From NCBI GenBank assembly GCA_010032545.1, contig RGPT01000010.1, positions 1 through 36,735 of the forward strand: a DNA stretch of 36,735 bases. The letters run 5' to 3'. This DNA is from Alphaproteobacteria bacterium. GTDB lineage: Bacteria > Pseudomonadota > Alphaproteobacteria > Reyranellales > Reyranellaceae. Positions within the stretch are counted from its first letter, which is position 1. Each line of letters opens with the position of its first letter. Shown here piece after piece: positions 1-36,735 of the stretch. The notes under the pieces were generated by a model. It was not told the origin of the DNA. It saw only the letters and a list, made by a program, of their open reading frames with translations, and searched no databases. The position numbers and the translations under genes are program-made.

Positions 1-2
1 GC

Positions 3-1061
3 TCCAGCGCGCGGCGGACCGAGCGGCTCGACAGCGCGCTCGCCATCTATCGCGACCAGCTGGCCGAGATCGAGCGCGCGCGCGCGGAGGGCACCACGCC
101 GGAAACCGAAGCCGCCGCCGCCCGCCTCGAAGTCGAGCGACGGATGCTCAACGCTGCAGAGGGGGCCGCCGCCGAGGAAGCCGCCGCCCCCAGGGACTCC
201 GCCACCCTGCACCGCCTGCTGCCGCCGGCGCTGTCGCTGCTGATCCCGCTGGCCGCCCTCGGCGTCTATCTCAACATCGGCCGCCCCGGCCTGCCGGCCG
301 CCCCCTTCGGCACGCTTCAGGCGCGGGAACATCCCAACCCCAACGAAGGCGTCACCACGGCCCAGATGCTGGCCCGCGCCCGCGCCCGCCTGGCCGAGGC
401 GCCCGACGATCCCGACGCCCTCTCGGCGCTGGGCGAGGCGCTCGTGCTCGAGGCCGACGGCACCGTGACGCCCGACGCCCGCAAGGCCTTCGAGCGGGCG
501 CTGGCGCTCCGGCCCGACGATGCGCGCACGCAGTACTATCTCGGCCTGCACGAAGCCCAGAGCGGCGACAGCCGCGCGGCCGTCGCGCGCTGGCAGGCGC
601 TGGAGGCCGCGAGCCCGCCCGACGCGCCGTGGCTCGGCATGCTGCGGTCCGAGATCGGGCGCGTGGCCAGGGCCGCGGGCCTGCCGGTGCCGGCCACTGC
701 GGCGCCGTCCGCGCCCTCCGGCATGCCCCAGCCCACGCGCGAGCAGCAGGAGGCGATGCAGAGCCTCGATCCGGCGCAACGCCAGCAGGCGATTCGTTCC
801 ATGGTCGAGGGTCTCGACGCCCGCCTGAAGGACAATCCCGCCGACCGCGCCGGCTGGCTGCGCCTCGCCAACGCCTGGAAGGTGCTGGGCGAGAACGCCC
901 GCGCGGCCGACGCTTATGCAAAGGCCGATGCGCTGGCGCCGCTCGACACGCGCACGCTCACCGACTGGGCCGAGGCCCGCTGGAAGACGCTGCTGGCCCT
1001 GCTGCCCGCCGACGCGCCGATCCGCGCCATGCTGGAAGAGCGGATCAAGGCGGCCGAGTAG
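3..1061 (+). CDS. ccmI: Cytochrome c biogenesis protein CcmI, 5'-truncated by window edge
   Basis: CcmI is the apocytochrome c chaperone of the system I (Ccm) maturation pathway and holds apocytochrome at the periplasmic side of the inner membrane. The reading frame is open from base 3, and its first visible residues (RLDSALAIYRDQLAEIERAR, then a conserved RRML around base 140) match the CcmI cytoplasmic loop. The ATG at 144 is therefore internal, and the true start with the first membrane helix lies left of the window. A second membrane helix follows (PPALSLLIPLAALGVYLNIG, about bases 205-285). The rest is a periplasmic TPR-like domain, including a repeat with ALGEALVLEADG and ALALRPDDARTQYYLG. 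The remaining ccm genes should lie upstream. The family assignment is firm; the true length is unknown. Confidence 0.88.
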   Translation, partial: SSARRTERLDSALAIYRDQLAEIERARAEGTTPETEAAAARLEVERRMLNAAEGAAAEEAAAPRDSATLHRLLPPALSLLIPLAALGVYLNIGRPGLPAAPFGTLQAREHPNPNEGVTTAQMLARARARLAEAPDDPDALSALGEALVLEADGTVTPDARKAFERALALRPDDARTQYYLGLHEAQSGDSRAAVARWQALEAASPPDAPWLGMLRSEIGRVARAAGLPVPATAAPSAPSGMPQPTREQQEAMQSLDPAQRQQAIRSMVEGLDARLKDNPADRAGWLRLANAWKVLGENARAADAYAKADALAPLDTRTLTDWAEARWKTLLALLPADAPIRAMLEERIKAAE

Positions 1062-1099
1062 GGCCGGCCCGCTCAGGAATCCGCGCCAAAAAATCCGGA

Positions 1100-1294
1100 T
1101 CAGAATTCCGGCGGCTTGGGCCGCGGCACCTCGTCGGCCATCAGCCGGCCGGTCCGCGGATCGACCAGATGGAAGCTGCGGCACGCCAGGCAGTCCTGCA
1201 GGACATAGGCCGGCACCGGCAGGGCGCCGGAATCGTGCTCCCCCTGAACATTGTAGCCCGTCGCCGGGCAGCGGTAGATGAAGGTCCGCATCAT
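1100..1294 (-). CDS. Small conserved hypothetical protein with C-x2-C motif
   Basis: This encodes a 64-residue protein beginning MMRTFIYRCPATGYNVQG, with a second cysteine pair in CLACRSFHLVDPRTGR. The layout (one Cys near residue 9, then C-x2-C near 35-38, then a His) looks like a small zinc-ribbon or rubredoxin-like fold. I recall similar short proteins of unknown function in rhizobia and relatives. It is convergent with ccmI (38 bp apart) and divergent from groEL. Two consecutive Met codons make the start uncertain by one residue, and no strong ribosome binding site is visible. Function unknown. Confidence 0.6.
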   Translation of the reverse strand: MMRTFIYRCPATGYNVQGEHDSGALPVPAYVLQDCLACRSFHLVDPRTGRLMADEVPRPKPPEF

Positions 1295-1389
1295 GGGTCA
1301 GCAGAACCGGTGCGGCCTCCCGGGGCCTTGATCTGGCGCAAGTCGCCGCCTCTTCCCGGTCATCGGCCCGATCGCCGGGCCAGATAGTT

Positions 1390-1419
1390 CTAGGGAAATG
1401 GCCTCCGAGGCCCCATCTA
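1390..1419 (+). promoter_or_regulatory. Possible heat-shock (sigma-32) promoter of groEL
   Basis: CCCCATCTA at 1411-1419 fits the sigma-32 -10 consensus CCCCATNTA exactly. CTAGGGA at 1390-1396, 14 bp upstream, is a partial match to the -35 CTTGAAA. A small dyad, GGCCTC-C-GAGGCC (1400-1412), overlaps it. No CIRCE element (TTAGCACTC-N9-GAGTGCTAA) is visible between 1295 and 1511. A second CTTGAA at 1438-1443 has CCCCTGTT 18 bp downstream, which is a worse spacing. Prediction by eye only. Confidence 0.4.
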
Positions 1420-1442
1420 GAGGGCACGCGCCCCTCTCTTGA

Positions 1443-3182
<1,740 letters not shown>

Positions 3183-3212
3183 CCCACGCCGATCAGACGT
3201 CATCTTCATACT

Positions 3213-3236
3213 CCTCTCCCCCGCAAGGGGGAGAGG
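3213..3236 (+). repeat. Perfect hairpin with GCAA tetraloop after groEL
   Basis: A 10-bp perfect stem (CCTCTCCCCC, then GGGGGAGAGG) is closed by a GCAA loop, which is a GNRA tetraloop. It lies 30 bases after the groEL stop and directly before the next gene, so it could act as a terminator or mRNA-stabilising hairpin. The arms resemble the element at 16345-16385 (shared CCTCTCC and GGAGAGG), so it may be a dispersed REP-type repeat. There is no downstream T-run. Confidence 0.6.
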
Positions 3237-3264
3237 GACACGAATGCACCGCGAGGCTTCCGTC

Positions 3265-4020
3265 ATGACCCTGCGTCCGGAATATTCCCTCGGCCACTCC
3301 GCCTACAACGCCTTCCTCCACGCCGAAGTGGGCGAGGAGGCCAACGGCATCAAGCTTACGGTGCTGACGGCGCTCACCCGCCTCGGCGTCGATCCGTGGC
3401 AGGAAGCCGCCCGCCTGGCCGACCTGCCGCGCGACGTTGCCGTCACCGCACTCGCCGCCTCCATCGCCCGCCTGCCCCCCCTGTCGCCGGGCGGCACCTG
3501 GAAGACCGCCGACGCCGAAGCCATCGCCGCCCGCCTCGCCAACTTCCTGCCCAACCACAGCACCGCGCCGCTCCAGCAGCCCAAGTCCCGCGCCCGGTCA
3601 TCGCACGGGGGCGCCACCGCCGCGCCCGCGCCGGCCGCTGCCGCCGCCGCGTCCGCCCCCAAGCCCAAGGCGACGCTCTCGACCTGGCTGCTGTGGGGCG
3701 TGGCCAATAACAAGGACGCCTACCTGGCCATGGAAATTCGACACGCGGCGATCCTGCGGGAGCACGGCGCCACGCGCGTGGTCTCGGCCTGGGGCGAGGA
3801 CGTCCCCGACGGCAAGGTCACCGACTACAAGGGCGCGGTGAAGGCCACGCCGGACGAGAAGGTCGTCTATGCCTGGATCGAATGGCCGTCGAAGGCGGTT
3901 CGCGACGCGGCCTGGCCCAAGGTGATGGCCGATCCGCGCATGCACGAGGGCAAGGACAGCATGCCGTTCGACCCGCGGCGCATGATCCACGGCGGCTTCG
4001 CACCGATCCTCGACGTCTAG
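3265..4020 (+). CDS. DUF1428-domain protein with unrelated N-terminal domain (possible chimera)
   Basis: The C-terminal ~100 residues match DUF1428 (ferredoxin-like alpha/beta fold, function unknown): REHGATRVV, VVYAWIEWPSK, a KVMADPRM motif, then RRMIHGGFAPILDV at the end. DUF1428 proteins are normally about 115 residues with a first strand like YVDGFVxPVP. Here that strand is missing. Instead about 120 residues of an unrelated helical domain (MTLRPEYSLGHSAYNAFLHA), an Ala/Pro-rich linker and TLSTWLLWGVA lead straight into NNKDAYLAME. The piece STWLLWGVA looks like the start of a membrane helix that is cut short. I infer fusion of two former genes. ATG 3265 is used, but ATG 3244 (after GAGAGGG of the hairpin) is also possible. 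Confidence 0.7.
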   Translation: MTLRPEYSLGHSAYNAFLHAEVGEEANGIKLTVLTALTRLGVDPWQEAARLADLPRDVAVTALAASIARLPPLSPGGTWKTADAEAIAARLANFLPNHSTAPLQQPKSRARSSHGGATAAPAPAAAAAASAPKPKATLSTWLLWGVANNKDAYLAMEIRHAAILREHGATRVVSAWGEDVPDGKVTDYKGAVKATPDEKVVYAWIEWPSKAVRDAAWPKVMADPRMHEGKDSMPFDPRRMIHGGFAPILDV

Positions 4021-4034
4021 CGGAGGGACACGCG

Positions 4035-4514
4035 ATGCCCGCAGCCAAGAACACGATCTGCGTCTGGTACGACAAGGACGCGGAGGCGGCCGCCCGCTTC
4101 TATGCCGCGACCTTTCCCGACAGCGCGGTGAGCGCCGTCCACCGCGCCCCCGCCGACTACCCGTCGGGCAAGAAGGGCGACGTGCTGACGGTCGAATTCA
4201 CCGTGGCCGGCATCCCCTGCCTCGGCCTCAACGGCGGTCCCATGTTCAAGCACAGCGAGGCCTTCTCGTTCCAGATCGCCACCGACGACCAGGCCGAGAC
4301 CGACCGCTACTGGAACGCCATCGTCGGCAACGGCGGCCAGGAGAGCGCCTGCGGCTGGTGCAAGGACAGGTGGGGCGTCTCGTGGCAGATCACGCCGCGG
4401 ATTCTGACCGAGGCGCTGGCGGCCGGCGGCGACGAGGCGCGGCGCGCCTTCGAGACGATGATGGGCATGACCAGGATCGACGTCGCCGCGATCGCGGCCG
4501 CGCGTCGGGGCTAA
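4035..4514 (+). CDS. VOC-fold PhnB-like protein (3-demethylubiquinone methyltransferase-type domain)
   Basis: This is a 159-residue protein of the PhnB/YjdN branch of the vicinal-oxygen-chelate superfamily. Seen: N-terminal ICVWYDKDAEAAARFYAATF, the central FTVAGIPCLGLNGGP with FKHSEAFSFQI, then GGQESACGWCKDRWGVSWQI and a C-terminal MMGMTRIDVAAIAAA. These proteins form dimers of two beta-alpha-beta-beta-beta units, but substrates for this branch are not known; the methyltransferase name found in databases has no biochemical support. A GGAGGG ribosome site is 7 bases before ATG 4035. It follows the DUF1428 gene by 14 bases, so the two are probably co-transcribed. Confidence 0.85.
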   Translation: MPAAKNTICVWYDKDAEAAARFYAATFPDSAVSAVHRAPADYPSGKKGDVLTVEFTVAGIPCLGLNGGPMFKHSEAFSFQIATDDQAETDRYWNAIVGNGGQESACGWCKDRWGVSWQITPRILTEALAAGGDEARRAFETMMGMTRIDVAAIAAARRG

Positions 4515-4537
4515 GGGCCCGGCCGAGGGTCGCCGCC

Positions 4538-4855
4538 TCAGGCCGCGTCGGCCAGGATCGTGTCGGTCTCGTTGTCGACCACGACCGCCGTCTCGAAGTA
4601 GCGGATGTCGGGCGGCGCGCCGTAGCGTTCGGCAATGTAGGCCTGCCATTGCGGCGTGTAGACGGCCTCGGCATCGGCGCGGGTCTTCCAGAGGTAGACG
4701 CCGCCGCCGATCCGCTTCTCGGCGTCGAAGAGATAGTACTTGCGCACCAGCCCTTTCATGCCGCGGTACTTGGGTGCCGAGCCCTTGAAGAGTTCGGCGG
4801 CCTTCCTGGAATCGATGCCGTCCGGCAGCTTGAAGTTCACGATGGCGGTGATCAT
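4538..4855 (-). CDS. YdhR-like dimeric alpha/beta-barrel monooxygenase family protein
   Basis: This 105-residue protein has the layout of the YdhR/ABM small monooxygenase fold: a first strand AIVNFKLPDG, an amphipathic helix, GMKGLVRKYYLFDAEK, the hallmark GGGVYLWKTRADAEAVY, and a last strand ETAVVVDN. Relatives act on aromatic or quinone-type substrates without cofactors, but no activity is proven for this subfamily. It starts 10 bases after the transporter gene with a strong GAGGAGGG, so it is the last gene of the nudB-transporter-ydhR-like operon. It converges on the VOC gene, leaving 23 bases between stops. Confidence 0.72.
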   Translation of the reverse strand: MITAIVNFKLPDGIDSRKAAELFKGSAPKYRGMKGLVRKYYLFDAEKRIGGGVYLWKTRADAEAVYTPQWQAYIAERYGAPPDIRYFETAVVVDNETDTILADAA

Positions 4856-4865
4856 GCGGCCCTCC

Positions 4866-6242
4866 TCAGAGTTGGGCGCGCTCCTCGCGCACCCGCCAGA
4901 GCAGCACGAAGCCTAGCACCAGGAAAACAGCCACGCACGCCATGCCGAGCCGCGTCGAACCGGTCGTGGCCGTCACGATGCCAATGGCGAGCGGCGCCAT
5001 CCAGGCGGTAGCGCGGCCGGAGAGGGCGAACAGGCCGAAGAATTCGCCGGTCATTTCGGGCGGCGCCAACCGGCCGACCAGCGTGCGGCTGGCGGCCTGC
5101 ATCGGGCCCATGCAGAAGCCCAGGATCAGGGCGAAGCCCATCAGGGTCTTTTCCTGGGCCGAGCCGAACAGGCCGCGCGTCGGGCTGATGGGATCGACGG
5201 GGATGACGTAGAGCACATGTGTGGCGGTGACGCCCACGATGCCGAGCGTCGCCACGATCACGCCGGCGATCGCGAGCTGGACCGTGCGCTTGCTGCCGAT
5301 CCAGTCGTCGAGGCGGCCGCCCAGGAACGCGCCCGGAATGGCGAACACGGTGAGGATGATGCCGAAGATGCCCAGCGTCACCGTGCTCCAGCCGAAGGTG
5401 GCCGCCGCATAGACGCCGCCGAAGGCGATGATGGCGGCGAGGCCGTCGTTGTAGAGCATGAAGGCGATCAGGTAGCGGAACGCATTGCCGAAGCGCGGGA
5501 TCCGCTTCAGCGTCGACCAGAGCGAGCGGCCGCCTTCGCGCGCGGCGACAAGCAACGGCTGGCGCCGCGCGCCGGCCGAATCGGGCGTGAACAGGAACAT
5601 CGGCAGCACGAAGACGGCGAGCCACAGCGCCGAGGCCGGGCCGACGAGGCGCTCAAGTTCGTGGCTCTGTGCATCCAGGCCGAACAGCGGCGTGTCGTTG
5701 TTGGCGGCAAGGCCAAACATCGCCGGCATGCTGACGGCCAGCACCACGAACAGCGAGACCAGGCCGCCGCAGTAGCCCATGCCCCAGCCGAAGCCGCTCA
5801 ACCGGCCCATGCGTTCGGGGCTGACGATGCCGGGAAGCTGCGCGTTGTTGAACACGATCGACATCTCGGCGCCGACCGTGGCCAGGATCACCGCCCAGCT
5901 GATCGGCAGGATCAGGTCGGGCCGGTTGGGATAGGCGAACCAGAGGCCGGCGCAACCCACGGCGAGCAGGAGCTGGAAGGCAAAGATGTAGGGTTTGCGC
6001 CGGCCGCCGGCGTCGGCCATGGCGCCGAGGAAGGGGCTCATGAGCGCGATCAGGATGCCCGAGGCGGATTGGGTAAAGGCCCAGGCCGACTGGCCTTTCA
6101 CGGGATCGCCCACCAGCACATTGGCGAAGTAGGGCGCGAAGATGAAGGTGGTGATGATGGTGAAGAACGGCTGGTTGGCCCAGTCGAACAGGGCCCAGCT
6201 GAACTGGCCGAGCTTGGACGCTTCCTTGGGAGTGCCGGTCAT
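4866..6242 (-). CDS. UMF1/Atg22-type MFS transporter
   Basis: This is a 458-residue polytopic membrane protein. The N-terminal ALFDWANQPFFTIITTFIF is the signature of the UMF1 (Atg22-like) branch of the major facilitator superfamily. The loop GAMADAGGRRKPYI corresponds to the MFS A-motif (D-x2-G-R-R) between helices 2 and 3, and about twelve hydrophobic segments follow. Yeast Atg22 exports amino acids from the vacuole; bacterial substrates are unknown. Its ATG overlaps the nudB stop by four bases (ATGA), so the two are translationally coupled, and a YdhR-like gene follows. A link to folate or pterin transport is only a guess from context. Confidence 0.85.
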   Translation of the reverse strand: MTGTPKEASKLGQFSWALFDWANQPFFTIITTFIFAPYFANVLVGDPVKGQSAWAFTQSASGILIALMSPFLGAMADAGGRRKPYIFAFQLLLAVGCAGLWFAYPNRPDLILPISWAVILATVGAEMSIVFNNAQLPGIVSPERMGRLSGFGWGMGYCGGLVSLFVVLAVSMPAMFGLAANNDTPLFGLDAQSHELERLVGPASALWLAVFVLPMFLFTPDSAGARRQPLLVAAREGGRSLWSTLKRIPRFGNAFRYLIAFMLYNDGLAAIIAFGGVYAAATFGWSTVTLGIFGIILTVFAIPGAFLGGRLDDWIGSKRTVQLAIAGVIVATLGIVGVTATHVLYVIPVDPISPTRGLFGSAQEKTLMGFALILGFCMGPMQAASRTLVGRLAPPEMTGEFFGLFALSGRATAWMAPLAIGIVTATTGSTRLGMACVAVFLVLGFVLLWRVREERAQL

Positions 6243-6703
6243 GCGCCGTCCCTATGCCCGATGACGCGCCTGGGCAATTGCCAGATCGCGTCGCGGTTCG
6301 TGGGTGAAAAGACCTTCGTCATGGCGTCCTGCCAGGGCATCCACATATGGCTCACGTGCTCGGCGGGATCGAGTGTGGCCACCTTGGGCTCGGGCACGGT
6401 GAAGCCGAAGACATGTTCCGTGTTGTGCGTGACACCCGGCGCGTAGCGGGCGCGCCATTGCGGCCAGATCTCGTAGCGGTTGGTGACTCGCCAGTCGGCG
6501 AGCGTGCCGAATGACAGGCCGGTCTCCTCCCGCAGTTCCCGCCGCGCCGTGGCGGCGAGGTCGGCGTCGTCCGGCTCGCGCGAGCCGGTCACGGACTGCC
6601 AGTAGCCCGTGCCGACCCGCTCCAGCAGGAGCACGTCCAGCCGGGGCGTGTGGATCACGACCAGCACCGATTCAGGAAGCTTGAAGGCCATCGGCGCCAG
6701 CAT
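6239..6703 (-). CDS. nudB: Nudix hydrolase, dihydroneopterin triphosphate diphosphatase-like
   Basis: This protein resembles E. coli NudB, which removes pyrophosphate from dihydroneopterin triphosphate in folate synthesis. Seen: [29 protein letters not shown] (NudB has FWQSVTGS), the Nudix core RELREETGL, and [16 protein letters not shown], close to the NudB motif RYAPGVTRNTE. Length from ATG 6703 is 154 residues, like NudB (150). That start has GGGAC just upstream; a TTG at 6736 would overlap dapD and is unlikely, and ATG 6691 is the alternative. It is first in an operon with the UMF1 transporter (4-base overlap). The start region overlaps the predicted dapD promoter. Confidence 0.8.
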
Positions 6704-6708
6704 ATAAG
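6681..6708 (+). promoter_or_regulatory. Predicted sigma-70 promoter of dapD
   Basis: TTGAAG (6681-6686) and TATAAG (6703-6708) are separated by 16 bases. Transcription should start near 6714, giving a leader of about 22 bases with GAGGGA before the dapD ATG. The -10 box covers the nudB start codon on the other strand, so dapD transcription may interfere with nudB. Confidence 0.55.
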
Positions 6709-6735
6709 GTCCCGCGTCAGATTTCCGAGGGAACA

Positions 6736-7575
<840 letters not shown>

Positions 7576-7585
7576 CGCGGACGGG

Positions 7586-8557
7586 ATGGCCGAGCCACTT
7601 CCAAGCCGCGCCCTCCCCCAGCGCCTCCTGTGGCGTGGCGATTCCCTGTCGGCCGACGCCGGCAGGATCGCGCTTCCGCGCAACGTCGAGGCCGAGCTCG
7701 ACCGGCTGGTCGTGTCGCTCGACCGCGATCCGGTGCCGCTCCTGCTGCTGCGTCCCGAGGATTTCGACCTCGACGCATCGCGCACGTTCATGCGCGACGT
7801 CAAGCAGAGCCTCGACGGCGGGCCGGGCTTTGCCATCGTCGACCGCCTGCCGGTGGAACGCTGGTCGGAAAGTGGCCTGCGTGCCGTATGGTGGTTGCTC
7901 GCCTCGCTGGTCGCCCGGCCAGTCGCGCAGAAATGGGACGGCACCTCGATCTACGACGTGACCGACCTCGGCCGCCCACCCGGCAATGGCGTGCGCCCCG
8001 ACGTCACCAACGCCGAACAGAACTTCCATGCGGACAACAGCTACAATCTCGTGCCGCCGCACTATGTCGGCCTGCTTTGCGTGCGCACGGCCATGGAAGG
8101 CGGCGTGAGCGGCATCGTGAGCTTTGCCGCCGCCCACGAGGAGATGCGCCAGAGGCATCCCGACCTGTTGCCGCGACTCTACCGGCCCTTCCATTTCGAT
8201 CGCCAGCGCGAGCACGCGCCCGACGACGTCATGACGACCTGGCACCCGATGCTGGAAAGCGAGCAGGACAGACTCATCGCACGCCTGTCCCGCTTCCAGA
8301 TCCGTAACGGCTACAAGCTGGCCGGCGCCGACCTCGACCCGGAAGGGTTGGCCGCCATGGAGGCCTTCGAGGCGATCCTGAATGCGCCGGGCATGGCGGC
8401 GCAGTTCCATTTCGAGCCGGGGCAGATGCAACTGATCGACAACCGAGCGCTCGGCCACAAGCGCACGGGTTTTCGCGACTGGCCGGAACCGGAGCGCAAG
8501 CGCCTGCTGATCCGGCTGTGGCTGCGCGACAGCGGCGGCCGGGCCTACAACGGCTAA
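7586..8557 (+). CDS. TauD/TfdA-family Fe(II)/2-oxoglutarate dioxygenase
   Basis: This is a 323-residue non-heme iron oxygenase that should couple 2-oxoglutarate decarboxylation to substrate hydroxylation. Seen: the H-x-D motif NFHADNSYN (His148, Asp150), the distal His in DNRALGHKRTGF (His291), and the 2-oxoglutarate-binding Arg in RKRLLIRLWL (about Arg310). Thus all metal and cosubstrate ligands are present. The N-terminal ~75 residues (GRIALPRNVEAELDRLV) are the small lead domain common to many TauD-like proteins. The substrate cannot be read from sequence; nothing nearby points to taurine or sulfonates. It sits 10 bases after dapD, a pairing with no obvious metabolic logic. Confidence 0.85.
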   Translation: MAEPLPSRALPQRLLWRGDSLSADAGRIALPRNVEAELDRLVVSLDRDPVPLLLLRPEDFDLDASRTFMRDVKQSLDGGPGFAIVDRLPVERWSESGLRAVWWLLASLVARPVAQKWDGTSIYDVTDLGRPPGNGVRPDVTNAEQNFHADNSYNLVPPHYVGLLCVRTAMEGGVSGIVSFAAAHEEMRQRHPDLLPRLYRPFHFDRQREHAPDDVMTTWHPMLESEQDRLIARLSRFQIRNGYKLAGADLDPEGLAAMEAFEAILNAPGMAAQFHFEPGQMQLIDNRALGHKRTGFRDWPEPERKRLLIRLWLRDSGGRAYNG

Positions 8558-8575
8558 GTTTGCCGGCGACCTCAG

Positions 8576-9040
8576 TCAGAGGTGCCGCTTCCACTCCGGC
8601 TGCGCCTTGAGGTGCGCGCCTTCCTTGGCCAGGATCTTCGCCGTTCGCTCCGGCGCGAAGCCCAGCTCGACGAAGGCCGGACCGACATTGGCGACCTCGC
8701 GATACTCGGCGATCTTGCCGTCGCGCAGCGTCATGATCGACACGCCCTCGAAGCCGACCCGTTTGCCCTCCGCCTCGGGCAGTTTCGAGACGTAGCTGAA
8801 GGTGTAGTAGGCATAGAGCATCTTCCCGTCGCTCACCGGGCGGTGCATTTCCCAGCGGAACCCATGCGCGGTGCGATAGAACCAGTCGTCGATCATCTCG
8901 GCGATCTTCGCGTGGCCCTTGAAGGCACCGTAGAACACGTCGTGATAGACGCCGTCCTCGGTGAACAGGCTGGCAAAGCCCTTGCCGTCGCGGCGTTCGA
9001 CGGCCGAGCAGAAAGCTTTCAGCAGCGCTGATGGTTCCAT
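8576..9040 (-). CDS. SnoaL-like / NTF2-fold protein
   Basis: This encodes 154 residues of the NTF2-like cone fold. Typical features are AVERRDGKGFASLFTEDGVY near the N-terminus, HAKIAEMIDDWF, the strand pair KMLYAYYTFSY, and GVSIMTLRDGKIAEYREVAN. Family members include ketosteroid isomerases, polyketide cyclases and many proteins without assigned activity. The ATG at 9040 has GGGAGG seven bases upstream. The frame is also open farther upstream, but that part overlaps lemA and reads as low-complexity shadow sequence. It converges on the TauD-like gene (18 bases apart) and diverges from lemA. Confidence 0.78.
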   Translation of the reverse strand: MEPSALLKAFCSAVERRDGKGFASLFTEDGVYHDVFYGAFKGHAKIAEMIDDWFYRTAHGFRWEMHRPVSDGKMLYAYYTFSYVSKLPEAEGKRVGFEGVSIMTLRDGKIAEYREVANVGPAFVELGFAPERTAKILAKEGAHLKAQPEWKRHL

Positions 9041-9118
9041 CGTTATTCCTCCCGGATTTCCGCAATCATGACTAAACTCGCCGCTTCGGCCAAGTAAGCC
9101 ATTAGAGGAGACCGTCTC

Positions 9119-9670
9119 ATGAGCTTCTGGATCGTCCTCGGCATTCTCGTGGCGGTCGGCCTGTGGCTGATCGCCCTCTACAATGGCCTGGTCGGCGCCC
9201 GGAACCAGTCGCAGACCGCCTGGAGCCAGATCGACGTGCAGCTGAAGCGCCGCCACGATCTCATTCCCAACCTGGTGCAGGTGGTGAAGGACGCCATGGG
9301 CTACGAGCAGGAGACGCTCACCAAGATCGTCCAGGCGCGCAACGCCGCCGCGGCCGCCAGCGGTCCGGCGCAGGCGGGCCCCGCCGAAGCTGCCCTCAGC
9401 CAGGCCACGCGCGGCCTGTTCGCCCTTATGGAAAACTACCCGCAGCTGAAGGCCAACGACAACGTCAAGCAGCTGCAGGAAGAACTGACGACGACCGAGA
9501 ACAAGATCTCCTTCGCGCGCCAGTTCTACAACGATTCGGTGAACAGCTATAACACGCGCCGCCAGACCTTCCCGGCGGTGCTTGCCGCGGCGTCTCTGGG
9601 CTTCGGGCCGATCGAGCTGTTCAACATGCCCGAGGCCGAGCGCGAAGTGCCCAAGGTCGCGTTGCGCTAG
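9119..9670 (+). CDS. lemA: LemA family protein
   Basis: This is a 183-residue membrane-anchored LemA protein. One N-terminal helix (FWIVLGILVAVGLWLIALYN) is followed by a helical bundle with the conserved NGLVGARNQSQTAWSQIDVQ, LKRRHDLIPNLVQVVK, ENYPQLKAN and ISFARQFYNDSVNSYN. LemA proteins are found next to HtpX-like M48 proteases and are thought to work with them in membrane stress or protein quality control; their exact role is unknown. Here the M48 gene follows after 20 bases, in keeping with that pairing. GAGGAG precedes the ATG. Confidence 0.93.
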   Translation: MSFWIVLGILVAVGLWLIALYNGLVGARNQSQTAWSQIDVQLKRRHDLIPNLVQVVKDAMGYEQETLTKIVQARNAAAAASGPAQAGPAEAALSQATRGLFALMENYPQLKANDNVKQLQEELTTTENKISFARQFYNDSVNSYNTRRQTFPAVLAAASLGFGPIELFNMPEAEREVPKVALR

Positions 9671-9690
9671 CGGTGCTCGGGTAGGGGCGC

Positions 9691-10641
9691 ATGGCCGCCA
9701 CCACCGATTTCGTCGCGGCGCAGAAGCAGAACCGGCGCAACACCATGGTGTTGCTGGCCGGCCTGACGGCGCTTGCGGCTCTCGTCGGCTACCTGATCGG
9801 CGCACTGCTCGAGGGCGAAGCCTCAGGCGCCCTCCCTCTCGTGAGCTCGGCCGGCCTTTTCGCGGCGGCGCTGATGGGCGCCGTCAGCGTCGGCTGGAGC
9901 GCGATATCCCTCGCGATGGGCGACAAGATGGTGCTCGCCATGTCGGGCGCCAAGGAAATCGACAAGGCCGTCGCGCCGCAGCTTTACAACGTGGTCGAGG
10001 AGATCTCGATCGCGTCAGGCGTGCCGATGCCCAAGGTCATGGTGCTGGAGACCGAGGCGCTCAACGCCTTCGCGACGGGCAACCGGGTCGGCAACGGCAC
10101 CATCGCCGTCACGCGCGGGCTGCTCGACACGCTCAGCCGCGACGAACTGCAGGGCGTGGTGGCGCACGAGATGGCCCATCTCGCCAACCTCGACACGCGC
10201 TACATGGTGGTGGTCGGCGTGACCGTGGGCCTGATCGCCCTGGTCTGCGACATGGCCCTCAGAACCCTGAACTGGGGCTCGGTGCAGCGCCGCAGCGACA
10301 GCAAAGGCAGCTCGGGCGGCGGCATCCTGGTCGTCGTCCTGCTCGTGGTGGCGATCCTGGCGCCGCTTGCCGCCAAGGCGGTGCAGATGGCGGTGTCGCG
10401 CCAGCGCGAGTACCTTGCCGATGCCACGTCGGTGCAGTTCACCCGCAACCCCACTGGCCTCATCTCGGCCCTCGGCAAGCTCGCCGAGAAGGCCGCGCCC
10501 TTTCCCGGAGTGAGTCGTGCCACGCAGCATCTCTTCATCGTCAATCCCGTGCAGACCTTCACCGCCAAGACGCCGGCCCTCCTGGCCACGCATCCCGACA
10601 TCGAGGATCGCATCGCTCGCCTGCGCAATCTGGGCCGCTAG
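9691..10641 (+). CDS. M48 family membrane metalloprotease, HtpX-like
   Basis: This is a zinc metalloprotease of 316 residues with four predicted membrane segments (residues about 18-40, 50-75, 172-190 and 210-232). The catalytic motif HEMAH (His159, Glu160, His163) is followed by LANLDTR, and the third zinc ligand is Glu240 in SRQREYLADA. HtpX degrades misfolded membrane proteins in E. coli. This copy belongs to the branch paired with LemA rather than the heat-shock htpX itself. The C-terminal THPDIEDRIARLRNL is typical of the family. GTAGGGG precedes the ATG. The next gene starts 7 bases after the stop. Confidence 0.92.
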   Translation: MAATTDFVAAQKQNRRNTMVLLAGLTALAALVGYLIGALLEGEASGALPLVSSAGLFAAALMGAVSVGWSAISLAMGDKMVLAMSGAKEIDKAVAPQLYNVVEEISIASGVPMPKVMVLETEALNAFATGNRVGNGTIAVTRGLLDTLSRDELQGVVAHEMAHLANLDTRYMVVVGVTVGLIALVCDMALRTLNWGSVQRRSDSKGSSGGGILVVVLLVVAILAPLAAKAVQMAVSRQREYLADATSVQFTRNPTGLISALGKLAEKAAPFPGVSRATQHLFIVNPVQTFTAKTPALLATHPDIEDRIARLRNLGR

Positions 10642-10648
10642 CGCCGGC

Positions 10649-11551
10649 ATGGCGGTGGCCTTTGACCTGCAGGGCCATCGTGGCGCCCGCGGTCTGGCGC
10701 CGGAGAACACACTGGCGGCCTTCCGCATGGCGCTCGCGCTGGGTGTCACGACGCTGGAGACCGACCTGGCCGTCACCAAAGACGGCGTCGTGGTGCTTGG
10801 CCACGACCCGCGCCTCAATCCCGACCTGGTGCGCGGGCCCGACGGTCAGTGGATCGCCGCCCCCGGCCCCGCCATCCGGTCGCTGACGCGGGCCGAACTC
10901 GAGCGCTACGACATCGGCCGGATCAATCCGGCAAGCAAGTACGCGTCGCAGTTTCCCCAGCAGAAGCCCGTCGACGGCGAGCGCATCCCGACCCTGGCGG
11001 CGCTCTACGCGATGGCAGGCCCGAACGTCCGCTTCAACATCGAGACCAAGATCGACCCCGCGAAACCGGACGAGACCCTGGATCCCGTGCAGTTCACCCG
11101 GGTGGTGGTGGACGTCATCCGGGCAGCCAACGCCGCAGAACGCACGACGCTGCAATCGTTCGACTGGCGGACGCTGCTCGAAGCCCGGCGTATCGCCCCG
11201 GAGATCAAGACGGCCTGCCTCACCATCGAAAGCAACAACATGGACACGGTACGGCGGACCACAGGCCAGCCTTCGGCCTGGCTCGGTGGACTCGACCTGG
11301 CCGCCGCGGGCGGTTCGCTGCCACGCCTTGTTAAGTCGGCAGGTTGTGCCGTCTGGTCGCCCTTCTGGCGCAACGTGACGGCCGACAGCGTCACGGAAGC
11401 CCATGGCCTTGGCCTGAAGGTGATCCCGTGGACGGTGAATACCGCGGCGGAGATGGCGGCGCTGGTCGACCTGGGCGTCGACGGCCTGATCACCGACTAT
11501 CCCGACCGGGCCCAGCCCGTTCTGGCGGCAAAAGGGCTAAAAGCCCGCTAA
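10649..11551 (+). CDS. Glycerophosphodiester phosphodiesterase family protein
   Basis: GDPD enzymes hydrolyse glycerophosphodiesters to glycerol-3-phosphate and an alcohol. Seen in the 300-residue product: GHRGARGLAPENT (catalytic His10, Arg11), ETDLAVTKDGVVVLGHD (metal ligands Glu37 and Asp39, catalytic His52), the RFNIETKID strand, and C-terminal WTVNTAAEMAALVDLGVDGLITDYP. No signal peptide is present, so a cytosolic enzyme is expected. The start is set at ATG 10649, seven bases after the protease stop; an upstream extension would overlap that gene. It completes the lemA-M48-GDPD operon and may recycle phospholipid headgroups. Confidence 0.92.
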   Translation: MAVAFDLQGHRGARGLAPENTLAAFRMALALGVTTLETDLAVTKDGVVVLGHDPRLNPDLVRGPDGQWIAAPGPAIRSLTRAELERYDIGRINPASKYASQFPQQKPVDGERIPTLAALYAMAGPNVRFNIETKIDPAKPDETLDPVQFTRVVVDVIRAANAAERTTLQSFDWRTLLEARRIAPEIKTACLTIESNNMDTVRRTTGQPSAWLGGLDLAAAGGSLPRLVKSAGCAVWSPFWRNVTADSVTEAHGLGLKVIPWTVNTAAEMAALVDLGVDGLITDYPDRAQPVLAAKGLKAR

Positions 11552-11555
11552 GCGG

Positions 11556-11586
11556 TTGACTCCGCGCCTATCGTGTTCTGTATACA
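11556..11586 (+). promoter_or_regulatory. Predicted promoter and operator of the GntR gene (leaderless mRNA)
   Basis: TTGACT (11556-11561) is followed 17 bases later by TGTATACA (11579-11586), a perfect dyad that overlaps the -10 region. Transcription would begin at about 11591-11593, which is the A of the gntR ATG, and no ribosome site is present. TGTATACA resembles operators of FCD-type GntR regulators, so autorepression is likely. Inferred by eye. Confidence 0.5.
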
Positions 11587-11592
11587 AATCCG

Positions 11593-12264
11593 ATGCGTCC
11601 CTTTGCACCCGAGCCTGACCTGTCCGAGCGAATCCACGACGCCGTGCTCGACGCCATCTGTTCCGGCGAGCTGAGACCGGGCACCCGCATCACCCAGGAA
11701 GAACTGGCCCAGCAGTTCGGCGTGTCGCGCCAGCCCGTGTTGCAAGCGATGATGCTGTTGCGGCGCGAGGGCTTTCTGACCGATGCCGGCCGCAAGGGTG
11801 TGTGCGTGACCCTGCTGGATGTCGAGCACGCCCGCAACCTCTACGTCGTGCGGGCCGCCCTCGACGGCGCGGCGGCACGGCTGGCTGCCGCACACTATAC
11901 GCCGCACCTCGTCCAGCGTGGCCGCTCGCTCCTCGATGTCGGCCGGCGCGCCGTGGCCAGCGGCCATATTCCCACCGTCATCGAAGCCGATATCGACTTC
12001 CATCTCTTCGTCTACGAAGCCTCGGGCAATCCGCTGATCGGCGAAACCGCCCAGCCGCATTGGCAGCATCTGCGCCGGGTCATGGCCGCCGCCCTGAGCC
12101 AGGAAGACCTGCGTGTCAGCGTCTGGGACGAACACGAAGGCATCCTGCGTGCCCTGGAGGCCGGCGAGGCGGGCGAAGCCGAAGCGCTCTGCCGCGGCCA
12201 CGCCGAGCAGATGGCCGACATTCTCACGGGACGCCTGAAAGCCGTGATCTCGAAAGCGGCCTGA
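11593..12264 (+). CDS. GntR family regulator, FCD (FadR-like) subfamily
   Basis: This is a 223-residue regulator with an N-terminal winged helix-turn-helix (about residues 8-75: IHDAVLDAICSGELRPGTRI, EELAQQFGVSRQPVLQAMML, LRREGFL) and a C-terminal helical FCD ligand domain. That domain keeps the metal-binding set: DIDFH (Asp/His), a later His in QPHWQHLRRV, and CRGHAEQM. FCD regulators usually respond to small carboxylic acids or sugar acids. The following oxygenase and SAF-domain dehydrogenase genes are the likely targets, since they lie 26 and about 850 bases downstream in the same direction. No Shine-Dalgarno is seen before the ATG. Confidence 0.9.
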   Translation: MRPFAPEPDLSERIHDAVLDAICSGELRPGTRITQEELAQQFGVSRQPVLQAMMLLRREGFLTDAGRKGVCVTLLDVEHARNLYVVRAALDGAAARLAAAHYTPHLVQRGRSLLDVGRRAVASGHIPTVIEADIDFHLFVYEASGNPLIGETAQPHWQHLRRVMAAALSQEDLRVSVWDEHEGILRALEAGEAGEAEALCRGHAEQMADILTGRLKAVISKAA

Positions 12265-12290
12265 AGAAACGAAGCAAAGGAGGAACCGCC

Positions 12291-13091
12291 ATGAAGCTCA
12301 CACCCGAGCAACTCAAGCAGTTCGACGACGACGGCTACCTGTTCTTTCCGAATTATTTCTCCTCGGAGGAAACGGCGATCCTGAAGTCGGAGATCCCCGG
12401 CGTCTTCGCCCAGCGCCGCGAGGAGAACGTGCGCGAGAAGACCGGCGACGTGGTCCGCACGGCTTTCGCCGTGCATACCTACAATCCGGTGTTCGAGGCG
12501 CTGGTCCACAGCCCGCGCTTCGTCGAGCCAGCCGAGCAGCTGCTCCGGGACAAGACCTACATCCACCAGTTCAAGATCAACGGAAAGGCCGCCTTCGACG
12601 GCGACGTCTGGCAGTGGCACCAGGATTACGGCACCTGGAAAGCCGATGACGGCATGCCCGAGGCGCGCGCCATGAACCTTGCCGTGTTCGTCGACGAGGT
12701 GAACGAATTCAACGGGCCTCTGTATTTCATTCCGAAGAGCCACAAGAAGGGCGCGATCGAGGCCAAGCACGACCTCACCACGACGTCGTATCCGCTATGG
12801 GTGATCGACAACGATGTCATCGCCAAGCTGGTAAAGCAGGGCGGCATCGTGGCGCCCAAGGGCGGCCCGGGCTCGGCGATCTTCTTCCACGGCACGCTGG
12901 TCCATGGCAGCCCGCCCAACATGTCGCCGTGGGACCGCCAGATCATCTATGTGACCTACAATTCCGTGCAGAACGCCATCACCCGGTACAAGCGGCCGGC
13001 CTATATCGCCCATCGCGATTTCACGCCGATCGATGCCTGGGAGGACGATTGCGTGACGCGCGCTGCCCGCCAAAAGGTCGCGGCGGAATAA
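12291..13091 (+). CDS. PhyH-family Fe(II)/2OG dioxygenase, ectoine-hydroxylase-like
   Basis: This 266-residue phytanoyl-CoA dioxygenase family protein carries WQWHQDYGTWKADDGMP, very close to the EctD signature F-x-WHSDFETWHxEDGMP. Iron ligands are His110, Asp112 and His205 (FHGTLVHGSPPNMSPWDR), and the 2-oxoglutarate Arg is 216. Gln93/Lys95 (HQFKIN) also resemble EctD positions. EctD hydroxylates ectoine, and relatives hydroxylate proline or other small zwitterions, so a small amino-acid-like substrate is plausible. No ectABC genes are nearby, so it is not named ectD. It has an excellent AAAGGAGGAA site, and it lies between the GntR gene and a SAF-domain dehydrogenase with tight spacing (26 and 22 bases). 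Confidence 0.88.
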   Translation: MKLTPEQLKQFDDDGYLFFPNYFSSEETAILKSEIPGVFAQRREENVREKTGDVVRTAFAVHTYNPVFEALVHSPRFVEPAEQLLRDKTYIHQFKINGKAAFDGDVWQWHQDYGTWKADDGMPEARAMNLAVFVDEVNEFNGPLYFIPKSHKKGAIEAKHDLTTTSYPLWVIDNDVIAKLVKQGGIVAPKGGPGSAIFFHGTLVHGSPPNMSPWDRQIIYVTYNSVQNAITRYKRPAYIAHRDFTPIDAWEDDCVTRAARQKVAAE

Positions 13092-13113
13092 CAAGTCAAT
13101 TCCGGAGGAAACA

Positions 13114-14478
13114 ATGAGTCTCCATCGCATGCTCATGGCCCGCGCGGCCGAAGCCAATCCCTTGCGCATCGGCGTGATCGGCGCCGGCAAGTTCGGCTCG
13201 ATGTACCTGTCGCAGATCCCGACGACGCCCGGCATCCACCTGTTGGGCATCGCCGACCTCTCGCCGCCGCGCGCGCGCGAGAACCTTGCACGGCTGGGCT
13301 GGAAGCCTGAAGTGACGGGGGCCACGTCGTTCGCCGAGGCGCGCAAGCACGGCAGCACCTATCTCACCGAGGATTGGCGTGCGCTGGTCAGCCATCCCGA
13401 GATCGACATCATCGTCGAATCGACCGGCGATCCGATCGCCGCCGTCGAACATGCATTGGAAGCGTTCAAGCACGGCAAGAGCGTGGTGATGGTCACCGTC
13501 GAGGCCGACGCCTTCTGCGGCCCGCTGCTCGCGCGCCGCGCCGCCCAGGCCGGCGTGATCTACAGCCTCGCCTACGGCGACCAGCCGGCGCTGATCTGCG
13601 AGCTGGTCGACTGGGCCCGCACCTCGGGCTTCGAGGTAACGGCGGCCGGCCGCGGTCACAAGTGGCTGCCGCACTTCGCGCAGTCGACGCCGGAGACGGT
13701 ATGGAAATACTGGGGCCTGAACGAGGAACAGGCCAAGCGCGGCGGCCTCAATCCCAAGATGTTCAATTCCTTCCTCGACGGCTCCAAGCCCGCCATCGAG
13801 AGCACGGCGGTCTCCAACGCCACCGGCCTCACGCCGGCGCCGGACGGCCTCGCCTTCCCGCCGTGTTCCGTAGAAGACCTTCCGTTCGTGATGCGGCCGA
13901 TCTCGGAAGGCGGCCAGCTCCATCACAAGGGCCAGGTCGAGGTGGCCTCGTCGCTCGAGAAGGACGGCCGCGCCATTCCCTACGAGATCCGCAAGGGCGT
14001 GTGGGTCGTGTTCGAGGCCGCCACCGACTACCAGAAGAACTGCTTCGAGGAATACATGCTCTGCACCGACCCCAGCGGCCGGTACTCGGTGATGTACAAG
14101 CGCTGGCACCTGATCGGCCTGGAAGTCGGCATGTCCGTGGCCTCGATCGGTCTGCGCAAGGAACCGACCGGCTGCCCGATCGGCTTCCACGCCGACGTAA
14201 TCGCCACAGCCAAGCGCGACCTCAAGCCCGGCGAGATGCTGGACGGCGAGGGCGGCTACACGGTCTACGGCAAGCTGTTCCCATCGGAGAAGTCGACGAC
14301 GCTCGGCAGCCTGCCGCTCGGCCTCGCTCACAACGCGAAACTCCTAAAGCCGATCAAGGCAGGCCAATCCCTCACCTATGCCGACGTGGCGATGGACGAG
14401 ACGCTGACGGCGGTGAAGATCCGCCGCGAGATGGAGCGGGACTTTGCCCCAGCCGCAGCCAGGATCGCCGCGCAATAG
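13114..14478 (+). CDS. NAD(P)-dependent homoserine-dehydrogenase-like oxidoreductase with C-terminal SAF domain
   Basis: This is a 454-residue protein of the COG4091 type (predicted homoserine dehydrogenase with SAF domain). A Rossmann motif, GVIGAGKFGSMY, is at residues 20-31, and a catalytic-type domain follows with GDQPALICELVDWA and GRGHKWLPHFAQSTPETVW. From about residue 365 a SAF segment reads ATAKRDLKPGEMLDGEGGYT and later LKPIKAGQSLTYADVA. SAF domains also occur in FlgA and sugar-acid dehydratases, so database labels such as FlgA would be wrong here. The reaction is unknown; it may process the product of the upstream oxygenase. GGAGG lies 7 bases before the ATG. An inverted repeat follows the gene. 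Confidence 0.82.
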   Translation: MSLHRMLMARAAEANPLRIGVIGAGKFGSMYLSQIPTTPGIHLLGIADLSPPRARENLARLGWKPEVTGATSFAEARKHGSTYLTEDWRALVSHPEIDIIVESTGDPIAAVEHALEAFKHGKSVVMVTVEADAFCGPLLARRAAQAGVIYSLAYGDQPALICELVDWARTSGFEVTAAGRGHKWLPHFAQSTPETVWKYWGLNEEQAKRGGLNPKMFNSFLDGSKPAIESTAVSNATGLTPAPDGLAFPPCSVEDLPFVMRPISEGGQLHHKGQVEVASSLEKDGRAIPYEIRKGVWVVFEAATDYQKNCFEEYMLCTDPSGRYSVMYKRWHLIGLEVGMSVASIGLRKEPTGCPIGFHADVIATAKRDLKPGEMLDGEGGYTVYGKLFPSEKSTTLGSLPLGLAHNAKLLKPIKAGQSLTYADVAMDETLTAVKIRREMERDFAPAAARIAAQ

Positions 14479-14590
14479 AAGGAACTTCCATTCAGCTCTG
14501 GAAGAAGACCCGCCAGGAGCTGGTCACCAATGACTAGGGCAATCGCTTATGGCCCAAATTGCCGTAAATGGTTGCGTTCGGAGGTCAGAG

Positions 14591-14690
14591 AAAGATCCTT
14601 GGCTTCGCTCAGGATGACACCGTCGCTGGGGCTTTCGCAGTGCGCCAATACAAAAGATGAGTGTCATCCTGATCGAAGCGAAGGATCCTT
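14591..14690. repeat. Long imperfect inverted repeat in a 311-bp gap without genes
   Basis: Between the SAF gene (ends 14478) and def (ends 14790) there is no credible coding sequence. The gap holds two 30-base arms, 14591-14620 and 14661-14690, that are reverse complements with three mismatches. The arm core is GATCCTTxGCTTCGxTCAGG. Forty bases lie between them. As RNA this would be a long stem-loop between convergent genes. Its form (CTTCGCTC-type arms ending in GGATGACAC) looks like a dispersed intergenic hairpin repeat found in many bacterial genomes. It may stop transcription from both sides. Confidence 0.8.
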
Positions 14691-14789
14691 GAGGCGTATG
14701 CGGTTGCCTTGCCTTAGCAGGTGAGAGGAAACGCCGAGAGGCACGCCGTCATCATCACACCGGTCGGCACCGAGTAGGTCTCGCCAAAC

Positions 14790-15365
14790 CTACAGCGCGT
14801 GTTCGGGATCGTTGACCTGGTCCTTGGCCGGCGCCTTGCCCTCGGCCTCGTCGCGTTCCTTTTCCTTCCGCGCCTTGAGCAGCTTGCGCAGGATCATGTT
14901 GCGCTTCAGCGACGAGATGTGGTCGATGAACAGAATGCCGTCGAGATGGTCGATCTCATGCTGCACGCAGGTCGCGAGCAGGCCTTCGCAGGCCAGTTCC
15001 TGCGTCTTGCCGTCGCGATCGAGGTAGCGCACCCGCACCGTTGCCGGGCGCGCCACTTCGGAATAGTGCTCGGGCACCGACAGGCAGCCTTCCTCGTAGG
15101 TCACGTCCTCGTCCGAGGCCTCGACGATCTCGGGATTGGCCATGAACAGCGGCCCGGTCTTGGTCTCCTCGCGGTCGATGTCGAGCACGATGACGCGCTT
15201 CAAGGCACCCACCTGCGGAGCGGCGAGGCCGATGCCGGGGGCGGCGTACATCGTCTCTAGCATGTCGTCCATGAGCTGGCGTATGCCCGCATCGACCACG
15301 TCGACTGGCAGGGACTTCTTCTTCAGGCGCGGATCGGGAGCCGTCAGGATGGGGAGGAGAGCCAT
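14790..15365 (-). CDS. def: Peptide deformylase
   Basis: PDF removes the formyl group from nascent N-terminal formyl-methionine. All three motifs are intact in 191 residues: GIGLAAPQ (residues 44-51), EGCLS (92-96, with metal ligand Cys94) and HEIDHLDG (136-143, with metal ligands His136 and His140 and catalytic Glu137). The C-terminal extension (KARKEKERDEAEGKAPA) is charged and probably disordered, as in other alphaproteobacterial PDFs. It lies 41 bases after argB on the same strand and is probably co-transcribed with it. There is no fmt downstream, unlike the common def-fmt order. Confidence 0.95.
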   Translation of the reverse strand: MALLPILTAPDPRLKKKSLPVDVVDAGIRQLMDDMLETMYAAPGIGLAAPQVGALKRVIVLDIDREETKTGPLFMANPEIVEASDEDVTYEEGCLSVPEHYSEVARPATVRVRYLDRDGKTQELACEGLLATCVQHEIDHLDGILFIDHISSLKRNMILRKLLKARKEKERDEAEGKAPAKDQVNDPEHAL

Positions 15366-15406
15366 GGCGGGTAAATATGCAGCAAGACAGGGCTATTCAA
15401 GGACTA

Positions 15407-16321
15407 TCAGGCGCGCTTGACCATGGTGCCGATGCCGGACTCGGTGAAGACCTCCAGCAGGAGGGCGTGCGGCACACGGCCGTCCATGATCACGGCAGCC
15501 TCGACACCGCTGTTCACCGCATCGATGCAGTTCTCGACCTTGGGGATCATGCCGCCCGAGATGGTGCCGTCGGCGATGAGGGCCCGGGCCTGCTCCACCG
15601 TCATGTCCTGGATGAGCTGGCCGTTCTTGTCGAGGACGCCGGGCACGTCGGTCAGGAACAGCAGGCGCTTGGCCCGCAGGGCGCCGGCGATGGCGCCGGC
15701 GGACGTGTCGGCGTTGATGTTGTAGGTGAGCTCGTCGTCGACGCCGAAGCCGATCGGCGCCACCACCGGGATAACATCGGCCCGGCGCAGCTGCTCCAGC
15801 ACCATGACGTTGATTTTGGCCGGTTCGCCCACCTGCTTGAGATCGACCTTCAGCAGTTCCCCGGTCTTGGGATCGCGCATCTCCACGACCTTGCGCGCCA
15901 GGATCAGGTTGCCGTCCTTGCCGCAGATGCCGACGGCGATGCCGCCGCACTCGTTGATGTCGGCCACGATCGCCTTGTTGATCGAACCGGCCAGCACCAT
16001 CTCGACGATCTCCATGGTCGCGGCATCGGTGACGCGCAGCCCATTGACGAAGGTGCTCTTGATGCCGACGCGCTCCAGCATCTTGTTGATCTGCGGGCCA
16101 CCGCCATGGACCACGATGGGGTTCATGCCGACCTGCTTCATCAGCACGACGTCGCGCGCGACCAGGTCGCCCAGCTTGGGATCGGTCATGGCGTGGCCGC
16201 CGTACTTCACCACGAACGTGGCGTCGTTGTGCCGGCGCATGTAGGGCAGCGCCTTGGAGATGGTCTCCGCCATGCGGATGAGCCGCCTCTGTTCTTTGTC
16301 GGTCTGAACCGGCTCGGCCAT
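15407..16321 (-). CDS. argB: Acetylglutamate kinase
   Basis: ArgB phosphorylates N-acetyl-L-glutamate, the second step of arginine synthesis, and is the usual site of feedback control. The 304-residue length fits the family. Seen: KYGGHAM (residues 39-45), HGGGPQIN (72-79), the inner motif [30 protein letters not shown], and near the end [19 protein letters not shown] and [10 protein letters not shown]. The N-terminal helix (residues about 10-30, [18 protein letters not shown]) is the extension linked to hexamer formation and arginine inhibition, so feedback control is likely. In many alphaproteobacteria argB directly follows engB; here about 1.8 kb with three other genes lies between them. 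Confidence 0.96.
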
Positions 16322-16344
16322 TTCTCGTGCCCCGATCGTGAAAA

Positions 16345-16385
16345 GCCCTCTCCGCCCGCCTCGTGAGAAGGAGGGGGGAGAGGGC
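16345..16385. repeat. REP-like hairpin between argB and the 2OG oxygenase gene
   Basis: GCCCTCTCC (16345-16353) and GGAGAGGGC (16377-16385) form a perfect 9-bp outer stem, with G/C-rich inner pairing (CCCGCCTC against GGAGGGGG). The outer arms resemble those of the hairpin at 3213-3236. It stands in the short divergent region upstream of both argB and the oxygenase gene, which is an unusual place for a terminator. Confidence 0.6.
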
Positions 16386-16457
16386 CAAGGTCAGATGTGC
16401 AATATATCAGTCGCGTGCCGGATAGAAGAGCATCCTGCAACGCGGCAGGATGTCCAG

Positions 16458-17129
16458 ATGATCGACACCGAAACGCTCGACACCCGGGGCTTCGCCGTCA
16501 TTCCGGGCCTGCTGGGCCCTGCGGCGTGCCGCGACCTGGCGGCGCTGTGGCCCGACGAGGGGGTCTTCCGCAAGAAAATCGTCATGCAGCGACATGGCTA
16601 TGGCCGCGGCGAGTACCAGTATTTCGCCTATGCTCTGCCCGAGCCGGTCGAGCGGCTGCGGCAGACGCTGTATCCGCCGTTGGCCGCGATCGCCAACCGC
16701 TGGAACGAGCAACTGGGATCGGAAAGGCGCTTTCCGCCGACCCTGACGGCCTGGCTGCGGGAATGCCATGCCGGCGGCCAGAAGCGGCCGACACCGCTGC
16801 TTCTGCGCTACGGGCCCGGCGACTACAACTGCCTGCATCGGGACCTTTATGGCGACCTTGTCTTTCCGCTCCAGGTTGCCATCCTCTTGAGCGAGCCCGC
16901 GCGGGACTTCACCGGCGGCGAGTTCCTGTTGGTCGAGCAGCGGCCCCGCCAACAATCACGTGGCGAGGTCGTTGCCCTGAAGCAGGGCGACGCCGTGGTC
17001 TTTGCCGTCAACGAGCGACCCGTGGCAGGCGCCCGGGGCTTCCATCGCACAGCGATGCGCCATGGCGTCTCGAGCCTGCGCGAAGGCGAGCGTTTTACCC
17101 TCGGCATCATCTTCCACGACGCCGCTTAG
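16458..17129 (+). CDS. 2OG-Fe(II) oxygenase (prolyl-hydroxylase-like)
   Basis: This 223-residue non-heme iron oxygenase has a double-stranded beta-helix core: LLLRYGPGDYNCLHRDLYGD with His127-x-Asp129, then FTGGEFLLVEQRP, LKQGDAVVFAVNERPV, the distal His in TAMRHGVSSL (His202) and Arg212 ten residues later. The layout resembles the P4Hc/AlkB-like group; the substrate is unknown. ATG 16458, after GGCAGGA, is preferred because the homologous region starts with IDTETLDTRGFAVIPGLL. A longer form from ATG 16395 is possible but looks non-conserved. It converges on the VOC gene (13 bases between stops). It is one of three unrelated 2OG oxygenases in this window. Confidence 0.85.
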   Translation: MIDTETLDTRGFAVIPGLLGPAACRDLAALWPDEGVFRKKIVMQRHGYGRGEYQYFAYALPEPVERLRQTLYPPLAAIANRWNEQLGSERRFPPTLTAWLRECHAGGQKRPTPLLLRYGPGDYNCLHRDLYGDLVFPLQVAILLSEPARDFTGGEFLLVEQRPRQQSRGEVVALKQGDAVVFAVNERPVAGARGFHRTAMRHGVSSLREGERFTLGIIFHDAA

Positions 17130-17142
17130 CGGTTTGCCAATC

Positions 17143-17532
17143 TCAACGGTCCCGGCGATAGCTCACCACCTCGTATTCGATTCCGTCGGGATCGAGGAAA
17201 TAGAACCGGCGGCCAGGGTCGTAGTCGTCGCGGCCAAACGGCCTGAGGCCGACAGCCCGAACCCGCGCCTCGACGTCGGCGAGGTCGTCGACCTCCACGC
17301 CGATATGGTTGAGCGGCCGGCCCTTGGCGAAATCGTCCGGCGTGTAGCGGACATCACGCCCTGCGTAGAGCGCGACATAGTGCTCATCCGATCCGACATG
17401 GATCGTGTGACCACCATCCCGGGCGGCCCCGCGCCACCGCACATGCCACCCGAACAAGGCCTCCATCAGGCGGGACGTACGTTCCGGGTCGGTGACGGTG
17501 ACGTTTACGTGTTCTATGCGCGGACTGGACAT
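17143..17532 (-). CDS. VOC family (glyoxalase/bleomycin resistance-type) protein, likely SoxR target
   Basis: This is a 129-residue vicinal-oxygen-chelate protein: RIEHVNVTVTDPERTSRLME at the start, a central strand with HYVALYAG, then RPLNHIGVEVDDLADVEARV and FYFLDPDGIEYEVVSY. His in EHVNVTV, His in NHIGVEV and Glu in DGIEYEVV are the usual metal ligands. Such proteins detoxify methylglyoxal, fosfomycin or bleomycin, or cleave aromatic rings; this one cannot be placed more closely. ATG 17532 is chosen because GGGAG lies 11 bases upstream; ATG 17568 would add 12 unconserved residues. A SoxR box sits in its promoter, so it is probably induced by redox-active compounds. Confidence 0.82.
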   Translation of the reverse strand: MSSPRIEHVNVTVTDPERTSRLMEALFGWHVRWRGAARDGGHTIHVGSDEHYVALYAGRDVRYTPDDFAKGRPLNHIGVEVDDLADVEARVRAVGLRPFGRDDYDPGRRFYFLDPDGIEYEVVSYRRDR

Positions 17533-17578
17533 CGCGATCGGCTCCCTTGGAACAGCGTTGACGGGCATTCGCTTGCCC

Positions 17579-17609
17579 AGCCTGCAATCTCAACCTAACT
17601 TGAGGTCAA
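17579..17609 (-). promoter_or_regulatory. SoxR-type promoter with SoxR box upstream of the VOC gene
   Basis: Read on the minus strand: TTGACC (17609-17604), a 19-base spacer, then CAGGCT (17584-17579). The spacer overlaps an 18-base dyad (17588-17605, plus strand TCTCAACCTAACTTGAGG) that matches 15 of 18 positions of the E. coli soxS box CCTCAAGTTAACTTGAGG. A stretched 19-base spacer with the operator inside it is the hallmark of SoxR/MerR-activated promoters. The start would be near 17572, 40 bases before the VOC ATG. The soxR gene begins 24 bases to the right. Confidence 0.75.
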
Positions 17610-17629
17610 GCTTCTCCTGGATCCATTGG

Positions 17630-18154
17630 ATGCCGCCCCCTCTGCTGTCGATCGGCGACCTGTCCCGCCGCACCGGGCTTTCTGTCTCGGCCATCCGCTT
17701 CTACGAGGCGCGGGGCCTGGTGCAGGCGATCCGCACGCGCGGCAACCAGCGCCGTTTCCTGCGCGCCGACATCCGGCGCCTTTCCTTCGCGCTGATTGCC
17801 CAGCAACTGGGGCTGAAGCTCGCGGACATCGAGACTGAGCTTGCGACACTGCCGCAAGGCCGGCCGCCGACACGTCGAGACTGGCAGGCCATCAGCAAAC
17901 ATATAAGAACGGCCCTTCAGGCTAGGATCGAGATGCTCGAGAAGACCCGCGATCTGCTGGATGGTTGCATCGGCTGCGGGTGCCTGTCGCTCGACAAATG
18001 CGGCCTCTACAACCGCGACGACCGCGCCGCGCGAGCCGGCACCGGGCCCCGCTTCCTGCTGGGCGACCGGCCGCAGGACTTCGACAATACAGACGGCTCG
18101 ACCAACGGCTCTGCGCGCGTCAGCTCACCGCGGCCGCCACGATCTCGGCCCTGA
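17630..18154 (+). CDS. soxR: Redox-sensitive MerR-family activator SoxR
   Basis: SoxR is a [2Fe-2S] dimer that activates promoters when its cluster is oxidised by redox-cycling compounds. In the 174-residue product the MerR helix-turn-helix (LSIGDLSRRTGLSVSAIRFY, then RTRGNQRRFLR) is followed by a dimer helix and the cluster motif CIGCGCLSLDKC, with Cys113, 116, 118 and 124 in the exact C-x2-C-x-C-x5-C spacing of E. coli SoxR. It then continues with the typical GTGPRFLLGD. The C-terminal tail (GSARVSSPRPPRSRP) is longer than usual and its last 35 bases overlap the 3' end of engB on the other strand. It is divergent from its likely target, the VOC gene. Confidence 0.93.
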   Translation: MPPPLLSIGDLSRRTGLSVSAIRFYEARGLVQAIRTRGNQRRFLRADIRRLSFALIAQQLGLKLADIETELATLPQGRPPTRRDWQAISKHIRTALQARIEMLEKTRDLLDGCIGCGCLSLDKCGLYNRDDRAARAGTGPRFLLGDRPQDFDNTDGSTNGSARVSSPRPPRSRP

Positions 18155-18770
18155 GTTCGGGAATGCCGAAGCCGGTCTCGCTGCTTGTGGGCAGGACCTC
18201 GGGATGGGCAGCGCCATGTTTGCGGGCGGCGGCCTGGGCGGCGGCGATGGCGCGCGGAATCTCTGCCTGCCGGAGCTGATCCGTCTTGGTCAGGATCAGC
18301 TGGTAGGTAATGGCGGCGCGGTCGAGGTTCTTCATCGTCTCGTGGTCGCTTTCCTTCACGCCGTGGCGCGAGTCGATCAACAGACAGATGCGCTTCAGGG
18401 TCGGACGGCCGCGCAGATAGGCCGACGCCAAATCCTGCCAGCTCTCTTTCATCGACTTCGAGACCTGGGCGAAGCCATAGCCGGGCAGATCGGCCAGGTA
18501 GAGGCGGCCGGCCAGATCGAAGAAATTGATCTGTCGCGTGTGGCCGGGCCGGGCGGACACTCGGGCAAGCGTACTACGGCCGGTCAGTGCGTTGACAAGG
18601 CTCGACTTGCCGACATTGGAGCGGCCGGCGAAGGCTACCTCCGGCAGCGCGATCGGCGGCAGCGACTCCACGGACGCCGCCCCCGAGATGAAGTCGCAGG
18701 GGCCGGCGAAGAGCTTGCGCGCCGCCTCGATCTCCTCGCGCGTGCGGCCGTCCTGCGTGTTGTCGGCCAT
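18120..18770 (-). CDS. engB: Ribosome biogenesis GTPase EngB (YsxC/YihA)
   Basis: EngB is an essential TRAFAC-class GTPase that helps assemble the 50S subunit. G-motifs in 216 residues: G1 GRSNVGKSS (49-57), G2 Thr in RPGHTRQINFF, G3 DLPGYGFA (94-101), G4 TKTD (161-164) and G5-like TSSETGFG. The ATG shares one base with the yidC stop (TGATG), so translation is coupled. The frame is open further upstream, but that part lies inside yidC. The 3' end overlaps the soxR tail by 35 bases in convergent orientation. It is the last gene of the rpmH-rnpA-yidC-engB operon. Confidence 0.95.
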   Translation of the reverse strand: MADNTQDGRTREEIEAARKLFAGPCDFISGAASVESLPPIALPEVAFAGRSNVGKSSLVNALTGRSTLARVSARPGHTRQINFFDLAGRLYLADLPGYGFAQVSKSMKESWQDLASAYLRGRPTLKRICLLIDSRHGVKESDHETMKNLDRAAITYQLILTKTDQLRQAEIPRAIAAAQAAARKHGAAHPEVLPTSSETGFGIPELRAEIVAAAVS

Positions 18771-20620
18771 CAGCCCTTCTTGCCGGAGCCCTTGCCGCCC
18801 TTCTTGCCTGCATTGGCGTTGCCGTTCGTGGCCGCAGGGGCCGACGCTGCCGGGAGCTCCGGCGGCTTGGGCTTTCCGCCGCCGATCGGCGTGCCGTGGC
18901 GACGCATGATCATGTACTGCTGGGCGATCGAGAGTGTGTTGCTCCACGCCCAGTAGATCACCAGGCCCGCCGAGAACGGCGCCAGCATGAAGGTGAAAAG
19001 AATCGGCAGGAACTGGAATACGCGCGCCTGGACCGGATCGGTGGGCTGCGGATTGAGCTTCTGCTGCAGGTACATCGTCACGCCCATGATGATGGGCCAC
19101 AGACCGATGTTGAAGAAATGCAGGAATTGCGGGATGTCCCAGGGGAAGAGGCCGAAGCCGGTGAGGATGGTCAGCGGATCGGGCGCGGCAAGGTCCTTGA
19201 TCCAGCCGTAGAACGGCTGGTGGCGCATTTCGATCGTGGTGTAGAGCACCTTGTACAGCGCGAAGAACACCGGGATCTGGACAACGATGGGCAGGCAGCC
19301 GGCGGCCGGGTTGACCTTCTCGCGGCGATAAAGCTGCATCAGCTCCTGGTTCATGCGCTGGCGATCCTCGCCGTAGCGTTCCTTGAGCTTCTCCATTTCC
19401 GGCTGCAGCGCCTTCATCTTGGCCATCGCCGCATAGGACTTGTTGGCCAGCGGGAAGAACACGAGCTTCACGATAACGGTCAGCACCAGGATCGACAGGC
19501 CGAAGTTGCCGAGCTGGACGTACAGCCACTCGAGCAGCCAGAACAGCGGCTTGGTGAAGAACCAGAACCAGCCCCAGTCGATCGTGAGGTCGAACTTGTC
19601 GATACCGTACTTCGTCTCGTAGTCGTCGATTACGCGCACGATCTTGGCGCCCGCAAACAGACGCGACTCGGTACGAGCGGCGGCGCCCGGCGCGATGGTA
19701 TCGCCGGCGCCGACATAGTCGATCTGGTACTTGGCTGTGTCGCCCGCGCCGGTGCCCTTGATCGTCACGTCGACCTTGGATTTCTGATCCGGAACGAGAG
19801 TCGCCATCCAATACTTGTCGGTGATGCCGACCCAGCCTCCGGTGGTGCTGAACTTCTGCTGCTTGTTGTCCTTGAAGTCGGAGTAGCCGAACTCCTTCAG
19901 CGTGCCGTTGAAGACGCCGTAGGGTCCTTCATGCAGGATATAGATGCCTTCGGCCGGCGGCGTGCCATACCGCACGACGAGGCTCCACGGAAACAGCGTA
20001 ACCGGCTTGTCGGACTTGTTTTCGACGCTCTGCTTGACGTCGAACATGAAGAATTCGTCGATCGATATGTCGAGCGCGAACACCAGCCCCTGACCGTTGT
20101 CCCAGGTGAGCCGCACCGGCGCGCCCGGTGCCACCTTGCTCTTGTCGGCGCTCCACATCGTCTCCGGTCCGGGCAGCTTGATCGCGGCATCGGACGCCGA
20201 CCAACCGAACTCGGCGTAGTAGGGATGAAGGGTGCCAACCGGCGACAGCACCGGCACGGGTGGACTCTTGCGATCGATGGTCTCGCGATACTTGACGAGC
20301 TGGACGTCGTCGATGCGGGCACCCTTGAGCGAAATCGAGCCCAGAAGTTCGGCGGTGCTGAAGGTCACGCGCGGCGTGCGGGCCAGCGCCTCCGCGAGGC
20401 CGACGACCTGGGTCGCGGCATTGGCCGGAGTCCCTGGCTGCACGCCGGGAGCGACTGGCTGCCCGGCCGGAGTCGCGGGCGCACCCGGTGCAGTGGACGT
20501 GGTGCCGGCCTGCTGCTGCGTCGGCGCAACAGTCGGCTTGGCCGGCGGAAAAGCCGCCTGCCAACCCACGATGATCAGCACCGAGAGGACGATGGCGACG
20601 ATGAAATTCTTCTGGTCCAT
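18770..20620 (-). CDS. yidC: Membrane protein insertase YidC
   Basis: YidC inserts and folds inner-membrane proteins, alone or with SecYEG. The 616-residue product has the Gram-negative layout: an N-terminal anchor (NFIVAIVLSVLIIVGWQAAF), a Thr/Pro/Ala-rich linker, a large periplasmic P1 domain (residues about 80-345), then the five-helix core from WFFTKPLFWLLEWLY. The conserved cytoplasmic loop EKLKERYGEDRQRMNQELM, YRREKVNPAAGCLPIVVQIP and WAWSNTLSIAQQYMIMRRHG are all present. The tail is Lys/Gly-rich, which suits ribosome contact. The usual yidD gene between rnpA and yidC is reduced to a stub here. Confidence 0.97.
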   Translation of the reverse strand: MDQKNFIVAIVLSVLIIVGWQAAFPPAKPTVAPTQQQAGTTSTAPGAPATPAGQPVAPGVQPGTPANAATQVVGLAEALARTPRVTFSTAELLGSISLKGARIDDVQLVKYRETIDRKSPPVPVLSPVGTLHPYYAEFGWSASDAAIKLPGPETMWSADKSKVAPGAPVRLTWDNGQGLVFALDISIDEFFMFDVKQSVENKSDKPVTLFPWSLVVRYGTPPAEGIYILHEGPYGVFNGTLKEFGYSDFKDNKQQKFSTTGGWVGITDKYWMATLVPDQKSKVDVTIKGTGAGDTAKYQIDYVGAGDTIAPGAAARTESRLFAGAKIVRVIDDYETKYGIDKFDLTIDWGWFWFFTKPLFWLLEWLYVQLGNFGLSILVLTVIVKLVFFPLANKSYAAMAKMKALQPEMEKLKERYGEDRQRMNQELMQLYRREKVNPAAGCLPIVVQIPVFFALYKVLYTTIEMRHQPFYGWIKDLAAPDPLTILTGFGLFPWDIPQFLHFFNIGLWPIIMGVTMYLQQKLNPQPTDPVQARVFQFLPILFTFMLAPFSAGLVIYWAWSNTLSIAQQYMIMRRHGTPIGGGKPKPPELPAASAPAATNGNANAGKKGGKGSGKKG

Positions 20621-20748
20621 TGTGAAGCTAACTCTCGTGGCGCGTCAGGCGCGCTCGGCGGGATGCCCGGGCCGGGAGCACCGACGAAGAAGTAGGCGAG
20701 CGTCAATTGATAGAGACGGATCGCGCCGCGCAGCAGCAGTGACATCAT
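20575..20748 (-). pseudogene. yidD: yidD remnant: N-terminal helix only, core deleted
   Basis: In the rnpA-yidC gap, where yidD normally sits, a frame starting at ATG 20748 reads RGAIRLYQLTLAYFF, the conserved N-terminal amphipathic helix of YidD (membrane protein insertion efficiency factor). After about 21 residues the match stops. The hallmark C-R-[FY]-x-P-[ST]-C-S-x-Y segment and the C-terminal GGxDPVP are absent in all frames, and the frame runs on into yidC out of register (57 codons in all). The space (180 bases between rnpA stop and yidC start) is too short for a full YidD of about 70-90 residues. I infer an internal deletion. A full copy elsewhere cannot be excluded. Confidence 0.65.
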
Positions 20749-20800
20749 GCGGCCCGGAAACTGGCGATTTGCCGGGGCCAGCGCAAGCCGCCAGTGCAGG

Positions 20801-21160
20801 TCATGGCGTCGCGACGGCCAGTGCCTTGAGGCGCTTCAATGCTTCCTGGAGTTCCTGGCGCAAGGCGCCAAAGTCTCGAGCGAGAGCGGCCTGGCGGCCA
20901 ACCAGGACATAGTCGAGATCGGCGCGGGCCTCCCCTGGGATCACGATGCCGGCAATCTCGCGCAGGCGGCGGCGAACCCGGTTACGGGCAACTGCGTTGC
21001 CGACCTTGCGGCTTACCGTAAACCCCACCCTGACGAGGGTTTGGGGCCGGTCTGCTGGCGCCACCTGGAGGACGAATCCGGGCATGGCGCACCTGCGCCC
21101 GGCCTGGACGCGCAAAAAGTCTCGACGATTCGGCAAACGCCCGAGGCGCGCCGCGGACAA
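20801..21160 (-). CDS. rnpA: Ribonuclease P protein component
   Basis: RnpA is the protein subunit of RNase P, which trims the 5' ends of tRNA precursors. The 119-residue product shows RLPNRRDFLRVQAGRR at the N-terminus and the RNA-binding RNR motif in FTVSRKVGNAVARNRVRRRL, followed by REIAG and a C-terminal helix. To include the conserved RRDFLRV segment the gene must start upstream of the first ATG; the best start is TTG 21160, five bases after the rpmH stop, which gives the standard length. Coupling to rpmH translation would explain the weak start and missing ribosome site. Confidence 0.9.
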   Translation of the reverse strand: MSAARLGRLPNRRDFLRVQAGRRCAMPGFVLQVAPADRPQTLVRVGFTVSRKVGNAVARNRVRRRLREIAGIVIPGEARADLDYVLVGRQAALARDFGALRQELQEALKRLKALAVATP

Positions 21161-21165
21161 TTTTG

Positions 21166-21300
21166 CTAGGCCGACAGGCGCTTGCGGCCCGACCTGCGGC
21201 GATTGGCGATAACCTTGCGGCCGCCAACCGTTGCCATCCGGGACCGAAAGCCGTGCCGGCGCTTGCGCACCAGCTTGCTCGGCTGATAGGTGCGTTTCAT
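21166..21300 (-). CDS. rpmH: 50S ribosomal protein L34
   Basis: This 44-residue protein reads [20 protein letters not shown] at its start and ends [11 protein letters not shown], the textbook L34 sequence and length. It is basic and binds 23S rRNA. AAGGAG lies 7 bases before the ATG. It is the first gene of the operon with rnpA (5-base gap), the yidD stub, yidC and engB; in many bacteria this locus neighbours the chromosomal origin, but no dnaA or DnaA-box cluster is seen here. Confidence 0.97.
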
Positions 21301-21364
21301 CACGCAACTCCTTCAAATACAAGACCCCCGCGCGACGCGACGGGGGCGAAATCCGTGGGCGAGG

Positions 21365-21393
21365 GTAATAAGCGGCTGACCCGCCAGAGTCAA
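21365..21393 (-). promoter_or_regulatory. Promoter of the rpmH operon
   Basis: On the minus strand TTGACT (21393-21388) is followed after exactly 17 bases by TATTAC (21370-21365), a near-consensus sigma-70 promoter. The start would be near 21358, leaving a leader of about 57 bases. That leader contains a G/C hairpin (arms CCCCCG and CGGGGG at 21325-21330 and 21341-21346), which might attenuate or stabilise the mRNA. Confidence 0.7.
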
Positions 21394-21441
21394 CGATCCG
21401 ACGGCCTTGCCCGGCGCGCCCAAAGACCCGGACAATGACCC

Positions 21442-22104
21442 ATGAGCCTCGTCCTGCACGGTTATCGCTACAGTGTCTATGTCCGGATCGCCCGCCTCGC
21501 GCTGGCCGAGAAGCGAGTGGCCTATGCGCAGGTCGAGGTGAACCCTTTTGGCCAAGACGTCGCAGCCGCCTATCTCGCGCTTCATCCCTTCGGCCGCGTA
21601 CCGACCCTCGTCCACGATGGCTTTGCGCTCTACGAGACGGCCGCCATCAGCCGCTACATCGACCGCGCCTTTCCCGGACCGAAGCTGCAGCCCGAGGAAG
21701 CGCATGCCCTGGCCCGGATGGACCAGATTATCGGCGTCATCGATTCCTATGGCTATTGGCCCCTTGTCCGGCAGGTCTTCTCCCATCGCATCTTCCGTCC
21801 GGCCATCGGCCAGCCGGCGGACGACGCCGAGGCGGCGCGCGGCCTCGCGGATAGCGCCAAAGTCCTGGCCGCGCTTGAGGCGCTGGCGTCGCCCATGCCG
21901 TTTCTGGTGGGGCCCACGCTGTCGCTCGCCGACCTGCATCTCGGCGCGATGATTGCCTACTTCACAGCGGTCCCGGAGGGCGCTGCGCTGCTGGACCACC
22001 ATCCGAAGCTCGCCCGCTGGTGGCGACGCCTACAACCACGCCCGTCGATGGCGGCGACGGCGCCCGGTCTGCCCACCACCCATCGGCCGGTCACTCAGGT
22101 GTGA
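21442..22104 (+). CDS. Glutathione S-transferase family protein
   Basis: This 220-residue protein has the two-domain GST fold: an N-terminal thioredoxin-like domain (LHGYRYSVYVRIARLALAEK, then the cis-Pro motif GRVPTLVHDGFALYETAAIS with the Glu-Thr pair that binds the glutathione glutamyl group) and a C-terminal helical domain with the capping motif PTLSLADLHLGAM. The Tyr/Ser-rich first helix start (GYRYS) may supply the catalytic hydroxyl. No strong ribosome site precedes the ATG. It stands divergent from the rpmH operon and starts a rightward run of redox genes. The substrate is unknown. Confidence 0.88.
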   Translation: MSLVLHGYRYSVYVRIARLALAEKRVAYAQVEVNPFGQDVAAAYLALHPFGRVPTLVHDGFALYETAAISRYIDRAFPGPKLQPEEAHALARMDQIIGVIDSYGYWPLVRQVFSHRIFRPAIGQPADDAEAARGLADSAKVLAALEALASPMPFLVGPTLSLADLHLGAMIAYFTAVPEGAALLDHHPKLARWWRRLQPRPSMAATAPGLPTTHRPVTQV

Positions 22105-22169
22105 GCGAGTTTGCTTTGAGGTCGGGCCGATGAGGATCAATATCGAACCTGCATGACCCGAAAGCGCAC

Positions 22170-22880
22170 ATGACCTTGCCGATGCTGCGCCGGCTACTTC
22201 CCGTGGCGGTGCTGCTGCTGGGGCTGGCGCTTTTCCTGCTGTTCGACCTTGAGCGGTACTTCTCCTTCGAGATGCTGAGCCGCCACCATGCCGAGCTCGC
22301 GTCGTGGGTCGGCGGCAATGTTGCGCTGGCAGCCCTTGTGTTCGTGCTGCTCTACGCGCTCGTCGTGGCGTTCTCGTTGCCAATCGCCGTGGTGATCACG
22401 CCGTTCGGCGGCTTCCTGTTCGGCATCTGGCTGGGCGCGCTACTGTCCATCGTCGGCGCGACCCTGGGCTCCGTGGCGTTGTTCCTGGCCGCGCGCACGG
22501 CGTTCCAGGATCTCTTCCGCGCGCGCGCCGGCGCCACGCTCGCAAGGCTCGAGGACGGTTTCCGCCGTAACAGTTTCAACTATCTCCTGTTCCTGCGGCT
22601 GGTGCCGGCATTCCCGTTCTGGCTGGTCAATATTGTGCCGGCATTGCTCGGCATGCGGCTCGGCCCCTATGCGGTGGCCACGCTGATCGGCATCGTTCCC
22701 GGCGCGGTGGTCTATGCCGGTGTCGGCGCAAGCTTCGGCAAGCTGATCGAGCGCGGCGAACGGCCCAACTTCGGCGTGATCTTCGAATGGCAGATCCTGC
22801 TGCCCCTGCTGGGGTTGGCGGCGCTGTCACTGCTGCCGGTCCTCTACACGCGCCTGCGCGGCGGCAAGGCGGCACCCTGA
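22170..22880 (+). CDS. TVP38/TMEM64 (VTT-domain) membrane protein
   Basis: This is a 236-residue integral membrane protein of the DedA/TVP38 superfamily. It has an N-terminal helix (RLLPVAVLLLGLALFLLFD), the conserved re-entrant region VVAFSLPIAVVITPFGGFLFG with IVGATLGSVALFLAAR, a second one LFLRLVPAFPFWLVNIVPAL, then GIVPGAVVYAGVGASFG. Eukaryotic VTT proteins are lipid scramblases, and bacterial ones are thought to act in lipid or ion transport. The next gene starts one base after its stop, and TVP38 plus MerA-like flavoprotein is a recurrent pair (sometimes fused), so they probably work together. The start could also be ATG 22182. Confidence 0.88.
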   Translation: MTLPMLRRLLPVAVLLLGLALFLLFDLERYFSFEMLSRHHAELASWVGGNVALAALVFVLLYALVVAFSLPIAVVITPFGGFLFGIWLGALLSIVGATLGSVALFLAARTAFQDLFRARAGATLARLEDGFRRNSFNYLLFLRLVPAFPFWLVNIVPALLGMRLGPYAVATLIGIVPGAVVYAGVGASFGKLIERGERPNFGVIFEWQILLPLLGLAALSLLPVLYTRLRGGKAAP

Positions 22881-22881
22881 A

Positions 22882-24306
22882 ATGACAGACGTGCTCACAC
22901 CTGATGTCTGCATCGTAGGCGGCGGTTCGGCAGGCCTCGTGGTCGCCTCCGGTGCGGCACAACTCGGCCTAAGCGTTGTGCTGATCGAGCGGGCGGAGAT
23001 GGGCGGCGATTGCCTCAACTTCGGCTGCGTGCCGTCGAAGGCACTGATCGCCGCGGCCCACGCCGCCCAGGCGCAGCGCAGTGGCGGCGCCTTCGGCATC
23101 GCACCGGTCGAGCCCAAGGTCGACTTCGCCAAGGTCATGGACCATGTCGCGGGCGTGATCGCTGCCATCGCGCCAAACGATTCGATCGAACGGTTCGAGG
23201 GTCTCGGCGTGCGTGTCCTGAAGGAGGAAGCACGCTTCGTCGGGCGCACCGAACTGCAGGCGGGCCCGTATCTCATCAGAAGCAAACGGATCGTGCTGGC
23301 GACGGGCTCGCGGCCGACGGCGCCACCGATCCCCGGCCTTGCCGGCGTGCCTTACTTCACCAACGAGACGGTGTTCGCCAACCGCGCGCTGCCGGCCCAT
23401 CTGGTGGTGATCGGCGGTGGGCCGATCGGACTGGAGATGGCCCAGGCGCACCGGCGGCTGGGCGCACGCGTCACCGTGCTGGAGGCTTTCGGCTTCCTCG
23501 CCAAGGACGATCCCGAACTTGCCGCGATCGTCCTCGCGCGGCTGCGCGTCGAAGGCGTCGATCTGCGCGACCACGTGAAGATCGCACGGGTCGAACGCGC
23601 CGGCACCGGCATCTCGATCATTCTTGACGGCGGCGAAAGGATCGAAGGATCGCACCTGTTGGTTGCCGCCGGGCGCGCGCCCAATATCGAAGGCCTCGAT
23701 CTCGACAAGGCAGGCGTCTCCCACACCAAGCGCGGGATCACGGTCGATTCAGCCCTCCGCACCGCGAACCGCAACGTCTGGGCGATCGGCGACTGCAACG
23801 GCCTCTATGCCTTCACGCACATGGCGGGCTACGAGGCCTCGCTGTTCATCCGCGGCGCACTGTTCCGCGCGCCGGCCCGCCTCGACCACTCGATCGTGCC
23901 ATGGGCCACCTACACCGACCCCGAACTGGCGCAGGTCGGGCTCAGCGAAGGCGAGGCGCGCAAGCAGCATGGCGAGACGATCCGGGTGCTGCGCTGGAAG
24001 CTGGCCGAGAACGACCGCGCCCAGGCCGAGCGCGAGACCGACGGGCTGGTGAAGGTGATCACCGACGGCCGCGGCCGCGTGCTGGGCGCCACCATCGTCG
24101 GCCCGCATGCCGGTGACCTGATCCAGCCCTGGTGCCTGGCCCTCTCCAGGCGCTTGAAGATCGCGGCGATGGCGGGCTATGTGCCGCCCTATCCGACCCT
24201 GGGCGAGGCGAGCAAGCGCGCCGCCGGCAGCTATTTCACCGAGACGCTGTTCGGGCCCCGGACCCGCGCGCTGGTGCGGTTCCTCGCGCGGCTGCCGGTG
24301 TGGTGA
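22882..24306 (+). CDS. MerA/dihydrolipoamide dehydrogenase-like flavoprotein disulfide reductase
   Basis: This 474-residue class I pyridine nucleotide-disulfide oxidoreductase has an FAD motif VGGGSAGLVVASGA (residues 12-25), a redox-active disulfide GGDCLNFGCVPSK (Cys44 and Cys49), an NAD(P) motif VVIGGGPIGLEMAQAH, and a second FAD motif NVWAIGDCNG. The C-terminal active-site His of lipoamide or glutathione reductases (HPT-x2-E) is replaced by Tyr in PPYPTLGEASK. In mercuric reductase that His is also missing. There is no N-terminal HMA domain and no C-terminal vicinal Cys pair, so mercury is an unlikely substrate. It follows the TVP38 gene with a one-base gap. Confidence 0.88.
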   Translation: MTDVLTPDVCIVGGGSAGLVVASGAAQLGLSVVLIERAEMGGDCLNFGCVPSKALIAAAHAAQAQRSGGAFGIAPVEPKVDFAKVMDHVAGVIAAIAPNDSIERFEGLGVRVLKEEARFVGRTELQAGPYLIRSKRIVLATGSRPTAPPIPGLAGVPYFTNETVFANRALPAHLVVIGGGPIGLEMAQAHRRLGARVTVLEAFGFLAKDDPELAAIVLARLRVEGVDLRDHVKIARVERAGTGISIILDGGERIEGSHLLVAAGRAPNIEGLDLDKAGVSHTKRGITVDSALRTANRNVWAIGDCNGLYAFTHMAGYEASLFIRGALFRAPARLDHSIVPWATYTDPELAQVGLSEGEARKQHGETIRVLRWKLAENDRAQAERETDGLVKVITDGRGRVLGATIVGPHAGDLIQPWCLALSRRLKIAAMAGYVPPYPTLGEASKRAAGSYFTETLFGPRTRALVRFLARLPVW

Positions 24307-24403
24307 AGGTCCGATAGCCCGCACGCATCGATCCTATAGGGATACGATATTTCAGCCCGTGGCGGGCTCCCGGCATGGTGCGGCTACCCTGGAGGCGTTC
24401 GCC

Positions 24404-24868
24404 ATGACGACCGATACGTTTGCCCACGAGAGCCGCTTCATCGCCCGTCTTGCCTACCTGCGCGCGACGGCCGCCCGCTTCCCGATGTCGGTGCTGGAGT
24501 TCGGCATGCGCCTTGCCGTGGGTGCCACGTTTTTCAAGTCGGGGATGAACAAGTTCCAGAGCTTCGACAGCGCGATCGAGCTGTTCCGCGAGGAGTACCG
24601 CCTACCCCTGCTGCCGCCGGAGATTGCGGCCTACATGGGCACGACGGTCGAGCTCTGTGCGCCGGTGCTGCTCGTGCTCGGCATCTTCGCCCGTTTCGGT
24701 GCGGCGGCGCTGCTGGTGATGACACTCACCATCCAGTTCCTGGTCTATCCCGGCAACTGGCCAGAACACCTGATGTGGGCTTCGATCCTGGCCTATGTGC
24801 TGACGCGGGGGCCCGGCGCGCTGTCGATCGACCGTGTCGTCGCCTTCAACCTGTTCGGACGCGCGTAA
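24404..24868 (+). CDS. DoxX family membrane protein
   Basis: This 154-residue protein has four predicted membrane helices. It shows the DoxX pattern: MSVLEFGMRLAVGATFFKSG early, then MGTTVELCAPVLLVLGIFAR, ALLVMTLTIQFLVYPGNW and HLMWASILAYVLTRGPGALS. DoxX proteins are linked to thiosulfate:quinone oxidoreductase in archaea and to redox stress in mycobacteria; bacterial roles are mostly open. GGAGG lies 8 bases before ATG 24404. NDH-2 follows after 13 bases, so a quinone-linked role is plausible. Upstream (24354-24368) a short hairpin, AGCCCG-TGG-CGGGCT, separates it from the flavoprotein gene. Confidence 0.85.
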   Translation: MTTDTFAHESRFIARLAYLRATAARFPMSVLEFGMRLAVGATFFKSGMNKFQSFDSAIELFREEYRLPLLPPEIAAYMGTTVELCAPVLLVLGIFARFGAAALLVMTLTIQFLVYPGNWPEHLMWASILAYVLTRGPGALSIDRVVAFNLFGRA

Positions 24869-24881
24869 GAGGAACCCTGCC

Positions 24882-26135
24882 ATGGCCCGACCGCGCATCG
24901 TCATCGTCGGCGCGGGCTTTGGTGGCTTGAGCGCCGCCCATGCGCTGGGCGGCGCCGACGCCGACGTCACCGTCATCGACCGGCGCAACTACCACCTGTT
25001 CCAGCCACTGCTCTACCAGGTGGCAACAGCGGGCCTGTCGCCCGCGCAGATTGCCGCGCCGATTCGGGCCATCCTGCGCAAGGCAGAGAATGTCCGCGTC
25101 GTTCTGGGCAAGGTGTCTGGCGTCGACAAGGACCGCCGCATTGTGAAAGTCGAGGATCGTAAAGAGGTCCCCTACGACTACCTCGTCCTGGCGACCGGCG
25201 CGCGGCATTCGTATTTTGGCCACGACGAATGGGAGGCCGCCGCACCCGGCCTCAAGAAACTCGATGACGCCACAGGCATCCGTCGGCGCATCCTGACCGC
25301 GTTCGAGCACGCCGAGCCGGCGGGCTCGCCGGAGGCACGACGGCGCTTTCTCACCTTCGCGGTGATCGGTGGCGGACCAACCGGCGTCGAAATGGCAGGC
25401 GCCATCGCCGAGCTGGCGCATGTCGCCTTGCGTCACGATTTCCGCGCCATCGACCCCGGCGAGGCACGCATCGTGCTGGTCGAAAGCGGCGCACGCCTGC
25501 TGGCCTCCTTCCCGCCGATGCTGAGCGAGGCTGCCCGCCGGTCGCTCGTCCAGTTGGGCGTCGACGTGCGCCTCGGCATGCCGGTGACGGCGTGCAGCGG
25601 GGAAGGCGTCATCATCGGCGACGAAGCACTCGAGGCCGCCACCATCGTCTGGGGCGCGGGCGTGATGGCTTCCGCCGCGGCGCACTGGCTGACCGCGGAG
25701 AAGGACCGTATCGGCCGGGTCATGGTCGAACCGGATCTCTCACTGCGCGATCATCCCGAGATTTTCGTCATCGGCGACACGGCCCATGTTCTCGCCGCGA
25801 CCGGCAAGCCGCTGCCGGGCCTGGCGCCGGTCGCCAAGCAGCAGGGGGCTTATGTCGCCCGGCTGCTGCGCGCCCGGCTGCACGGAAAAGCCGAGCCAGA
25901 ACCGTTCCGTTACCGGACCTGGGGAACCATGGCCACGATCGGCCGGCGCGCCGCAGTGGCCGACCTTGGCTGGGTCAAGCTCGACGGCACGCTAGCCTGG
26001 CTGCTGTGGGGCATCGTCCATGTCTCGTTCCTGATCGGCTTCAGGAACCGCCTGGTCGTGATGCTCGACTGGATGTGGTCTTACGTCACCTTCCAGTCCG
26101 GCGCGCGCCTGATCACGGGGCCGGGCTCACACTGA
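24882..26135 (+). CDS. ndh: Type II NADH:quinone oxidoreductase (NDH-2)
   Basis: NDH-2 passes electrons from NADH to ubiquinone without pumping protons and sits on the inner face of the membrane. The 417-residue product shows an FAD motif IVGAGFGGLSAA (residues 8-19), NYHLFQPLLYQVATAGLSP (typical of NDH-2), an NADH motif VIGGGPTGVEMAGAIAELA (161-179), FVIGDTA, and the quinone-site segment APVAKQQGAYVARLL. A C-terminal amphipathic part (WLLWGIVHVSFLIGFRNRLV) anchors it to the membrane. AGAGGA precedes the ATG. It belongs to the DoxX-NDH-2 unit. A rotenone-insensitive bypass of complex I is the likely role. Confidence 0.93.
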   Translation: MARPRIVIVGAGFGGLSAAHALGGADADVTVIDRRNYHLFQPLLYQVATAGLSPAQIAAPIRAILRKAENVRVVLGKVSGVDKDRRIVKVEDRKEVPYDYLVLATGARHSYFGHDEWEAAAPGLKKLDDATGIRRRILTAFEHAEPAGSPEARRRFLTFAVIGGGPTGVEMAGAIAELAHVALRHDFRAIDPGEARIVLVESGARLLASFPPMLSEAARRSLVQLGVDVRLGMPVTACSGEGVIIGDEALEAATIVWGAGVMASAAAHWLTAEKDRIGRVMVEPDLSLRDHPEIFVIGDTAHVLAATGKPLPGLAPVAKQQGAYVARLLRARLHGKAEPEPFRYRTWGTMATIGRRAAVADLGWVKLDGTLAWLLWGIVHVSFLIGFRNRLVVMLDWMWSYVTFQSGARLITGPGSH

Positions 26136-26147
26136 ACGTGGGCCATT

Positions 26148-26180
26148 CGGCGGCACAGCTCCTGCGCCACGCGGTGTGCC
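26148..26180. terminator. Hairpin between convergent ndh and Nudix genes
   Basis: GCGGCACA (26148-26155) and TGTGCCGC (26173-26180) pair perfectly across a 17-base loop. It lies in the 68-base space between two convergent genes and could end transcription in both directions, although no T-run follows. Confidence 0.4.
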
Positions 26181-26203
26181 GCTGCCTGTGCCAAAGATCG
26201 GGA

Positions 26204-26776
26204 TCAACGGCCGAGATCCAGCTTCCCACCCAGCTGCAGGAGCTGCACCGCCTGCAGTGACAGGATGCTGAGCGCATCGCGAATCTCGCCCGCCGCGACC
26301 ATCCGGAAGGCTTCGGCAAGCGGCACGCGCCGAATGGCGAGCTCCTCGGTCGACTCGGGCTCGGCCTCGCCCTGAGCGAGATCCCAGGCAAGGAAGGCAA
26401 TCGCGCGTTCGTCCGAGCACGAGTTCGAGAGATCCGCCTCCAGCAGCTTTTGCCACCGGGCGGCGCGCAGGCCGGTTTCCTCGCGCAGTTCGCGGGCCGC
26501 CGACTCGAGCGGATCGACGCCCGGTGCGCCGCCGCCCTCCGGGATTTCCCAGCTGTAGGTCTCGAGTGGAAAGCGATACTGACCGACGAGGAAGGTGTGC
26601 ATTTCCGCGTCGACCGGCACGATGCCGATCGCGAGGTTCTTGTAGTGGATCTTGCCATAAATTCCGGGCTCGCCGGCCGGTGTGGTCACGTCGTGATGGG
26701 TGACCCTGATCCAGCGGTTATCGTAGACATCGCGCTGGGCGAGGACGCCCCAGGGGCCCTTCTTCTCGATCGGCAT
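26204..26776 (-). CDS. Nudix hydrolase, ADP-ribose pyrophosphatase-like
   Basis: This 190-residue protein resembles ADP-ribose/NDP-sugar diphosphatases: YGKIHYKNLAIGIVPVD, FLVGQYRFPLETYSWEIPEG, the Nudix box spanning residues 82-103 with RELREETGL, and ELAIRRVPLAEAFRMVAAGE at the C-terminus. In the box the first conserved Glu is Val87, while the catalytic R-E-L-x-E-E core is intact. ADP-ribose pyrophosphatases of this shape usually have an aromatic-flanked substrate cleft; the true nucleotide cannot be settled here. It is convergent with ndh and downstream of the LLM gene. Confidence 0.85.
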   Translation of the reverse strand: MPIEKKGPWGVLAQRDVYDNRWIRVTHHDVTTPAGEPGIYGKIHYKNLAIGIVPVDAEMHTFLVGQYRFPLETYSWEIPEGGGAPGVDPLESAARELREETGLRAARWQKLLEADLSNSCSDERAIAFLAWDLAQGEAEPESTEELAIRRVPLAEAFRMVAAGEIRDALSILSLQAVQLLQLGGKLDLGR

Positions 26777-26789
26777 GCGCGAGCGTTAG

Positions 26790-26825
26790 CAAAGGGCCGC
26801 GCAGCGGGCAAACCAGCGGCCTTTG
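26790..26825 (-). terminator. Probable terminator downstream of the LLM oxidoreductase gene
   Basis: CAAAGGGCCGC (26790-26800) and GCGGCCTTTG (26816-26825) make a ten-pair stem with one bulged G and a 15-base loop. On the minus strand it follows the LLM stop by 35 bases and precedes the Nudix gene, so it probably separates the two transcripts. Confidence 0.45.
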
Positions 26826-26860
26826 GCGGGATGTCCCGGGCGCCGCCGGTGCGGCACCTG

Positions 26861-27769
26861 TTATCCAAACGCCGCAAACACCTCCTCGATCGCCTTCATC
26901 TGGTTACCGGCCGCCGAGGACGGCACCAGGATCGGCGTGTGCACACCCGCTGCGCGCCAGGCAGCCACGCCCTCTCGCACTTTTGCCGCCGGACCGAACA
27001 GCGTGTTCTCGGCCAGCCACTTGTCGGTGAGATACTTCGGCACGTCGTCGCGGCGGCCTTCCGCGATGGCCTTCTCGATGGCGTCCATTTCCTCGACGTA
27101 GCCGGCCTCCTTCCAGTAGTTCCGGTAGTTCGGCAGGAACGCGTAGTTGGTGAGCGTGCGCCGGTTCACGGCCTTGGCGGCTTCGACGTCGTCGCTGATG
27201 CAGGTCGGGATCATGTTGCCGATGAAGAAGTCGGGGCTGTTCCGCTTCGCCGCAGGGAGGGCGGCAAGAGACTCGGACATGTGCGACAGCGAGGCATTGG
27301 CGAAGACCACGCCCTCGGCCAGTTCGCCCGACAGCGCCACCATGCGCTTGCGGAGCGCCGCGACGATGATCGGCGGCAGGGGGCCGAAGGCGCTCTCGGC
27401 ACGGAACTTCTCGATGAAGGCGCGCGTGTCGGCCAGCGGCTTGCCCGGCGTCACGCCCATGCGCACATGCGACGGCCCGTGCGCGATGCCGATGCCGAGG
27501 CGGAAGCGTCCGCCCGAGACCTCGTGCATCACGGCCGCACTCTGCGCGAAATCGACGATGGTGCGCTGGTAGATCGGCGCGATGGCGGTGCCGAAGGTGA
27601 GCGTGGCGGTGTTCCAGGCGAGCGCCTCGCACATCGACATGTTGCCCATCGGGCTCGGCACGTAGATCCCGGCGAAGCCGCGCCGCTCGGCGTCCTGACA
27701 CAGTTCGATGGTGCGGCGACGACGCCCGGGCATGGCGATCAGGCAGAGCGCGGGAAGCTGTTCGGACAT
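26861..27769 (-). CDS. LLM-class (luciferase-like) flavin-dependent oxidoreductase
   Basis: This is a 302-residue TIM-barrel protein of the bacterial luciferase-like superfamily: ELCQDAERRGFAGIYVPSPM, ATLTFGTAIAPIYQRTIVDF, MHEVSGGRFRLGIGIAHGPS, PPIIVAALRKRMVALSGELA and a C-terminal AAKVREGVAAWRAAGVHTPI. Superfamily members use FMN or coenzyme F420 and oxidise or reduce varied small molecules; the cofactor cannot be told here. AAGGAA precedes the ATG. It follows the selenoprotein gene on the same strand after 79 bases, so a shared pathway is possible but unproven. Confidence 0.85.
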   Translation of the reverse strand: MSEQLPALCLIAMPGRRRRTIELCQDAERRGFAGIYVPSPMGNMSMCEALAWNTATLTFGTAIAPIYQRTIVDFAQSAAVMHEVSGGRFRLGIGIAHGPSHVRMGVTPGKPLADTRAFIEKFRAESAFGPLPPIIVAALRKRMVALSGELAEGVVFANASLSHMSESLAALPAAKRNSPDFFIGNMIPTCISDDVEAAKAVNRRTLTNYAFLPNYRNYWKEAGYVEEMDAIEKAIAEGRRDDVPKYLTDKWLAENTLFGPAAKVREGVAAWRAAGVHTPILVPSSAAGNQMKAIEEVFAAFG

Positions 27770-27848
27770 CGGGGCGGTTCCTTCGGCTGACAGTCGTTGT
27801 GACCGATTGTCTACGGAATGGCGCCCCGTGGCACTGGGGGAAGACGCC

Positions 27849-29015
27849 CTATCCCAACCGGTGCCGCTCCGTCGCCGGAATCATGGTCAGGTTGCCCAGG
27901 ATTTTGTGCTGCGCGTCGGCGCTGGCGGCGAGTTTCGGCTGCAGGGCGATCAAAGAACGGGCGAGGATCGTCTCGTCCCACAGCCACGCCTTGCGGGTGC
28001 GCGACGAGCCGGGGTCAGGAAAGGCCGAGGCCGCTTCGAGGTAGTAGGCTTTGAGATCGTCGATCGCCTGCTTGAGCGGCTGCGCGGGCGGCAGCGAGTC
28101 CTGCAGCGCCGCGGCCACCAGCTTTCCGGCCGCCGGCATGTCGAGCCCGGACACGCCCACCGTGGTGCGGCCCTGCGCGGCGATGGCGCGGTCGTACCAC
28201 GCGGCGAGCCGGTCGATCTCGGCGGCGAGCGTGTCGCCGGCACCTGGCGCCAGGTTGATGGGGCAGGCCCAGCCGGTGAAGTCGGCTTCCTCGGCGACGT
28301 GCTCGGGATAGTCGGCGATCAGCGGCCCGTCGGTGCGCTCGAACAAGTCGAGAGCCCCCTGCATCACCCGGCGCTGGAAGGCCGCGTCGTCGGGGATGCC
28401 GAACGGACGGCCAAGCTCGAACGTCACCCACAGCGCGCGCGGCGGACGGACGGTTTCAGTGTGTTCGCGCACCAGGCTGATGCCGACGGTGGGGATGCCC
28501 TCGCGCTCCAGAAAGTGCCCCAGCGCGCCCACGGCGCGCGTGCAGGCGGGTCAAACCGGGACGAGAAGTGCCGCGTCGACTTTGTCGCTCTTCAGAAGCC
28601 CGGCGAGGTGTTTGGCATGCGGGGCCGCCGCCTCGGGCGGGAAGGCGCCCATGAAGGCGTAGTGGACCGAAGCCATCGAACCCACGACGCCGTCGGCCGC
28701 AAGTTCGCGCAGGCGATCGATCGGGAAGGCGACGTTCAGGTCCTGCTGAAAACCCGTGCGGTCGAAGTTCACCGAAATGTGGCTCATCACCAGATCGCCC
28801 GCCGGCGTTTCCGCCGGGATGACGCGATAGCTGCCGTCGCCCGGCTGGAAGGGCCGGTCGCCGCGCCTGTGCAGGCCGGCCGTCGAGATCAGCGCCACGC
28901 GGCGCTGGCCCAGCGGCTTGCCGGCCAGCAGCGGCGTGTCGTCGTAGGTCGGGCACTCGATGCGGGCGAGGTGCTTCGCCTCGACCTCGGGCATGTCGCT
29001 CAGACGCTTGACCAT
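27849..29015 (-). CDS. Selenoprotein: GrdB/PrdB-type (glycine/sarcosine/betaine/D-proline reductase B family), in-frame UGA
   Basis: Two open segments (29015-28554 and 28550-27849) join in the same frame across a single TGA at 28553-28551. Read through, the junction is LLVPV-U-PACTRAVGALGHF, the motif of PrdB/GrdB selenoproteins, with Sec155 and Cys158 forming a U-x2-C redox pair. Before it stand GDGSYRVIPAETPAGDLVMS, HISVNFDRTGFQQDLNVAFP and DGVVGSMASVHYAFMGAFP, all typical of the GrdB family; after it come REGIPTVGISLVREHTE and FELGRPFGIPDD. Total length is 388 residues. A SECIS-like hairpin begins right after the UGA. GGAG lies 10 bases before the ATG. LysR precedes it by 15 bases. The prdA/grd partner genes of clostridial systems are absent here, so it probably has another reductive role. 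Confidence 0.88.
28523..28539 (-). promoter_or_regulatory. Bacterial SECIS-like hairpin downstream of the UGA codon
   Basis: On the minus strand GCGCGCC (28539-28533), loop GTG and GGCGCGC (28529-28523) make a perfect 7-bp stem. The loop begins 18 bases after the UGA and its first base is G; known bacterial SECIS elements have a G in the first two loop positions, 16-37 bases from the UGA. Extra outer pairing (TGC with GCA) extends the stem. Confidence 0.65.
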
Positions 29016-29030
29016 GAAGATGTACTCCAG

Positions 29031-29918
29031 TTACGAGCCGACGTTGCCCCAGGGAAAGGCCAGAACCTCCCGCACGAACGCGCCGACTGCCGGCACATGC
29101 GGCCGTCCACGAACGGTGACGACCTGGATGGTGCGCGTGATCTCGGGGTCGATCAACGGGCGCACCCGCAGGCCCGGCATGGTGACCGCATATTCGGGAA
29201 TAAAGGTGAAGCCGAAGCCGGCCAGCACCATGCTCTGCACCCAGTCGTCACGGTCGCTGCGAAAGACGATGACTGTCTTGGCACCCTGCTCGCGGAACAG
29301 CTTGCGGGCGTGGTCGAAGAACTCGCATTGCAGGCGATTGACGTAGTGCTGACCGTCGAGATCCTTGGCACACACCACGTTCTGCTTGTCGAAGGCATGG
29401 CCAGGCCCGACTCCGATCACGAAGCGCTCGTCGTAAAGACGGCGGACATGAAAGCGCTCGTCGATCTCCTCGGGCTGGCCATAGACCGCGACGTCGAGTT
29501 CACCCTGGGCCAGGCGCTCCTGAAGCTGCTGGTTCGAGCCGTCCGACATCACCAGCCGCACCTTGGGATGGCGCTCGCGGAAAGCCTGCAGGAACGGCAC
29601 GAAGCGGCGCGGGCCGATGGTGCACATCATGCCGAGCTTGAGCTCGACGTCGTCCATTGCAGAAAAGCTCTTCGCGCGTTCCTTGGCGGCGTCGGTCTCG
29701 ATCAAAACCTGCGACAGATGCGGGCGCATCATCTCGCCGAGGCCGGTCAGGTGGGTGTTGTTGCGCTCGCGGCGGAACAGCGGCCCGCCCAGCTCGTCTT
29801 CCAGGCCCTTGATGGCGCGGGTCAGCGACGGCTGTGAGACGTGGCACGTCTCGGCGGCACGCGTGAAGTTCAGAGTTTCACAAACCGCGAGAAAGTAGCG
29901 GATTTGATGCATTTCCAA
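29031..29918 (-). CDS. LysR-type transcriptional regulator
   Basis: This 295-residue regulator has the N-terminal helix-turn-helix of LysR proteins (MHQIRYFLAVCETLNFTRAA, then HVSQPSLTRAIKGLEDELGG and PLFRRERN) and a periplasmic-binding-like effector domain (VELKLGMMCTIGPRRFVPFL, GELDVAVYGQPEE, FGFTFIPEYAV). TTG 29918 is preferred as start: GGGGGAG lies 8 bases upstream and the second residues read EMHQIRYF as in relatives; ATG 29912 is the alternative. It precedes the selenoprotein gene by 15 bases on the same strand and diverges from the peroxiredoxin-like gene, so it may control both. The effector is unknown. Confidence 0.88.
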   Translation of the reverse strand: MEMHQIRYFLAVCETLNFTRAAETCHVSQPSLTRAIKGLEDELGGPLFRRERNNTHLTGLGEMMRPHLSQVLIETDAAKERAKSFSAMDDVELKLGMMCTIGPRRFVPFLQAFRERHPKVRLVMSDGSNQQLQERLAQGELDVAVYGQPEEIDERFHVRRLYDERFVIGVGPGHAFDKQNVVCAKDLDGQHYVNRLQCEFFDHARKLFREQGAKTVIVFRSDRDDWVQSMVLAGFGFTFIPEYAVTMPGLRVRPLIDPEITRTIQVVTVRGRPHVPAVGAFVREVLAFPWGNVGS

Positions 29919-29961
29919 GACAGTAACTCCCCCGACACCAGCGATTATGCCCCGGATCGCC

Positions 29962-29996
29962 ATAGCCCATGGCTATCGACCTTCAGACCCGAAGGT
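29962..29996. promoter_or_regulatory. Two dyads, likely LysR operators, in the lysR-peroxiredoxin gap
   Basis: ATAGCC-CAT-GGCTAT (29962-29976) is a perfect dyad that includes a T-N11-A LysR core. Immediately to the right, ACCTTC-N6-GAAGGT (29979-29996) is a second perfect dyad. LysR regulators usually bind a recognition and an activation site side by side in the divergent region, which fits this arrangement. Confidence 0.5.
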
Positions 29997-30035
29997 ATTT
30001 CCAGGCAGCGGCGGCGCCACGCACATTGACGTTAC

Positions 30036-30707
30036 ATGTTGCTCAAACAGACGCTTCTGGAACTCGGCCGCCATCATAGGGCAGCGCTTTCCGTGCGAGA
30101 CCGGGCGGATTTCGAGGACGAGCTCAACCGGTTGCGCATGATGCGCCTGGCCGAGGAGGGATTGGGGCTCGGCGACCTTCTTCCCGATTTTGCGCTTGAG
30201 GACGTCGCCGGCCGCTTCTGGACATCGGGCGAGCTGCTCGACCGTGGGCCGCTGGTGTTGGCGCTGTTCCGTGGCGACTGGTGCCCCTACTGCGACCTCA
30301 CTATGGCGGCCCTCGAGAAAGCACGGCCGGCGATAGAGGCCCTGGGTGCGACGGCGGTCGGAATCCTGCCGGACGGCCGCGAGCACATCGCCCGCACGGC
30401 CGCGCGGCGCGGCATCGGCTATCTGCTGCTCAGCGACCCGGCCAACGCCTACTCCCGTACCTGTGGCCTCGCCTACGACCTGTCGCCGGACCACATTCGT
30501 CTTCATCGCGAGCGCGGACGCGACCTGCCAACTCGGCACGGCGATTCGACCTGGCGCCTGCCGGTGCCCGCCGTGTTCGTGGTCGAGCCGAACGCGCGCG
30601 TGGCTTTCGCCTTTGCCGACGTCGATCCGGAGCGCTGGCCTGATCCAGAGGCGCTGCTCGCGTCGCTGCAGGAATTGTATGACCTCCCTGCGTCCTCGAA
30701 CCGTTAG
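30036..30707 (+). CDS. Peroxiredoxin-like (AhpC/TSA-fold) protein with CPYC motif
   Basis: This 223-residue redoxin has an N-terminal helical segment (FEDELNRLRMMRLAEEGL), then the thioredoxin-fold domain GLGDLLPDFALEDVAGRFWT, LVLALFRGDWCPYCDLTMAA (Cys83 and Cys86), GATAVGILPD and the cis-Pro region LPVPAVFVVEPNARVAFAFA. The C-x2-C at the first helix resembles the Prx-like group in which some members carry Sec in place of a Cys; here both are Cys. It may reduce peroxides or disulfides. It diverges from lysR across 117 bases and may share its control with the selenoprotein gene. No clear ribosome site is visible. Confidence 0.85.
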   Translation: MLLKQTLLELGRHHRAALSVRDRADFEDELNRLRMMRLAEEGLGLGDLLPDFALEDVAGRFWTSGELLDRGPLVLALFRGDWCPYCDLTMAALEKARPAIEALGATAVGILPDGREHIARTAARRGIGYLLLSDPANAYSRTCGLAYDLSPDHIRLHRERGRDLPTRHGDSTWRLPVPAVFVVEPNARVAFAFADVDPERWPDPEALLASLQELYDLPASSNR

Positions 30708-30729
30708 GCAGTCGGCATTTCAGCGCAAG

Positions 30730-30894
30730 ATGTGCCGCGTGCACGGTGTCCCCGACCCCAGCAAGGCGCTGAAGAACCAGCCCTACAAGTGCTTCATCGA
30801 AGTGGCCGCTGTGGCATCGTTCTTGAGTATCGACCATGGCGCGTCCGTCGCCGGCGCGGCGCTGCCCATGGACGGCGGCTGGACCGCCCACTGA
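30730..30894 (+). pseudogene. C-terminal remnant of a 3-hydroxybutyrate dehydrogenase-like SDR
   Basis: A 54-codon open frame ends GASVAGAALPMDGGWTAH, the C-terminus of short-chain dehydrogenases of the BdhA group (family form GASITGAALPVDGGWTA). Before it, KNQPYKCFIEV corresponds to the family QPTKRFVEV, and the following EVAAVASFL lacks a few residues compared with EVAALAAFL. The Rossmann fold and the Ser-Tyr-Lys catalytic residues are gone; the space upstream is taken by the peroxiredoxin-like gene. A patatin gene follows after 10 bases. BdhA next to patatin is a common alphaproteobacterial pair, so I read this as the tail of a deleted bdhA. Confidence 0.62.
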
Positions 30895-30904
30895 GGAGAT
30901 TGTC

Positions 30905-31918
30905 ATGCAGGTCAAACGCATCAACCTCGCCCTGCAGGGCGGCGGCGCTCACGGCGCCTATACCTGGGGCGTGCTCGACCGGCTGCTGGAGGACGAGCGT
31001 CTCGAGGTCGAGGCGATTTCGGGCACCTCGGCCGGCGCCATGAATGCCGCAGTCTTCGCCGACGGCATGGGCCGCGGCGGCCGCGACGAGGCCAGACGCG
31101 CTCTCGATGCGTTCTGGGCCAACATCAGCCAGGCTTCCCAGGTCGGACCGCTGCAGCCCTCGCCGTTCGACCAGTTCGCCAGCGGCTGGAACCTCGACCA
31201 TTCGGCGGCTTTCGTCGCCTTCGACATGCTGACCCGAATGCTGTCGCCCTACCAGCTCAACCCGATGAACCTCAACCCCCTGCGCGGTGCGCTCGAGAAG
31301 TCGGTCGACTTCAAGCGCCTCGAGACATGCCGGGCGGTGAAACTCTTCATCAGCGCAACCAACGTGAAGACCGGCAAGATCCGGGTCTTCACCTCGGGCG
31401 AGATCACGCCCGACGTACTGCTGGCATCGGCCTGCCTGCCGTTCCTGTTCCAGGCCGTGACGATCGACGGCGAGCCCTACTGGGACGGTGGCTACATGGG
31501 CAATCCGGCGATCTTCCCCCTTATCTACGGCGCCGACACGGCCGATGTCGTAATCGTTCAGATCAACCCGCTCGGTTGCGACCGCGTACCGACGACGGCG
31601 ACCGAGATCATGAACCGGGTCAACGAGATCAGCTTCAATTCGTCGCTGATGCGCGAGATGCGGGCGATCTCCTTCGTCACCGACCTCATCGACGCCGGCA
31701 AGCTCGACACCAAGACCTACAAGCGCATCAACGTGCACTGGATCGAGGCCGAGCAGCAGATGAAGGGGTTGGGCGTGTCGAGCAAGATGAATGCCCGCAT
31801 GGACTTCCTTCTGCACTTGAAGGCGATCGGGCGCGAGGTCGCCGACGCCTGGATCGCCGCCCACTTCGACGCGATCGGCCATCGCTCCACCATCGACATC
31901 AAGGAGAAGTTCCTCTGA
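30905..31918 (+). CDS. Patatin-like phospholipase
   Basis: This is a 337-residue acyl hydrolase with a Ser-Asp dyad. Seen: the oxyanion loop LALQGGGAHGAYTWG (residues 8-22), the nucleophile elbow GTSAG (Ser42), and DGGYMGNPAIFPLIY with catalytic Asp194. The middle part (SPYQLNPMNLNPLRGALEKS) is typical of the bacterial group whose gene sits beside 3-hydroxybutyrate dehydrogenase. Such proteins cleave phospholipid or other acyl esters; a link to polyhydroxybutyrate granules has been suggested for relatives. GAGGAG precedes the ATG. No signal peptide is visible, so it is likely cytosolic or membrane-associated. Confidence 0.92.
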   Translation: MQVKRINLALQGGGAHGAYTWGVLDRLLEDERLEVEAISGTSAGAMNAAVFADGMGRGGRDEARRALDAFWANISQASQVGPLQPSPFDQFASGWNLDHSAAFVAFDMLTRMLSPYQLNPMNLNPLRGALEKSVDFKRLETCRAVKLFISATNVKTGKIRVFTSGEITPDVLLASACLPFLFQAVTIDGEPYWDGGYMGNPAIFPLIYGADTADVVIVQINPLGCDRVPTTATEIMNRVNEISFNSSLMREMRAISFVTDLIDAGKLDTKTYKRINVHWIEAEQQMKGLGVSSKMNARMDFLLHLKAIGREVADAWIAAHFDAIGHRSTIDIKEKFL

Positions 31919-31996
31919 GCCCGCCCGGAAGAGTTGAACGGCCGCGCCTAGGCCGCGCCGGCGGACTTCGATAGAGTTCCCGGGCAATGACCGTCG

Positions 31997-33424
31997 ATGT
32001 CACCGTTCCCCCCCGGATCTGTCCGCGCCGCAAGCCGCCGCAGTCCGGCTTTCGGCCTGTCGTGGCGCATTCTGGCACTCGTCGTGACCGCGGTGATGAC
32101 GGCCGAGGTGCTCATCTTCCTGCCGTCGATCGCCCGCTTCCGCGAAGTCTATCTCGAACAGCTGATCGAGAGCGGCACCCTGGCCGCTCTCGCCCTCGAC
32201 GCCACGCCTGACAACATGGTGACCGAGGAGGTCAAACGCAGCCTTCTCAACCATGCCCGGGTCGATGCAGTCGTGCTGGTCGAGCCGAACAAGCCCAAAC
32301 GCGCGCTGATGAACATCGAGCCCCGCGCCGACATGCCGAGCTTCAACCTGATGAGCCGCGGCGCGCTTGGACTGATCTGGGATGCCTTGTCTTCGATGAC
32401 CGAGGACGGATCGCGCTACATCCGGGTCGGCGGCAGCTCGATGCGCCTGCCGTCGGCGATGGTCTGGATCGTCGTCGACGAACTGCCGATGCGTATCGCC
32501 ATGTATGGCTACGCCGGCCGCATCCTGGCGCTGTCCATCATCATCGCGCTGTTCACCGCGGTGCTGCTTTATCTCGGCCTGCGCTGGGTCGTCATCCGGC
32601 CGCTCCAGGGCCTGTCGTCGGACATGACAGCATTCCGTCGGGCGCCCGAGGAAACTGGCACTACCCGGGCGCCGACCCGGCGCAACGACGAGATCGGCGT
32701 GGTCGACCGTGAATTCCAGAACCTGCAGCGCGAACTGCGTGCTTCGCTCCGCCAGAAATCGCGCCTCGCCGAAGTCGGAGCGGCGACCAACAAGATCAAC
32801 CACGACCTGCGCAACATGCTGTCGACAGCCCGGCTACTCTCGGACCGGATGGCCCGCAGCGGCGACGAACGCACCCGGGTCCTGGCGCCGACCATCCTCA
32901 ATACCATCGACCGGGCGGCGCGGCTGGCCAGCGATGCCATCGAGTACGTGCGCGATCAGCCCGCCCCACGCCTGGCAACGATCGATCTTGCCGACCTGGT
33001 CGACGAAGCCGGGATCGCCTTGCAGGAGCAGGGCGAGGACAGCGCGCCCAACGTCGTCCGCTCGTGGCACAACGAGATCGGTGAAGGCAGGTCGGCGCGC
33101 GCCGATCGCGACGTGCTGTACCGCGTCTTCGTGAACCTTGGCCGCAACGCCTTCGAAGCCGGCGCCACCAACGTCACCGTCCGCTCGCGGGTTGGCGCGG
33201 GATATCTCCTGATCGACGTGGCCGACGACGGCCCCGGCGTGCCGCAGGCGGTGGCAGCGCAGCTCTTCCGGCCCTTCACCACCGGTGGGCGTGCCGGCGG
33301 CACCGGGCTGGGCCTGGTCATCGCCCGCGACCTGATCCGCGCGCACGGCGGCGACATCGCGCTCACGGAAACCGGCACCGGCGGCACCACTTTCCGCTTC
33401 ACCCTGCCGCTTGGCGACGCCTGA
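31997..33424 (+). CDS. Sensor histidine kinase, membrane-bound, orphan
   Basis: This 475-residue kinase has two membrane helices (about residues 25-45 and 174-198) around a periplasmic sensor part, a HAMP linker (RPLQGLSSDMTAFRR), and a dimerisation domain with H-box NKINHDLRNML (phospho-acceptor His269). The catalytic domain shows an N-box NLGRNAFEAGA, G1 DVADDGPGVP, an F-box LFRPFTTG and G2 GGTGLGLVIARDL. All ATP-binding motifs are intact. No response regulator gene is near, so its partner is elsewhere. The signal is unknown. The H-box with D-L-R after the His fits the group that uses NHDLRN rather than SHELRT. Confidence 0.9.
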   Translation: MSPFPPGSVRAASRRSPAFGLSWRILALVVTAVMTAEVLIFLPSIARFREVYLEQLIESGTLAALALDATPDNMVTEEVKRSLLNHARVDAVVLVEPNKPKRALMNIEPRADMPSFNLMSRGALGLIWDALSSMTEDGSRYIRVGGSSMRLPSAMVWIVVDELPMRIAMYGYAGRILALSIIIALFTAVLLYLGLRWVVIRPLQGLSSDMTAFRRAPEETGTTRAPTRRNDEIGVVDREFQNLQRELRASLRQKSRLAEVGAATNKINHDLRNMLSTARLLSDRMARSGDERTRVLAPTILNTIDRAARLASDAIEYVRDQPAPRLATIDLADLVDEAGIALQEQGEDSAPNVVRSWHNEIGEGRSARADRDVLYRVFVNLGRNAFEAGATNVTVRSRVGAGYLLIDVADDGPGVPQAVAAQLFRPFTTGGRAGGTGLGLVIARDLIRAHGGDIALTETGTGGTTFRFTLPLGDA

Positions 33425-33445
33425 CTATATCGTCGGCCGCGGCGA

Positions 33446-34198
33446 TCAGTGTTCGGCCTTGAGCCGTGCGACGAACTCGCGAATGCGTCGTGCGTTAACT
33501 CCGAGATCGGACTCGCCGACACGGCTCTTGGAACGGATGTCCACCCTGCTGCCCGCGCCGTCGGGCCGGATACGCACGACGATGTCGTCGCGAAAGCCGA
33601 ACCAGTCACTGGTCTGGACGGCTTCCAGTCGTCCTTCCGCCGGCGCGCGTGCGACGACGTCCCACTCCAGTGCCGTGGCGACACGGTCAACCCGCTTGAA
33701 CGCCTCGGCCGGTGGAACGGCCAGGACAACAGGCACGATGTCGGGATAGGCAGCGCGCTGGAGCACGGCAGTGGCGACACCGGGATAGCCAGGTGGATTG
33801 GGTGCACCCCGTCGCAGCTGCAACAATGCGACCATGGCCGGCGGATCGGCGATGTCCGTCGAAATGTCGTTGATCATCGGCAGCCGCTGGGACCAGAGGA
33901 ACCAGCTCACCGGCACCCAGGCCCCGGCAATGCCGATGACGACGGCGAGGAACGCCGCCACGAATCCGCGCCGCCGGTCGCCCGGGCGCGTCGGCAGGAT
34001 GGTCGCCAACCCCAGAGCCACGGCGGCAACGGCTGTATAGAAGCCGTAGCGGAAAACGGCGATGGCCCACTCGATATCCAGCCCGACATAGCGATGCAGC
34101 GGACCGGCGGCGGCTACGGTCAGCGCTGCCGCGCACGCGGCGACGAAGGCCAAGCGTGCAAGACGATGGCTGATCTGGTTGGTCGGTCGAACGAACAT
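33446..34198 (-). CDS. DUF1499 membrane protein
   Basis: This 250-residue protein has three membrane helices (about residues 14-36, 42-62 and 79-101) followed by the soluble DUF1499 domain. That domain runs from AYPDIVPVVLAVPPAEAFKR through DWFGFRDDIVVRIRPDGAGS to VDIRSKSRVGESDLGVNARR and IREFVARL. The highly conserved RSKSRVGxSDxGxNAxRI stretch makes the family call secure; its function is not known. ATG 34198 is chosen because GGAG lies just upstream and the first residues precede the first helix; an upstream ATG at 34300 would run through the promoter region. It converges on the kinase gene. Confidence 0.87.
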   Translation of the reverse strand: MFVRPTNQISHRLARLAFVAACAAALTVAAAGPLHRYVGLDIEWAIAVFRYGFYTAVAAVALGLATILPTRPGDRRRGFVAAFLAVVIGIAGAWVPVSWFLWSQRLPMINDISTDIADPPAMVALLQLRRGAPNPPGYPGVATAVLQRAAYPDIVPVVLAVPPAEAFKRVDRVATALEWDVVARAPAEGRLEAVQTSDWFGFRDDIVVRIRPDGAGSRVDIRSKSRVGESDLGVNARRIREFVARLKAEH

Positions 34199-34316
34199 GC
34201 CGTCTCCGCTGTAATCGTATCGTAACCGCGAAACCAATCCCGTGCATCCACCCTGCGGGTCAGTGCTCTGGCGAGCGGCGCTCGACAACTCCCGTTGCAT
34301 TCTCTATGCGGCGCCC

Positions 34317-35222
34317 ATGACGACAGTCGACCCCGTCCAACGACGTGCGATGGCCTGCGGCCTCGCTGCCATATGCCTTTGGGGCGCTCTTGCCGCCCTG
34401 TCGGTGCTGGCCGGGGCAATTCCTCCCTTTCAGATGGTTGCCATGACGTTCACCGTCGGTGCGTCGCTCGGCATCGTCCGTGCCCGGCGGCGCGGCGTCG
34501 GCTGGGGCGAACTCGTGCGCTGGCCGGTGCGGGTCTGGCTGCTGGGCATCGCCGGCCTGTTCGGCTACCACGCGCTCTATTTCGGTGCGCTGCAGCTGGC
34601 ACCGCCGGCCGAAGCCAATCTCGTCAATTACCTCTGGCCCTTGCTGATCGTCCTGCTGTCGGCGCCGTTCGCTGCGGACAACGAGCGCGGGCGCCTGGCT
34701 TGGACCCATCTGGCCGGCGCGGGCCTCGGCTTCGCAGGCGTGGCGCTGCTGGCCTTCGGACGTGGCATCGGCTTCTCGGCCGATCACGCATTGGGCTATG
34801 GGCTGGCGCTCGGATGTGCCGTCACCTGGGCGCTCTATTCGGTCCTGTCGCGCCGCTTCGGCGAAACGCCGACCGACGCCATCGCCGCCTTCTGCGCGGC
34901 ATCGGCGCTGCTGTCACTGCTATGCCATCTCGTGTTCGAACGCACGGTTTGGCCGGCCTCGACGGAGGCGGGGCTCGCGGTGCTGGCGCTGGGCATCGGT
35001 CCGGCCGGCGGCGCGTTCTATCTCTGGGACCATGCCGTCAAGCGCGGCGACATCCGCGCCCTGGGAGCGCTGAGTTACGCAACGCCGATCCTGTCGACGG
35101 CATTGTTGATTGCCTGCGGCTTGGCGGAACCCACGGGCACGCTGCTGCTCGCGGCCGTGCTGGTCACCTCGGGCGCCGCCCTCGCCTCGCACGAGTTATG
35201 GCGACGCCGGGATATCAGCTAG
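34317..35222 (+). CDS. EamA/DMT-family transporter
   Basis: This 301-residue protein has ten predicted membrane helices in two EamA repeats. Marks include ACGLAAICLWGALAALSVLA in helix 1, APPAEANLVNYLWPLLIVLL, GAGLGFAGVALLAFGRG, GCAVTWALYSVLSRRFGE at the start of repeat two, and ALSYATPILSTALLIACGLA near the end. DMT exporters move amino acids and other metabolites; this subgroup (YLWPLLIVL) resembles the RarD/YddG-type aromatic amino acid exporters, which is a weak hint only. The start is ATG 34317, without a visible ribosome site. The stop overlaps the convergent cupin gene by 8 bases. Confidence 0.87.
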   Translation: MTTVDPVQRRAMACGLAAICLWGALAALSVLAGAIPPFQMVAMTFTVGASLGIVRARRRGVGWGELVRWPVRVWLLGIAGLFGYHALYFGALQLAPPAEANLVNYLWPLLIVLLSAPFAADNERGRLAWTHLAGAGLGFAGVALLAFGRGIGFSADHALGYGLALGCAVTWALYSVLSRRFGETPTDAIAAFCAASALLSLLCHLVFERTVWPASTEAGLAVLALGIGPAGGAFYLWDHAVKRGDIRALGALSYATPILSTALLIACGLAEPTGTLLLAAVLVTSGAALASHELWRRRDIS

Positions 35223-35634
35223 GGCCAGGTGCCCAGCCCGGGGGCGCAAGTTCGAAGCCGGCGAAATCGAAACCCGGCGCCACGGTACAACCGACCAGGG
35301 TCCAGTTGCCGAGCGAGCGCGCCGCCTGCCAGACGCCGCGCGGCACGACGATCTGCGGCGCCTCGCCAATGCCGAAGTCGGTGCCGAGTCGCAGGCGACG
35401 CACGGTACCGCCATCGTCGCTCATCGAAAGCTCGAGGGGCGCACCGGCGTAGTGATGCCAGGCCTCGTCGGCATCGACCTTGTGCCAATGCGAGCGCTCC
35501 CCGGCCTTGAGCAAAAAGTAAATCGCCGTGCTCGCGGCGCGACCGACGCCCGACGCCTGGAACGTCTCGCGGAAGCGGCCACCCTCGGGATGTGGCTGCA
35601 GGCCGAGCCGGGCAATGATGTCGTCGGGGTTCAC
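35215..35634 (-). CDS. Cupin superfamily protein (DUF985/cupin_5)
   Basis: This encodes about 139 residues of the DUF985 cupin family: IIARLGLQPHPEGGRFRETF, TAIYFLLKAGERSHWHKVDA, DEAWHHYAGAPLELSM, APQIVVPRGVWQAARSLGNW and TLVGCTVAPGFDFAGFELA. These short beta-barrels have metal-type His residues (HWH and HHY), but no activity is established. The start is taken as GTG 35634, which overlaps the stop of the upstream GST gene (GTGA) and begins just before the conserved region; an ATG at 35691 would lie inside the GST gene and add poorly conserved residues. It is translationally coupled to the GST gene. Confidence 0.82.
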   Translation of the reverse strand: MNPDDIIARLGLQPHPEGGRFRETFQASGVGRAASTAIYFLLKAGERSHWHKVDADEAWHHYAGAPLELSMSDDGGTVRRLRLGTDFGIGEAPQIVVPRGVWQAARSLGNWTLVGCTVAPGFDFAGFELAPPGWAPGPS

Positions 35635-36251
35635 GCCGGCGGCGGAACCGTCGCCTTCATCGACGGCAATTTCGAGAACGTCGCGAACCACTTGGCAAGC
35701 CTGGGGCGCTTGCCGCGCCAGTCGTGGCTGGCGAACCGGAAATCGAGATAGCCCAGCGCGCAGGCGATGGTGATGGTGCCGATACCGGGCTTGCCCTTGA
35801 GCGACTTGGCCTCGGCCTCGAGCTGGTCGAGCACACCGTCGATCTTCTTGATCTGGCCCTTGCTCCAGTCCGGCCAGCGCTTGTCCTCGGGCCGCAGGAA
35901 CCCTTCGTAGCGCGCCAGCAACGCGGCATCGAGCAGGCCGTCGCCCATCGCCTGCTGGCGCAACGCCACCCAGCGCGCGCGACCCTTGCGCGGGAAGAGC
36001 TTGCGGCCCTTGTGCTGGCTGTCGAGGTACTCGCAGATCACCGGCGAGTCGAAGAGGTCCATGCCCTTGACCGACAGCGCCGGGATCTTGCCGATGGGAT
36101 TGTGCTTGTCGACATCGGCATTGGGCGCCACCGGCGTCAGCCCAACGTTCACCATGTCCATCTTCTTGTCGAGACCGGTAAGCAGCGCCACCACCCGCAC
36201 CTTGCGGGCATAGGGGGACGACGGCGAGTAATAGAGCTTCATCTTGGCCAT
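35631..36251 (-). CDS. Glutathione S-transferase family protein
   Basis: This is a 206-residue GST: the N-terminal thioredoxin-like domain reads LYYSPSSPYARKVRVVALLT (Ser near residue 9-11 as likely catalytic hydroxyl), IGKIPALSVKGMDLFDSPVI with the cis-Pro and the Asp-Ser pair that binds glutathione, and ICEYLDSQ. The helical domain ends PGIGTITIACALGYLDFRF, with the N-capping segment slightly altered from the usual S-x2-D. AGGAGA precedes ATG 36251; the longer frame upstream is not conserved. It lies between a malate/lactate dehydrogenase gene and the cupin gene on the same strand. It is unrelated in sequence detail to the GST at 21442. Confidence 0.88.
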   Translation of the reverse strand: MAKMKLYYSPSSPYARKVRVVALLTGLDKKMDMVNVGLTPVAPNADVDKHNPIGKIPALSVKGMDLFDSPVICEYLDSQHKGRKLFPRKGRARWVALRQQAMGDGLLDAALLARYEGFLRPEDKRWPDWSKGQIKKIDGVLDQLEAEAKSLKGKPGIGTITIACALGYLDFRFASHDWRGKRPRLAKWFATFSKLPSMKATVPPPA

Positions 36252-36277
36252 GGTCGGTCTCCTGTCTTCCGGCGGCG

Positions 36278-36735
36278 TCAGGCGCCGGCCATCTGGGGAA
36301 TGTCGATATCGTTCAGGCGCACCTTGCGCGCGGTGTCGACGAGCTGCTGCCACGTCGTGGCATCGATCGGCACGCCGTTCTTCTCGCGGTCGACGCGACG
36401 CGCGCGTTCAGGCTCGCCCGGCGTCAGCACCTCCGGCACCCCCGGCTGTGGCTTGGCCGATTTCACCCACGTGATGAAGTTCTCGACCTCATCCTCGAAC
36501 ATCTCGGTGCCGCCCATCGATGCCGGATCGATGATGATCGACAGCATGTTGTTGATGATGTCGGTGCTGTCCTTCTTGATGGTGCGCGGCGAGTGGGTCT
36601 TGCCGCCGGTCAGCGCACCGGCCAGCAGGTCACAGATAACGGCGAGGCCGCCGCCCTTGTGCAGGCCGAACGGCAGGATCGCGCCGTAGGGCGGGTTGTA
36701 CATGACGCCGGGGTGGGTGGTCGGGCTGCCGGATG
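36278..36735 (-). CDS. Malate/L-lactate (Ldh2/YlbC-type) dehydrogenase, 5'-truncated by window edge
   Basis: This is the C-terminal part of an NAD(P)-dependent Ldh-family oxidoreductase (YlbC/ComC type, not the LDH/MDH Rossmann family). The frame stays open to the window edge, with SGSPTTHPG before the Met at 36703, so that Met is internal. Seen: GAILPFGLHKGGGLAVICDL, LAGALTGGKTHSP and the C-terminal EVLTPGEPERARRVDREKNG, VPIDATTWQQLVDTARKV. These enzymes oxidise malate, L-lactate, ureidoglycolate, sulfolactate or similar 2-hydroxy acids; the specificity region is outside the window. The GST gene starts 26 bases after the stop. Confidence 0.9.
   Translation of the reverse strand, partial: SGSPTTHPGVMYNPPYGAILPFGLHKGGGLAVICDLLAGALTGGKTHSPRTIKKDSTDIINNMLSIIIDPASMGGTEMFEDEVENFITWVKSAKPQPGVPEVLTPGEPERARRVDREKNGVPIDATTWQQLVDTARKVRLNDIDIPQMAGA

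Follow-up and report, generated by a model that had tools for sequence, protein, structure and literature searches.

Gene organization of the locus

The stretch of DNA analysed here (the window, 36,735 nucleotides) contains at positions 11593-14478 three co-directional genes, which encode an FCD-type GntR regulator, a PhyH 2-oxoglutarate oxygenase, and an NAD(P)-binding/SAF oxidoreductase. The product of gntR (11593-12264, forward strand, 223 residues) has both of its domains above the Pfam thresholds (GntR, PF00392, 54.1 bits with a cut-off of 27; FCD, PF07729, 93.9 bits with a cut-off of 24.3). It is followed after 26 nucleotides by phyH (12291-13091, forward strand), which encodes an Fe(II)/2-oxoglutarate oxygenase of 266 residues (PF05721, 108 bits), and, after another 22 nucleotides, by the DLO gene (13114-14478, forward strand), whose product is a DLO2-type oxidoreductase of 454 residues with a DRL_cat domain (PF21135, 185 bits), NAD_binding_3, and SAF. 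Ribosome-binding sites can be read directly on the forward strand before phyH (AAGGAGG, 12277-12283, 7 nucleotides before the ATG) and before the DLO gene (GGAGGA, 13104-13109, 4 nucleotides before the ATG). The tight trio with good ribosome sites for its last two genes, as described in the initial annotation, is thus confirmed by the sequence and the Pfam matches. The unit ends at 14478 because the next downstream genes are on the opposite strand. Upstream of gntR and on the same strand are a GDPD gene (PF03009), which ends at 11551, and two genes that we take from their translations to be lemA-like and htpX-like.

Promoter, operator, and regulator

The region before gntR contains a -35-like hexamer, TTGACT (11556-11561, forward strand), which is conserved as TTGAC-N in relatives, and a palindrome, TTCTGTATACAAAT (11576-11589; genus consensus TTCTGTATACAGAA), which covers a -10-like TGTATA at 11579-11584. 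Of 22 upstream regions compared, one (L153) was unreadable. In all 21 others, one of which is the window, TTGAC-N and TGTATA are spaced by 17-18 nucleotides, the gntR start codon follows 5-11 nucleotides after TGTATA (8 in the window), and the palindrome TTCTGTATACAGAA overlaps this promoter-like sequence directly before gntR. A plain sigma-70 consensus scan did not call a promoter at the gntR start; TGTATA lacks the A that the scan demands at position 2. A ribosome-binding site of the kind found before phyH and the DLO gene is absent from the sequence before gntR, and together with the short distance between TGTATA and the ATG this suggests that the gntR message is leaderless. From the position of the palindrome, gntR is probably autoregulated.

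Scanning the window for the operator gave a single site, and none was found in shuffled sequence. Exactly one site per genome, allowing at most one mismatch, is present in 35 of 41 congeners; the site of the window's own genome has two mismatches and is therefore not counted in this survey. In 28 of these 35 genomes the single site is located at the trio, 1.3-1.9 kb before the DLO gene. The other seven comprise G018, whose only site is elsewhere, G002 and G007, in which the site and the DLO gene are on different contigs, G026, which gave no DLO match, and three genomes outside the DLO search. Related palindromes, for example TTGTATACAGTATGCAA, are found at the same place before gntR in other families, if not in all of them. 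Because there is one operator site per genome, and because this site overlies the promoter-like sequence, the GntR/FCD protein most likely blocks the promoter of this operon and controls no other genes. A wider regulon including a transporter was considered and rejected for the same reason, the site in G018 being the exception. The initial annotation had proposed that the substrate induces the unit through the FCD domain; the conserved predicted operator over a promoter-like sequence supports this proposal only indirectly, and no ligand was found.

Conservation of the trio

The DLO protein is present, whole or in part, with at least 90% identity in 36 of the 37 genomes of the genus (the window's own included). 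A DLO match of some kind was found in 106 of 385 genomes of the class, and a strong match (E <= 1e-100) in 36 of 398 genomes of the phylum. The gene neighbourhood was surveyed in two sets of loci, in which genes were called with our own codon-usage script. The class set, chosen by DLO, has 65 loci (the window, L032-L034, L040, and 60 further stretches picked in approximate order of decreasing similarity), is not a random sample, counts the window and one congener, and includes two loci of the genome G145. In this set phyH is directly upstream of the DLO gene on the same strand at 32 loci, and the full trio is present at 16. In the set chosen by PhyH, which consists of the best 80 of at least 590 candidates from a genome scan, the DLO gene is directly downstream of phyH on the same strand at 59 loci and the full trio is present at 39. 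The gaps between phyH and the DLO gene are mostly between -6 and 60 nucleotides. The trio extends to the Betaproteobacteria (Variovorax, Ramlibacter, Rhizobacter), where phyH and the DLO gene often overlap. The association of the three genes, for which the initial annotation had suggested such a survey, is thus conserved well beyond the strain, in many bacteria of soil and water.

This PhyH is missing at 33 of the 65 DLO loci of the class set, two of which carry a different PhyH. DLO can therefore work without it. On a quick-search, midpoint-rooted tree of 90 DLO proteins, which retains near-copies and identical pairs but omits L040 and the named loci L157-L179, most of them Reyranella, the presence of PhyH is strongly clustered: it changes 9 times compared to 24.4 times with shuffled labels, and none of 500 shufflings gave a value as low. 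The DLO proteins without PhyH are mostly found in one group of this tree.

The oxygenase belongs to a clade of amino acid hydroxylases

The iron ligands of the oxygenase (H110, D112, and H205), S207 of the His-X-Ser motif, and R216, which is expected to bind 2-oxoglutarate, are invariant in an alignment of 29 rows. The same is true for Q93, T115, W116, and R235 at the substrate side, which are found in all 29 relatives. R235 aligns with Arg242 of GriE, the arginine that forms a salt bridge to the carboxylate of 5-hydroxyleucine (PMC5676206), and by alignment it probably also corresponds to Arg280 of EctD. Q93, T115, and W116, mapped by hand on the alignment, correspond to Gln127, Thr149, and Trp150, which are ligand residues in EctD (PMC6890836).

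By sequence, the best match is the trans-3/4-proline hydroxylase H11 (PDB 7E01, 8H81, and others; E 1e-66, 45% identity over 248 aligned residues), although an activity of the window's oxygenase on proline itself is only putative. The structure model, built from the 29-row alignment (pLDDT 92), is closest to GriE (VIA Z 36.3, rmsd 1.6, 255 aligned residues, 38% identity), H11 (Z 35.7, rmsd 2.1, 255 residues, 43%), and EctD (Z 32.9, rmsd 1.5, 244 residues, 34%), and below the EctDs the scores fall from Z 30 to about 25 (24.9). Enzymes of all three groups use free amino acids or zwitterions as substrates, and the oxygenase does not cluster with a family of unrelated substrate. The small amino-acid-like or acid substrate proposed in the initial annotation is therefore supported by the clade, and to the general scheme built on it we give moderate credence. 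The family has an invariant motif of its own, T-S-Y-P-L-W (residues 165-170), which the printed alignments do not show in the lid regions of GriE and H11 or in EctD. We therefore take the family to be a separate subfamily within the free-amino-acid hydroxylases.

The similarity to EctD raises the possibility that the oxygenase is an ectoine hydroxylase acting on imported ectoine. Fold and most of the ligand-binding residues are indeed shared with EctD (PMC2871039), including the counterparts of Gln127, Thr149, Trp150, and probably Arg280, and the protein matches the EctD profile TIGR02408 with 176.3 bits. However, this score is below the curated cut-off of 336.5, and in the structural comparison EctD comes only after GriE and H11. 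The EctD signature F-X-WHSDFETWH-X-EDG-M/L-P is invariant in 71 EctD proteins (PMC2871039), and the corresponding stretch WQWHQDYGTWKADDGMP matches it at 9 of the 15 fixed positions. Calling this a near-EctD signature, as had been done, is a fair description, but six broken positions argue against the activity itself. Ectoine synthase was detected in none of 41 genomes of the genus, but 14 control genomes gave no signal either, so this absence carries little weight. On the profile score, the broken signature, and the structural comparison we reject the assignment as ectoine hydroxylase, which we regard as very improbable.

The oxidoreductase is a DLO2-type protein

The only close solved relative of the DLO protein is DXR-II (DRL) of Brucella (PDB 3UPL/3UPY). 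The DLO model (pLDDT 94.6) can be superposed on it with a VIA Z of 48.7 and an rmsd of 1.6 over 425 aligned residues with 32% identity, whereas homoserine dehydrogenase and DXR-I score at about Z 18.6. The NCBIfam homoserine dehydrogenase profile PRK06349 is matched with 26.5 bits, far from its cut-off of 205, so that only the fold is similar. The superfamily has been divided into DXR-II and two uncharacterised families, DLO1 and DLO2, and diagnostic residues have been given (PMC3847144). DLO2 proteins have Pro, Ser, or Ala at position 229, Ala or Ser at 121, and a hydrophobic residue at 250 (PMC3847144). The window protein has P226, A110, and A247 at these positions. R180, H182, P226, A247, and A110 replace K191, K193, T229, H250, and G121 of DXR-II, and thus the DXR-II diagnostics Thr229, His250, Lys191, and Lys193 are not found. 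By its diagnostic residues the protein fits DLO2 and not DXR-II. The statement of the initial annotation that the group (COG4091) has no firmly assigned reaction is not right, because its relative, Brucella DXR-II, makes MEP. A DLO2 reaction had not been assigned in 2013 (PMC3847144). Among the matches listed in searches of open-licence papers, the trio and DLO2 function led only to PMC3847144 and to PMC10663253, which uses COG4091 in passing.

Could the protein nevertheless be a true DXR-II serving isoprenoid synthesis, next to an unrelated oxygenase? The 32% identity to the Brucella enzyme over 425 aligned residues would be in favour, but the DXR-II diagnostic residues are missing, the genome encodes a canonical DXR (440 bits with a cut-off of 315.7), and DLO is recurrently partnered with PhyH. 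In addition, none of four DLO1/2 proteins could complement a DXR mutant (PMC3847144). This assignment is therefore rejected as extremely unlikely.

DXR-II catalyses a rearrangement together with a reduction and not a plain oxidation. Therefore, both the direction and the kind of the proposed DLO step are tentative. DLO2 might be a reductoisomerase or oxidoisomerase that takes the hydroxylated PhyH product as its substrate and, like DXR-II acting on DXP, combines the redox reaction with the shift of a carbon group by a retro-aldol/aldol mechanism. That DXR-II is matched over the whole length of the protein, with a score far above those of homoserine dehydrogenase and DXR-I, and that the DRL_cat domain is conserved, are consistent with such chemistry. 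However, the residues K191, K193, and T229 that anchor the ligand in DXR-II are changed to R180, H182, and P226, and plain dehydrogenases stand in for DLO beside phyH at other loci. We consider an isomerising DLO2 rather unlikely.

Partners of the oxygenase and neighbours of DLO

At 21 of the 80 loci chosen by PhyH the DLO gene is absent, and four of these 21 are cut by a contig end. At the Pseudomonas loci L206, L224, and L236 an SDR gene is found directly downstream of phyH, and an aldehyde dehydrogenase gene follows phyH in L196. In L208 an SDR gene and in L182 a GMC oxidoreductase gene are located upstream of phyH. That other oxidoreductases sometimes replace DLO beside phyH fits a hydroxylation followed by an oxidation, and this exchange of partners is the strongest circumstantial support for the order of reactions that had been proposed in the initial annotation. 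The conservation of the trio and the clade of the oxygenase also agree with this proposal, but 12 of the 17 uncut loci without DLO do not have a dehydrogenase at the adjacent position. Overall, the reading given in the initial annotation is partly supported.

At other loci the neighbours of DLO suggest amino acids, aldehydes, and small carboxylates as a general theme, without converging on a single compound. A ProC gene (L076) and a methylmalonate-semialdehyde dehydrogenase gene (L127) are found beside DLO, both above cut-off, and further neighbours are threonine dehydratase (L211), diaminopropionate ammonia-lyase (L198), and 3-hydroxyisobutyrate-type dehydrogenases. DLO is touched by a gene of the D-glutamate cyclase family in L033 and L089, for which the NCBIfam name is only 'putative hydro-lyase', by an oxoprolinase/hydantoinase-like fusion in L102, and by an amidohydrolase gene in L216 and L235. 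D-glutamate metabolism as a common theme was rejected because each supporting neighbour is rare. The gene c81 beside DLO in L095/L096 was compared with the 'quinol monooxygenase' of L131, and the two do not match. In several families the pair is located between genes that, judged from their translations, are presumably sdh and zapE-mdh-suc. A role in the TCA cycle was considered on this basis, but the surroundings are better read as old synteny. In general, single neighbours prove little because the neighbourhoods vary widely and several of them represent housekeeping synteny (sdh/mdh/suc, pyrG-kdsA-eno-ftsB).

The surroundings also bear on the origin of the substrate. The unit might be a metabolite-repair unit that clears a toxic internal by-product, of which the non-protein amino acids norvaline and 2-aminobutyrate would be examples, instead of using a nutrient from outside. 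This would agree with an operator that is present as a single copy per genome and, G018 aside, is located at the trio in every genome in which its position could be compared, so that no transporter seems to be co-regulated, with the presumed central-metabolism surroundings of the pair, and with the very high conservation of the full-length DLO copies in the genus (at least 90%). However, related DLO loci on plasmids carry TRAP transporter genes, a Pseudomonas PhyH locus has what we take from the translations to be TRAP and AEC-like transporter genes nearby, and the toxic metabolite is only hypothetical. A repair function is thus a minor possibility.

Proposed function and significance

Our favoured reading, with moderate confidence, is that the unit is a small autoregulated operon through which a small amino-acid-like carboxylate is oxidised in two steps. 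From the gene content, its conservation, the protein families, the operator, and the conserved residues we infer the following steps. The GntR/FCD protein would occupy the palindrome that overlies the promoter of its own, leaderless gene, and would repress the operon until a small carboxylate is bound. PhyH would bind the carboxylate of a free amino or imino acid through R235, in the manner of GriE Arg242, and hydroxylate an aliphatic carbon while converting 2-oxoglutarate to succinate. DLO2, which is DXR-II-like and more distantly homoserine-dehydrogenase-like, would then use NAD(P)+ to oxidise the alcohol so formed; the most likely product is a semialdehyde or ketone, which would cyclise or be handed on to other dehydrogenases.

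Among worked-out systems, the nearest analogue of such a unit is the 4-methylproline route of griselimycin, in which GriE, GriF, and GriH act as leucine hydroxylase, dehydrogenase, and ring-closing enzyme, and in which ProC can replace GriH (PMC5676206). GriE, an L-leucine 5-hydroxylase, belongs to the same clade as the window's oxygenase and has the same iron ligands and the same carboxylate arginine, and as in the proposed unit its reaction is followed by a dehydrogenase step giving a semialdehyde. However, GriF is a zinc-dependent dehydrogenase and not a DLO2 protein, the GriE route includes a peptide synthetase, which the unit does not have, and the unit has a GntR regulator attached. It is possible, if only tentatively proposed, that PhyH and DLO2 represent an undescribed widespread pathway of amino acid oxidation in Alpha- and Betaproteobacteria, in which an aliphatic, perhaps non-protein, amino acid is hydroxylated and then oxidised to a semialdehyde by a homoserine-dehydrogenase-like reaction.

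The unit is real, conserved, and self-contained, with an oxygenase of a known hydroxylase clade and a dehydrogenase of the DLO2 family, and provides a lead for the first DLO2 function. Annotations of DLO1 and DLO2 give no more than a domain name or a likeness to homoserine dehydrogenase. The recurrent PhyH partner should make the substrate of DLO, so that the family would become assayable by coupling the two purified enzymes. The single operator and the apparently leaderless gntR offer a ready biosensor for finding the ligand, and selective amino acid hydroxylases of the clade of PhyH are useful biocatalysts. If the proposal is true, it would give the DLO2 family its first reaction, and the GriE-GriF route of antibiotic synthesis would have a counterpart in catabolism or detoxification.

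Genomic neighbourhoods of the DLO2-type oxidoreductase

Next to genes that we take to belong to the TCA cycle (sdh, mdh, sucCD, and sucA) and to zapE, the gene of the DLO2-type oxidoreductase (DLO) is found in the fetched loci L082, L084, L107, L086, and L093. The DLO loci adjoining TCA-cycle genes come from several families, and PhyH may be present or absent. In the Stella-type loci L192, L195, and L198 the gene order PhyH-DLO-SDR is preceded by genes for a diaminopropionate ammonia-lyase, an N-carbamoyl amino-acid hydrolase, and a nitrilase-like protein (the first two genes of L198 were identified by model matches, the others through their cluster or by eye). A distant second PhyH subfamily is encoded directly 3' of DLO in L102 (4266-10017) and L104 (2109-4310), and in L102 this arrangement follows a hydantoinase/oxoprolinase-like fusion.

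A plasmid variant contains DLO without PhyH (L131, 8001-13530; L132, 8001-10590; L133, 8001-13472). Here, three genes stand in a row: DLO, one for a "putative quinol monooxygenase", and one for an NAD(P)-dependent oxidoreductase, which in L131 is tartronate-semialdehyde-reductase-like. In L131 and L133 a TRAP transporter comes after this row. The label "Bordetella parapertussis" of the metagenome bins L200, L204, L217, L226, and L230 looks like a misnomer; in the DLO tree, in which two of the five bins were placed, the DLO of L204 and L230 clusters with environmental Betaproteobacteria.

Gene start and further oxygenases in the window

In Reyranella, the -10-like element TGTATA lies 5-11 nt before the gntR start codon (window region 11556-11593), and by this spacing the gntR message of the genus appears to be leaderless. 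A 10-kb part of the window holds three mutually unrelated 2-oxoglutarate oxygenase genes: a TauD/gamma-butyrobetaine-dioxygenase-like gene directly 3' of a dapD-like gene (7586-8557), secondly the PhyH gene of the trio (12291-13091), and thirdly an Oxygenase-NA (PF09859) gene (16458-17129).

Follow-up and report, generated by a model that had tools for sequence, protein, structure and literature searches.

We analysed a 36,735-nucleotide stretch of DNA (the window; contig RGPT01000010.1) from a Reyranella metagenome-assembled genome (MAG), a draft of 567 contigs. On its minus strand, two open segments share one frame and are separated solely by a TGA at 28553-28551. When this TGA is read as U, the region forms a single ORF of 388 codons (Table 1), in which U is residue 155 and stands in the context LLVPV-U-PACTRAVGALGHF, giving the motif UPACTRAVG. 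An earlier note made from the DNA letters had described this frame and assigned it to an alphaproteobacterial host; the joined ORF bears out the former, and the closest named loci, which belong to Reyranella, Enhydrobacter aerosaccus and similar organisms, the latter. The cultured relatives Reyranella and Enhydrobacter are aerobic.

The LysR-family gene also adjoins the selenocysteine (Sec) gene in three close loci, with 85-92% identity, and a luciferase-like monooxygenase gene was not found beside the Sec gene at the other loci compared. An AhpC/TSA-type peroxiredoxin gene (30036-30707) adjoins the LysR gene, and some other Reyranella loci have ORFs related to it close to the Sec gene. A VTT-domain protein and a pyridine nucleotide-disulfide oxidoreductase are encoded as a pair at 22170-24306, and oxidoreductases like this one occur near the Sec gene in the Desulfobacterota loci L141, L142, L147 and L150.

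Table 1. Features of the Sec gene and its immediate neighbours (positions in the window).
Feature	Position	Strand	Basis
Selenoprotein gene, 388 codons plus stop, one in-frame TGA (predicted Sec155)	27849-29015	-	Joined ORF; 52/52 site-spanning matches from the order with one TGA
Predicted Sec codon TGA, residue 155	28551-28553	-	All 32 close orthologues have TGA; G210 has a natural Cys codon (TGT) here
Cys158 codon, second residue of U-x-x-C	28542-28544	-	C158 invariant in the first alignment
SECIS hairpin within the coding sequence, 7-bp stem and 3-nt loop GUG	28523-28539	-	Third-position diversity, covariation
N-terminal PrdB/GrdB-like alpha/beta domain, about residues 33-242	28290-28919	-	TIGR04483 match 32-226; AlphaFold2 model
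C-terminal all-helical domain, about residues 243-388	27852-28289	-	Alignment of 52 sequences; structure model
LysR-family regulator gene	29031-29963	-	Pfam PF00126 and PF03466; 15 nt upstream of the Sec gene ATG
Luciferase-like monooxygenase gene, downstream, same strand	26861-27769	-	Pfam PF00296

Conservation of the TGA and its hairpin

An in-frame TGA may be a disabling mutation or an assembly error, as in a pseudogene, or an ordinary stop codon that is read through. The relatives speak against such explanations. All 52 matches from the order that span the site have a single in-frame TGA and are otherwise free of stops, a degree of conservation that chance would not produce. In an even draw of 289 Alphaproteobacteria, the TGA was found in 24 of 25 matches of the long form described below (22 genomes); the remaining match, in genome G210, reads PVCPNCTRA, with Cys (TGT) at the Sec site. 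Homologues with U or C at position 155, which had been proposed as a further check, thus occur in both forms. A comparison of 32 distinct close orthologues showed the first two codon positions to be much less diverse than the third, both before and after the TGA, indicating that the downstream protein is under purifying selection, and the 220 codons that follow remain open. We also considered an alternative genetic code and rejected it: TGA ends 14 of the 25 other assigned genes in the window and is the commonest stop there, so the code has not changed.

Some long homologues showed particular sequence features. One (L183:5890-7074) has a further in-frame stop, TAG, besides the TGA, and C in place of R downstream of the Sec motif; it looks decayed or misassembled. 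Another (L169:792-2052) has the Arg codon CGA where Sec is otherwise encoded, with its hairpin intact, the result of a one-base change or a MAG sequencing error. The long Sec gene is duplicated in tandem at L139, L140, L149 and L157, with TGA and hairpin in both copies.

A SECIS hairpin just 3' of the UGA with a G near the start of its loop, the arrangement by which bacterial selenoproteins are recognised, is present. Its stem of 7 bp (28539-28533 pairing with 28529-28523) starts 11 nt after the TGA, and its GUG loop (28532-28530) starts 18 nt after it; the stem length and G-first loop given previously therefore stand, and the distance of 18 bases applies to the loop rather than to the stem. 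In codons 0-9 after the TGA, position-3 diversity among the 32 orthologues is 0.08 versus roughly 0.2-0.5 elsewhere, an about fivefold drop. Judged from the alignment, this is nucleotide-level constraint exactly at the position of bacterial SECIS elements. The 45 nt from the TGA align without gaps in 55 homologues; 90.4% of the stem cells are paired, and none of the homologues departs from the G and U of the loop. The stem covariation score is 0.451, compared with 0.170 for shuffled alignments and at most 0.131 with slid partners, although the 55 homologues are related by descent, so that shuffle counts are not probabilities and kinship inflates the significance of the covariation. The stem reads GCGCGCC...GGCGCGC in the long clade versus CCAGACC...GTCTGG in short paralogues, with different encoded amino acids, and the Cys homologue in G210 has lost the invariant loop U and the outer hairpin pairs. 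The folding energy of the hairpin was no better than that of shuffled sequences (z = +1.06) and was therefore not counted as evidence; support for the hairpin comes from frozen synonymous sites and a covarying stem. There was no Rfam match at gathering thresholds in the window.

Selenocysteine machinery and its co-occurrence with the gene

A search of the window's genome for selA, selB, selD and tRNA-Sec, as the earlier note had advised, recovered three of the four: tRNA-Sec (71 bits), selB (447 bits; about 100 bp from the tRNA-Sec gene, on one contig with it) and selD (172 bits, cut by a contig end). Their presence supports the proposed true Sec insertion. We did not find selA in this draft MAG; since 71 of 76 genomes of the order have a selA match (68 over the cut-off), its absence is most likely an assembly gap.

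The machinery also follows the gene across genomes. Within the even draw, selB was detected in 20 of 21 TGA carriers and in 1 of 17 genomes among the non-carriers listed (Fisher p about 1e-8, with genomes that are not independent). No selB match was obtained in G210, the Cys-form genome, which has two contigs and is scored 100% complete; nor was selB detected in G307, a TGA carrier whose completeness is given as 100%.

Taken together, reading the TGA as a lesion, an assembly error or a readthrough site draws on the selA missing from the MAG and on one decayed relative (G115) with an extra TAG. It is already contradicted by the conservation data: the TGA is kept in every site-spanning relative from the order, selection acts on the protein after it, the SECIS codons are frozen, the hairpin covaries, the Cys homologue comes from a genome that gave no selB match, and the code is unchanged. 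We therefore regard this reading as scarcely tenable. The window gene is almost certainly one intact selenoprotein gene, with its UGA predicted to be decoded as Sec155.

Nine genomes have selB no more than 15 kb from the Sec gene. In eight of the nine selB-near loci inspected, the neighbour is selA (two) or selD (six: five NADH-oxidoreductase/SelD fusions and one plain gene). Such neighbours could indicate a role in selenium or oxidative-stress physiology, for instance in supplying SelD with selenide or in reducing oxidised species of selenium or sulfur. It is common for selenoprotein genes to move together with sel genes, e.g., fdhA in Proteobacteria (PMC1794560), so the linkage may only reflect island transfer, and the Reyranella Sec gene does not adjoin sel genes. 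On balance, we consider a role of this kind unlikely.

Family placement and domain structure

The earlier note had assigned the protein to the GrdB/PrdB family, and profile matches confirm the homology. The protein passes the gathering score of PF07355 (27.4 vs 22 bits) through a match of residues 82-152 to profile positions 274-345 of 347, i.e., the last 72 positions. The best NCBIfam model is PrdB, TIGR04483 (match 32-226, E 1e-29), where its 103.4 bits remain below the equivalog cut-off of 300 bits; with TIGR01918, it scores 44.2 bits against a subfamily cut-off of 65.45 bits.

A maximum-likelihood tree of 88 sequences resolved three groups: a long subfamily of 59 rows (support 100/99), PrdB with 5 rows (100/100), and short alphaproteobacterial forms with 24 rows (86/64), whose unity is weak given this support. 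The window protein falls outside the PrdB clade, and we are highly confident that the long subfamily, to which it belongs, is distinct from PrdB. Members of the long subfamily have 388-410 aa and the motif VPV-U-P-x-C-T-R-A-V and were found in Alphaproteobacteria, Desulfobacterota and some Gammaproteobacteria; U155 and C158 are invariant in the first alignment. Clostridial PrdB had been credited with a VPV-U-P motif at a similar position. The position agrees, but PrdB of Peptoclostridium and Terrisporobacter reads TAG-U-GTCHR at residue 151.

The window's own genome encodes a second PrdB-like protein (L077, G000:C139, match 3480-4175), whose gene has one in-frame TGA (VPT-U-PVCHQTVS) and the same hairpin type and falls into the short clade. 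In Reyranella, short PrdB-like Sec genes also form adjacent pairs, at L078, L079 and L080. One gene of each pair reads U-P-L-D and has lost the second Cys while keeping TGA and hairpin; the C of UxxC is therefore not universal in the wider family.

In the AlphaFold2 model (mean pLDDT 82.9, pTM 0.85), the N-terminal domain consists of alternating strands and helices. The C-terminal domain of about 145 residues is predicted to be all-helical (mean pLDDT 89.9), and an alignment of 52 sequences shows it to be conserved, its E, W-x-W and T positions being invariant. A structure search with the full model related the N-terminal domain to generic Rossmann-like or periplasmic-binding folds, with a best Z of 8.8 that is too weak for assignment. 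The C-terminal domain alone gave no match above Z 5.2, which does not imply a novel fold, and a sequence search for solved relatives returned none that was convincing.

Partners, possible chemistry and known systems

The reaction of PrdA/PrdB or GrdE/GrdB needs a pyruvoyl partner. The PrdA model TIGR04480 had no match in 76 genomes, and no control matched it either; we therefore used PF09338, which covers component B subunits of the glycine reductase type, for the partner search. Neither PF09338 nor GrdA (PF04723) was found in 14 Reyranella-family genomes, one-contig genomes included, and both models matched in a Desulfobacteraceae genome (G076) that served as positive control. The earlier statement that no reductase partner lies nearby thus holds for every Reyranella-family genome tested. 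Neighbour clustering found no gene neighbour conserved across the long subfamily.

A conserved operon partner was considered and rejected, as all neighbour clusters were lineage-limited. They comprise a TetR gene with a small ORF, and LysR, both limited to Reyranella; a PrpE-like gene in other genera of the family; a TauD-like gene in some marine lineages; and a type II haloacid dehalogenase gene in some Desulfobacterota. In three related loci of that phylum, this last gene starts 7-38 bp downstream on the same strand; it passes the NCBIfam cut-off and was profile-checked in two of the three. The haloacid dehalogenase genes, and GST-like neighbours in three loci, are weak hints of a substrate, none of them decisive.

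With no pyruvoyl partner found in the Reyranella-family genomes tested and no neighbour conserved, the PrdA/PrdB or GrdE/GrdB reaction cannot be assumed. Homology to TIGR04483 and PF07355 would fit a subunit of the PrdB or GrdB type that works with a pyruvoyl partner in the reduction of D-proline, glycine, betaine or sarcosine, as would the label "proline reductase PrdB" that UxxC sequences carry in metagenome papers (PMC2398784, PMC1088965). We consider this very unlikely in view of the missing PF09338 and GrdA matches alongside a working control, the TIGR04480 result, obtained with no positive control, a bit score at a third of the TIGR04483 equivalog cut-off, the separate clade and the different motif. 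A reductive dehalogenase-like activity on small halogenated acids has a precedent in FarB, a GrdB-like fluoroacetate reductase proposed to be reductive dehalogenase-like (PMC10838667), and would suit the haloacid dehalogenase genes downstream. That arrangement is, however, confined to one Desulfobacterota lineage, and FarB works with FarE, a GrdE homologue of the kind absent from the Reyranella-family genomes tested, which makes this activity improbable as well, if slightly less so.

The best explanation overall, to which we assign a probability of about 0.7, is a SECIS-directed selenoprotein of a distinct, long PrdB-like subfamily that presumably acts as a stand-alone reductase. SelB and tRNA-Sec would decode the UGA as Sec155 under the direction of the hairpin within the coding sequence. 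The Sec155 selenolate could then attack the substrate and cleave a carbon-heteroatom or similar bond, Cys158 would resolve the intermediate by forming a Se-S bond, and the Sec155/Cys158 couple would be re-reduced by a thiol of the cell, e.g., glutathione or thioredoxin; unlike in PrdA/PrdB or GrdE/GrdB, no pyruvoyl partner would be needed. We give this stand-alone, thiol-dependent scheme roughly even odds. A new job for the enzyme, as the earlier note suggested, is plausible. Somewhat more tentatively, the proteins may form a pyruvoyl-independent selenoenzyme subfamily with a reductive reaction unlike those of Grd and Prd, in which the helical C-terminal domain takes the place of the partner subunit. 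Sec and Cys could also serve another nucleophilic or redox role or work with an unrecognised partner.

The only enzymes with the GrdB/PrdB fold known to have been characterised biochemically are multi-subunit, pyruvoyl-dependent reductases from anaerobes, and no Stickland fermentation is known from Reyranella or Enhydrobacter. In relatives of these genera, the long subfamily stands alone and is kept almost entirely as a selenoprotein. Our literature search found no paper that links Reyranella to selenoproteins of its own. The Sec gene is carried by the cultured Reyranella soli, R. aquatilis and Enhydrobacter aerosaccus, which makes the subfamily testable.

Among known systems, PrdB (TIGR04483) shares with the window protein the sequence family of the core domain, UxxC at about residue 150 and Sec at an equal alignment position. 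It differs in its motif, with TAG-U-GTCHR in Peptoclostridium, Terrisporobacter, Enterococcus and Ligilactobacillus versus VPV-U-PACTRA, and in its length of 238-242 aa, which leaves out the C-terminal domain of the long subfamily; in the Terrisporobacter, Enterococcus and Ligilactobacillus records it is encoded with PrdA. GrdB, GrdF and GrdH (PF07355, TIGR01918) resemble the window protein in the end of PF07355, matched above the gathering score. Only this C-terminal part of GrdB is matched, however, NCBIfam cut-offs are not reached, and the Reyranella-family genomes tested contain no GrdE-type or GrdA partner. The RefSeq "glycine/sarcosine/betaine reductase selenoprotein B family proteins" of Roseomonas and Haematobacter are Cys-containing relatives with P-x-C-P-x-C, but they are short forms of about 300 aa in the separate short clade.

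"Proline reductase" selenoproteins have been listed for Anaeromyxobacter and Geobacter, and a 2006 survey gave a single selenoprotein family, FdhA, for Alphaproteobacteria (PMC1794560). The broad UxxC "proline reductase PrdB" family is, according to two metagenome studies, among the commonest marine selenoprotein families, with 42 Sargasso Sea sequences (PMC1088965) and 235 Sec sequences in GOS (PMC2398784). Like the window protein, these sequences have UxxC, are pfam07355-like and mostly contain Sec; because this family was reported in 2005 and 2008, the group of the window protein is a distinct subfamily of a known family. The accessible portions of both papers treat one PrdB family and do not describe a long subfamily, an extra domain, a missing pyruvoyl partner or sel linkage. 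Added here are the separation of the long, partnerless subfamily, the SECIS covariation, the Cys counterpart from a genome that gave no selB match, and the sel linkage. On this view, selenoproteome surveys of sea and soil may be lumping three or more clades together as "PrdB", and their counts should not be equated with proline reduction.
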